Assembly: GCA_024641305.1 (NCBI GenBank)
Contig: JAHEDI010000027.1
Location: 8,355 to 46,799, forward strand
Source: a bacterium
Lineage (GTDB): Bacteria; Actinomycetota; Acidimicrobiia; Spongiisociales; JAENVV01
DNA: 38,445 bases
Reading direction: 5' to 3'
Shown here: positions 1 to 38,445 of the stretch, one piece after another
Position numbering within the stretch: the stretch's first letter is position 1
Layout: the number at the start of each line of letters is the position of its first letter
Made by a program: the position numbers and the translations under genes
Notes under the pieces: model-generated
Told to the model about the DNA's origin: nothing
Databases searched by the model: none
Seen by the model: only the letters and a program-made list of their open reading frames with translations

Positions 1-2772
1 GAGATCCGACTGTCGAGCGCCGGTACTCAAACCAACTTCGATGATGTTCAGTTGGTGACCTTCGTCGGCCCGACCATTCCGGTCTGGGGCTACACCACCA
101 CGGGTGCCGCCGCAACCAGGCCCGGTGGACCGACGCTCGTCGTCAATGAGGGCGACGAGGTCACGATCAACCTGCACAATGACCTGACCGAGGTCACTGC
201 GCTATTGATCGGCGGCCAGAGGATGACACCCGACAAAACAGGGGCTGCTTCAGGCGATACCAAGTCCTACACCTTCAGGGCTACCAACCCCGGCACATTC
301 CTGTACGAGGCAGGCCTGCTACCCAACGCCCAGCATCAGGTCGCAATGGGACTGTATGGCGCGCTGATTGTTCGGCCGGCCACGGCCGGCCAGGCCTACG
401 CCGCCGCCACCACCGCCTACGACGATGAAGCCGTGCTGGTTCTGAGCGAGATCGATCCTGCCCTCAACGCTGATCCGGCTGGGTTCGACATGCGCGATTA
501 TTCGCCCGAATACTTCCTCATCAACGGCAAGGTCTATCCGAACACTGACCTCATCCCGACTGTGGCGGGCAACAACGTGTTGCTGCGCTATGTCAACGCC
601 GGCAACCAGTACCACTCGATGATGGTGCTCGGTTCCCACCAAAGGGTGATCGCCTATGGCGGAAGTCCCCTTGCTTATTCGCATCAGGTGGTCGCCGAGA
701 CCTTCGGGCCAGGTCAGACTGCTGACGCCATCTTCACGGTCCCGGCCGGGGCGGTCGACGGTGCCAAGTTGGCCGTCTATGACGGCAGCCTGCTGCTCCA
801 CAACAGCAACACCTCAGTCACCCCGTTCGGAGGCATGCTGACCTTTCTCACCGTGACGGGACCTCCCTCGACCGGTGATACGACCGGCCCGGCGACGTCG
901 GCGATGGTGCTCGACGCCACCTCGGTGACCGCCGTTGTCAGCGACTCCGGCCTGGGCGACTCGGATGTCACACTCGCCGAGTTCTTCATCGACACGACCG
1001 GCGTCAACGGCCTTGGGACAAGCATGGCTCTAACGCCGTCTGGACCTGACTCCGTCACCGTCGACGCAACCGGGACGATCGACCCGGCGCTGACCGGGAA
1101 TCACACGGTGTACGTCCACGGTATGGACTCGGCCGGCAACTGGGGTCCGTTCCAGTCGGCACTGTTCCGTTCCGACAACAGTGGACCGCTCACCTCGGCC
1201 CTGCGCTTGTTCCGCAACCCGACCAATGGTGGGGATGTGGCCCTGTACGCGACGGCCGACGATCGACCCAGTGGCCGGGCGAACATTGCCGCCGCCGAAT
1301 ATTGGATCGGTGCTGATCCTGGGGTTGGTCTTGGCGAAATCATGACTGTCACTCCTTCCGGAGCTCAGATTGCTGCCTTGACGGCGACCTTCTCGGCCAC
1401 CCCCCTGGATGAGGGAACGCACGTCGTGTCGGTACGTAGCCAGGACTCCGAGAACAACTGGGGCGCAACGGCCACTATCGATCTGATCGTCGATAAGACC
1501 GGTCCGGCCACCAGCAACGTGCTGGCGGAGCCTCACCCCAACAACGGCATGCTCCCGATCAACTCGAGCATCGCGGCAGTCCGGGTCACGGCCACCTTCG
1601 ACGACTCGGGCAACGTCGGGTCGAAGATCGTCGCCGGTGAGGGTTTCATCGACACAGTAGGAGCCAACGGGACCGGCTTCATCTTCCTGCCCACCGACGG
1701 CTTGTTCAACGGTGTGGGTGAGAGTGGGTATGTGGACATCCCGCTGACCACGATCAACGCCCTCAGCGACGGCAACCACACCATCTACGTCCGTGGCAAG
1801 GACGCCGCCGGAAACTGGGGTACGACGAGTTCCACCATCCTGACGGTCGATAAGACGGCCCCGACGTTTACCAACATCACCGTGGCGCCCAGCCCAACGA
1901 ATGGCTCGCCGACCGTCACACTGACGGTGAACGGCGCCGCCGATACGGGCGGCAGCCTACTCTCCGGTGGTGAGTACTGGTTTGGTGCTACAAATCCGCC
2001 GCCCGGCGGCGGCACGCAGTTCAGCGGGACGAGTGCCAGCATCGACGTCAGCGCGCTGGCAACCGGAACCTACACGGTGAGCGCCCGCATCCGTGACGGA
2101 GCCCGGAACTGGAGCACAATCAGTAGCGCAACTTTGACCGTGTGGGCGGATGCCATCTTTTCCAACGGCTTCGAATCGGGAGGCAGACCGTGGGGATGGA
2201 CGAGTTCGTCGACTACCAGCACTGGTCGTCTGAACGTGACGGCGGGTGCGGCATTGGTCGGGACACTAGGCCTACAAGCGGTCGGCAACAACACCAACTA
2301 CGTGCAGTACAACTTCGGTACCCCTGCCGTCCCTGCGGCACCCACCTACGACGCCCGCTTTTACTTCCGGCCCAACGGCAACACGTCAACCGGCAAGGAC
2401 ATCTTCAGCGCGGCAACTACCAGTGGCTTCGGCACGACGCTGTTCCGGGTGCGCTACCGGTTGAACGGAGTGCAGGAGCAAGTGCAAATCCAACTGGGGA
2501 CGGCGAATACCAACACCGCTTGGACCACCATAAATGGTGCTGCCAGCAACGTGATCGAGGTTGTCTGGCAGGCGGTGGGGAGTGGTGGACCCAATCCGGG
2601 CCGACTGCAGCTCATCGTGAACGGTACTGTGGCCCAGACGCTCACCACCACCAGTACCAGTTCGGTCGGAGCGGTCCGGCTGGGCTCGGTGACCAGCACC
2701 GGAAACAACACAGCCTTGTACTTCGACGCCTTTGTGTCGAAGCGGCAGACGTCCCCACTGGTGGGCCCGTGA
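1..2772 (+). CDS. Secreted multidomain protein with degenerate multicopper-oxidase-like cupredoxin domains (5' partial)
   Basis: The frame is open from base 1, so the gene starts upstream of the window; the first in-frame ATG/GTG codons inside the window are unlikely to be the real start. Visible part is 923 residues. The first ~18 residues end in NFDDVQLV, which resembles the end of a jelly-roll or LamG/CBM-like domain. Bases ~60-870 encode two cupredoxin-type domains of the multicopper oxidase superfamily (PTLVVNEGDEVTINLHND, QVAMGLYGALIVRP, VLLRYVNAGNQYHSM). The usual HxH and YHSH copper motifs are replaced (NLHND, LYEAG), so catalytic copper binding is doubtful. Four Ig-like repeats follow, then a C-terminal domain (from ~2149) related to the one ending the subtilase at 5172-7328. 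It heads a cluster with a CopC-CopD fusion, which suggests a cell-surface or extracellular role. Family assignment is recognition from motifs; the function is inference. Confidence 0.8.
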   Translation, partial: EIRLSSAGTQTNFDDVQLVTFVGPTIPVWGYTTTGAAATRPGGPTLVVNEGDEVTINLHNDLTEVTALLIGGQRMTPDKTGAASGDTKSYTFRATNPGTFLYEAGLLPNAQHQVAMGLYGALIVRPATAGQAYAAATTAYDDEAVLVLSEIDPALNADPAGFDMRDYSPEYFLINGKVYPNTDLIPTVAGNNVLLRYVNAGNQYHSMMVLGSHQRVIAYGGSPLAYSHQVVAETFGPGQTADAIFTVPAGAVDGAKLAVYDGSLLLHNSNTSVTPFGGMLTFLTVTGPPSTGDTTGPATSAMVLDATSVTAVVSDSGLGDSDVTLAEFFIDTTGVNGLGTSMALTPSGPDSVTVDATGTIDPALTGNHTVYVHGMDSAGNWGPFQSALFRSDNSGPLTSALRLFRNPTNGGDVALYATADDRPSGRANIAAAEYWIGADPGVGLGEIMTVTPSGAQIAALTATFSATPLDEGTHVVSVRSQDSENNWGATATIDLIVDKTGPATSNVLAEPHPNNGMLPINSSIAAVRVTATFDDSGNVGSKIVAGEGFIDTVGANGTGFIFLPTDGLFNGVGESGYVDIPLTTINALSDGNHTIYVRGKDAAGNWGTTSSTILTVDKTAPTFTNITVAPSPTNGSPTVTLTVNGAADTGGSLLSGGEYWFGATNPPPGGGTQFSGTSASIDVSALATGTYTVSARIRDGARNWSTISSATLTVWADAIFSNGFESGGRPWGWTSSSTTSTGRLNVTAGAALVGTLGLQAVGNNTNYVQYNFGTPAVPAAPTYDARFYFRPNGNTSTGKDIFSAATTSGFGTTLFRVRYRLNGVQEQVQIQLGTANTNTAWTTINGAASNVIEVVWQAVGSGGPNPGRLQLIVNGTVAQTLTTTSTSSVGAVRLGSVTSTGNNTALYFDAFVSKRQTSPLVGP
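886..2142 (+). repeat. Four imperfect ~100-residue Ig-like repeats inside the exoprotein gene
   Basis: The encoded protein repeats four times a beta-sandwich-like unit that closes with a motif of the form VxxxDxxxNWG followed by a strand and VDKTGP/VDKTAP. Closing motifs are VHGMDSAGNWG, VRSQDSENNWG, VRGKDAAGNWG and ARIRDGARNWS. Unit boundaries lie near bases 886, 1183, 1501 and 1858. Such repeats are common spacers in secreted bacterial proteins. The DNA copies are diverged, so this is an old duplication. Confidence 0.75.
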
Positions 2773-2815
2773 GCGATTTGACCACCAACGGACGCGAGTC
2801 GGGGAAGAGACCAAA

Positions 2816-3319
2816 ATGATCACCGAGGCACCCCCGGAAGTGAGTAGCGAACCGCCCAGGCGGGCGGTTCGCCGCCGAACCATGGTCTTCGGCCTGATTG
2901 GTCTCCTGTTGGTGGGCGGCCTCGCGGCCGGTGCATGGTGGCCGGAGCAGAAGGTTGACGTTCGCGCCGGTACCGATCTGGTGGATGCCGAGGGAATGGC
3001 GGCCCGGTTCGGAATCGATGTGACCCTGGTCGGCACGACGGCTGCCGGGGGTCTTGTCGACTTCCGGTATCAGGTGGTTGATCCGGACAAGGCCAACCCG
3101 CTCATTCATGATGTTGACTTGCTACCGAGAATCGTCGTTGAGGACACTGGGGCCACCCTTGGTCTTGCCAACGTGCCGCATAACCACGGCACCGATCTGG
3201 AACTCGGCGGTACCTACTTCTTCCTGCTCGCCAACGCCAACAACGCGCTGCATCCAGGTGCCCTGGTGACCATTGTGATTGGCGACGCCCGACTTGAGCA
3301 TGTCGTTGTCCAGGGATGA
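2816..3319 (+). CDS. Small membrane-anchored protein with a PHNHG motif, copper-cluster associated, function unknown
   Basis: 167 residues. A basic cytoplasmic N-terminus (PPRRAVRRRT) precedes one hydrophobic segment at about residues 23-42; the rest is predicted extracellular and rich in beta strands. The ectodomain has the histidine cluster VPHNHGTDLELGG and a further HPG, which could bind metal, and no cysteines. The ATG at 2816 is chosen because a purine-rich stretch (ggggaagaga) lies just upstream and it gives a normal membrane anchor; an in-frame ATG at 2732 would overlap the previous gene. It ends in an ATGA overlap with the CopC-CopD gene, so the two are probably co-translated. I do not recognise a named family. 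The position between a cupredoxin-like exoprotein and CopC-CopD suggests copper handling, which is inference. Confidence 0.75.
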   Translation: MITEAPPEVSSEPPRRAVRRRTMVFGLIGLLLVGGLAAGAWWPEQKVDVRAGTDLVDAEGMAARFGIDVTLVGTTAAGGLVDFRYQVVDPDKANPLIHDVDLLPRIVVEDTGATLGLANVPHNHGTDLELGGTYFFLLANANNALHPGALVTIVIGDARLEHVVVQG

Positions 3320-5175
3320 TCCACGCCAGGCTCCTTCGAACTAAACCCCGCCGATGGGTCACGACCCTGGCGGCCGTTTTGGTCCTGATGGTCGCCTCGG
3401 CGTTGCCTGCCTCTGCCCATGGCACGCTGGACCGCTCCGAACCTCCCAACGGGGGAAAAGTAGCCGAGGGCCGTTCCACGATCAGCCTGTGGTTCTCGGA
3501 GCCGATTCGCTCACAGGCCAGCCTGTTCGATTTGCACACGGTCGACGGGGTTCGGGCGGTCATCACGGTCTTTGCCCACGAGGCGGACGGTGGAGCGTTC
3601 GTCGAGATCAACACCGACGATCTCCTCAAAGCGACCTACATTCTCGACTGGACCGTTCTTTCCCTTGACGACGGGCACCCCTCACGGGGATCGGTCATCT
3701 TCGGGGTAGGCGACTGGCCGGTCGTGGTCGAATCGGGTAGCAATCGGCCTCCCGCCCCGGCGGCCCTGGCCGTCAGATGGATGGACCTCATGGCGATCAT
3801 GTTGGCGATCGGGGCTTTGACCGTTTCCGGACGGATCCTCGACTCGGCAGGCAAGTATGGTCAAGGGGTCAGGCGCCGGGTACTGCGAATCGGGAGGTTC
3901 GGTGCCCTGACCGCAGTGGTGATTGGCGTCATCACACCGTTCATGCGGGTCCCCCGCTCGGACAACTCGCTCGGGACCTGGACCGATACGACCTGGTCGA
4001 CCCTCATGGGAACGTCGTGGGGGAGATGGTGGACGGCCCGTGAAGTCGGCCTGATCCTGTTGGCGGTCATCCTGGGCTTCCTGGCCGCCGGGAGTCGAGG
4101 AACGGGCATCCGTCGGACCGCCTGGGCGACTGTCGTCGGCGTGGCCGGCATCGAGGCCTGGCTGGGTCATGCGTCGACCCTGCCGAGGCAATCCTGGTTG
4201 GTTGCGGGAGCCTCGGCCGGTCATCTGGTGGCGGCCGGTATTTGGGCAGGCGGCCTCGCCATTCTCGTCGTGTGCCTGGGTCCCACCATGTGGCGCCGCC
4301 CCGAATCGCGGGGGCCACTGTTATCAACGGTCTGGCAATCCTTCAGTCCGGTCGCCGTTTTTGCCACCGTGGCGCTGTTCGCCACCGGGCTGTACGAATC
4401 AGGTCGACACCTGCCGGACCTCGGCTCGGCCGCCTCAACCGTGTATGGCACTGCCATCGGCGCCAAGATCCTCCTGATGGGACTCGGCTTGGCCCTGGCG
4501 GGAGCTAACACGCTTCTCATCAATCCGTTACTCGCCGGTCGCGTGGCCCGCCGACTCCATCGACCCGCCGGTTGGGCCCCCATCTCGCTGCGCGGGTTCA
4601 ACACGGTCGTCGTTATTGAAGCGCTCGTCCTCGCCGTCGCAGTGGTCTTCGCCGGATTGGCCACGTCGGTAGCCACGACCCGGGATGTTGCGGCGGCCGC
4701 TGCCGAGACGGCACCGATGAGTGCCAACGTCGATGGTCTATTCGTTACCTTTGAGGCTCTCCCGGCTGGCGCAGGTCAAAGCCGACTCATCGTTCGCACC
4801 CGGGCCACGACCAAGCCCGAGCCTGGCCCGATCACCGCAGTCGACGTGTCTCTTGAAAGTTCTTCCACACCGGTAACCACGCTTCTCCTCACCACGATAG
4901 AAGCCGGGCGTTTTGAAACTGAAACGGCCCGGCTCACCCCCGGTCTGTCGAATGTTTCGGTGATCATTCATCGGGATGGTACCCCCGACGCCGTCGCCAG
5001 AATTGCCTGGGAGACCCCGGTTCCGGTACCTGCATCGGCGGGGCCACTCGAACTGGCAACGACGGGGATCGCTGCCCTGTTGGTCTTGGCCACATCCGCT
5101 TTTGTACAAATGAAACGTCGACCGCGGCTCACGCCGACGGAGACCAAGCAACTTGTCTATGGGAGGCAAACATGA
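3316..5175 (+). CDS. CopC-CopD fusion copper protein (YcnJ-type)
   Basis: 619 residues. A signal peptide ends at ...LPASA, leaving His35 as the mature N-terminus, as in Cu(II)-binding CopC proteins. The CopC domain (about 35-135) contains SEPPNGG, LWFSEPI and WTVLSLDDGHPSRGS, whose Asp119 and His121 match the Asp-x-His copper ligands of the family. It is followed by a multi-pass membrane CopD-like domain (about 150-450, several hydrophobic helices) and a C-terminal ectodomain (about 460-570) ending with one more helix and a basic tail. CopC-CopD fusions bind copper outside the membrane and are thought to help its import or delivery. The ATG overlaps the upstream stop (ATGA), and its own stop overlaps the next start (ATGA, with GGGAGG upstream). 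Identity is confident; direction of copper flow is not visible. Confidence 0.9.
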   Translation: MIHARLLRTKPRRWVTTLAAVLVLMVASALPASAHGTLDRSEPPNGGKVAEGRSTISLWFSEPIRSQASLFDLHTVDGVRAVITVFAHEADGGAFVEINTDDLLKATYILDWTVLSLDDGHPSRGSVIFGVGDWPVVVESGSNRPPAPAALAVRWMDLMAIMLAIGALTVSGRILDSAGKYGQGVRRRVLRIGRFGALTAVVIGVITPFMRVPRSDNSLGTWTDTTWSTLMGTSWGRWWTAREVGLILLAVILGFLAAGSRGTGIRRTAWATVVGVAGIEAWLGHASTLPRQSWLVAGASAGHLVAAGIWAGGLAILVVCLGPTMWRRPESRGPLLSTVWQSFSPVAVFATVALFATGLYESGRHLPDLGSAASTVYGTAIGAKILLMGLGLALAGANTLLINPLLAGRVARRLHRPAGWAPISLRGFNTVVVIEALVLAVAVVFAGLATSVATTRDVAAAAAETAPMSANVDGLFVTFEALPAGAGQSRLIVRTRATTKPEPGPITAVDVSLESSSTPVTTLLLTTIEAGRFETETARLTPGLSNVSVIIHRDGTPDAVARIAWETPVPVPASAGPLELATTGIAALLVLATSAFVQMKRRPRLTPTETKQLVYGRQT

Positions 5176-7328
5176 GGAAATTCCTGGCCCTGGTTCTGGT
5201 CACAATGCTCGTATCGCTGGTCGGGGCCACGACCTCGGCCGGCGCAGCTGCGCCCACTAAAGACACAAACGTCATTTCCCCCGGGGTGGCAGCGAAGCTT
5301 GCCACACTCGGATCGGGAGAACAGATGACCGTGATCATCACCTTGAGCGATCAGGCCGACTTGAGCGCTCTCCCTGGCGCCTCGCGTGCAGCCCGCTCAA
5401 GCGCGGCGATCCGGGCGTTGCAGGCAAAGGCATCAGCCTCCCAAATGCCGGTTACTGCTTTCCTGCGCGCCCGGACCGCCCAACACAAAGTCACCGAATT
5501 CAGATCATTCTGGATCTTCGATGGCCTGGCCGTTACTGCCACGGCGGACGTGATCGAGGAACTTGCCGCCCGGTCTGATGTGGCGAGCGTGACCCTCGAC
5601 GAAATCACGATTGTCCCGACCTACGGACCCGCTCAGCCGAACCTAACTCTTGTCCAAGCCCCGTCCCTCTGGAACCAGGGTTATACCGGTGGGGGAGTTG
5701 TGGTGGCCAGCCTCGACAGCGGCGTTGATGTCAACCACCCGGATCTGGCTTCCCGATGGCGGGGGGGTACGAACAGTTGGTTCGATCCCTACGGCCAGCA
5801 CCAGGCCTATCCGGTCGACCTCAGCGGACATGGCACCGGGACCATGGGTGTGATGGTCGGTGGCGATTCGGCCGGAACGTCGATCGGCGTTGCTCCCGGC
5901 GCCAGCTGGATCGCCGCGCGAATATTTGACGACCGAGGTCGATCGACGGCGTCTGCCATTCATTCTGCGTTTCAATGGGTGCTTGACCCGGATGGAGACC
6001 CGACCACACTCGACAGTCCCCAGGTGGTCAATAACTCCTGGTCATTCGGTTCCGGCGGTGGTTGCAACCTGGAGTTTCAGCCAGACCTTCAGGCCCTTCG
6101 CTCGGCCGGCATCGTGCCGGTATTTGCGGCGGGAAACTTCGGGTCCGGTTCTTCGACCAGTTCGAGTCCCGCCAACTATCCCGAAGCCCTAGCCGTAGGC
6201 GCAGTCGACAACGGCGACCTCATCGCCTATTTCAGTAGTCGGGGACCGTCGTCCTGCGGTGAAAGTTCCACCACGTTTCCCGAGATCGTGGCGCCGGGCG
6301 TCAGCATCAAGACCTCCGACCGCTACGGCCTGTTTCAATATGCGTCGGGAACTTCCCTGGCGTCGCCTCATGTCGCCGGAGCGATCGCCCTCCTGTTGAG
6401 TGCCGATTCCGCCTGGACGGCAGGTGACGCCGAGCAAGCCATCCTCGCCACGGCCGTTGACCTCGGCAGTCCCGGACCGGATAACACGTTCGGTAAGGGT
6501 CGGCTCGACATTGCAGCCGCCTACCAATGGCTACTGAATCCGCCGACCACGACCACGACTTCGCCGACCACGACCTCGTCCACGACGACCTCGTCCACGA
6601 CGACCTCGTCCACGACGACCTCGTCCACGACGACCTCGTCCACGACGACCTCGTCCACCACAACGTCATCGACCACCACGACGATGCCGGCAACCACCAC
6701 CACGACCTTGCCTCCAACAAGTGGCCTGTTCAGCGACGGATTCGACGACGGAAGTCTGACCGCTTGGTCAGCGGCAAGTACCAACGGCGGCAAACTGAGC
6801 GCTACACGGGCGGCGGCATTGAACTCTTCCGCCTATGGGCTCCAGGCTGTGATCTCGAATCGGAACTCCATGTACGTGGCCGACTGGTCACCCGTTGCGT
6901 CGAGTGTCTACGGTGCCAGATTCATGTTTGATCCGAACGGGACGTCGATCCCGAGCCGGCAGGTGCATGACCTGTTCGTCGGGAGCGATGGCTCGGGAAC
7001 GGTCGTGTTCCGTGTTCAGATCCAGAGTGGCTCGAACGGGTATGAGGTCCGCGGACGGGCGATCAGCAAGCGGGGGAGAGAGCAGTCCACCGCCTGGGTC
7101 CCACTGACGGATGGACCTCATTCCATTTCGGTCGACTGGGTCAGTTCGTCGAGCGGCACCAATGGATCCTTCATACTGTCAATCGATGGCGCCGTTGGGT
7201 CTACCGCCGGTGGCCTCACCAATGGCCCGTATCGGGTTGACGAAGTCCGCCTTGGCCCGCAAGGGATCGGCAAGAACATCCAGGGTACCGAGTACTTCGA
7301 CAACTTCGTCACCATTGCATCCAGCTGA
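5172..7328 (+). CDS. Secreted subtilisin-like serine protease (S8) with Thr/Ser linker and C-terminal accessory domain
   Basis: 718 residues. Signal peptide about 1-26 (cleavage near SAGAA), an I9-type propeptide (about 50-145), then the S8 catalytic domain with Asp182 (LDSGVD), His220 (SGHGTG), oxyanion Asn322 (AAGNFG) and Ser395 (SGTSLASPH). The triad is complete, so an active secreted peptidase is expected. Residues ~457-515 form a Pro/Thr/Ser linker with TTTSS repeats. The last ~200 residues (GLFSDGFDDGS...EYFDNFV) form a domain related to the C-terminus of the exoprotein at 1-2772. The ATG overlaps the CopC-CopD stop (ATGA) and has GGGAGG at 5161-5166. It may process or turn over the other exoproteins of the cluster; that is inference. 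Confidence 0.93.
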   Translation: MRKFLALVLVTMLVSLVGATTSAGAAAPTKDTNVISPGVAAKLATLGSGEQMTVIITLSDQADLSALPGASRAARSSAAIRALQAKASASQMPVTAFLRARTAQHKVTEFRSFWIFDGLAVTATADVIEELAARSDVASVTLDEITIVPTYGPAQPNLTLVQAPSLWNQGYTGGGVVVASLDSGVDVNHPDLASRWRGGTNSWFDPYGQHQAYPVDLSGHGTGTMGVMVGGDSAGTSIGVAPGASWIAARIFDDRGRSTASAIHSAFQWVLDPDGDPTTLDSPQVVNNSWSFGSGGGCNLEFQPDLQALRSAGIVPVFAAGNFGSGSSTSSSPANYPEALAVGAVDNGDLIAYFSSRGPSSCGESSTTFPEIVAPGVSIKTSDRYGLFQYASGTSLASPHVAGAIALLLSADSAWTAGDAEQAILATAVDLGSPGPDNTFGKGRLDIAAAYQWLLNPPTTTTTSPTTTSSTTTSSTTTSSTTTSSTTTSSTTTSSTTTSSTTTTMPATTTTTLPPTSGLFSDGFDDGSLTAWSAASTNGGKLSATRAAALNSSAYGLQAVISNRNSMYVADWSPVASSVYGARFMFDPNGTSIPSRQVHDLFVGSDGSGTVVFRVQIQSGSNGYEVRGRAISKRGREQSTAWVPLTDGPHSISVDWVSSSSGTNGSFILSIDGAVGSTAGGLTNGPYRVDEVRLGPQGIGKNIQGTEYFDNFVTIASS
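6567..6671 (+). repeat. 15-bp tandem repeat encoding TTTSS, seven units
   Basis: The unit acgacgacctcgtcc is repeated head to tail; the five units at 6582-6656 are identical, and the outer two carry substitutions. Because 15 is a multiple of 3, gain or loss of units changes linker length without a frameshift. The repeat also creates long spurious open frames on both strands. Confidence 0.92.
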
Positions 7329-7395
7329 CAAACGAAGGGTCCAAAACGAGCGTGATGCCGCGCAGACGTTGTGCCTGGAACCTGGCGTGGCTGCT

Positions 7396-8709
7396 TTAGG
7401 CGGGGAGTCTCAGGACCATGCGGCAACCCGGTTCGGCGTGTTCTATTACAAGCTCTCCACCGGCATTGGTAGCAAAAGTGCTGACGACCGACAACCCGAG
7501 GCCGCTGCCGCTCGTCGGTGCGGTTCCGCGACCAAACGGCTTGATGACTTCCCCATGGAATGCCTTCTCGATTCCCTGTCCATGATCTCGCACCGTGAAT
7601 TCAACAACATCCTCGGACGGCCGAATGGCGACCTCGACGGGCGGTTCGCCATGCCGGAACGCGTTATCGACCAAGTTGGCCAGCACGCTAATGAGGAGGT
7701 TGGCGTCAATGTCCATGGTACGCGATCCGTCCGACTCGCTCATCGTCAGGTGTATCGACTCGCCGTATGCTGAACGATCGCGTAGGCCATCGGCGATCGT
7801 TTGTAGCGGGACGGTGTTCGGCAACTTTGCACCGTGGTCGACCGTCAACATCCCGAGCAGTGAATCGGCCAGCGACGTTAGATGTTGGGCGTGGTTGTCG
7901 ATCCTGCCCAATGAGTCAAGTAGTTCATCTGGGGTCCTGATCGGGCGTCGGGCGAGCTCGATGTCGGCGCGCAACCGTGCGATCGGGGTTCGGAGTTCGT
8001 GACTTGCCTCGGCAAGAAAGCGTTGTTGCCTTTCCATCATCTCTTCGATCCGGGCGAGAACCTCATTGAACGACTCGGCGAGGCCCTTCACCTCATCATC
8101 GGACTCCGGGACGGGGAGCCGCCGGCCGTTAGGCGACACCGCCAATTGCATGGCGCTTTCTCTTAGCGCGTCAATCGGATTCAAAACGAAGCCTGTCACG
8201 AAGTAGGCCCCGATTCCCGCCAGAATCGTGAAAGCCACTACCGCCAAGGCGACCGTCGCCTGAAGCTCGCCAAACCGTTCGTCAAGTTCTCTGGTGGGTA
8301 TGGCCATGACCAGAGTGTGAGGTGATCCCTGATACTCGACCGGGAGGGTCACGAGTCGTAGCTCCTCACCCAGGACTGGGTCTGTCACGGTGGTGTACTC
8401 GCCACTTGGCTGATTGCCGGGTGCTGGAGGCGGCTCGGGGAGTGTGTGGTCGACGAGCTCTCCTGCACTGTTGAATAGGCCTACTCGCTCAACGAAGGAC
8501 GAATCCTCAAGGTGGAATGTGCCGAGCGGGAGTCCTCCCACAACCGCGACATAGGCTTCTGCTGCCTCCTCGCCGAGTGAGGTGTCAAAGTCCGCGGCGA
8601 TCGCGGAGCCGGATCTCGACAACGCCAGCCCCCCGATACTTGACGCCACCACTGCCGCCGCACCGGCGACGAGCAGGGCGATGCGGAATCGGATCGGCAG
8701 GCGCCTCAT
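7396..8709 (-). CDS. Two-component sensor histidine kinase (HAMP-HisKA-HATPase)
   Basis: 437 residues. A first transmembrane segment at about 9-31 and a second at about 155-178 enclose a ~120-residue extracellular sensor region. A HAMP-like linker (ALRESAMQLA) leads to the H-box QRFLAEASHELRTPIARLRA with the phospho-accepting His, an N-box (SVLANLVDNAFRHG), G1 (DHGQGI) and G2 (GSGLGLSVV). It trans-autophosphorylates and passes phosphate to the response regulator encoded just upstream, with which it shares an ATGA overlap (RR stop/HK start). The signal is unknown. Its stop faces the subtilase stop, 67 bases away, and I see no clear hairpin between them. Confidence 0.93.
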   Translation of the reverse strand: MRRLPIRFRIALLVAGAAAVVASSIGGLALSRSGSAIAADFDTSLGEEAAEAYVAVVGGLPLGTFHLEDSSFVERVGLFNSAGELVDHTLPEPPPAPGNQPSGEYTTVTDPVLGEELRLVTLPVEYQGSPHTLVMAIPTRELDERFGELQATVALAVVAFTILAGIGAYFVTGFVLNPIDALRESAMQLAVSPNGRRLPVPESDDEVKGLAESFNEVLARIEEMMERQQRFLAEASHELRTPIARLRADIELARRPIRTPDELLDSLGRIDNHAQHLTSLADSLLGMLTVDHGAKLPNTVPLQTIADGLRDRSAYGESIHLTMSESDGSRTMDIDANLLISVLANLVDNAFRHGEPPVEVAIRPSEDVVEFTVRDHGQGIEKAFHGEVIKPFGRGTAPTSGSGLGLSVVSTFATNAGGELVIEHAEPGCRMVLRLPA

Positions 8710-9422
8710 GCCCGCCTGAGTCGGTAACCAAGGCCGCGGACGGTTTCGATCGAATTGGAACCAAACGGGTCGTCGACTTTGCTCCGTAGCGCCCTAATGT
8801 GCACATCGATGACGTTCGACAACGGTTCTTCGGTGTCGTCATCGTGGAGTCGATGGGCGATCTGGGAGCGCGTCAACACGTTGCCCGTATTGACCATGAG
8901 CGTTTCGAGGATGCGTGCCTGCGTCGGCGTCAGATCGATCTCGATGTCTCCGCGTTTGGCTACGAGCCGGCTTGGCTCAAGCATGAGCGAACCCACTCGG
9001 ATTGGTGCCTCGGTTGGCCGATCCCAGCGCCGATGCAGTGCCCGGAGTCGAGCCCCGAGGACAGCTAACGGCACCGGCTTGACGACATAGTCATCGGCAC
9101 CCGAATCGAGGGCGGCGACGATCGCTGCGGCGTCGCCAAGCGAGGTGAGCATGAGAATAGGCAAGTCGACGCCCTGGGCCCGGAGAACCTGGGCAAGCTC
9201 GATGCCGCTGCGATCAGGGAGCGATACGTCCAGAATGATGGCATGGAGGCCGCTCATCATGGCTCGTCGGTAGCCTCCGGCGAAACTGTGAGCGACTTCG
9301 ACGTGATACCCGTCCTCGGTCAATCCTTGTTCTATGAGGCGGGCGAGGACGGTGTCATCCTCTACCAGTAGGACGTGGAACTCATTCGGTCGGCCGTGGA
9401 GAACGGAAACCGTGGCCCTCAT
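8706..9422 (-). CDS. OmpR/PhoB-family response regulator
   Basis: 238 residues. The receiver domain has the acidic pair in LLVEDD, the phospho-acceptor Asp in IILDVSLPDRSG, the switch Thr in LMLTSLGD and the Lys in DYVVKPVP. The C-terminal winged helix (about 145-235) contains LTPTQARILETL, VIDVHIRALRSKV and the closing VRGLGYRLR, as in OmpR/PhoB DNA-binding domains. No ATG or GTG lies closer to the receiver, so the start at 9422 with its slightly long 15-residue lead is kept; GAGG sits a few bases upstream. It is the partner of the histidine kinase downstream. The long 5' region contains a strong hairpin (9484-9513). Confidence 0.93.
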   Translation of the reverse strand: MRATVSVLHGRPNEFHVLLVEDDTVLARLIEQGLTEDGYHVEVAHSFAGGYRRAMMSGLHAIILDVSLPDRSGIELAQVLRAQGVDLPILMLTSLGDAAAIVAALDSGADDYVVKPVPLAVLGARLRALHRRWDRPTEAPIRVGSLMLEPSRLVAKRGDIEIDLTPTQARILETLMVNTGNVLTRSQIAHRLHDDDTEEPLSNVIDVHIRALRSKVDDPFGSNSIETVRGLGYRLRRA

Positions 9423-9483
9423 GCCTCAACCGCGTTCTCTCGTAATGCGCGTGCGACTACTGTCATTTTGCGGGCCTCCCTGC

Positions 9484-9513
9484 CCACGGTGGTGATGCTC
9501 TCACGCACCGTGG
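9484..9513. promoter_or_regulatory. Hairpin/inverted repeat upstream of the two-component operon
   Basis: CCACGGTG at 9484-9491 pairs perfectly with CACCGTGG at 9506-9513, and inside the loop GTGA (9492-9495) pairs with TCAC (9501-9504). It lies about 60 bases before the response-regulator start and about 90 bases past the DUF1801 stop. It could terminate transcription from the DUF1801 gene, act as an attenuator, or be an operator for the response regulator. No T-tract follows on the minus strand. Confidence 0.5.
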
Positions 9514-9601
9514 ACTAAAAATACCACGCAGAGCGTTCTTTGTACAGGAGAAAGAGGCCACGCAGTGCCAGTAGATCCTCGACAGAACTGTGAGCGACGT
9601 T

Positions 9602-10039
9602 CTATCTAAAGGACTTGACTATGGCGATAAACTCATCCATCGACATCGAGGCGACGGCTTCGCCTACCACTTCCAGTGGTAGGTCGTCGAGGCGCCGGAA
9701 TCGTACGCAGCTTTTCCCACAGTCGTAGCGCTTTCCCGTGGCCGCGTAGGCTGCTTCGAACCGTTCCCGGTGTGACTCAGAGACGTAGATGGCTGACAGA
9801 TAGAGGGCCATATGGTTCTTCTGGCTGGCCAAGGCGGCATACATGAGCGGTTGTTTGTTATAGGTATCGGGGTATGCGTCGAGTGGGACGACATAGGCGA
9901 TCATGCCGAACCCCATCGTTTCTACATACCCTCCGGGAAGGCGTCGAAGAATCTCGCTCCGGACCGTCTGGATAGCTTCCCGTCGGTCTGGTGCGAGCTC
10001 GGCGAGATATTGGGCGACGGTCTTGGCGTTCGATTTCAT
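9602..10039 (-). CDS. DUF1801 (YdhG-like) protein
   Basis: 145 residues, the usual size for stand-alone DUF1801 proteins. The sequence follows that family: SNAKTVAQYLAELAPDRR near the N-terminus, then GYVETMGFGMIAYVVPL, QPLMYAALASQKNHMALYL and CGKSCVRFRRLDDLP. B. subtilis YdhG (frataxin-like Fra) belongs to this superfamily and has been linked to iron delivery, but the role of this branch is not established. The start has no Shine-Dalgarno; a TAACCT hexamer 6 bases upstream suggests a leaderless transcript. Confidence 0.85.
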   Translation of the reverse strand: MKSNAKTVAQYLAELAPDRREAIQTVRSEILRRLPGGYVETMGFGMIAYVVPLDAYPDTYNKQPLMYAALASQKNHMALYLSAIYVSESHRERFEAAYAATGKRYDCGKSCVRFRRLDDLPLEVVGEAVASMSMDEFIAIVKSFR

Positions 10040-10045
10040 GGTCGA

Positions 10046-10051
10046 AGGTTA
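10046..10051 (-). promoter_or_regulatory. -10-like TAACCT for the DUF1801 gene, overlapping the MFS stop codon
   Basis: On the minus strand TAACCT ends 6 bases before the ATG at 10039. Its TAA is the stop codon of the MFS transporter gene. This spacing would place the transcription start at or next to the A of the ATG. No convincing -35 element is visible. Confidence 0.45.
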
Positions 10052-11209
10052 CGCGACCGGAACGCCCCGCGACCGAACGGTTGCAACCAAACCGGCTGCG
10101 ACGAGCAGGCTGAGACCGGTCACGTTCCAAGCGGCCTGATACGACCGATTCTCGATGAGCCAGCCAAACAGTGCCGGGCCGGCGCCAGCCCCCAGGAAGG
10201 TCCCTGCCTGGGTGATGGCGGTAGATCCGGCCGGGCGCCCTGCATTGGCCCGCACCACGCCGTACGTCAACAACCCTGGCCAAGCCCATCCCGTTGAGAA
10301 CGCTGCCAGGGTGATCGCCGCGAACCAGATCGAACGGCTCGTACCAAGAGCAAAGAAACAAGCTGCGCCAAGCACCGAAAGCCAGATCATGAACCCGAGA
10401 CCGCTCGCCCCGGTCCGGTCGGCCAGGTGCCCATACGCTGCCCTGGCGACGATTGTTGTGAGCGAGGCGACCGCCAGCAGGGTGCCGGCATCAGCTTCCG
10501 AAAAACCATATGCGATGGCCGCATCGACATGGAAGGTGCCCAGAATCCCGGCCGCCAGGGTGGCGAATCCACTCCCGATTCCCAGGATTGCCAGCCACCT
10601 TGACGTCATGGGCGGTCGTTGCTCAGCCGGTCGGCCGTCGATCGGGCGACCGGTATCGGTGGGAATCAGCCAGAACACCCCGACGGCGATCAAGGCTCCG
10701 AGTGCGTAAGCCCATTGCCATCCGAGCGTCAGAACTACGGCAGGGATGGCGATCCCGGCCAGGAAGCTGGCGGTGGGAATTCCGGCGTGTTTGATACCGA
10801 AGACGAGGCCGCGGCGATCCTCGGGGATGTGTCTCGCCAGGGCGAGATTGGCGGCTGGATTGGCCGCACCGTAGATCGCTGCAGCGACGGCCAGTACCAG
10901 TCCAAGCGTCCATATGTTGCGAACTGCCGTTGCCGCCACCAGGAGAAGGATTGATGCGGCGATCGCATTGAATTGCATCGTTCGGCGCCATCCAACGCGT
11001 TCCACCAGATTGCCGATCCTTGAGGACGAAACCGCCGCGGTAAGGAAGTAGATCGAGGTCAAGATGCCCAGTTTCTGCGGGCCATATCCGATATCGGGGC
11101 CGGCCTGGGCGATGGCAGCAGCCGTGATGAAGGCGGGGAGCGTCGAGACCGTTATCACCAGAACGGCGCTGGCAATGAGTCGCCAGTCGAGGTCGGATAC
11201 TGCTGTCAT
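10049..11209 (-). CDS. MFS transporter
   Basis: 386 residues with about 12 hydrophobic helices and the MFS loop motif after helix 2 (GNLVERVGWRRTM). A second-half counterpart is AYGHLADRTGASG. Gly/Pro/Ala-rich helices and the weakly conserved charged loops fit a CynX/NarK-like drug or small-molecule exporter, but the substrate cannot be read from sequence. The ATG at 11209 is chosen over the longer frame to 11278 because it gives a short polar N-terminus (MTAVSDLDW) before helix 1 and keeps the upstream region free for the divergent transglycosylase promoter. It is probably transcribed with the DUF1801 gene. Confidence 0.85.
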   Translation of the reverse strand: MTAVSDLDWRLIASAVLVITVSTLPAFITAAAIAQAGPDIGYGPQKLGILTSIYFLTAAVSSSRIGNLVERVGWRRTMQFNAIAASILLLVAATAVRNIWTLGLVLAVAAAIYGAANPAANLALARHIPEDRRGLVFGIKHAGIPTASFLAGIAIPAVVLTLGWQWAYALGALIAVGVFWLIPTDTGRPIDGRPAEQRPPMTSRWLAILGIGSGFATLAAGILGTFHVDAAIAYGFSEADAGTLLAVASLTTIVARAAYGHLADRTGASGLGFMIWLSVLGAACFFALGTSRSIWFAAITLAAFSTGWAWPGLLTYGVVRANAGRPAGSTAITQAGTFLGAGAGPALFGWLIENRSYQAAWNVTGLSLLVAAGLVATVRSRGVPVA

Positions 11210-11291
11210 GTCGCCAGTCTTGCGTGCGCCATGCCCGCATGCCGAATTCAACGGCCGAAGGTAGGTCCCCCAGATCAAGTTGTTCTGGCGG

Positions 11292-11297
11292 TAGCCT
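11292..11297 (+). promoter_or_regulatory. -10-like TAGCCT for the lytic transglycosylase gene
   Basis: TAGCCT followed by 7 bases and the GTG at 11305. This matches the spacing seen before many starts here and supports GTG 11305 as a leaderless start. Confidence 0.45.
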
Positions 11298-11304
11298 GCG
11301 CGGC

Positions 11305-12318
11305 GTGTCTCAATTCGGGGCCTTGAGGGCTCTCCTTATGGGTGTGCTTGTCACCGGGCTCCTGTTCGGTGGATTGGTGGCGCACGCTGAAACTGAACTC
11401 GAGAAGGCGGAGCGAGTGGCCGCCGAAACGCAGAGCGCCCGTCAGACGGCTGAAGGCGTGTACGTCCAGGATCAGGCGACGGCGACCAATCTTGAGCTCC
11501 GGCTAAGCGAAACGCTGACCACGTACCAACGGGTGAACGCAGATCTCGAATCGGTCGGGTTGGAGATCGCCGCACAACGATCCGACATGGACGTTATTCG
11601 CTCCGAGGTCATCAAGCTCGACCGCGAGTCGCAAGAGCGAGCGGTTGGTGCATACATCAGGAGTCTGGCGGCGCCGGGCAGCACGCTCTTCCTCAGTGGG
11701 TCATTTGAGTCGATGTCGGTCGCCAACGAAACCATCAAGCGTGCCTCGGATCTCGATGAGGGGCTGTTCGACGAGCTCGATACTCGCCGGGCAGACCTGG
11801 CGGAACACACAGTAAAGCTGCAGCTGGCACTCGATGAGTTGACCGCCCTCAACAATGAGTTGGCCGCGATGCGAATCGAACTCGATGGGCTCTTCGCTTT
11901 GGCGGATGAGCGAGTGGTCGAAGCGTTTCGTAATCTTGAAGCTGCTGATGCTGCCTACCGGGAGGCGCAAGCAACCCTTAAGCAAGAGCAAGCCAAGCAG
12001 AGGTGGACAGGCTCCGTTGAACAGTGGCGCTGGTTGGTTGAGAAGTACTTTCCGACCGACCGGGTTGATGAAGCGATGCGGGTTATGTCCTGCGAGTCGC
12101 GCGGCAACCCCAATGCGAAGAACAAGAATTCCAGTGCCACTGGCTTGTTCCAGTTTCTTGACGGCACCTGGGCGTGGATGAGCGTCCTGTCAGGATGGAA
12201 CGGCTACTCCCGGCTTGATCCAGAGGCCAACGTGGCGGTTGCTGCGTATCTCGTTGACTTCTCTATTCGTAGTGGTCATCCGGGCGGCGCCTGGGGTCAT
12301 TGGGAGTGCAAGCCCTAG
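11305..12318 (+). CDS. Secreted coiled-coil protein with C-terminal lytic-transglycosylase-like domain
   Basis: 337 residues from the GTG. A signal peptide (hydrophobic core MGVLVTGLLFGGLVAHA) is followed by ~210 residues of heptad-rich coiled coil (about 29-255), as in CwlO/PcsB-type peptidoglycan hydrolases. The last ~95 residues form a lysozyme-like fold with MSCESRGNPNAKN, whose Glu is the expected catalytic acid, and ATGLFQFLDGTW. It probably cleaves peptidoglycan, with the coiled coil providing regulation, possibly through an FtsEX-like partner that is not encoded nearby. GTG 11305 is supported by TAGCCT 7 bases upstream; ATG 11338 is the alternative and would shorten the signal peptide n-region. 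Confidence 0.85.
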   Translation: MSQFGALRALLMGVLVTGLLFGGLVAHAETELEKAERVAAETQSARQTAEGVYVQDQATATNLELRLSETLTTYQRVNADLESVGLEIAAQRSDMDVIRSEVIKLDRESQERAVGAYIRSLAAPGSTLFLSGSFESMSVANETIKRASDLDEGLFDELDTRRADLAEHTVKLQLALDELTALNNELAAMRIELDGLFALADERVVEAFRNLEAADAAYREAQATLKQEQAKQRWTGSVEQWRWLVEKYFPTDRVDEAMRVMSCESRGNPNAKNKNSSATGLFQFLDGTWAWMSVLSGWNGYSRLDPEANVAVAAYLVDFSIRSGHPGGAWGHWECKP

Positions 12319-12357
12319 CCGCGCCAACGCCAGTCTCGCAAGACAGCGAGCACGCCG

Positions 12358-12741
12358 TCATTCGTCGCCGAGGGCTGCCAATCGTGTGATCATTTCGTGT
12401 CGGAGAGCATTAATAGCGTTGGGTGGGCGGATGAGTACTTCGAGGTCGACGATCTTGTTGTTCTCGATTCTGATGAGGTCGACGCCTTTGAGGGTCAGGT
12501 CGCCGATACGTGCCGAGAACTCAAGCGCCCAATTCTCGCCGTCAATCCATTGTCGGCGGTATTCGAAGTCTTCAAAGATCTCCATCACGCTCGACAAGAT
12601 CAGCATGGTGACTGGCTTCCCGATCCGGGTTTTCCAATACGTTGGCGGTCGGAAGCTGACGTTGTCGTCGAGTAGATCGTCGAGATAGGCAATGTCTCTT
12701 TCGGCGACGAACCGGTGCCAGGCTGTGAGTGGATCGCTCAT
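12358..12741 (-). CDS. NTF2-like/SnoaL-type small protein
   Basis: 127 residues. The pattern AWHRFVAERDIAYLDDLLDDNVSFRPP (helix, helix, strand) followed by ENWALEFSARIGDLTLKGVDLIRIENNKIVDLEVLIRP fits the cone-shaped NTF2-like fold of nuclear transport factor 2/SnoaL proteins, which include isomerases, hydrolases and pure binding proteins. The substrate is unknown. It begins 10 bases after the RNA methyltransferase stop and is last in the propionyl-CoA synthetase operon, but a TAGGCT hexamer 7 bases before the ATG suggests it can also have its own leaderless promoter. Confidence 0.8.
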   Translation of the reverse strand: MSDPLTAWHRFVAERDIAYLDDLLDDNVSFRPPTYWKTRIGKPVTMLILSSVMEIFEDFEYRRQWIDGENWALEFSARIGDLTLKGVDLIRIENNKIVDLEVLIRPPNAINALRHEMITRLAALGDE

Positions 12742-12748
12742 GAGGCTC

Positions 12749-12754
12749 AGCCTA
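12749..12754 (-). promoter_or_regulatory. -10-like TAGGCT overlapping the RNA methyltransferase stop
   Basis: On the minus strand TAGGCT ends 7 bases before the ATG at 12741. Its first three bases are the TAG stop of the methyltransferase gene. Confidence 0.35.
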
Positions 12755-13486
12755 AACCACGGCTTGAGTGGCTTGATTGAGGCGCCACATGTAGAGACCG
12801 ATTCCGACTGAGGCTGCCAGGTTGATACTCGACACCCCGTCCCTCATGGGGAAGGCGATGAGGCGATCGGCGGCGGCCTTCGTCGCACCGGATAATCCTG
12901 TGCGCTCGCTCCCGAATGCCAGGATGGCGTCGGTAGGAGGGATGAATCCGCCTGCATCGTCGCCCTCGGGGTCGAACGCGATGATTGGTCGACCGGTGGT
13001 CGGCATCTCTGTGGCGTGAATGATCGGCAGGGCGAAATGGAGGCCGGTCGATCCCCGGAGGGCCGCCGGGTGCCACGGGTCGACGTCCCCAGTCACGATG
13101 AGCCCCGAGGCTCCACCTGCCGCCGCGATGCGAATGGTCGCCCCGATGTTGCCGAGGTGGCGTGGGCCGTCGAGGAATACGATTGGCGAGGTCTGTGCGA
13201 TCTCGTTGGTATCGATCGGTAGTGGCCGCCTGGCGACGGCCGCCAGGCCAGTCGGGTGTGGGTGGCGGAACAGGTCGGCAAAGGTCTCCGAGCCAACCGG
13301 ACGTGCCTGTTGGACGACCCTCATCATGTCGGGAGCGACGGCCGTCAGTTGATCGAGTACCCGTTCTTGATCGTGAATCACAGCAACGACCTCCGCTCCG
13401 AAACGGTGGGCGTGTTTCACCGCGTGGAAACCCTCAAGTATTACGAGTGATGGATCGACAGTTGCTTGCCGGAACCATTCGATCAT
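12752..13486 (-). CDS. SpoU/TrmH-family RNA 2'-O-methyltransferase
   Basis: 244 residues. The N-terminal ~90 residues form a substrate-binding-like domain (ILEGFHAVKHA resembles the SpoU substrate-binding fold), followed by a SPOUT knot domain with motif 1 (LDGPRHLGNIGATIRIAAAG), motif 2 (LAFGSERTGLS) and motif 3 (FPMRDGVSSINLAASVGIG). These are the SAM-binding and catalytic motifs of tRNA/rRNA ribose methyltransferases; the exact site is unknown. The ATG at 13486 is chosen over an upstream frame start at 13528 because it makes an ATGA overlap with the stop of the 83-residue gene before it. It lies in the propionyl-CoA synthetase operon. Confidence 0.9.
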   Translation of the reverse strand: MIEWFRQATVDPSLVILEGFHAVKHAHRFGAEVVAVIHDQERVLDQLTAVAPDMMRVVQQARPVGSETFADLFRHPHPTGLAAVARRPLPIDTNEIAQTSPIVFLDGPRHLGNIGATIRIAAAGGASGLIVTGDVDPWHPAALRGSTGLHFALPIIHATEMPTTGRPIIAFDPEGDDAGGFIPPTDAILAFGSERTGLSGATKAAADRLIAFPMRDGVSSINLAASVGIGLYMWRLNQATQAVV

Positions 13487-13734
13487 CTGGCGAGACGCAC
13501 GGAAGTGAGGTGTGCCTGCCGTACCCACATCGGGCGGGGCCGACGTTCGTCAACAACGAGGTAGAGCGTTCCGGCAGGCTCGTGGTGGGGGTTGTCATCT
13601 GCATCTGGCTGGATCCACCATCCCAGAGAGATGACATGGCCCTCGATCGGCCCGTGTCCGTCACCGGGATCTGCACTGGTGGTGACGACGAGATGTTGGG
13701 TGAGAGCCACCGCAAAATCGGCATGATGTTCCAT
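13483..13734 (-). CDS. Small conserved-looking protein of unknown function in the CoA-synthetase operon
   Basis: 83 residues. I recognise no family. It is histidine-rich at the start (MEHHADFAVALTQH) and has a central GDGHGPIEGHVISLGWW followed by TLYLVVDERRPRPMWVRQ. No signal peptide, membrane segment or cysteine is seen. Evidence that it is real is positional: its ATG lies 2 bases after the synthetase stop with GAAGG about 7 bases upstream, and its TGA overlaps the methyltransferase ATG (ATGA). A TTG at 13740 overlapping the synthetase stop is an alternative start adding two residues. Confidence 0.65.
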   Translation of the reverse strand: MEHHADFAVALTQHLVVTTSADPGDGHGPIEGHVISLGWWIQPDADDNPHHEPAGTLYLVVDERRPRPMWVRQAHLTSVRLAR

Positions 13735-13736
13735 CG

Positions 13737-15629
13737 TCAAACCTTCGGATATCCAATAGTGGAGAGCGCCTCACCTATCTCTTCGAGGATGACGGGATCG
13801 TCAATCGTGGCCGGGACCGACCACGATTGTGCCTCGGCGATCTTTTGCATGGTCGATCGTAGGATCTTCCCTGATCGGGTCTTCGGCAGCCGCGCAACGA
13901 CAGTGGCTTGCTTGAACGCGGCCACCGGGCCGATCCGCTCCCGGACCGCTGCGACCAACTCGGCAACGATTTCGGAATGGTCTCGATTTACGCCGCTCTT
14001 GAGAACTACGAACCCGATCGGGACCTGGCCCTTGAGGTCATCATCGACCCCGATCACCGCGCATTCGGCGACGTCGGGATGATCGGCCAGGATCTCCTCC
14101 ATCCCGCCCGTCGAGAGCCTGTGGCCCGCCACGTTGATGATGTCGTCGATGCGACTCATAATCGAGATATAACCGTCGGCGTCCTTGAACCCGGCGTCGC
14201 CGGTCAAGTAATAGCCTGGATATCGGGAGAGATACGAGGATTCATATCCGGCTTCGTTATTCCAAAGGGTTGGCAGGGTGCCGGGCGGCATGGGGAGTCG
14301 GATCACGACCGAGCCAATCTCGCCGGGCGGAACGATGGTGCCTTCATCGTCAACGACGTCCACCCGATAGCCCGGGATCGGAACACCGGCCGAACCTGGT
14401 TTGACACCTAAGAGTTCGATGCCGAGGGGATTTCCTGCCACGGCCCAGCCGGTCTCGGTTTGCCACCAATGGTCGAGTACCGGAACGCCGAGCTTTTCGG
14501 ATGCCCAGTTGAGGGTGTCGGGGTCGCAACGCTCGCCGGCCAGGAAGAGCGCTTTGAAACCTGAGAGGTCGTAGTTGGCTAGGTAGCTCCCGGTGGGATC
14601 GTCTCGTTTGATGGCCCGGAAAGCCGTTGGTGCGGTGAAAAGGACCTTGACGTTGTGCTCGGCAATTACCCGCCAGAAGGTCCCCGGATCGGGAGTCCCG
14701 ACCGGCTTGCCTTCAAATAGTACGGAGGTGCATCCGGCCAGGAGGGGACCGTAGACAATGTACGAGTGCCCGACCACCCAGCCGACGTCGGAAGCTGCCC
14801 AGAACGTATCCCCGGGTTCCACTCCGTACACGTTCCGCATTGACCAGTTGAGAGCGACCGCATGGCCACCGTTGTCGCGAACAACTCCCTTGGGAACTCC
14901 GGTCGTGCCCGACGTGTAAAGAATGTACAACGGGTCGGTCGCCATCACCGCCACACATTCGGTCGGCTCGGCCCCTTCGATCGCCTGCTCCCAGGTCACG
15001 TCGCGGCTCTCGATCAAGTTGGCTTCGAGCTCGGGCCGCTGCAGGATGATGCAGGCCTCAGGGCCGTGGGCCGATATGGCGATTGCTTCGTCAAGAAGAG
15101 GTTTGTACGCCACGGTTTTGCCTGGCTCCAATCCACACGAGGCCGCCACGATGACCGTTGGTTGAGCATCGTCGATGCGGGTTGCCAATTCTTTTGCAGC
15201 GAAGCCACCGAATACCACTGAGTGAACGGCCCCGATTCGAGCACATGCCAACATGGCAACGACGGCCTCGGGAACCATCGGCATATAGATGATGACCCGA
15301 TCGCCTTTTTCGACTCCCAGGTTTCTGAGGGCTCCGGCGAACAACGCGACTCTCTCGAGTAACTCGCCGTAGGTGATGCTCTGGACCTGTCCGGTCATTG
15401 GACTGTCATAGATGAGGGCGATTTGCTCCGCCCGCCCGCCGGCTACATGGCGATCGAGGGCGTTGTAGCAGGTGTTCATCACCCCGCCGCTAAACCAGCG
15501 GTAGAACGGGCGGCGCGTGTCATCTAGGACGAGTTCGTAAGGGATAAACCAGTCGATCCCCTCGGCAGCCTTTGCCCAGAATCGTGCTGGATCGAGCTGC
15601 GATGCTTCGTACGTCCTGGCGTAACTCAT
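13737..15629 (-). CDS. prpE: Propionyl-CoA synthetase-like acyl-CoA synthetase (PrpE/ACSS3 type)
   Basis: 630 residues, the usual family length. It activates short-chain carboxylates (propionate, possibly acetate) to acyl-CoA through an acyl-adenylate. Visible motifs: the N-terminal acetyl-CoA-synthetase domain (NTCYNALDRHVAGGRAEQ), the P-loop-like LYILYTSGTTGVPKG, WWQTETGW, YLTGDAGFKD, the hinge region IMSRIDDIINVAGHRLS and the catalytic, acetylatable lysine in KTRSGKILR. The FNTCYNALDRHV-like start and ASCGLEPG favour PrpE/ACSS3 over Acs, though substrate preference cannot be proven from sequence. It is first in a four-gene operon. AAGGAGG lies 13 bases before the ATG, an unusually long spacing. 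Confidence 0.9.
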   Translation of the reverse strand: MSYARTYEASQLDPARFWAKAAEGIDWFIPYELVLDDTRRPFYRWFSGGVMNTCYNALDRHVAGGRAEQIALIYDSPMTGQVQSITYGELLERVALFAGALRNLGVEKGDRVIIYMPMVPEAVVAMLACARIGAVHSVVFGGFAAKELATRIDDAQPTVIVAASCGLEPGKTVAYKPLLDEAIAISAHGPEACIILQRPELEANLIESRDVTWEQAIEGAEPTECVAVMATDPLYILYTSGTTGVPKGVVRDNGGHAVALNWSMRNVYGVEPGDTFWAASDVGWVVGHSYIVYGPLLAGCTSVLFEGKPVGTPDPGTFWRVIAEHNVKVLFTAPTAFRAIKRDDPTGSYLANYDLSGFKALFLAGERCDPDTLNWASEKLGVPVLDHWWQTETGWAVAGNPLGIELLGVKPGSAGVPIPGYRVDVVDDEGTIVPPGEIGSVVIRLPMPPGTLPTLWNNEAGYESSYLSRYPGYYLTGDAGFKDADGYISIMSRIDDIINVAGHRLSTGGMEEILADHPDVAECAVIGVDDDLKGQVPIGFVVLKSGVNRDHSEIVAELVAAVRERIGPVAAFKQATVVARLPKTRSGKILRSTMQKIAEAQSWSVPATIDDPVILEEIGEALSTIGYPKV

Positions 15630-15929
15630 GTCAGACGGTCATCCTCCTTGGACAACGGTACCGAGTCGGATGTCGATATGTCGCTCACAGGGCAGCGAAA
15701 ACCTTATGGACTGATCTGATCGGCAAACGGGTCGAGACTGTACCGCGGGTGTACCTCGATGCTCTTCAGTGAGAACCCTTCGCGACTGGTTGGTCAAGAT
15801 GTTCAGTCGGACTTATCGAACAGCGCAATTCGCCGAGGCTAAGCCGGTGCCCCTGGTTTTGCCGGGCCATTTGCTTCTTGTAATAGTGTAATATGGATTA
15901 CAATCGAAGGACCAAACGTAGGAGCGGTC
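15630..15929. other. 300-base divergent intergenic region
   Basis: It separates the prpE-like gene (minus) from the ribbon-helix-helix-like gene (plus). On the minus strand it holds a TACCGT hexamer at 15655-15660 as a candidate -10, AAGGAGG at 15643-15649 and a four-codon ATG ACC GTC TGA micro-frame at 15631-15642, ending one base before the real ATG. On the plus side it has an inverted repeat at 15878-15903. The middle (about 15665-15850) shows nothing I can name, and open frames there look like noise. Confidence 0.5.
15878..15903. promoter_or_regulatory. Inverted repeat TTGTAAT-N12-ATTACAA, candidate operator/promoter
   Basis: Perfect 7-base arms at 15878-15884 and 15897-15903. The spacer contains a third TGTAAT half-site in direct orientation (15887-15892). 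AT-rich TAATAT and TACAAT hexamers lie in the same stretch, about 25-40 bases before the ATG at 15930, which has GGAG as ribosome binding site. A site over the promoter of a gene with a DNA-binding-like domain suggests autoregulation; that is inference. Confidence 0.55.
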
Positions 15930-16418
15930 ATGGATGATGTAAAAGCTTGGTTTGTCGGACGGCTTCCGGAAGGTTGGTTTGAGGATTTTGCGGTCAGCGG
16001 TGACCGGGATGAGATTCTCGTAATGGGTACGTTGCCCGGCCCACCATCGGAAGGACTCGATGCGGATCACCTACGCGTCGCCGAGCGGAGCCGGATCGAG
16101 GGTTTTCGGGAAGATACCCGGCCACAGCGGATGAAGATCGCTGACGAAGCGCAGCGAAAGTTCGGACGGAAGGTCTCATGGGCGGCAAGTTGTGGTGAAT
16201 CCCGCGCGGTATTTACTCACCTGGCCGTTCCGGCCATGACGCGGCTCCGCCTCAAGGAACGAGCTCTACTCGACACTCTGATCGATGGTGGAGTGGCTAG
16301 AAGTCGGAGTGAAGCCCTCGCCTGGTGCGTGCAACTGGTTGGGCAGCACGAAGCCGATTGGTTGGCTGACCTGCGCGGAGCCCTCGCTAACGTCGAAGCG
16401 GTGCGGGACCGCAAATAG
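15930..16418 (+). CDS. Uncharacterised actinobacterial protein with a C-terminal ribbon-helix-helix-like segment
   Basis: 162 residues. The C-terminal part (about 103-140), MTRLRLKERALLDTLIDGG then ARSRSEALAWCVQLV, has the layout of a CopG/ParD ribbon-helix-helix domain: a short basic strand, a helix with LD-LI-G, and SRSEAL leading the second helix. The N-terminal ~100 residues (WFVGRLPEGWFEDF, DRDEILVMGTL, FREDTRPQRMKIADEA, FGRKVSWAASCG) I associate with unnamed actinobacterial proteins; no function is known to me. The start has GGAG at a good distance. The inverted repeat just upstream would suit autorepression. No toxin-like partner gene is adjacent. Confidence 0.75.
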   Translation: MDDVKAWFVGRLPEGWFEDFAVSGDRDEILVMGTLPGPPSEGLDADHLRVAERSRIEGFREDTRPQRMKIADEAQRKFGRKVSWAASCGESRAVFTHLAVPAMTRLRLKERALLDTLIDGGVARSRSEALAWCVQLVGQHEADWLADLRGALANVEAVRDRK

Positions 16419-16433
16419 CCACCACGCGGGCGA

Positions 16434-16461
16434 CGTCTGCAGAGACACGATTCTGCAGACG
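16434..16461 (+). terminator. Hairpin terminator candidate after the ribbon-helix-helix-like gene
   Basis: CGTCTGCAGA (16434-16443) and TCTGCAGACG (16452-16461) form a perfect 10-base stem with an 8-base loop, 15 bases after the stop codon. There is no T-tract, which is common in high-GC actinobacteria. The 16462-16650 stretch after it holds nothing recognisable. Confidence 0.6.
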
Positions 16462-16687
16462 GATCGTCATGGACCGCGTCTATTCCCACCGATCAACCGA
16501 TCCTAAGCCCGAACGCACAAGTGGCCCAACCATGCCGAACGATACGTCGGCGCTCGGATGTTGAAAGGGTCGGCTGACCGCCGGCGGGATTCACAAATAC
16601 CCTGAAATCCCGAAGTTGGGGCGGTTTGTAGACCCACGTTGCGCTGCCCTTGCTAACGTGGCCGGAGCGGACGATACGGGAGGATTC

Positions 16688-17143
16688 GTGGCTAGTTGGA
16701 AGGTGCTTGTCGTTCTGGCCGTTGCGTTGGCCGCCTGCGCTGGGGAGTCTTCGGCACCCGCCCCGCGGGTTCTGATTGAGGGAACTGACCGCACTGTCGA
16801 CGTCTCGATCAAGGAATTCGAGTTTCATCTCGATACAACCGAGTTCATTCGCGGTGAAACCGTTGGATTTCATATAGTCAACGAAGGTCTGGTCTCGCAC
16901 GAGTTTCGCCTAACCACCGATGCTGCCCTATCTGAGTTCATGGCACTGTTGCCGACCGTAGCTGACGTAGCGCTGGCCCAGCAGGCGTTTGATGAAACCA
17001 CGACCGTTTACAAGCTGAAGCCGGGTGAGATTCTGGATGTGGCGGTTCCGATCGACCAAGCCGATCCGTACACGGTGCTGGTGTGTTTGATTCCCGGCCA
17101 TTTTGAGGCTGGTATGCAGGAAGAATTGTTCCCACTGCCGTAA
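16688..17143 (+). CDS. Cupredoxin-like lipoprotein (type 1 copper site)
   Basis: 151 residues from the GTG at 16688, which has GGGAGG 4 bases upstream and a TAACGT hexamer at 16654-16659 as candidate -10. A lipobox (LALAAC type: VALAAC) gives a lipid-anchored extracellular protein. The cupredoxin fold keeps the blue-copper ligands: His in LVSHEFRL, then Cys-x4-His-x4-Met in CLIPGHFEAGM. It should carry electrons or bind copper at the outer face of the membrane. The next gene encodes a second lipoprotein with the same ligand spacing, so the two are likely old paralogues. A longer frame start at 16616 is rejected because it would push the lipobox far from the N-terminus. Confidence 0.85.
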   Translation: MASWKVLVVLAVALAACAGESSAPAPRVLIEGTDRTVDVSIKEFEFHLDTTEFIRGETVGFHIVNEGLVSHEFRLTTDAALSEFMALLPTVADVALAQQAFDETTTVYKLKPGEILDVAVPIDQADPYTVLVCLIPGHFEAGMQEELFPLP

Positions 17144-17186
17144 AACAACCGGCGGGTTTTGGCGACTGCTCGTCGATTCGGAATGG

Positions 17187-17192
17187 TACGGT
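17187..17192 (+). promoter_or_regulatory. -10-like TACGGT before the second cupredoxin gene
   Basis: TACGGT lies 28 bases before the ATG at 17221, leaving a short leader with GGGAGG. The same hexamer-to-start distance occurs for TAACGT before 16688 and 19544, so it may be the usual layout of leadered genes in this genome. Confidence 0.35.
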
Positions 17193-17220
17193 TGCTCTAA
17201 TAACCGTCCGGGAGGCACTC

Positions 17221-17634
17221 ATGCAGCTAAGAAAGCTACTTATTCCTATCGCCGTGCTTGGCATCGCTTTGGCGGGTTGTGGTTCGTCCGCTCCGGCGAC
17301 CGAAATCGACGTGACACTTGACGAATTCAAAATGAATCCGACATCATGGACCGTTGCCGCAGGTGAGGAGATCACCATCAATATCAAGAACGCTGGCACC
17401 GTGGGTCACGAGTGGGTGATTCTCCAGGATGGCGTCACTATTGCGAGTGAGGCGGACCTCCCGGCGACGGAGGAAGAGCTTCTGGCCGACTTCGTGTACT
17501 GGGAGGAAGAAGTTGATCCGGGTGGCACAGGCACGTTCACCTTCACCGCTCCAGCCGCGGGGACCTATCAGGTCATTTGTGCGATCGAAGACCATTTCAA
17601 CGGCGGCATGAAAGCCGAACTGATAACGAAGTAG
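17221..17634 (+). CDS. Cupredoxin-like lipoprotein (type 1 copper site), second copy
   Basis: 137 residues. Signal peptide with lipobox ALAGC, so the mature protein is lipid-anchored outside the membrane. The blue-copper ligands are present: His in VGHEWVIL and Cys-x4-His-x4-Met in CAIEDHFNGGM. A long acidic insertion (about residues 78-100, DLPATEEELLADFVYWEEE) sits between the His and Cys ligands. The ATG has GGGAGG at a good distance. It is separated from the first cupredoxin gene by 77 bases and a candidate promoter, so the two could be regulated separately. A 36-base palindrome downstream probably terminates it. Confidence 0.88.
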   Translation: MQLRKLLIPIAVLGIALAGCGSSAPATEIDVTLDEFKMNPTSWTVAAGEEITINIKNAGTVGHEWVILQDGVTIASEADLPATEEELLADFVYWEEEVDPGGTGTFTFTAPAAGTYQVICAIEDHFNGGMKAELITK

Positions 17635-17646
17635 GCGACTTTAATC

Positions 17647-17682
17647 ATGAGGAGGGCCGCGGAATTCCGCGGCCCTCCTCAT
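17647..17682. terminator. 36-base perfect palindrome, bidirectional terminator
   Basis: ATGAGGAGGGCCGCGG, a central AATT and the exact complement, lying between the stop codons of the convergent cupredoxin (ends 17634) and aldehyde dehydrogenase (ends 17701) genes. It has no T-tract on either side. Position and stability argue for a two-way terminator. Confidence 0.8.
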
Positions 17683-17700
17683 ATTGATGACTGCCGGAGT

Positions 17701-19449
17701 TCAGCCGCGAATAGCGGCTCCAAGGATCGGCGCCAGTGCCATCCCTGATGGGTCTGACTCCATTGCTACCAAACCTCTGGCGATGTTGTGGCTTTGCTTG
17801 TTCGAGGCAAACCAGAGTGGTTTGAGTGGCTGGCGGAACGGTCCCCGAACAACTGACTTCTCGGCCTGGTCGAACATGAGCGTGTTGTGCACGATGCCCC
17901 GCCCCGACTGGATGTCGTTCAGCGGGTGGCCGGGGAATGCTCCCCAGGTGGTGCTCATGAACGCGAATCCGAGCCCAACCCATACGTTCACGCCGACCGT
18001 GCCGTAACGCAGGTCGGTGACTGCCTGTTCAACGGCTGCGACAATCTCGGGATCTTTGAGCGACTTCGGGTGAACGATGAGCGAAGCCCCGAGGGTGCCC
18101 CAGGTGGTTTCATTGGCGAACCGCACGGCGTCGCGGATGTAGCTGACCACGGAGCGCTCGCTCTTGAGTGGTGCCTCACCAAAGACTCCTGTGAACGCCT
18201 CGACGGCAAAGCAGGAGTGTTCCGGGTCCTCGGAGTCGAGATCGTGAATCAGAGTCCACGGAACGGCGCCTTCAGCTTGGTCTCCGTGGGTGCGGACGGA
18301 CGGATGAGAAGCCTGGAAGTGCTCCCAACGTTCTCTGGCCCCCGGGTAATACGGCCGCCGATCGGGCGTCGCCTGTAGCGCGTCGGAGATGGCATCCAAA
18401 AGAGCTTCCCGCTGGTTCCACTTTTCGTGGGTGATCACGATCCGGGTGGCGATGCAATTGAAGCCGGCGTTGTGGGTAAGCATTCCGGCAATGTTCTCCC
18501 CCTGAAAGGCCAGATCCCTCTCAGACCAGGGTCCGGGTACGACGATGACCGGGCTCACGTTGCCAAGTTCAGACGAGATCGGTTTCGTCAGCAGTGGTTC
18601 GTTGGCTTTCTTGCGCTCGGCACCTTCGGTCCCCGAACCAAAAACGATGGCATCGTGCGTCTTGTCCGAGCCCGTGATGTGAACGGAGTCGACGTTCGGG
18701 TTGGAGGCGAGGTAGGCGCCAACATCGGCGCCGCCATAGACCACCGACATGAAATCCCGCCCGATCAAGCCGGCAAAAACCTGTTCGAGGAACGGACCGA
18801 TGTATTCGTTGACAGGGTTCATTTTCAACACAACTACGGCATCCTCGACGAACATCTTGTAGAGCGTGTCGGTGGGAGCTATTGACGAGATGTTGCCCGC
18901 ACCAAGCACGAGGGTCAGCTCGGGATTACGTATTGCATTGGGCTGATAGGCAGCGGCCATCGTCGAGCGGAGGTTTCCAGGAGTGATCCCTGGTTTCATC
19001 CACACCTGGCCGGTGTATCCCTGCCAGAGCACCTTGTCCCAATTATCAACCGGGAACACTTGCGCGACTGTCTGCCCGTTTGGTCGGGTGGTTATCGGAC
19101 CGGGGATGGCCGGGGTCCCGGTCGCCTTGATTGCCTCCAAGGACCGGATGAGTAGCCGGGCATTGCGAGCGGTGAGTACCGGGCCGGCATGCCACTCTTC
19201 GCCGGCCACCGGTTCGTCGAACGAGATGCCCTTGGCGTCGCAAGCCGCCCGCACCCAGGCCTCACCGACCTCCACGGCATTATCGATAACGGACTGAAGG
19301 AGCGCGATGCGTTCGTCGATGTCCACCTCGAGCCATGCTTGACGATGGCTGCTGAGCAGCTCGAGAGTCGCCTTGAGCTCGTCGATGGGGGTGGGTGGTA
19401 TCTGCGAAGCTCCCTCGGGTTTTGTGATACTGCCGGCCGGCGTGGTCAT
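17701..19449 (-). CDS. Divergent aldehyde dehydrogenase superfamily protein
   Basis: 582 residues, about 80-100 longer than classical NAD(P)-dependent aldehyde dehydrogenases. The fold is recognisable by the general-base Glu in SSELGNVSPVIVV (usual ELGGKSP), the candidate nucleophile Cys in THNAGFNCIATR (usual GQxC) and VHITGSDKTHDAIVFG for the nucleotide-binding turn. Extra length lies at the N-terminus and in the C-terminal part (ERWEHFQASHP... and the ~60-residue tail). Substrate unknown. AGGAGG is 5 bases from the ATG. A GATACCGTATC palindrome at 19467-19477 contains its candidate -10 (TACCGT on the minus strand) and could also read toward the YchF gene. Confidence 0.85.
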   Translation of the reverse strand: MTTPAGSITKPEGASQIPPTPIDELKATLELLSSHRQAWLEVDIDERIALLQSVIDNAVEVGEAWVRAACDAKGISFDEPVAGEEWHAGPVLTARNARLLIRSLEAIKATGTPAIPGPITTRPNGQTVAQVFPVDNWDKVLWQGYTGQVWMKPGITPGNLRSTMAAAYQPNAIRNPELTLVLGAGNISSIAPTDTLYKMFVEDAVVVLKMNPVNEYIGPFLEQVFAGLIGRDFMSVVYGGADVGAYLASNPNVDSVHITGSDKTHDAIVFGSGTEGAERKKANEPLLTKPISSELGNVSPVIVVPGPWSERDLAFQGENIAGMLTHNAGFNCIATRIVITHEKWNQREALLDAISDALQATPDRRPYYPGARERWEHFQASHPSVRTHGDQAEGAVPWTLIHDLDSEDPEHSCFAVEAFTGVFGEAPLKSERSVVSYIRDAVRFANETTWGTLGASLIVHPKSLKDPEIVAAVEQAVTDLRYGTVGVNVWVGLGFAFMSTTWGAFPGHPLNDIQSGRGIVHNTLMFDQAEKSVVRGPFRQPLKPLWFASNKQSHNIARGLVAMESDPSGMALAPILGAAIRG

Positions 19450-19466
19450 TTGTTCCTCCTGTCTCT

Positions 19467-19477
19467 GATACGGTATC
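19467..19477. promoter_or_regulatory. Symmetric -10-like palindrome between the aldehyde dehydrogenase and YchF genes
   Basis: The plus strand reads GATACGGTATC. It gives TACGGT on the plus strand and TACCGT on the minus strand. The minus copy is about 20 bases before the dehydrogenase ATG, with AGGAGG between. The YchF gene has an additional plus-strand hexamer, TAACGT, at 19511-19516, 27 bases before its start. Confidence 0.35.
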
Positions 19478-19543
19478 GCATCTGTTGATCTTGGGGCGGG
19501 CGAGGGCCGCTAACGTTTTGCGCTCACCCGATAAGGATTCAGC

Positions 19544-20629
19544 ATGCAGGCCGGAATTGTTGGTCTCCCAAACGTAGGTAAATCGACGCTCTTCAACGCT
19601 CTCACGGCGGCGGGGGTTGAGGCAGCCAACTACCCGTTTGCCACGATCGAGCCGAATGTCGGAATCGTGTCGGTGCCTGACCGGCGACTCGAACAGCTTG
19701 AGTCTGTCATAGAAACCCGCAAGGTGATCCCGGCTGCGGTTGAGATCGTGGACATTGCCGGTCTGGTCCGGGGGGCTTCTGAGGGCGAAGGCCTTGGCAA
19801 TCAATTCCTCGGTCATATCCGCTCAGTGGATGCCGTGCTGCATGTTGTTCGGTGTTTTGACTCAGATGACATCACTCACGTCGAGGGAACCGTCGATCCC
19901 CGTCGCGACATCGAAACGATCGAGACCGAATTGATCCTTGCGGACCTGGCTGTGGTCGATCGGCGACTTGATCGGCTCTCCAAAGCGGTCCGCACAGGGG
20001 ATAAAGATGCGGCATTTGCCCGTGATGTCACGGAGCGACTCATCAGGGCCCTCGATGATGGGCTCCCGGCGAGAGCGATTGGCTTCACTGCCGACGAGCG
20101 TGCCTCACTGTGGGACGCACAGCTCATCACGCTCAAGCCGGTCCTCTATATAGCCAACGTTGACGAATCAGGTCTCGGCGGCAATGCCTATACGGCTCTG
20201 GTGCAGGAACTCGCCTCCGAACAGGGGGCAGGTTGCATCATTCTGTGTGCTCAGGCCGAAGCCGACATCGCCGAACTGCCCGAGGAGGAACGTCCGGAGT
20301 TCCTCGCCGAGTTGGGTCTTGAGGAGCCGGGTTTGGCGGTGCTCGCCCGCGCCGCATATTCGTTGTTGGGCCTCGAGACCTATTTCACGGCTGGCGAAAA
20401 GGAGATCCGAGCATGGACGATCAAAGCCAAAACCAGGGCCCCTCAGGCGGCGGGCGTCATCCACTCCGACTTCGAACGCGGCTTCATCCGCGCCGAGGTG
20501 TATCGCATCGCGGACATGCTTGAGCTCAAATCGGAGGCAGCTCTCAAGGCGGCTGGAAAGATGCGAGTGGAAGGCAAGGAGTACACCGTGGTCGATGGTG
20601 ACGTAATGCATTTTCGATTCAACGTATGA
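19544..20629 (+). CDS. ychF: YchF/OLA1-family P-loop ATPase
   Basis: 361 residues, the normal family length. The G-domain has G1 GLPNVGKST, switch and G3 DIAGLVRGASEGEGLG, and the G4 position reads NVDE, matching the NxxE motif that makes YchF prefer ATP over GTP. The C-terminal TGS domain (about 278-361) contains RAWTIKAKTRAPQAAGVIHSDFERGFIRAEV. The family binds ribosomes and is linked to stress responses. AAGGA precedes the ATG, and TAACGT at 19511 is a candidate -10. Its stop overlaps the next start (ATGA). Confidence 0.97.
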   Translation: MQAGIVGLPNVGKSTLFNALTAAGVEAANYPFATIEPNVGIVSVPDRRLEQLESVIETRKVIPAAVEIVDIAGLVRGASEGEGLGNQFLGHIRSVDAVLHVVRCFDSDDITHVEGTVDPRRDIETIETELILADLAVVDRRLDRLSKAVRTGDKDAAFARDVTERLIRALDDGLPARAIGFTADERASLWDAQLITLKPVLYIANVDESGLGGNAYTALVQELASEQGAGCIILCAQAEADIAELPEEERPEFLAELGLEEPGLAVLARAAYSLLGLETYFTAGEKEIRAWTIKAKTRAPQAAGVIHSDFERGFIRAEVYRIADMLELKSEAALKAAGKMRVEGKEYTVVDGDVMHFRFNV

Positions 20630-21423
20630 GTACCGTGCCTTCCATGCGTCGTGGTCTCTTTGCTGTTCTTGTGTTGTTAGGTGCCTGCAGTCCGGCCGTG
20701 ACCACCACCACCGTTGCACCGCCTCCGGCCATCACCGTCGGGCCGACCAGCACGCTTCCATCGGGTCCGACTACCACGAATTTGGTTGTCCCGGACGAGG
20801 GTGACGGGCCAGGAGCTGCTCCCCCGAGTGGTGATGTGTTTGTATCAACCGACCTCGAGCGGTTTCGATCGTCGACCGAGATTCTGTTGAGTCGGGACGA
20901 GGCCGGTACCGATGTGATCATTTCCTCAAACATTGCTTCTGCATACAGTCGCCAGCCCGCCAGTATCGAGGCGACCATTACCTCTGGCGAACGGGTGGCC
21001 CATGTCATCGGCATCGGTGAAATTTTCTGGATTGATGATGGATCGGGATGGCAGGAGAACCCGGCTGCTGAGCAGGTGTTGGGCCTGACCAGCGTCACCG
21101 CTCTTACCCCGGACAGCTTGACACCTGTGTTGGCTCAGCTGACCGACGTCGGTATCGAAGACGTGAATGGGCGCCCCGCGACGCATTATCAGGGTGGCAC
21201 ATCCGATGTGCAGACCTGGCTTGGTGGCTCGCCCGAGCTTGACCAGTTTTCGAGTCTTGATATCGGATCGATCGACGTGTGGATCGACGAGGCGGGTTTC
21301 GTCAGCAAGGCTGCCTATGCCTTCGGTGGAACTCGACTCAATTCGTCTGTGACGGAGTACTACCGGGCATCGTTTGAGCTGTACGACTTCGATGGTGACT
21401 TCGAGATAACGCCGCCGATCTAG
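20626..21423 (+). CDS. LppX/LprG-like lipoprotein
   Basis: 265 residues from the ATG that overlaps the ychF stop (ATGA). The N-terminus MRRGLFAVLVLLGACSP carries a lipobox (LLGAC); the ATG at 20644 directly before it is a reasonable alternative start. After a Thr/Pro-rich linker (about 28-65) comes a ~190-residue domain with alternating strands, EIFWIDDGSGWQENP, GIEDVNGRPATHYQGG and IDVWIDEAGFVSKAAYAF. This layout resembles LppX/LprA/LprF/LprG lipid-binding lipoproteins of actinobacteria, which is a pattern-level call. It would sit on the outer face of the membrane. The link to ychF is probably only transcriptional. Confidence 0.8.
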   Translation: MSTVPSMRRGLFAVLVLLGACSPAVTTTTVAPPPAITVGPTSTLPSGPTTTNLVVPDEGDGPGAAPPSGDVFVSTDLERFRSSTEILLSRDEAGTDVIISSNIASAYSRQPASIEATITSGERVAHVIGIGEIFWIDDGSGWQENPAAEQVLGLTSVTALTPDSLTPVLAQLTDVGIEDVNGRPATHYQGGTSDVQTWLGGSPELDQFSSLDIGSIDVWIDEAGFVSKAAYAFGGTRLNSSVTEYYRASFELYDFDGDFEITPPI

Positions 21424-21430
21424 ACCTGGA

Positions 21431-22216
21431 TCATGCACCCCGATAGTGGGGTGGACGTTTCTCCAGGAAGGCGGCGATTCCTTCGGCTGTATCGCGGCTG
21501 CGAGACATGTCAGCGATGTTCCGGGCCTCGGACTCCATCTGCGTCTCAAGAGACGCGCCGAACGTCGCCAGCAGCATCTGTTTGACCCGCCCGTGGGCCA
21601 GCGTTGGTCCGCTGGCGAGTTCTTTGCCAAGCTCAATCGCCTCGGCCAACAGGGCGTCATCGGGGACCACCCGGGTGATCAACCGCCAATCGAGCGCTTC
21701 GGCTGCCGTCAGTACCCGGTTGGTCAGCATAAGCTCGGCCGCCCGGCGGAGTCCGACGGCCCGCGGCAGGAAATAGGTCGAACCGCCATCTGGAGACAGC
21801 GCCGATTTGGTGTACGCCGAAACAAATTTGGCTGATTCGGCCGCCAGGATCAGGTCTCCGACCATGGCGAGGCTGAAGCCACCACCCCCTGCCGTTCCGT
21901 TGACAGCGACGATCACCGGTGCGTTCATCCTGGCGAAACGCGAGATGGCCCCGTGGAGATAGATCGTCATCTCCTTGAGCAAGTGGGCCATGCTCTCTGC
22001 GGCTATGAAGGCTTTCAAGTCCCCACCAGCGGAGAACATCTTGCCGCGTGCCGTGATCAGGACCGCCCGGATTTCAGGGTTCTCGTCACACTCGATGGCG
22101 ACCTGCATGAGTTCCCGACTCATGGTGAGGTTGATGGCGTTGGCCGCCTCAGGCCGGTTTAGCGTGATGGTGGCCAGATGGTCGGAAACATCAAAGAGTA
22201 GGGTCTCAAAGTCCAT
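21431..22216 (-). CDS. Enoyl-CoA hydratase/isomerase (crotonase) family protein
   Basis: 261 residues. Crotonase motifs: NRPEAANAINLTM, the first oxyanion segment FSAGGDLKAF, and the second PVIVAVNGTAGGGGFSLAM. At the place of the second catalytic Glu of enoyl-CoA hydratase it reads LSPDGGSTYFLPR, with Asp, as in PaaG-like isomerases; the first Glu is also not kept (AGGGGF). It may therefore isomerise rather than hydrate. The C-terminal IAAFLEKRPPHYRG is typical of the family. A TAGGTT hexamer 6 bases before the ATG suggests a leaderless transcript. It is followed head-on by the lipoprotein gene, 7 bases away. Neighbours suggest acyl-CoA degradation. Confidence 0.9.
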   Translation of the reverse strand: MDFETLLFDVSDHLATITLNRPEAANAINLTMSRELMQVAIECDENPEIRAVLITARGKMFSAGGDLKAFIAAESMAHLLKEMTIYLHGAISRFARMNAPVIVAVNGTAGGGGFSLAMVGDLILAAESAKFVSAYTKSALSPDGGSTYFLPRAVGLRRAAELMLTNRVLTAAEALDWRLITRVVPDDALLAEAIELGKELASGPTLAHGRVKQMLLATFGASLETQMESEARNIADMSRSRDTAEGIAAFLEKRPPHYRGA

Positions 22217-22222
22217 GATCCG

Positions 22223-22228
22223 AACCTA
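22223..22228 (-). promoter_or_regulatory. -10-like TAGGTT for the crotonase gene
   Basis: TAGGTT on the minus strand ends exactly 6 bases before the ATG at 22216. It lies in the 26-base gap after the TetR gene, so the crotonase may be expressed separately from the regulator. Confidence 0.45.
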
Positions 22229-22242
22229 GCGGAGCCATTCGG

Positions 22243-22806
22243 TCAGGGCGTTGTCGAGAGTTCGTCCACCATGAGGCTGGCATAGGAACAGATGTCGAAG
22301 GTTGGGTCGATCGACCATCGAATGCTCAGTCCGTTGAGGGCCCCGAGCAGGATCTCCATTCGGTAACCCGCTAAGGACCGTGATACGTCAGGGTGTTCTC
22401 GCACATAGGCATTTGTGAATCGTTCGACACGCTGTTCGTGATGCCTCTGGATACGTCCTGCGAGGTGGTCCTGGGTGAGAGCGGCCGTAACTGCCATATG
22501 GGCGTAGACCCTCCCGAGCTCAGGGTCTTTGATGACAAAACCGGTATACGCATCGACGAGAGCTTCGACCGTGTCATTTCCCTCTCCGTCCGGGTCGGGA
22601 TCGAACGTGCTGATCGCATCTCGGACGACGGTCAGGACAGCTTCGTCCTTGGTGGGGAAGAGGTTGTAGAACGAACCGGCCTGGATGCCTGCCGCAGCGC
22701 AGATCCCCTTGACGGTGATTGCCTCAAACCCGGACTCGCCGAGGAGTCGACGAGTCGCCTCCAGGATCTTGCCTTGGGTTTCCAAACCGACCTTATAGCG
22801 AGCCAT
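22243..22806 (-). CDS. TetR-family transcriptional regulator
   Basis: 187 residues from the ATG at 22806; a TTG at 22860 in the same frame is a weaker start. The N-terminal helix-turn-helix domain reads ILEATRRLLGESGFEAITV then GICAAAGIQAGSFYNLFPTKDEA, the classic TetR layout. The C-terminal ligand domain (about 65-187) has GRVYAHMAVTAALTQDHLAG and MEILLGALNGLSIRWSID. It is divergent from the acyl-CoA dehydrogenase gene, which it probably represses in response to an acyl-CoA; that is inference from position. The gap between them contains two direct repeats. Confidence 0.93.
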   Translation of the reverse strand: MARYKVGLETQGKILEATRRLLGESGFEAITVKGICAAAGIQAGSFYNLFPTKDEAVLTVVRDAISTFDPDPDGEGNDTVEALVDAYTGFVIKDPELGRVYAHMAVTAALTQDHLAGRIQRHHEQRVERFTNAYVREHPDVSRSLAGYRMEILLGALNGLSIRWSIDPTFDICSYASLMVDELSTTP

Positions 22807-22890
22807 CGGGTTTCCATCGTAGGGGGTCAAGGCGGCCCGTGCGGACGCCGATATTGTCAATGTGTCGATGATTCGATCAGCTGTGTAAAT

Positions 22891-22921
22891 TTGAGTGAAT
22901 CCATAAAATTGAGTGTATACT
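22891..22921. promoter_or_regulatory. Direct repeats and promoter between the TetR and acyl-CoA dehydrogenase genes
   Basis: TTGAGTGAAT (22891-22900) and TTGAGTGTAT (22909-22918) repeat with an 18-base period. The second copy overlaps TATACT (22916-22921), a good -10 hexamer for the dehydrogenase gene, with TTGAGT at 22891-22896 as a possible -35 (19-base spacing). Binding of the TetR protein here would block that promoter; no clean palindrome is seen. Confidence 0.5.
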
Positions 22922-22955
22922 AAAAATTGACCATTCCGCGACGTGAAGGCCTCCG

Positions 22956-24755
22956 ATGAGCCATTACAAAGCCAACTTGCGAGATCAGGAATTCAACCTC
23001 TTTGAGGCGAATCCGATCACCGAATATCTCGAGTCGTTTGGTGGTATGGATGAGGATACGGCCCGCATGATTCTGCGCGAGGTCGAGCGACTGGCCGTCG
23101 GACCGTGGGGCGAATCGTTTGTTGCCACGGATCGGTACGAACTCAAGCTGGTCAATGGGGAAGTGGTGCTTCCCGACGAGCTCAAGCGATCGATCGATGC
23201 CTATCGCGAGGCCGGCTGGGGAAGGATCGCAATGCCGCCCGAACTCGGTGGGGCAGGAGCGCCTCCGTCGCTGACCACTGCCACGATCGAACTGTTGTGT
23301 GGCTCTCAACCGACCGCCTACTTCTACGCTATCGGTGAATTGATGGCCCGGGTTTTGTTCGAAGAAGGCACTGAAGAGCAGCAGAAGATTGCTCATTACA
23401 TGCTTGATCGAAACTGGGGCGGGACCATGGTGCTGACCGAACCCGATGCTGGATCCGACGTGGGGGCGGGGACGACCAAAGCCGTGCAACTCGACGGCGA
23501 CATGTACGCCATCGAGGGCGTAAAACGCTTCATCACATCCGGCGAGTTTGATTACGCGGAGAACATCATTCACTTGGTCCTGGCCCGGCCCGAGGGAGCG
23601 GGACCCGGTACGAAGGGTCTGTCGCTCTTTATGGTCCCGAAGTTCCTCATCAACGATGACGGATCCCTCGGAGATCGCAACGGTGTTTACGCCACGAACA
23701 TCGAGAAGAAGATGGGGATCAAGGGTTCGACGACTTGTGAGTTGAGCTTCGGCGCCGATACCCCGGCCTATGGTTGGTTGGTCGGTTCCAAACACGATGG
23801 TATTCGTCAGATGTTCAGGGTAATTGAGCACGCCCGGATGCTCATTGGTACCAAGTCCACAGCTACGTTGTCGACCGGTTATCTGAACGCCTTGGAGTAC
23901 GCCAAGCAGCGGGTTCAGGGGCCCGACCTGGCGCAGGCGACCGATAAGACCGCTCCCCGGGTTGCGATCATCCGGCACCCGAACGTGCGGCGAATGCTCA
24001 TGATTCAGAAGGCCTATGCGGAAGGCTTGCGAGCTTTGGTCATGTATACCGCCTGGGTTCAGGACCAGATCATGCTTCACCCGGATGATCAGTATCTCGA
24101 CGCGCTGAACGACCTGCTGCTACCCATGGTCAAGGGCTATTCGTCCGAGAAGGCCTACGAACTCCTGGCGATGTCGCTCCAGGTCTTCGGCGGTTCGGGG
24201 TTCACCACGGACTACCCGATAGAGCAGTACATCCGGGACTCGAAGATCGACACGCTCTATGAGGGCACCACCGGTATTCAAGCCATGGACCTGTTCTTCA
24301 GAAAGATTGCTCGCGACCAGGGAGCAACGCTCACTCGTATCTCAGCTCAGATTGTCGAATTCGTGAAGGGCGGCGGCGACGAGGACGTGTTGTCCACAGA
24401 ACGAGAGTTACTCGGCAAGGCGCTAGATGATGTTCAGGGCCAAATTGGAGTACTGGTTGGTCACCTCATGGCCTCGATGCAAGAGCCCACCCAAATCTAC
24501 AAGGCCGGGCTGCACCTCGACGGGTTACTGGAGTCACTGTCCGAAGTGGTCATCGGCTGGCTGCTATTGCGCCATGCCGAAATCGCCGCAGCCAAGCTGC
24601 CGGCGGCAACGGGAGACGACGTCGCCTTCTACGAAGGCAAGGTGGCTAGTGCCCGATTCTTCGTCGGACATGTTCTCCCGGGGATTGCCACCCGGCGATC
24701 CGAAGCCGAAGCCGAGAACGGCGGGTTGATGGTTCTTTCTGACGAGGCTTTTTAG
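22956..24755 (+). CDS. Acyl-CoA dehydrogenase (FadE/DmdC type, ~600 residues)
   Basis: 599 residues, the length of the FadE5/DmdC subgroup rather than the ~380 of classical enzymes. It oxidises acyl-CoA to enoyl-CoA with FAD. Visible: TMVLTEPDAGSDVGAGTTKA (FAD/substrate segment), GIKGSTTCELSFG, VFGGSGFTTDYPIEQYIRDS and the catalytic Glu in IDTLYEGTTGIQAMDL. The last ~150 residues are the extra C-terminal domain of this subgroup. DmdC-type and broad-range FadE activities cannot be separated by eye. It is divergent from a TetR gene. Its TAG stop overlaps the stop of the convergent PASTA gene (TAA on the other strand). Confidence 0.93.
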   Translation: MSHYKANLRDQEFNLFEANPITEYLESFGGMDEDTARMILREVERLAVGPWGESFVATDRYELKLVNGEVVLPDELKRSIDAYREAGWGRIAMPPELGGAGAPPSLTTATIELLCGSQPTAYFYAIGELMARVLFEEGTEEQQKIAHYMLDRNWGGTMVLTEPDAGSDVGAGTTKAVQLDGDMYAIEGVKRFITSGEFDYAENIIHLVLARPEGAGPGTKGLSLFMVPKFLINDDGSLGDRNGVYATNIEKKMGIKGSTTCELSFGADTPAYGWLVGSKHDGIRQMFRVIEHARMLIGTKSTATLSTGYLNALEYAKQRVQGPDLAQATDKTAPRVAIIRHPNVRRMLMIQKAYAEGLRALVMYTAWVQDQIMLHPDDQYLDALNDLLLPMVKGYSSEKAYELLAMSLQVFGGSGFTTDYPIEQYIRDSKIDTLYEGTTGIQAMDLFFRKIARDQGATLTRISAQIVEFVKGGGDEDVLSTERELLGKALDDVQGQIGVLVGHLMASMQEPTQIYKAGLHLDGLLESLSEVVIGWLLLRHAEIAAAKLPAATGDDVAFYEGKVASARFFVGHVLPGIATRRSEAEAENGGLMVLSDEAF

Positions 24756-26326
24756 GGCTCTTCGTAGATCGGGGCGGGTTCGAAACTGTCCAGGATCGCA
24801 AAGGCCTGGTTGCGTACCTCGTCGTCGACATCGACCCCGAGTCCTATGACGATGTCGAATGGCACGCCGTTGTAGAACCGACTGACCGCCCGCACCTCGG
24901 CCTCGACTCCATCGAGGCACCCATTGGCGACCGAAGAGGAGACGGCTGGCACGTCGTCGGGGCCCAGGTGGGTCAACCATGCACGGCTCGGGGTGGATCG
25001 GGCAATGGTGACGGATACGAAGGCGTCGTCTGCCCCGATCTGGCGAAGGCGACCAACCGGATACCCGTCGCATCGGTCGTCGGTGTTGGGGGCTGAGAAG
25101 GTGGCAACCGAAACGAGCCCTGACACCAGGTCGGACGCATCCTGGTCCGTGGGTGTCCATCCGGCGGGATAGGCGTATTGCCAGTCATCGCTCGACGCGA
25201 CGGTCCATGTCGTTGAGCGTATTGCCAGGATTTTCACCTGGTCGAGGTACGCATCGTCAACGGTCACGTCGATTTCGTCAGGCATGGAGACGATGTTGAC
25301 CGTCGGGGGCGCTGCGAATGGCTCTCCGGGAATCAATCGGTAACGTTGGGCCGCTCTTCCTGGCCCGAACGTCGAGCCGGCCATGCCGGGTTTTGAGTAG
25401 AAGGCCAATGGTGGAGCCAGACTCACCACGAGGTTGCCGCGGATGTCGATGGGGGTGATCAAGTCGGCGATTGCTTCTGGTGTCAGGTCCGAATCTGGTG
25501 GGATGCTCACAGAGAAACGTTGGTAGCCGCCCACCACTCGGATCATTTGCCCGTCGACAGCCACCGCTGGTGTTTGGCGGCGACTTGAGGTGGACCAAAG
25601 CTGGCGACCGAGGGGGTGAGCGGGACCAAGCGTCATCGCGGTCGCGACATCCACGTAGTTCTGCCGGGGTAGGCCGTCAATCGCAAACATCGCACCGTCA
25701 CCCAGCCATCCAACGATGGTTTCTACCGGCGAGGTTGGACAGAGGGCATTGAACTGGAGATCGTAGAAAGTGTCCTTTACGCGATCCACTGCCGCGCAAC
25801 CACCGAACAAGAGATGGTCGGTCTTATACGCGCGGCCCGAACCGGTTTCGACGACAAGAACCGGTTCGGTGCGATCAAGCGAGTCGGTTTCGTAGATCAA
25901 CTTTTGAATACCGATTGGGAGATCGTCCCAGCCAATGGCAGGGCCACCGGAGCTCATTACGAGAGATACTTCGCCTGGGTTGAAGATGTTCGCTCCGGGT
26001 GCGGGAGTCTGGTTTGACACTCCGCCGACCGGGACCCGTGGGTCAGCAATCCATTCGGCACGGTCAAGGATGGTCGTATCGAGGCCGGCTTCGCGGAGCA
26101 GGTTCCCGGCCGCAATGAGGCTGCGGCCGCTCAGGTCAGGCATGACGGCTATTGGCAGCGGAGGCGGACTGGTGATGTCGCTTGCCGATTCCACAGGTGA
26201 ACCAAGCGATCCGAGGAGCACCATGGCGATCACCGTCGCACAGGCGGCTCCCACGATCGTCGAGACGCGTGCTCTGGGCCGCTCGGGTGGATCGTCGTAG
26301 ATGATTCGCTGATCGGGCTGGCTCAC
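24752..26326 (-). CDS. PASTA-domain membrane-anchored ectodomain protein, paralogue B
   Basis: 524 residues from the GTG at 26326. That start is preferred to the ATG at 26350 because the protein then begins MSQPDQRIIYDD, aligning with the paralogue's MSSDNDRIVLEDD, and TACAAT lies 7 bases upstream. A short cytoplasmic head, one transmembrane helix (about 22-45), then one PASTA domain (MPDLSGRSLIAAGNLLREAG ... VSLVMSSGG) and a ~370-residue ectodomain of no family I know. Shared with paralogue A: PVLVVETGSGRAYKTD, GLPRQ, LRQIGADDAFVSV and four cysteines (GGCAAV, NALCPT, DRCDGY, NGCLDG), probably two disulfides. PASTA domains usually bind muropeptides or beta-lactams, so a cell-wall role is likely but unproven. 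Confidence 0.82.
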   Translation of the reverse strand: MSQPDQRIIYDDPPERPRARVSTIVGAACATVIAMVLLGSLGSPVESASDITSPPPLPIAVMPDLSGRSLIAAGNLLREAGLDTTILDRAEWIADPRVPVGGVSNQTPAPGANIFNPGEVSLVMSSGGPAIGWDDLPIGIQKLIYETDSLDRTEPVLVVETGSGRAYKTDHLLFGGCAAVDRVKDTFYDLQFNALCPTSPVETIVGWLGDGAMFAIDGLPRQNYVDVATAMTLGPAHPLGRQLWSTSSRRQTPAVAVDGQMIRVVGGYQRFSVSIPPDSDLTPEAIADLITPIDIRGNLVVSLAPPLAFYSKPGMAGSTFGPGRAAQRYRLIPGEPFAAPPTVNIVSMPDEIDVTVDDAYLDQVKILAIRSTTWTVASSDDWQYAYPAGWTPTDQDASDLVSGLVSVATFSAPNTDDRCDGYPVGRLRQIGADDAFVSVTIARSTPSRAWLTHLGPDDVPAVSSSVANGCLDGVEAEVRAVSRFYNGVPFDIVIGLGVDVDDEVRNQAFAILDSFEPAPIYEEP

Positions 26327-26333
26327 CTGGCCA

Positions 26334-26339
26334 ATTGTA
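26334..26339 (-). promoter_or_regulatory. -10-like TACAAT for PASTA paralogue B
   Basis: TACAAT on the minus strand ends 7 bases before the GTG at 26326, the same layout as for paralogue A. It supports that start and separate transcription of the second copy. Confidence 0.45.
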
Positions 26340-26360
26340 TGGCCGGGCATCGTTTACCGT

Positions 26361-27893
26361 TTATCGCAGCCCGTCGTAGGTCGGAACCGGTTCGAGGGTA
26401 TCAAGGATCGCCAAGGCCTCCTGACGGGTCTCTTCGCTGGCGTCGGGCCCGAAAGCCATCACGATATCGAGGGGCCGCCCGTTATAGGACCGGCTGCTCG
26501 TCCGAACTTCGACATCGATTCCGTCGAGACAGTTCAGGTTGGCATCCAGGGCGGACACCGTAGGAACGTCGTCGAAGTCGAAGTGAACAAGCCAAACCCC
26601 GAAGGCACTCGATTCGCCGGGTGATACCGACACGAAAGCATCGGTTGGGCCGACTTGTCTGAGGAAGTCGACCGGGTAATACCCACACCGTTCGCCCGCG
26701 TCACTCGTGGCAAAGGTGGCTGCGGCGACCAATTCAGGTTCAGACAATCCGGTTGATACCCAGCCCTCCGGGAGGGCATGCTGCCAACTCCGGTCAGAGG
26801 ACGCGATAGTGGACCACCGGGTTGGCCGCAGAACGGTGGTCCGGCTCGTTTCGGCATAGGCGGCGCTGATGGTTACCGAAGATCCGGTCTCGCTCACGAT
26901 CACATCGGCGTTATCGAAACGCACACTGGCTGCCCCGAAGTCCGATTCTGCCCGGCCACCCTGTGCGAAACTCATCGGAGGAGATAGGTTCAGCACCAGA
27001 CTGCCCCGAATATCGACCGGTTCGATGAGCGCAGCTAGCTCCTGGTTGCTTGCCGCGTCTGGATTCCAGAGGAAGTACTCGTCATATCCCCCGGACACCC
27101 GTATCCCGTTTTCCTCCACGGTCACGGTTGGGGCTTGACGCACGCTCCGCACAAACGATTGAATGTCCCAGAACTGGGATTCGACCTGGAGAAGCGTCGC
27201 TGAACTCTTGTGCTCCTGGCGGGGTAAACCCTCGATGGCGTACATGCCGCCGTTGGGAGTCCATCCGACGATGGTTTGCGGGGGTCCTGCTTGACACAAG
27301 CCGTCGAAGGTACGGTCATAGAACGTGTTCCTGGCGAGCTCGACAGCGGTACATGGTCCGAAGAGAAGGTCGTCGGTCTTGTAGGCCCGACCTGACCCGG
27401 TTTCGACCACGAGCACGGGTTCTGACCGATCCGGGGTGTACTGGGTCGCGATGAGTTCTTGAAGATCAACGGGAACCTCGTCCCAGCTGATCGCCGGCCC
27501 GCCGGCACTCATGATGAGCGAGACTTCGTTGATGTCGAAGACTTCGGTACCGGGCGCCGGGGATTGGGCTGATACCAGACCGGCAGGAATGTGCGGGTTG
27601 GCGAGCCATTGCGCCTGGCTGACGATCGTGGAGTCAAGGCCGGCATCGCGCAGGCGATCGACCACCTCGATAAGGTCCTGGTCCGTGAGGTCCGGCATGA
27701 TGGCGAGAGGCTGCTGAACCGGGGAGTTGATTCCGGGAAGTGCATCGGACGGTACGTCGACCGGAGAACCGACCGAACCGAGGAGGACCAAAGCGACGAT
27801 CACGGCCGCTCCGGCCGCGATAAGGACCCCGACTTTGGCAGTCGGACTCTCGGCGTCGTCCTCAAGAACGATTCGATCGTTGTCTGAGCTCAC
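26361..27893 (-). CDS. PASTA-domain membrane-anchored ectodomain protein, paralogue A
   Basis: 510 residues from a GTG. Cytoplasmic head MSSDNDRIVLEDD, a transmembrane helix at about 20-42, a PASTA domain (about 65-131, MPDLTDQDLIEVVDRLRDAG, SAQSPAPGTEVFDINEVSL) and a ~380-residue ectodomain. Conserved with paralogue B: PVLVVETGSGRAYKTDDLLFG, TFYDRTFDGLC, TIVGW, AIEGLPRQ, VDIRGSLVLNLSPP, LRQVGPTDAFVSV and cysteines in GPCTAV, GLCQAG, ERCGYY and LNCLDG. The two are clearly tandem duplicates but well diverged. It lies 9 bases after a small membrane protein gene, and TAAGAT 6 bases before the GTG overlaps that gene's stop. Function unknown. Confidence 0.85.
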   Translation of the reverse strand: MSSDNDRIVLEDDAESPTAKVGVLIAAGAAVIVALVLLGSVGSPVDVPSDALPGINSPVQQPLAIMPDLTDQDLIEVVDRLRDAGLDSTIVSQAQWLANPHIPAGLVSAQSPAPGTEVFDINEVSLIMSAGGPAISWDEVPVDLQELIATQYTPDRSEPVLVVETGSGRAYKTDDLLFGPCTAVELARNTFYDRTFDGLCQAGPPQTIVGWTPNGGMYAIEGLPRQEHKSSATLLQVESQFWDIQSFVRSVRQAPTVTVEENGIRVSGGYDEYFLWNPDAASNQELAALIEPVDIRGSLVLNLSPPMSFAQGGRAESDFGAASVRFDNADVIVSETGSSVTISAAYAETSRTTVLRPTRWSTIASSDRSWQHALPEGWVSTGLSEPELVAAATFATSDAGERCGYYPVDFLRQVGPTDAFVSVSPGESSAFGVWLVHFDFDDVPTVSALDANLNCLDGIDVEVRTSSRSYNGRPLDIVMAFGPDASEETRQEALAILDTLEPVPTYDGLR

Positions 27894-27899
27894 CGCGCG

Positions 27900-27905
27900 A
27901 TCTTA
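27900..27905 (-). promoter_or_regulatory. -10-like TAAGAT for PASTA paralogue A, overlapping the upstream stop codon
   Basis: TAAGAT on the minus strand ends 6 bases before the GTG at 27893; its TAA is the stop of the small membrane protein gene. Confidence 0.45.
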
Positions 27906-28283
27906 GGGGAGTAGCTCGTCAAACGAACAGGAAGTCTCGATCTGGACCCTGCGCTGCAGTTCGGCACGCAGGTTGAGTTGGGTGCCCTCCTGCGACTCGA
28001 TCCACGTGTTACGTAGCCAACTGTCGATCATGAGTTTGTCCGGATAGCTGATCCCGAAATCAGCCGAAACACGGAATTTTCCGGGGTCGGCTGAGACTTC
28101 GGCGATCAAGCAATCAACCGCAGCGAGTTGCTCGGCCGTCAAGACCGCTGCCAGATCGGCCCGCCCGTGATCGGGCCATCGATCGGGAACGTCGATCAGC
28201 CAACCAAGGAGCCATGCGAGGGTGAGAACCACCAAAACGATGACGATGAGGTGACGTCCAAACTTGATCAGCCGTTCCCGCAT
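27903..28283 (-). CDS. Small single-pass membrane protein of unknown function
   Basis: 126 residues. One strong transmembrane helix at about 11-30 (LIVIVLVVLTLAWLLGWLI) follows a basic start (MRERLIKFGRH), so the remaining ~95 residues face outward. That part has two cysteines (VDCLIAEV and ETSCSFDEL) that could pair, and mixed helix/strand character. I do not recognise a family. It directly precedes the two PASTA ectodomain genes and probably belongs with them. A TAGCGT hexamer lies 9 bases before the ATG. Confidence 0.75.
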   Translation of the reverse strand: MRERLIKFGRHLIVIVLVVLTLAWLLGWLIDVPDRWPDHGRADLAAVLTAEQLAAVDCLIAEVSADPGKFRVSADFGISYPDKLMIDSWLRNTWIESQEGTQLNLRAELQRRVQIETSCSFDELLP

Positions 28284-28323
28284 ACGGGCTTAACGCTAGG
28301 TCGTGCCCGGTCGTTCCGCGGCG

Positions 28324-28725
28324 CTACCGGCCCGGCAACATCCGGGTGCGGACCATGATGCAAGGTCCGGCAAGGTATTCGAACTCGTGGACGTCCAGGT
28401 ATTCGACGATCGTGGCGCTTTCACTGCCCGGCTGGTACCAGATCCGTTTGTACCCCAATCCGTTGGCCTGCCTGGCGATGTCGATGCCGACGTCGGAGGG
28501 CACAACCACGTCGATGATGTCAGGCGCCTCGGGAAGATCAGCCAGCGTGGCATACGCTGGATCGCCGTCAACGGTGTCCCGTGTGAGGTTGACTGCCAGA
28601 ACCCGAAACCCTTTTCGTTTCAAGTCCCGGTAGATCTTCCCTCCGAATTTGAAGGGATTGTCGGTGGCGCCCACCACCGCGATGGAGGTGGTAGGGCTGT
28701 CGAGAAGTCCGTCGAAGGGGGCCAT
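28324..28725 (-). CDS. CoA-binding Rossmann-fold protein (YccU-like)
   Basis: 133 residues from the ATG at 28725; a longer frame start at 28923 would run inside the F420 enzyme gene and is rejected. A CoA-binding domain of the succinyl-CoA synthetase alpha type is seen: SIAVVGATDNPFKFGGKIYR, the RVLAVN strand, YATLADLPEAPDIIDVVVPS and the closing ARQANGLGYKRIWYQPGS. Stand-alone proteins of this kind have no settled role. It starts 13 bases after the F420 enzyme stop, so the two are likely co-transcribed. No strong ribosome binding site is seen; a TAGCCT hexamer lies 10 bases upstream. Confidence 0.88.
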   Translation of the reverse strand: MAPFDGLLDSPTTSIAVVGATDNPFKFGGKIYRDLKRKGFRVLAVNLTRDTVDGDPAYATLADLPEAPDIIDVVVPSDVGIDIARQANGLGYKRIWYQPGSESATIVEYLDVHEFEYLAGPCIMVRTRMLPGR

Positions 28726-28738
28726 GTGGGCTGCCAGG

Positions 28739-29593
28739 CTACCGGTAGGTGCTGGTGAATTCGGCCAATTCATCGAGGCGTTCGGCGACCTCGGCTGGCG
28801 AGCCTTGTGGGAGTTCAAGAAGTGCCCGTGCGAAACCGGCCTCGACGAGGGGTTCGACGTATTTGGGCTCGGGACGAACCGAGAAGACACCGAGCTCGAT
28901 GGTTGCCGGGTCGCGTCCGGCATCTTCGGAGGCTTGGCGGAGATAGACGACTTGTTCGAGGATCGGGGTACGGCTGGCTATCGGCATCCAGCCGTCGCAG
29001 AACTCGATGATGTGTTGGAACGTCTTTGGACCTCCTGACGAACCGAGGATTACCGGTGGATGCGGCTTCGTCACCGGCTTAGGCCATGACCAACTCGATG
29101 AGAACGCCACATGGTCGCCGTTGAAGGACGCTTCGTCCTTGGTCCACAATTCTTTCATTGCGAGGATCTTTTCACGGACCACCGCCCGGCGCTCTGTGTA
29201 TTGCACGCCATGGTTGGCGATCTCTTCCTTGTTCCAACCGTATCCGATGCCGAACAGCAGGCGGCCGTTGGAGATCATGTCAAGAGAGGCAACCTCTTTC
29301 GCAAGCCAGATCGGGTCGCGCTGGGCGACGAGTGTGATGCCGGTGCCGAGCTTGAGCGTTGTGGTGACGGCCGCCGCGGCGGCCAGGGCGACGAATTGGT
29401 CGTGGGTCCGCCAGTAGTGCTCGGGGAGGGGAGGAGCGCCAACCCGGCCTCCCCAGGGAGTGGTGCGGTCGATGGGGATGTGACTGTGTTCGGCGAACCA
29501 GAGGGATTCAAAGCCGAGCGATTCGACTCTTCTCGCGAGCTCGGGCGGCTGCATGGTCGTGTCGGTGGGAAAGATGTAGACGCCAAAATCCAT
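28739..29593 (-). CDS. F420-dependent LLM-class oxidoreductase (TIGR03619-like)
   Basis: 284 residues with the luciferase-like TIM-barrel signature: MDFGVYIFPTD, ESLGFESLWFAEHSHIP, LGTGITLVAQRDPIWLAKEV, LDMISNGRLLFGIGYGWNKEE and SWSWPKPVTKPHPPVILGSSG. These match a family of probable coenzyme F420-dependent oxidoreductases common in mycobacteria and other actinobacteria. The substrate is unknown. The leaderless-type start has TAAGGT 6 bases upstream. It is divergent from the molybdopterin oxidoreductase, with a 12-base tandem repeat between them. Confidence 0.92.
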   Translation of the reverse strand: MDFGVYIFPTDTTMQPPELARRVESLGFESLWFAEHSHIPIDRTTPWGGRVGAPPLPEHYWRTHDQFVALAAAAAVTTTLKLGTGITLVAQRDPIWLAKEVASLDMISNGRLLFGIGYGWNKEEIANHGVQYTERRAVVREKILAMKELWTKDEASFNGDHVAFSSSWSWPKPVTKPHPPVILGSSGGPKTFQHIIEFCDGWMPIASRTPILEQVVYLRQASEDAGRDPATIELGVFSVRPEPKYVEPLVEAGFARALLELPQGSPAEVAERLDELAEFTSTYR

Positions 29594-29599
29594 CTCGAC

Positions 29600-29605
29600 A
29601 CCTTA
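29600..29605 (-). promoter_or_regulatory. -10-like TAAGGT for the F420 enzyme gene
   Basis: TAAGGT on the minus strand ends 6 bases before the ATG at 29593. The tandem repeat at 29626-29661 begins about 20 bases further upstream, in -35 position. Confidence 0.45.
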
Positions 29606-29625
29606 CCAACCCCCCGGGCGCTGGA

Positions 29626-29661
29626 ACCCTGGGTTATACCCTGGGTTTAACCCAGGGTTTG
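29626..29661. repeat. Three tandem 12-bp palindromic units (ACCCWGGGTTNN)
   Basis: ACCCTGGGTTAT, ACCCTGGGTTTA and ACCCAGGGTTTG follow one another with exact 12-base period. Each contains the near-palindrome AACCC-N-GGGTT. A further CCCCCG/CGGGGG inverted pair lies at 29664-29669 and 29681-29686. The array sits between two divergent genes, so it is better read as an operator array than as a terminator. Confidence 0.7.
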
Positions 29662-29719
29662 TACCCCCGGATTCCGATAGCGGGGGCCCTCAGAACGGTC
29701 GTCCGGAGCGAATTCTCGC

Positions 29720-29725
29720 TACCGT
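29720..29725 (+). promoter_or_regulatory. -10-like TACCGT for the molybdopterin oxidoreductase gene
   Basis: TACCGT followed by exactly 6 bases and the ATG at 29732; no Shine-Dalgarno is present, which fits a leaderless start. Confidence 0.45.
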
Positions 29726-29731
29726 TGGCGC

Positions 29732-31942
29732 ATGACAACCACCTCGATCCGGACCTGCCCGCTGTGTGAAGCCACCTGCGGGTTGGAACTCACCCTCGAC
29801 GGCGGTTCCGTCAAGGTCATCCGGGGTGACCAGGACGACGTCTTTTCCCATGGATTCATCTGCCCGAAAGGCACGACGCTCGGTCGTCTGCACGAGGACC
29901 CGGACCGGCTCCGTCAACCGCTCATCAAGAGAAATGGTGAGTTTGTCGAGGTCACTTGGGACGAGGCCATTGCTGTGGCAGGCGCAGGCATCCGGCGGAT
30001 CATGGACGAGCACGGCGCCCCGTCGCTTGCTGCCTACGTCGGCAATCCCAACGTTCACAACCTGGCCGGCAGCCTCTACCTACGGCCGCTACTGAAAGCC
30101 CTCGGCAGCCCGAATGTGTTCTCGGCCTCGACCGTCGACCAGATGCCCAAGCACGTCTCGAGCGGTGCCATGTTCGGCAATCCGGACCTGATCCCGGTGC
30201 CCGACATCGACCGGACCGACTACCTCCTCATGCTTGGCGCCGACCCATACGAGTCGAACGGTTCACTCGCCACGGCACCCGACTGGCCGGGCCGGATGCA
30301 GGCTATCCAGGGTCGGGGCGGAAAGATCGTCTCCGTCGACCCTCGCAAGTCGAAGACGGCCAAGGCCTCGGACGAACACATCTTTATCAAACCAGGGACC
30401 GATGCAGCCTGGTTGGCGGCGCTCGTAACCGCGGTGCTTGAAGCTGGAGGTCCGGACCTGCCCGACTTTATGACCGGACTCGCCGAGGCGAAAGCGGCGT
30501 TGGCCATCTTCACCCCTGAGTCGGTCGCTGCCGCGACGGGTATTTCTGGTGACATAACCCGTCGGATTGCGGCCGAGTTCGCCACCGCGCCGCGCGCGGT
30601 TGCCTACGGGCGGATGGGCACCCACACGACCGAATTCGGAACGCTGGCCTCCTGGCTGGCAGATCTCCTCAACGCGGTCAGCGGAAACCTCGACGTGCCG
30701 GGTGGCGCGATGTTTCCGTTGGCCGCCATCGTCACCCCCAAGACGCAGCCAGGAGGGCGGGGTTTCCAGACTGGCCGGTACCGGTCCCGGGTTGGTGATT
30801 ATCCCGAGGTTCGTGGCGAGATGCCTTCGGCCGCGCTCGTCGATGAGATTGAAACGCCTGGCGCGGGTCAGGTGCGAGCGCTACTCGTCGTCGGGGGCAA
30901 CCCGGCCCGCTCGATTCCTGATTCTGGGCGGGTCGAAGCAGCGCTCGACCGACTCGAGTTCATGGTGGCAGTTGATCCCTACCTCTCCGAGACCGCCCGC
31001 CACGCCGATGTCGTCCTACCGCCGCCGTCGGTTCTGGAACGGGCTCACTTCGATGTGGCCTTCACCTCGTTGATGGTCCGTAATACCGTCAACTATTCGC
31101 CACCGACGTTCGAAAAACCCGAGGATCATCTCTCCGAGTGGGAGATCCTCCTCGGCCTGGCAGCAGCGATTCAAGGCACCGATCTGAGCATCGATCAGAT
31201 GGATGAGGCTGGGGCAGCTGCATTGCTGGCCAAAGCATTGACCAACCCGGCCTCGCCGGCGTTCGGAACCGATCAAGTGATCGCCTGGGATCAGGTCTCG
31301 CGGTTTACCGGGCCGCAACGCATCCTCGATATTCGCCTTCGGACCGGACCGTATGGCGACGGCTTCGGGAACAACCCGGACGGTCTGAGTCTGCAAAGGC
31401 TTATCGATCATCCCCACGGGGTCGATCTCGGGGCGCTTGAGCCGGGCTTGCCGTTGGCTTCTAACAACCCCGATGGCCTGGTCCACCTCGCCCCTTCCCA
31501 GTTCCTGGCTGATCTACCCCGACTCGCCAAGATTCTTGAGGGTTCCTCCGACACCTTTGTCCTGGTGGGGCGTCGTCAACTTCGGTCGAATAACTCGTGG
31601 ATGCACAACATCGAGGTGTTGGTGAAGGGCAAAGAGCGCTGCACGCTGCTCATGCATCCAGCCGATGCCGATTCCCTCGGCGTGGCGGCCGGTGAGTCGG
31701 TTTCCGTCAGGTCGGACGCCGGTGAGATCCGCGTACCGGTCGAGTTGTCCGATGACATGATGCCGGGCGTCGTGTCCTTGCCGCACGGTTGGGGTCACGA
31801 CGACCCGGAAGCCCGTCTCACCGTGGCGGCGAGACGCCCTGGGGTGAACTCCAACCTGCTGTCGAACCGCACGGCCATCGACCCGCTGTCAGGCAATGCC
31901 CGTCTGAACGGTATCCCGGTCGAGTTGGCCAGGGTGAGTTGA
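29732..31942 (+). CDS. Molybdopterin-dependent oxidoreductase (bis-MGD, formate-dehydrogenase-like)
   Basis: 736 residues. An N-terminal 4Fe-4S domain binds its cluster through Cys9, Cys12, Cys16 and Cys44 (CPLCEATCG, then ICPKG). The large pterin-binding domains follow (YLLMLGADPYESNGSLA, KIVSVDPRKSKTA, RALLVVGGNPARS, DVVLPPPSVLERA) and a C-terminal dinucleotide-binding barrel (from ~610: RRQLRSNNSWMHN, LMHPADADSLGVAAGESV). No Tat signal is seen, so it is probably cytoplasmic. At the position aligning by eye with the Sec/Cys metal ligand of FdhH/NapA it has Asp136 (STVDQMPKH), which may coordinate the metal. No electron-transfer subunit is adjacent. The stop overlaps the next start (TTGA). 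Substrate unknown. Confidence 0.9.
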   Translation: MTTTSIRTCPLCEATCGLELTLDGGSVKVIRGDQDDVFSHGFICPKGTTLGRLHEDPDRLRQPLIKRNGEFVEVTWDEAIAVAGAGIRRIMDEHGAPSLAAYVGNPNVHNLAGSLYLRPLLKALGSPNVFSASTVDQMPKHVSSGAMFGNPDLIPVPDIDRTDYLLMLGADPYESNGSLATAPDWPGRMQAIQGRGGKIVSVDPRKSKTAKASDEHIFIKPGTDAAWLAALVTAVLEAGGPDLPDFMTGLAEAKAALAIFTPESVAAATGISGDITRRIAAEFATAPRAVAYGRMGTHTTEFGTLASWLADLLNAVSGNLDVPGGAMFPLAAIVTPKTQPGGRGFQTGRYRSRVGDYPEVRGEMPSAALVDEIETPGAGQVRALLVVGGNPARSIPDSGRVEAALDRLEFMVAVDPYLSETARHADVVLPPPSVLERAHFDVAFTSLMVRNTVNYSPPTFEKPEDHLSEWEILLGLAAAIQGTDLSIDQMDEAGAAALLAKALTNPASPAFGTDQVIAWDQVSRFTGPQRILDIRLRTGPYGDGFGNNPDGLSLQRLIDHPHGVDLGALEPGLPLASNNPDGLVHLAPSQFLADLPRLAKILEGSSDTFVLVGRRQLRSNNSWMHNIEVLVKGKERCTLLMHPADADSLGVAAGESVSVRSDAGEIRVPVELSDDMMPGVVSLPHGWGHDDPEARLTVAARRPGVNSNLLSNRTAIDPLSGNARLNGIPVELARVS

Positions 31943-32391
31943 AAATCGCGTCGCTTCGATACCTGGCTGGAACCCTGGCACTGTTCTTGACTGTTGGTGC
32001 TTGTGGTGCCACCGATTTGGCTCAGATCGAAGGTCTGTGGTTGTTGGATTCGGTCGCAGTCGAGGGCGTCTTCCTGGACTTCGGGCCCGACCTCTCTGCA
32101 CGCAACGACCTGGGCGTGCCCGCCTGGTTTGCCTTTACAGAGGGCGGCAGGTTCGAGGGGAACGGGCCATGTAATGCGGTATCGGGTGACTTCGAATTTG
32201 ACGGAACACGGTTGACCACGTTTGACGCTTTCCATACCCTGGCCGGATGTCTCTCCGAAGGAGACTCGATCAATAGGTTCGAGGCTCTTGTTTTTGATTC
32301 GCTGGCAGGTGCTGATGTGCATTTCTCGACCAACGAGCGCATGCAGTGGCAAACAGACCATGTGACCTTGACCTTCCGGCGCCAAACGTGA
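31939..32391 (+). CDS. META/HslJ-domain lipoprotein
   Basis: 150 residues from a TTG start overlapping the oxidoreductase stop (TTGA), with AGGGTG upstream. No ATG or GTG would give the signal peptide; the TTG gives MKIASLRYLAGTLALFLTVGACG, with lipobox TVGAC. The mature part has the META-domain pattern: an IEGLWLLDSV opening, GRFEGNGPCNAVSGDFEFDG with the conserved CN, and a C-terminal TLAGC. META/HslJ proteins are small envelope proteins of poorly known role. The GTGA overlap with the next gene suggests translational coupling. Confidence 0.82.
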   Translation: MKIASLRYLAGTLALFLTVGACGATDLAQIEGLWLLDSVAVEGVFLDFGPDLSARNDLGVPAWFAFTEGGRFEGNGPCNAVSGDFEFDGTRLTTFDAFHTLAGCLSEGDSINRFEALVFDSLAGADVHFSTNERMQWQTDHVTLTFRRQT

Positions 32392-32897
32392 GGTATTCGA
32401 CCTGGTTCAAGTGGATTCAGAAGCGGATCGTCAGCCTGATTGTTTTGGTCCTGGCCATCATCATCGCCACGGCGGTCCTCATCGGTGTCTTCTGGGGACT
32501 AAATGGCGAGCTTCCACCGATCCTCGATCCCGAGCGGGCAGACGTAAAGACCCAACTCGCCGACTTTTCGGTTAGTACCGACTTGCTTTTTGCGTACAAC
32601 AGCGCCGAGCTTGAGTCCCAAGCCCTCCAACGACTCGATGTCATCGCCGCCTATCTGGCGGACCATCCGTCCTATCCGGTTATTGTGGCCGGGCATGCCG
32701 ACTCGACGGGGGAGCCCGACTACAACCTGGCGTTGAGCCAAGCCCGCGCCGAGGCGGTCGTTCTTTACCTCTTGACCGCCGGCGTGACCAACTCGCTCGA
32801 ATCGATTGGGTATGGCGATACCGAACCAATCGCCACCAATGCCACGGAGGAGGGGCGGGCCGCCAACCGGCGAGTCACGTTTGAAATCGCCGGCTGA
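32388..32897 (+). CDS. Membrane-anchored OmpA-like (peptidoglycan-binding) protein
   Basis: 169 residues from a GTG that overlaps the META gene stop (GTGA). One transmembrane helix at about 15-38 (LIVLVLAIIIATAVLIGVFW) follows a basic start, and the rest is extracellular. The OmpA-C domain is clear: FAYNSAELESQALQRLDVIA, VIVAGHADSTGEPDYNLALS, ARAEAVVLYLLTAGV and the closing NRRVTFEIAG, with the Asp and Arg that bind diaminopimelate in this fold. In an organism without an outer membrane it would tie the membrane to peptidoglycan. The stop codon TGA abuts the stop of the convergent gene with no gap. Confidence 0.88.
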   Translation: MRYSTWFKWIQKRIVSLIVLVLAIIIATAVLIGVFWGLNGELPPILDPERADVKTQLADFSVSTDLLFAYNSAELESQALQRLDVIAAYLADHPSYPVIVAGHADSTGEPDYNLALSQARAEAVVLYLLTAGVTNSLESIGYGDTEPIATNATEEGRAANRRVTFEIAG

Positions 32898-34352
32898 TCA
32901 AATGGAGAATTTGTCGATGACTTCGGCGAAGCTCTCCAGGGAGCCGGGTCTGTGCAGGTTGGCGATCGCCACGATGGCGGTTTCCACGCCGGCCTCGGCC
33001 AAATGGCTGAACCGGTGGATATTGTCGTCAACGGTCCCGCCGGAGAACGGGCCCAACAGGGTTTGGACATCCATGCCCATGGCAGAAGCTTCGGACTCAA
33101 GCTCCTGTTTGGTCGCATAAACGAACGTCGGGGACAGATGGGTAACTTCGATCTCTGCCCGATTACGCCCGACAGTCTCACAGTGAGCATCAAGCACGGA
33201 GAGCTTGTGGCGAACCGTGTCCGGATCGCCGATCAGGTTGCAGGCGTCGGCATACTGGGCCACCAACTTGAGAGTCCGTTTCTCACCGCTCCCGCCCACC
33301 AGGATCGGAATGTGTTCCTGAACCGGTCGTGGGTAGGCCATCGCTTCAGGAATGCTGATGGCTTTGCCTTCAAACGATTTGGCTCCGGAACCCCACAGCA
33401 CCGGCAGGGCTTGCAAGGCATCTTCGAGCAGGTCGAGGCGTTCCCGGTCAGATGGGTATCTGTACCCGTACGCTTCGTGCTCCTGCTTGAACCATCCGGC
33501 TCCAATGCCACAGATCGCCCGACCGCTCGAGAGGACATCAAGTGTCGAGATGATCTTGGCTAGCAAGCCTACGTTGCGGTAGGTGAGTCCGGTGACCAGG
33601 GTGCCAAGCCTGATCGTATCGGTCACACCGGCGAGCCACGCGAGGGTGGTGTACGCCTCCAACATGTCGCTCCAGGCTGGACCGACCTGGGGGATTTGGC
33701 GGAAGTGGTCCATGACCCAGAGGCTCTCGAAGCCAGCCGCTTCGGCCCGTCGGGCGATGGCGGCGAGGGTGTCCGGCGTCGACACGTCCCCCCACTCGAA
33801 GTTCGACACCTGCAACCCGAATCGCAGTCTTCTGGTAGGCGATGCGCTCTCGGGTGACCACCCTCCCAACGATACGGGTAGTACTTCGTTGGACGGGTAC
33901 AGGGCTGCGAACCCCTCCGTTTCGAGGAGTGGTCGGGTTTCGGCGTAACGGGTGATCTGGCTATCGAGGACGCTGGGGGAGATGCTGCGGCTACGACGCT
34001 TGTTGCGGTCCTTGCAAGTCTTGGCGTCGGTATCGAAGACAATGGCGATGCAAGGCATTTCGGCCGCCGTGGCCTTGTCCCGCCAACGGTGCCGGTCTTC
34101 GGCGTTGAGCCCAAGCGTGTCGATGACCGTCACCAGGCCGCGCTTCAGTCGGGCATCAACAATCGACTCGAGTACTGCGAACGCGTCCGTCGACGCCTTT
34201 TGATCGTGCTGGCCGGTCCCAACGGCGGCCCGCAGCGCATCCGAGGACACCACCTGACCAGAATCGAAGTTGGCCTCTGCCCAGGTTGTCTTCCCGCTTC
34301 CCGAAGGGCCTACCAGCACGACGAGCGAAGGAATGGGGATTCGGATCGCCAT
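32898..34352 (-). CDS. Fusion of P-loop kinase (AAA_33-type) and F420-dependent LLM oxidoreductase (TIGR03560-like)
   Basis: 484 residues. Residues 1-~165 are a P-loop kinase resembling polynucleotide-kinase/zeta-type ATPases: Walker A GPSGSGKTTW (15-24), SSDALRAAVGTG, VTVIDTLGLNAEDRHRW and a basic lid DRNKRRSRSI. From ~173 a complete LLM oxidoreductase follows: RLRFGLQVSNFEWG, AEAAGFESLWVMDHF, IRLGTLVTGLTYRN, LDVLSSGRAICGIGAGWF, PRPVQEHIPILVGGSGEKRT. The F420 part resembles mycobacterial Rv1855c-like enzymes. The two domains read through one uninterrupted frame with a ~10-residue linker. The start is leaderless-type (TAGGCT 6 bases upstream). The joint substrate is unknown. Confidence 0.88.
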   Translation of the reverse strand: MAIRIPIPSLVVLVGPSGSGKTTWAEANFDSGQVVSSDALRAAVGTGQHDQKASTDAFAVLESIVDARLKRGLVTVIDTLGLNAEDRHRWRDKATAAEMPCIAIVFDTDAKTCKDRNKRRSRSISPSVLDSQITRYAETRPLLETEGFAALYPSNEVLPVSLGGWSPESASPTRRLRFGLQVSNFEWGDVSTPDTLAAIARRAEAAGFESLWVMDHFRQIPQVGPAWSDMLEAYTTLAWLAGVTDTIRLGTLVTGLTYRNVGLLAKIISTLDVLSSGRAICGIGAGWFKQEHEAYGYRYPSDRERLDLLEDALQALPVLWGSGAKSFEGKAISIPEAMAYPRPVQEHIPILVGGSGEKRTLKLVAQYADACNLIGDPDTVRHKLSVLDAHCETVGRNRAEIEVTHLSPTFVYATKQELESEASAMGMDVQTLLGPFSGGTVDDNIHRFSHLAEAGVETAIVAIANLHRPGSLESFAEVIDKFSI

Positions 34353-34358
34353 TCTCTC

Positions 34359-34368
34359 AGCCTAGAGT
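34359..34368. promoter_or_regulatory. Overlapping divergent -10 hexamers in a 23-base gap
   Basis: Plus strand TAGAGT (34363-34368) stands 7 bases before the ATG at 34376; minus strand TAGGCT (34364-34359) stands 6 bases before the ATG at 34352. They share the TA step at 34363-34364 inside CTAG. This would be one symmetric promoter core serving the kinase-oxidoreductase fusion and the acetyltransferase, both leaderless. Confidence 0.55.
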
Positions 34369-34375
34369 CCTGCCG

Positions 34376-35554
34376 ATGACCATGGACGTCCGACCCGCCA
34401 CTTCGTCCGATATAAACGCAATATGCGAACTGCTGGTCGGGCGACTCGACGAGGAAGACGGGCCTGAGGCGCGCATGATCCTTGAAGCCGATGGCCCCCA
34501 CGATTGGTGGGTTGGTACCGTCGCCGGGGAGATTGGTTCGACCATGATGGTTCACCCGGTCTCGTACCGAATCGGCTCGGTGACCGTTCCAGGCAATCAG
34601 GTCGAATTCGTCGCGACCCATGAGCGGTTCGCCGGCCGAGGCCTGGTACGCCGCCAGTTTGAAGCGGCCACAGATGCGATGGCCAGGCGCGGGGAATTGA
34701 TTTCGATGATCGTCGGGATTCCGTATTTCTATCGACGATTCGGGTACGAATACGCCGTCTCGGTTCCCGATGTGCAGGTGATCCGGGCGGGAATTGAATT
34801 ACCGACCGATGAAACGTTGGGGCTCGCCGATGCCACCCTGGATGACGTGTCTGCCGTCCAGCAACTTCAGGCTTTGGCTCAGGAGTCAGCCGACGTCGCT
34901 GCTTCATTTCCCGATGATGTTCGGAGCTGGTTCGTTGAGTCGCCCAATTATCGAACGATGATCGCCCGTCGGGCAGACATACCCGTCGGCATGGTGCGGG
35001 CTTATGAACACGATGGTGAGGTCTGGGTGTTCGAAGTGGTTGCTTCCCAGCCAGAAGTGCTCGGGTCACTTCTAAATGCCGTGCGAGGTGGCGGTGACGT
35101 TGGCGTGTTGCACCGACCGGCCTCTCCGGCCGGCGTCTTCATCGGATCGTTCGGTGAGACCTCGGACAACACAGAGGCCTACTACGGCAAAGTGCTCGAT
35201 GTCGCAGCCCTTCTGAATGCGCTCCGGCCGACCTTCGACCAGCGTCTAGCCGAAGCAGGTCTTGATGACCTGACCCATACCTGGATGCTGTCGACCTATG
35301 TTGCCAGCTATGGAGCGGAAATCGTCAACGGTGCGTTCGGGCCTATCACGAGCGGCCCGGGTATTCAGGCGCCGGTTAGTAAAGGCGGCTCAGGGGTGCC
35401 CCCGGATCTCATGGCGACGATGATTGTTGGCCGGGACGGAATCACCGAACTGAATCGATGGCATGGTGACGTGTACCTGGGCAGACAAGCAGCCATCATG
35501 GACACCCTGTTTCCTCCCCAGGAAGTCGACATTCTCACCTGGATTGTTCCATAG
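34376..35554 (+). CDS. Eis-like GNAT N-acetyltransferase
   Basis: 392 residues from the ATG at 34376; ATG 34382 is a close alternative. The N-terminal GNAT domain has the acetyl-CoA-binding segment HERFAGRGLVRRQFEAATDA and YFYRRFGYEYA, which together with the ~400-residue length (two GNAT-like halves plus an SCP2-like C-terminal part) resembles Eis-family enzymes that acetylate amines or aminoglycosides. The C-terminus DVYLGRQAAIMDTLFPP fits the sterol-carrier-like region. No drug-resistance role can be claimed. It shares a 23-base promoter gap with the kinase-oxidoreductase fusion. Confidence 0.85.
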   Translation: MTMDVRPATSSDINAICELLVGRLDEEDGPEARMILEADGPHDWWVGTVAGEIGSTMMVHPVSYRIGSVTVPGNQVEFVATHERFAGRGLVRRQFEAATDAMARRGELISMIVGIPYFYRRFGYEYAVSVPDVQVIRAGIELPTDETLGLADATLDDVSAVQQLQALAQESADVAASFPDDVRSWFVESPNYRTMIARRADIPVGMVRAYEHDGEVWVFEVVASQPEVLGSLLNAVRGGGDVGVLHRPASPAGVFIGSFGETSDNTEAYYGKVLDVAALLNALRPTFDQRLAEAGLDDLTHTWMLSTYVASYGAEIVNGAFGPITSGPGIQAPVSKGGSGVPPDLMATMIVGRDGITELNRWHGDVYLGRQAAIMDTLFPPQEVDILTWIVP

Positions 35555-35833
35555 ATGGCTGGCACCCGACTGATAGCGACCTCTCGACGCTGGTGGTCGG
35601 CGGTCTGGACAGTGAACGAGCCGAAGCCGAATGCGGAATGTCCGCTCTGTGGTCGGCCGACGGTAGTCGCCCCGACCTCGGGTCCCCGCAGCATGCTCGG
35701 TGTGCCCTTGCATTCACCGGCCACTCGGGACGAAAGAATCGCCTCCTGCGCGACTCACGGACGGCCTCCGTTCAACAACCAGACCTTGCGAGCCATCGAG
35801 GTGACCAATAAGCCCGAGGGTCCGTCCGACTGA
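35555..35833 (+). CDS. Small protein with putative zinc-ribbon cysteines
   Basis: 92 residues. The ATG directly follows the acetyltransferase stop codon (TAG-ATG), so translation would be coupled; there is no separate ribosome binding site. It has ECPLCGRPTVV and, about 35 residues later, IASCATHGRPPFNNQ, giving a Cys-x2-Cys...Cys-x2-His pattern suited to binding zinc. The N-terminus TSRRWWSAVW is basic and aromatic. I recognise no family, and an ORF of this size could be chance. Confidence 0.5.
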   Translation: MAGTRLIATSRRWWSAVWTVNEPKPNAECPLCGRPTVVAPTSGPRSMLGVPLHSPATRDERIASCATHGRPPFNNQTLRAIEVTNKPEGPSD

Positions 35834-35843
35834 GCGTTCACTT

Positions 35844-36233
35844 TCAGTCGTCGATGGTCTCGAGCATGGCTGCGAATGCGTCGACGTCAGTTGTCGTCGG
35901 TGGGTGGGTCCAAGTCTGGTAGGGGGCCAGTAGTTCGTCATACTTGAGCGCCTGCCGGGGCGTGACCATGATCCGGATCGGAATGTCTGGTCCGAGTACT
36001 TGTCGATACCTGGCCAGGATCGCCCGGTGCTGGGCCCGGTCGAGGTCCAGGTCAAAGATTACGCCGCTGGCTGCCGCCAGCTTCTCGCAGAATCCGTTTC
36101 GGAGGATTGGACATAGGGTTGCCCGGCGAGGTCCGGCGCAATACACGATGTGGTGGCCCCGGCGCTCTAGCTGGGCAGCCTCTTGAAAGTGATCCGATAC
36201 GCAGTCCACCAAGACGGTATCGAGGGTTTCCAT
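35844..36233 (-). CDS. Uncharacterised conserved-looking protein with four cysteines
   Basis: 129 residues. Cysteines fall at LVDCVSD, IVYCAGPRR, ATLCPILRNG and GFCEKLA; the last three lie within ~17 residues and read like a compact metal or redox motif (C-x8-C-x6-C). The rest alternates strands and helices: GVIFDLDLDRAQHRAILARYR, IPIRIMVTPRQALKY, ending in TTTDVDAFAAMLE, reminiscent of a flavodoxin/receiver-like fold. I associate it with unnamed actinobacterial proteins but know no function. GGAGG lies 4 bases before the ATG. Confidence 0.72.
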   Translation of the reverse strand: METLDTVLVDCVSDHFQEAAQLERRGHHIVYCAGPRRATLCPILRNGFCEKLAAASGVIFDLDLDRAQHRAILARYRQVLGPDIPIRIMVTPRQALKYDELLAPYQTWTHPPTTTDVDAFAAMLETIDD

Positions 36234-36356
36234 GAACGCCTCCGTCCCTCCAGCATGCGATGGTCGCTCTGTCGCCGTCAGAGGCCAAGGCCAGTAGTTC
36301 TCAGAGGTGGGCGGATCGAAACGGATGTTCGTGAGGGGATGGGGGGTCAGGGCTGA

Positions 36357-36362
36357 TAGCCT
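36357..36362 (+). promoter_or_regulatory. -10-like TAGCCT for the O-acetylhomoserine sulfhydrylase gene
   Basis: TAGCCT followed by exactly 6 bases and the ATG at 36369, with no Shine-Dalgarno, so a leaderless transcript is likely. The rest of the 135-base gap to the divergent gene shows nothing I can name; in particular no SAM riboswitch-like structure was recognised. Confidence 0.45.
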
Positions 36363-36368
36363 TCACTG

Positions 36369-37661
36369 ATGATCACTCCTGATGGTCTTGGATTTGAGAC
36401 ACTGGCCTTACATGCCGGTCAGCAGCCCGACCGAACGTTTGGAGCACGGGCCCAGCCGATCTATATGACGACGTCTTACCTGTTCGATTCGGTCGACCAC
36501 GCAGCTGCACTTTTCAATCTCGAATCGGCCGGCCACGTCTACTCGCGGATCTCCAATCCCACCGTGGCGGTATTCGAGGAGCGGATGGCGGCCCTCGAAG
36601 GCGGAGTGGGGGCGGTGGCGACTGCCTCGGGACAAGCCGCTCTCTTCCTCGCTGTGGCAACCTTGATGGGCCAGGGCGGTCACATCGTTGCTTCGGGTTC
36701 GATCTATGGCGGATCGCACAACATGCTGAACCTCACGTTGCCTCGCTTCGGAATAACTACGACCTTTGTAAACCCCCGTGATACGTCCGCGTTCGCTGAT
36801 GCCATAACCGAAGACACCAGACTGGTATACGGCGAGACGCTCGGCAATCCCGGACTCGAAATCATGGATCTGCCGGCAGTCGCGGAAGTTGCTCATGCCA
36901 ATGGCATGCCGTTCATGATCGACAACACGTTCGCTTCGCCCTATTTGTGTCGACCTATCGACTGGGGTGCCGACATCGTCCTGAATTCGGCCACGAAGTT
37001 CATAGGAGGCCACGGTGTGGCCATTGGTGGTGTGCTGGTCGACGGAGGCACGTTTGATTGGGAAACATCTGGCAGATTCCCGACCCTGACCGAACCGTAC
37101 GAGGGCTATCACGGCATCGACTTCGCCGAGGAATATGGACCGGCGGCATTCATGTCGAGGGCGCGAGCTGAGGGGCTTCGTGATTTCGGGGCGTCCATGA
37201 GTCCACAGAATGCGTTCTATTTGCTGCTCGGGCTTGAAACGCTTCCTGTTCGAATGGAGCGCCATGTCGCCAATGCAACTGCGGTCGCCGAATACCTCGC
37301 TCGGGCTGACGAGGTGGAGTGGGTTTCGTATCCATCCCTCGACTCTCACCCGGACCATGAGCGGGCGAAGAAGATGTTGCCGAGGGGACCGGGAGCGATC
37401 CTCTCGTTCGGTATAAGGGGTGGTCGAGAAGCTGGTCGAAAGTTCATTGAGGCGGTGACGGTCTTCTCGCACCTTGCCAACGTTGGTGACGCCAAGTCAC
37501 TCGTCATTCATCCCGCGTCGACCACCCATCAGCAAATGTCGGCCACGGATCTTGAAGCGGCGGGTATCAGTGAGGACCTGATCAGACTGTCGGTGGGGAT
37601 GGAGTCGATCGAAGATCTTATCGGCGACCTGAAGCGCGCCCTCAGGGCGTCACAGAAGTAG
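36369..37661 (+). CDS. metY: O-acetylhomoserine sulfhydrylase (MetY), PLP-dependent
   Basis: 430 residues, the usual MetY length. It makes homocysteine from O-acetylhomoserine and sulfide. Cys/Met-metabolism signatures are complete: ETLALHAGQQPD, YSRISNPTVAVFEERMAALE, ASGQAALFLA, GETLGNPGLEIMDLPAVAE, DNTFASPYLCRPIDWGADIV, and NSATKFIGGHG with the PLP-binding Lys; the C-terminus LVIHPASTTHQQMS and RLSVGMESIEDLI is typical. No metX is seen downstream in the window; the next gene encodes an alpha/beta hydrolase that starts 4 bases after the stop and does not look like MetX. Confidence 0.95.
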   Translation: MITPDGLGFETLALHAGQQPDRTFGARAQPIYMTTSYLFDSVDHAAALFNLESAGHVYSRISNPTVAVFEERMAALEGGVGAVATASGQAALFLAVATLMGQGGHIVASGSIYGGSHNMLNLTLPRFGITTTFVNPRDTSAFADAITEDTRLVYGETLGNPGLEIMDLPAVAEVAHANGMPFMIDNTFASPYLCRPIDWGADIVLNSATKFIGGHGVAIGGVLVDGGTFDWETSGRFPTLTEPYEGYHGIDFAEEYGPAAFMSRARAEGLRDFGASMSPQNAFYLLLGLETLPVRMERHVANATAVAEYLARADEVEWVSYPSLDSHPDHERAKKMLPRGPGAILSFGIRGGREAGRKFIEAVTVFSHLANVGDAKSLVIHPASTTHQQMSATDLEAAGISEDLIRLSVGMESIEDLIGDLKRALRASQK

Positions 37662-37665
37662 GTCG

Positions 37666-38445
37666 ATGATGGATATCGCCATGGCCAACAAGAAGGTGTT
37701 TGCATCGACGGGCGGCCGTCCGATCGACCGTGACCTGCCCCTCGTCATTCTCCTTCACGGTGCTGGCCAGGACCGGACGATCTGGTTCCTGCAAACTCGA
37801 TACCTCGCCCACCATGGTTTTTCGGTACTGGCCGTCGACCTGCCGGGGCACGGGGGATCAGACGGGCCACCGCTCGCCTCGATCGAAGCCATGTCCAACT
37901 GGACCTTCGATCTCGTCGGAGCCGTTGGAGCAGACGCGGCTTCGTTGGTCGGACATTCGATGGGCTCGTTGGTGGCGTTGCAATGCGCTGCCGATCATCC
38001 AGGTCAAATTGACAAAGTTGCCCTGGTCGGGGTGTCGGCTGAGATGCCAGTTAATCCGCAGATGTTGGCTGCCGCTGAAGCCGATGAGCAGCACGCTGTC
38101 GACCTCATGGTCGGATGGTCGCACTCCAGTTCAGGGCATCGAGGCGGCCATCAACAACCAGGTATTTGGATGTTGGGGGGATCCAAGCGGGTCGTCGAAC
38201 GCTCGGCTCCTGGGGTGCTGTTCACCGACTTCACCGCGTGTGCGAATCGGGGTTCCATTTTGGACGCGGCGGCCAGAGTCAAGGCGCCCACGCTGTTCCT
38301 GCTTGCCGGTGACGACAAGATGACGCCGAGCGAATCGGGAGTCCTGGTTGCCGCCGAAGTCATGGATGCTTCCGTGGTGATCCTCCCGAAGGTTGGTCAC
38401 TCGATGCTTGCCGAGTCACCTGACCTCGTTACCAGACGACTGGCG
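37666..38445 (+). CDS. Alpha/beta hydrolase (3' partial, cut by window end)
   Basis: 260 residues are visible with no stop before the window edge. The ATG at 37666 lies 4 bases after the metY stop; ATG at 37669 or 37681 are alternatives. Fold motifs: LVILLHGAGQDRTIW with the oxyanion HG, VDLPGHGGSDGP, nucleophile elbow SLVGHSMGSLVAL with the catalytic Ser, Asp in LLAGDDKMTP and His in PKVGHSMLAE. All three catalytic residues are present. The substrate is unknown; the short length rules against MetX-type homoserine acetyltransferase. Only the last few residues are likely missing. Confidence 0.9.
   Translation, partial: MMDIAMANKKVFASTGGRPIDRDLPLVILLHGAGQDRTIWFLQTRYLAHHGFSVLAVDLPGHGGSDGPPLASIEAMSNWTFDLVGAVGADAASLVGHSMGSLVALQCAADHPGQIDKVALVGVSAEMPVNPQMLAAAEADEQHAVDLMVGWSHSSSGHRGGHQQPGIWMLGGSKRVVERSAPGVLFTDFTACANRGSILDAAARVKAPTLFLLAGDDKMTPSESGVLVAAEVMDASVVILPKVGHSMLAESPDLVTRRLA

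What the first reader, a model, noticed from the sequence alone, without database searches (positions are those of the whole stretch)
1..7328. Four-gene secreted/copper cluster with an unknown PHNHG membrane protein
A cupredoxin-like exoprotein, a small membrane-anchored protein with a histidine cluster, a CopC-CopD fusion with intact copper ligands and a secreted subtilase lie in one strand, the last three joined by ATGA overlaps. The exoprotein has lost the usual multicopper-oxidase ligands. I know of no described copper system with this set, so it may be a surface copper-acquisition or protein-maturation unit.
Basis: partly seen in the sequence, partly recalled or inferred. Interest (0 to 1): 0.62.

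Follow-up and report, generated by a model that had tools for sequence, protein, structure and literature searches.

The report
Copper oxidase split across three genes
The four flagged genes are the tail of a larger bacterial operon whose three copper-oxidase genes each carry only part, or none, of one active site, so they appear to assemble a single oxygen-reducing copper enzyme at the cell surface between them, an arrangement I found no report of.

Summary
The four genes are real, but they are the second half of a conserved operon that the window cuts off: beta-helix/SdrD_B surface protein, MCO1, MCO2, MCO3 (the window's 'exoprotein'), the small membrane-anchored protein, CopC-CopD, subtilase. 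In 27 of 27 relatives with enough upstream sequence, from Actinomycetota and Chloroflexota, the order beta-helix, MCO1, MCO2, MCO3, small protein is the same. The three MCOs are two-domain paralogues of type C two-domain multicopper oxidases, and their copper ligands are lost in a complementary way. MCO1 keeps the type 1 site and four trinuclear-cluster histidines in domain 1 (28/28) and has none in domain 2. MCO2 keeps exactly the other four histidines in domain 2 (30/30) and nothing in domain 1. MCO3 keeps none (0/31). No single chain, and no homotrimer, can build a trinuclear site. The best explanation is a surface heterotrimeric oxidase with one active site at the MCO1/MCO2 interface, resembling ceruloplasmin in three separate chains. 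The small protein's His cluster is not conserved, so its copper role is only a guess. Substrate, stoichiometry and activity are untested. I found no published heteromeric MCO of this kind, although subscription papers were not searchable.

The parts
1..2772 (+). MCO3: two-domain MCO-like module (about 1-870) with all copper ligands lost, then Ig-like repeats (about 871-2130) and a C-terminal domain shared with the subtilase (about 2155-2745). The 5' end lies outside the window, across a 100-N gap; the start is near contig C82:7847-7858.
2816..3319 (+). Small membrane-anchored protein (167 aa), one N-terminal transmembrane helix and an Ig-like beta-sandwich; strictly accompanies the MCO triad.
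3316..5175 (+). CopC-CopD fusion with intact CopC ligands (H35, D119, H121); probable copper importer or copper handler, optional in the operon.
5172..7328 (+). Secreted subtilase (S8) with intact D182/H220/S395, Thr-rich linker and the C-terminal domain shared with MCO3; usual last gene of the operon.
7396..8709 (-). Histidine kinase, convergent with the operon; possible regulator. Two-component genes also flank the operon in Kribbella, Solirubrobacter and a Chloroflexi genome.
8706..9422 (-). OmpR-type response regulator paired with the kinase; possible regulator.

Best explanation
The flagged genes end a seven-gene operon for a cell-surface multicopper oxidase whose one active site is shared between two gene products. 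Shown by sequence: MCO1 (C82:5078-6478), MCO2 (C82:6482-7837) and MCO3 (window 1-2772) are three paralogous two-domain MCO subunits. MCO1 domain 1 supplies the type 1 copper site and four of the eight trinuclear-cluster histidines. MCO2 domain 2 supplies the other four. MCO3 and the remaining domains supply none. Inferred: the three subunits form a ring of six cupredoxin domains, like the homotrimeric two-domain MCOs or the single-chain ceruloplasmin, with one trinuclear site at the MCO1-domain-1/MCO2-domain-2 interface. Electrons taken from the substrate at the type 1 copper of MCO1 pass to this site, where O2 is reduced to water. MCO3 closes the ring and tethers it through its Ig repeats and C-terminal domain. 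The SdrD_B/beta-helix protein is a surface scaffold. The small protein anchors the complex at the membrane and may help load copper. CopC-CopD, where present, supplies copper, and the subtilase trims the exported subunits. The substrate is unknown; my weak preference is a metal ion.
For: Ligand tally at homologous columns: MCO1 28/28 keep all domain-1 ligands and 0/28 the domain-2 ones; MCO2 30/30 the reverse; MCO3 0/31. Each of the three is a single clade spanning both phyla even with ligand columns removed (SH-aLRT 100, 100, 99). Order beta-helix, MCO1, MCO2, MCO3, small protein in 27/27 loci with enough upstream sequence. Reciprocal co-occurrence: full-score MCO2 in 3 of 396 actinobacterial and 8 of 301 Chloroflexota genomes, all with the small protein; five Chloroflexota genomes with only other MCOs have none. 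MCO1's best solved relatives are 2ZWN and 3G5W, two-domain oxidases; the MCO2 model matches 4KNS, 2ZWN and 3G5W. Two-domain MCOs form trimers with residues of two protomers at the trinuclear site (PMC13151041). A natural four-domain fusion (L107:572-2866) repeats the pattern in one chain: domain 1 intact, 2 and 3 lost, 4 intact. Identity matrices correlate across partners, r 0.88-0.94.
Against: No complex was modelled or measured; the 1:1:1 ring and the role of MCO3 are inferred. The last part of MCO2 domain 2, holding the second HxH, is predicted with low confidence (pLDDT 25-33), so its placement rests on sequence alignment alone. MCO1 and MCO2 might form some other heteromer without MCO3. 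The metal-ion preference rests only on an acidic pair next to the type 1 site (E211 28/28, D212 26/28).
Confidence: 0.77

Rival explanations
1. MCO1 works alone or as a homo-oligomer as a mononuclear blue copper electron carrier; MCO2 and MCO3 are structural relics and no trinuclear site exists.
For: MCO1 has a complete type 1 ligand set of its own; MCO1 domain 2 and all of MCO3 show that this fold can persist without copper.
Against: Four extra histidines in MCO1 (28/28) and four in MCO2 (30/30) are kept exactly at trinuclear positions and would have no purpose.
Confidence: 0.1
2. One reading: a copper-acquisition or protein-maturation unit in which the exoprotein and small protein bind or carry copper.
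For: CopC-CopD fusions act as copper importers in B. subtilis YcnJ (PMC13344008); CopC ligands are intact.
Against: CopCD is missing from about half of the clusters while the MCO triad is invariant; MCO3 keeps no copper ligand; the small protein's His cluster varies.
Confidence: 0.1
3. The enzyme is the proposed split oxidase but its job is to oxidise and cross-link phenolic or matrix components at the surface, with the beta-helix protein as substrate or scaffold, rather than to oxidise metal ions.
For: A giant SdrD_B/beta-helix surface protein precedes the MCO genes in 27/27 loci; a type C relative is called a laccase.
Against: A conserved acidic pair (E211, D212) sits next to the type 1 ligands of MCO1 and is absent from 2ZWN and 3G5W at those positions, which would suit a metal ion.
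Confidence: 0.3
4. The triad arose by splitting a six-domain single-chain MCO into three genes rather than by duplication of a homotrimeric two-domain MCO.
For: Six-domain MCOs likewise hold at most one trinuclear site (PMC3600357).
Against: Each subunit has its own N-terminal export region and full two-domain layout, and complete type C two-domain MCOs occur in the same phylum (L079, L080). The tree here holds no six-domain MCO, so this is not excluded.
Confidence: 0.15

Closest known systems
Type C two-domain multicopper oxidases (2ZWN metagenome laccase, 3G5W Nitrosomonas europaea blue copper oxidase; Chloroflexota L079, L080)
   Same: Same two-domain layout; MCO1 domain 1 motifs HTxHWHG and HCHxxxxEHxxMGM correspond to theirs; trinuclear site expected between domain 1 of one protomer and domain 2 of the next.
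   Different: They carry all ligands on one chain and form homotrimers. Here the ligands are divided between two genes and a third gene has none.
Six-domain MCOs (ceruloplasmin, hephaestin, bacterial MnxG-like proteins)
   Same: Six cupredoxin domains, one trinuclear site, other sites lost (PMC3600357).
   Different: Single chain there; three separate polypeptides here, with the type 1 site in a first domain.
Mnx manganese oxidase complex of Bacillus (MnxE3F3G)
   Same: Heteromeric complex around an MCO (PMC5622069).
   Different: [quoted passage not shown] here the partner subunits are paralogues that share one site.
B. subtilis YcnJ copper importer
   Same: CopC domain fused to CopD, CopC ligands kept.
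   Different: No YtkA domain found in the window protein; here it is an optional member of an oxidase operon.

Membership tests
Multicopper oxidase superfamily | Type 1 site plus eight trinuclear-cluster histidines | tested here: met
   Met by MCO1 and MCO2 together (28/28 and 30/30), by neither alone
Type C two-domain MCO | Type 1 site in the N-terminal domain | tested here: met
   MCO1 H162, C208, H215 and M220 in 28/28, M218 in 27/28
Type C two-domain MCO | All trinuclear ligands in one polypeptide | tested here: not met
   MCO1 lacks the four domain-2 His in 28/28; MCO2 lacks the domain-1 set in 30/30
Type C two-domain MCO | Homotrimer | not testable with these tools
   No complex modelling or biochemistry available
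Six-domain MCO (ceruloplasmin type) | Six cupredoxin domains in one chain | tested here: not met
   Three separate two-domain genes
Mnx complex | MnxG plus non-MCO subunits MnxE and MnxF | tested here: not met
   All three partners are MCO paralogues
YcnJ-type copper importer | CopC copper ligands and CopD membrane domain | tested here: met
   H35, D119, H121 conserved; CopC and CopD Pfam matches over cut-off
YcnJ-type copper importer | C-terminal YtkA domain | tested here: not met
   Not found by Pfam
PCuAC copper chaperone (small protein) | H(M)X10MX21HXM copper motif | tested here: not met
   No Met follows H98 in the window protein; not conserved in the family
PCuAC copper chaperone (small protein) | PCuAC fold | tested here: inconclusive
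   6P16, 6P1G, 3ZK0 at Z 4.4-4.8 among unrelated Ig-like rows up to 6.4
S8 subtilase | Asp-His-Ser triad | tested here: met
   D182, H220, S395 in 26/26 aligned proteins

The most novel reading that the evidence does not exclude
The triad is a living intermediate between homotrimeric two-domain MCOs and single-chain six-domain MCOs: three duplicated genes that have already lost all but one of the three possible trinuclear sites but have not yet fused, with a partly fused relative (L107) alongside.
Probability: 0.4. Interest if true: 0.85.

Novelty: new variant of a known kind. Interest (0 to 1): 0.75.

Why it matters
Multicopper oxidases are generally described as complete single chains or homotrimers. 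An oxidase whose active site must be assembled from two different gene products, with a third wholly dead paralogue, would be a new assembly mode. It would make the old proposal that ceruloplasmin-type proteins came from triplication of a two-domain oxidase directly testable in living bacteria. It also gives a context to a family with no Pfam or NCBIfam name (the small protein) and a warning: single-gene annotation calls MCO2 and MCO3 degenerate when they appear to be obligate partners.

Tried and rejected
The small protein as a conserved His-cluster copper protein: rejected as a family trait. Small-protein fold: no match stands above background; a PCuAC-like fold is neither shown nor excluded; no sequence relative among solved structures. 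Weak small-protein hits at E 1e-5 to 1e-3, for example G258, not counted as relatives. MCO2 single-chain model: domain 1 good, C-terminal part poor, so not used for site geometry. A fused MCO1-MCO2-MCO3 gene was looked for among the loci: only the four-domain L107 gene was found, and its genome lacks the small protein. Beta-helix protein as NosD: match far below cut-off (23 against 300 bits). Paper searches for heteromeric, split or heterotrimeric MCOs found none; subscription journals are missing from that library. The subtilase C-terminal seed was in a wrong frame; the comparison was redone.

Full report
What was flagged. The four genes exist as described: an exoprotein with a Cu-oxidase_3 domain (1-2772, cut by the window edge), a 167-residue protein (2816-3319), a CopC-CopD fusion (3316-5175) and a subtilase (5172-7328). 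ATGA overlaps join small protein to CopCD and CopCD to subtilase. CopC ligands H35, D119 and H121 and the subtilase triad are intact and conserved. The exoprotein and the subtilase share a C-terminal domain (32% identity, E 1e-13), which suggests a common way of attachment or export.

What the window hides. The window is G000:C82:8355-46799 and begins exactly after a 100-N scaffold gap at C82:8255-8354, inside the exoprotein gene. Upstream on the same strand lie the exoprotein's signal peptide (start near C82:7847-7858), MCO2 (C82:6482-7837, 451 aa), MCO1 (C82:5078-6478, 466 aa, TAT signal) and a protein of at least 1692 aa with SdrD_B and right-handed beta-helix regions (C82:3-5081, 5' open). 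So the finding is the second half of a seven-gene operon.

Conservation. One genome scan with the small protein gave 34 loci from Actinomycetota (Kribbella, Cellulomonas, Actinoplanes, Nonomuraea, Catellatospora, Solirubrobacter, Kineosporia and others) and Chloroflexota. In all 27 loci with at least 6.5 kb upstream the order beta-helix protein, MCO1, MCO2, MCO3, small protein is the same, on one strand; of 29 loci with at least 4 kb downstream, 15 have CopC-CopD, 22 a subtilase, and 24 at least one of them. The nearest relative of the flagged part, G115, has the same four genes in the same order. Because these loci were found through the small protein, I checked the other way round. An MCO2 profile gives full-score matches in 3 of 396 sampled actinobacterial genomes and 8 of 301 sampled Chloroflexota genomes. 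All 11 carry the small protein, while five Chloroflexota genomes with only other MCOs lack it. None of the four same-genus genomes sampled has the small protein, and MCO1, MCO2 and MCO3 of the window genome are all closest to one Chloroflexi locus, L041, so the operon is sporadic and has probably moved between phyla as a unit.

The central result. Aligned with complete type C two-domain MCOs of Chloroflexota (L079, L080; L080 matches 2ZWN along both domains), the three paralogues show complementary ligand loss. MCO1: H162, H165, H167, H207, C208, H209, H215 and M220 all present in 28/28 (M218 in 27/28); the four domain-2 trinuclear histidines absent in 28/28. MCO2: type 1 and domain-1 ligands lost (type 1 Cys replaced by Ser in 30/30), the four domain-2 histidines H302, H304, H418, H420 present in 30/30. 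MCO3: none in 31. With ligand columns removed, MCO1, MCO2 and MCO3 are each one clade (SH-aLRT 100, 100, 99) containing both phyla, so the division of labour is old and stable. A separate natural fusion (L107:572-2866, 764 aa) has domain 1 intact, domains 2 and 3 lost and domain 4 intact, the same division within one chain.

How it most likely works. In two-domain MCOs the trinuclear site is made by residues of two protomers of a trimer (PMC13151041; PMC3192119). No homotrimer of MCO1, MCO2 or MCO3 can form it, but MCO1 domain 1 next to MCO2 domain 2 can, with the type 1 site beside it in MCO1. I therefore infer a heterotrimer with a single four-copper site, the heteromeric counterpart of ceruloplasmin, in which six domains also hold one trinuclear site (PMC3600357). 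MCO3 is inferred to close the ring and to tether it. CopC-CopD fusions import copper in B. subtilis (PMC13344008), which fits an optional copper-supply role. The subtilase is inferred to mature exported subunits. The small protein is predicted with good confidence as one transmembrane helix plus an Ig-like sandwich (pLDDT 87.5), without a telling structural match and without a conserved metal motif; membrane anchoring of the complex is the safest reading. The acidic pair E211/D212 next to the MCO1 type 1 site, absent in 2ZWN and 3G5W, is a weak hint at a metal-ion substrate.

Limits. Steps shown: gene order, co-occurrence, ligand complementarity, single origin of each paralogue. Steps inferred: complex, stoichiometry, electron path, roles of MCO3, small protein, CopCD and subtilase, substrate. 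The C-terminal part of MCO2 was modelled poorly; its second HxH assignment rests on alignment, although the model as a whole matches two-domain enzymes best. The literature search covered only open-licence papers.

Novelty. Family level: multicopper oxidase, known. Assembly: I found no described MCO whose trinuclear site is divided between paralogous gene products. I rate it a new variant of a known kind.

Noticed in passing
L107:572-2866 (-), G721:C101; also L081: Natural four-domain MCO plus a C-terminal cupredoxin domain in a Chloroflexota genome, with ligands only in domains 1 and 4; preceded by a 414-aa plastocyanin-like protein gene.
   Followed up: partly
window 2155-2745 and 6720-7325: MCO3 and the subtilase share a C-terminal domain of about 190 residues (32% identity); a similar domain ends the exoproteins of G348.
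   Followed up: partly
window about 6600-6710: Thr-rich repeated linker in the subtilase between protease and C-terminal domain; it also leaves open frames in other frames and on the other strand.
   Followed up: no
L041:7776-9425: Two tandem copies of the small protein gene in the Chloroflexi locus closest to the window's MCO genes.
   Followed up: no
L103:8968-10705, L109:7138-10069, L101:842-2678, window 7396-9422: Two-component systems of different kinds flank the operon in several genomes, upstream or convergent.
   Followed up: no
G000:C82:8255-8354; L006 near 10429: Runs of N interrupt MCO3 in the window genome and the small protein/CopC junction in G115, so single-gene annotation of both is unreliable.
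   Followed up: yes
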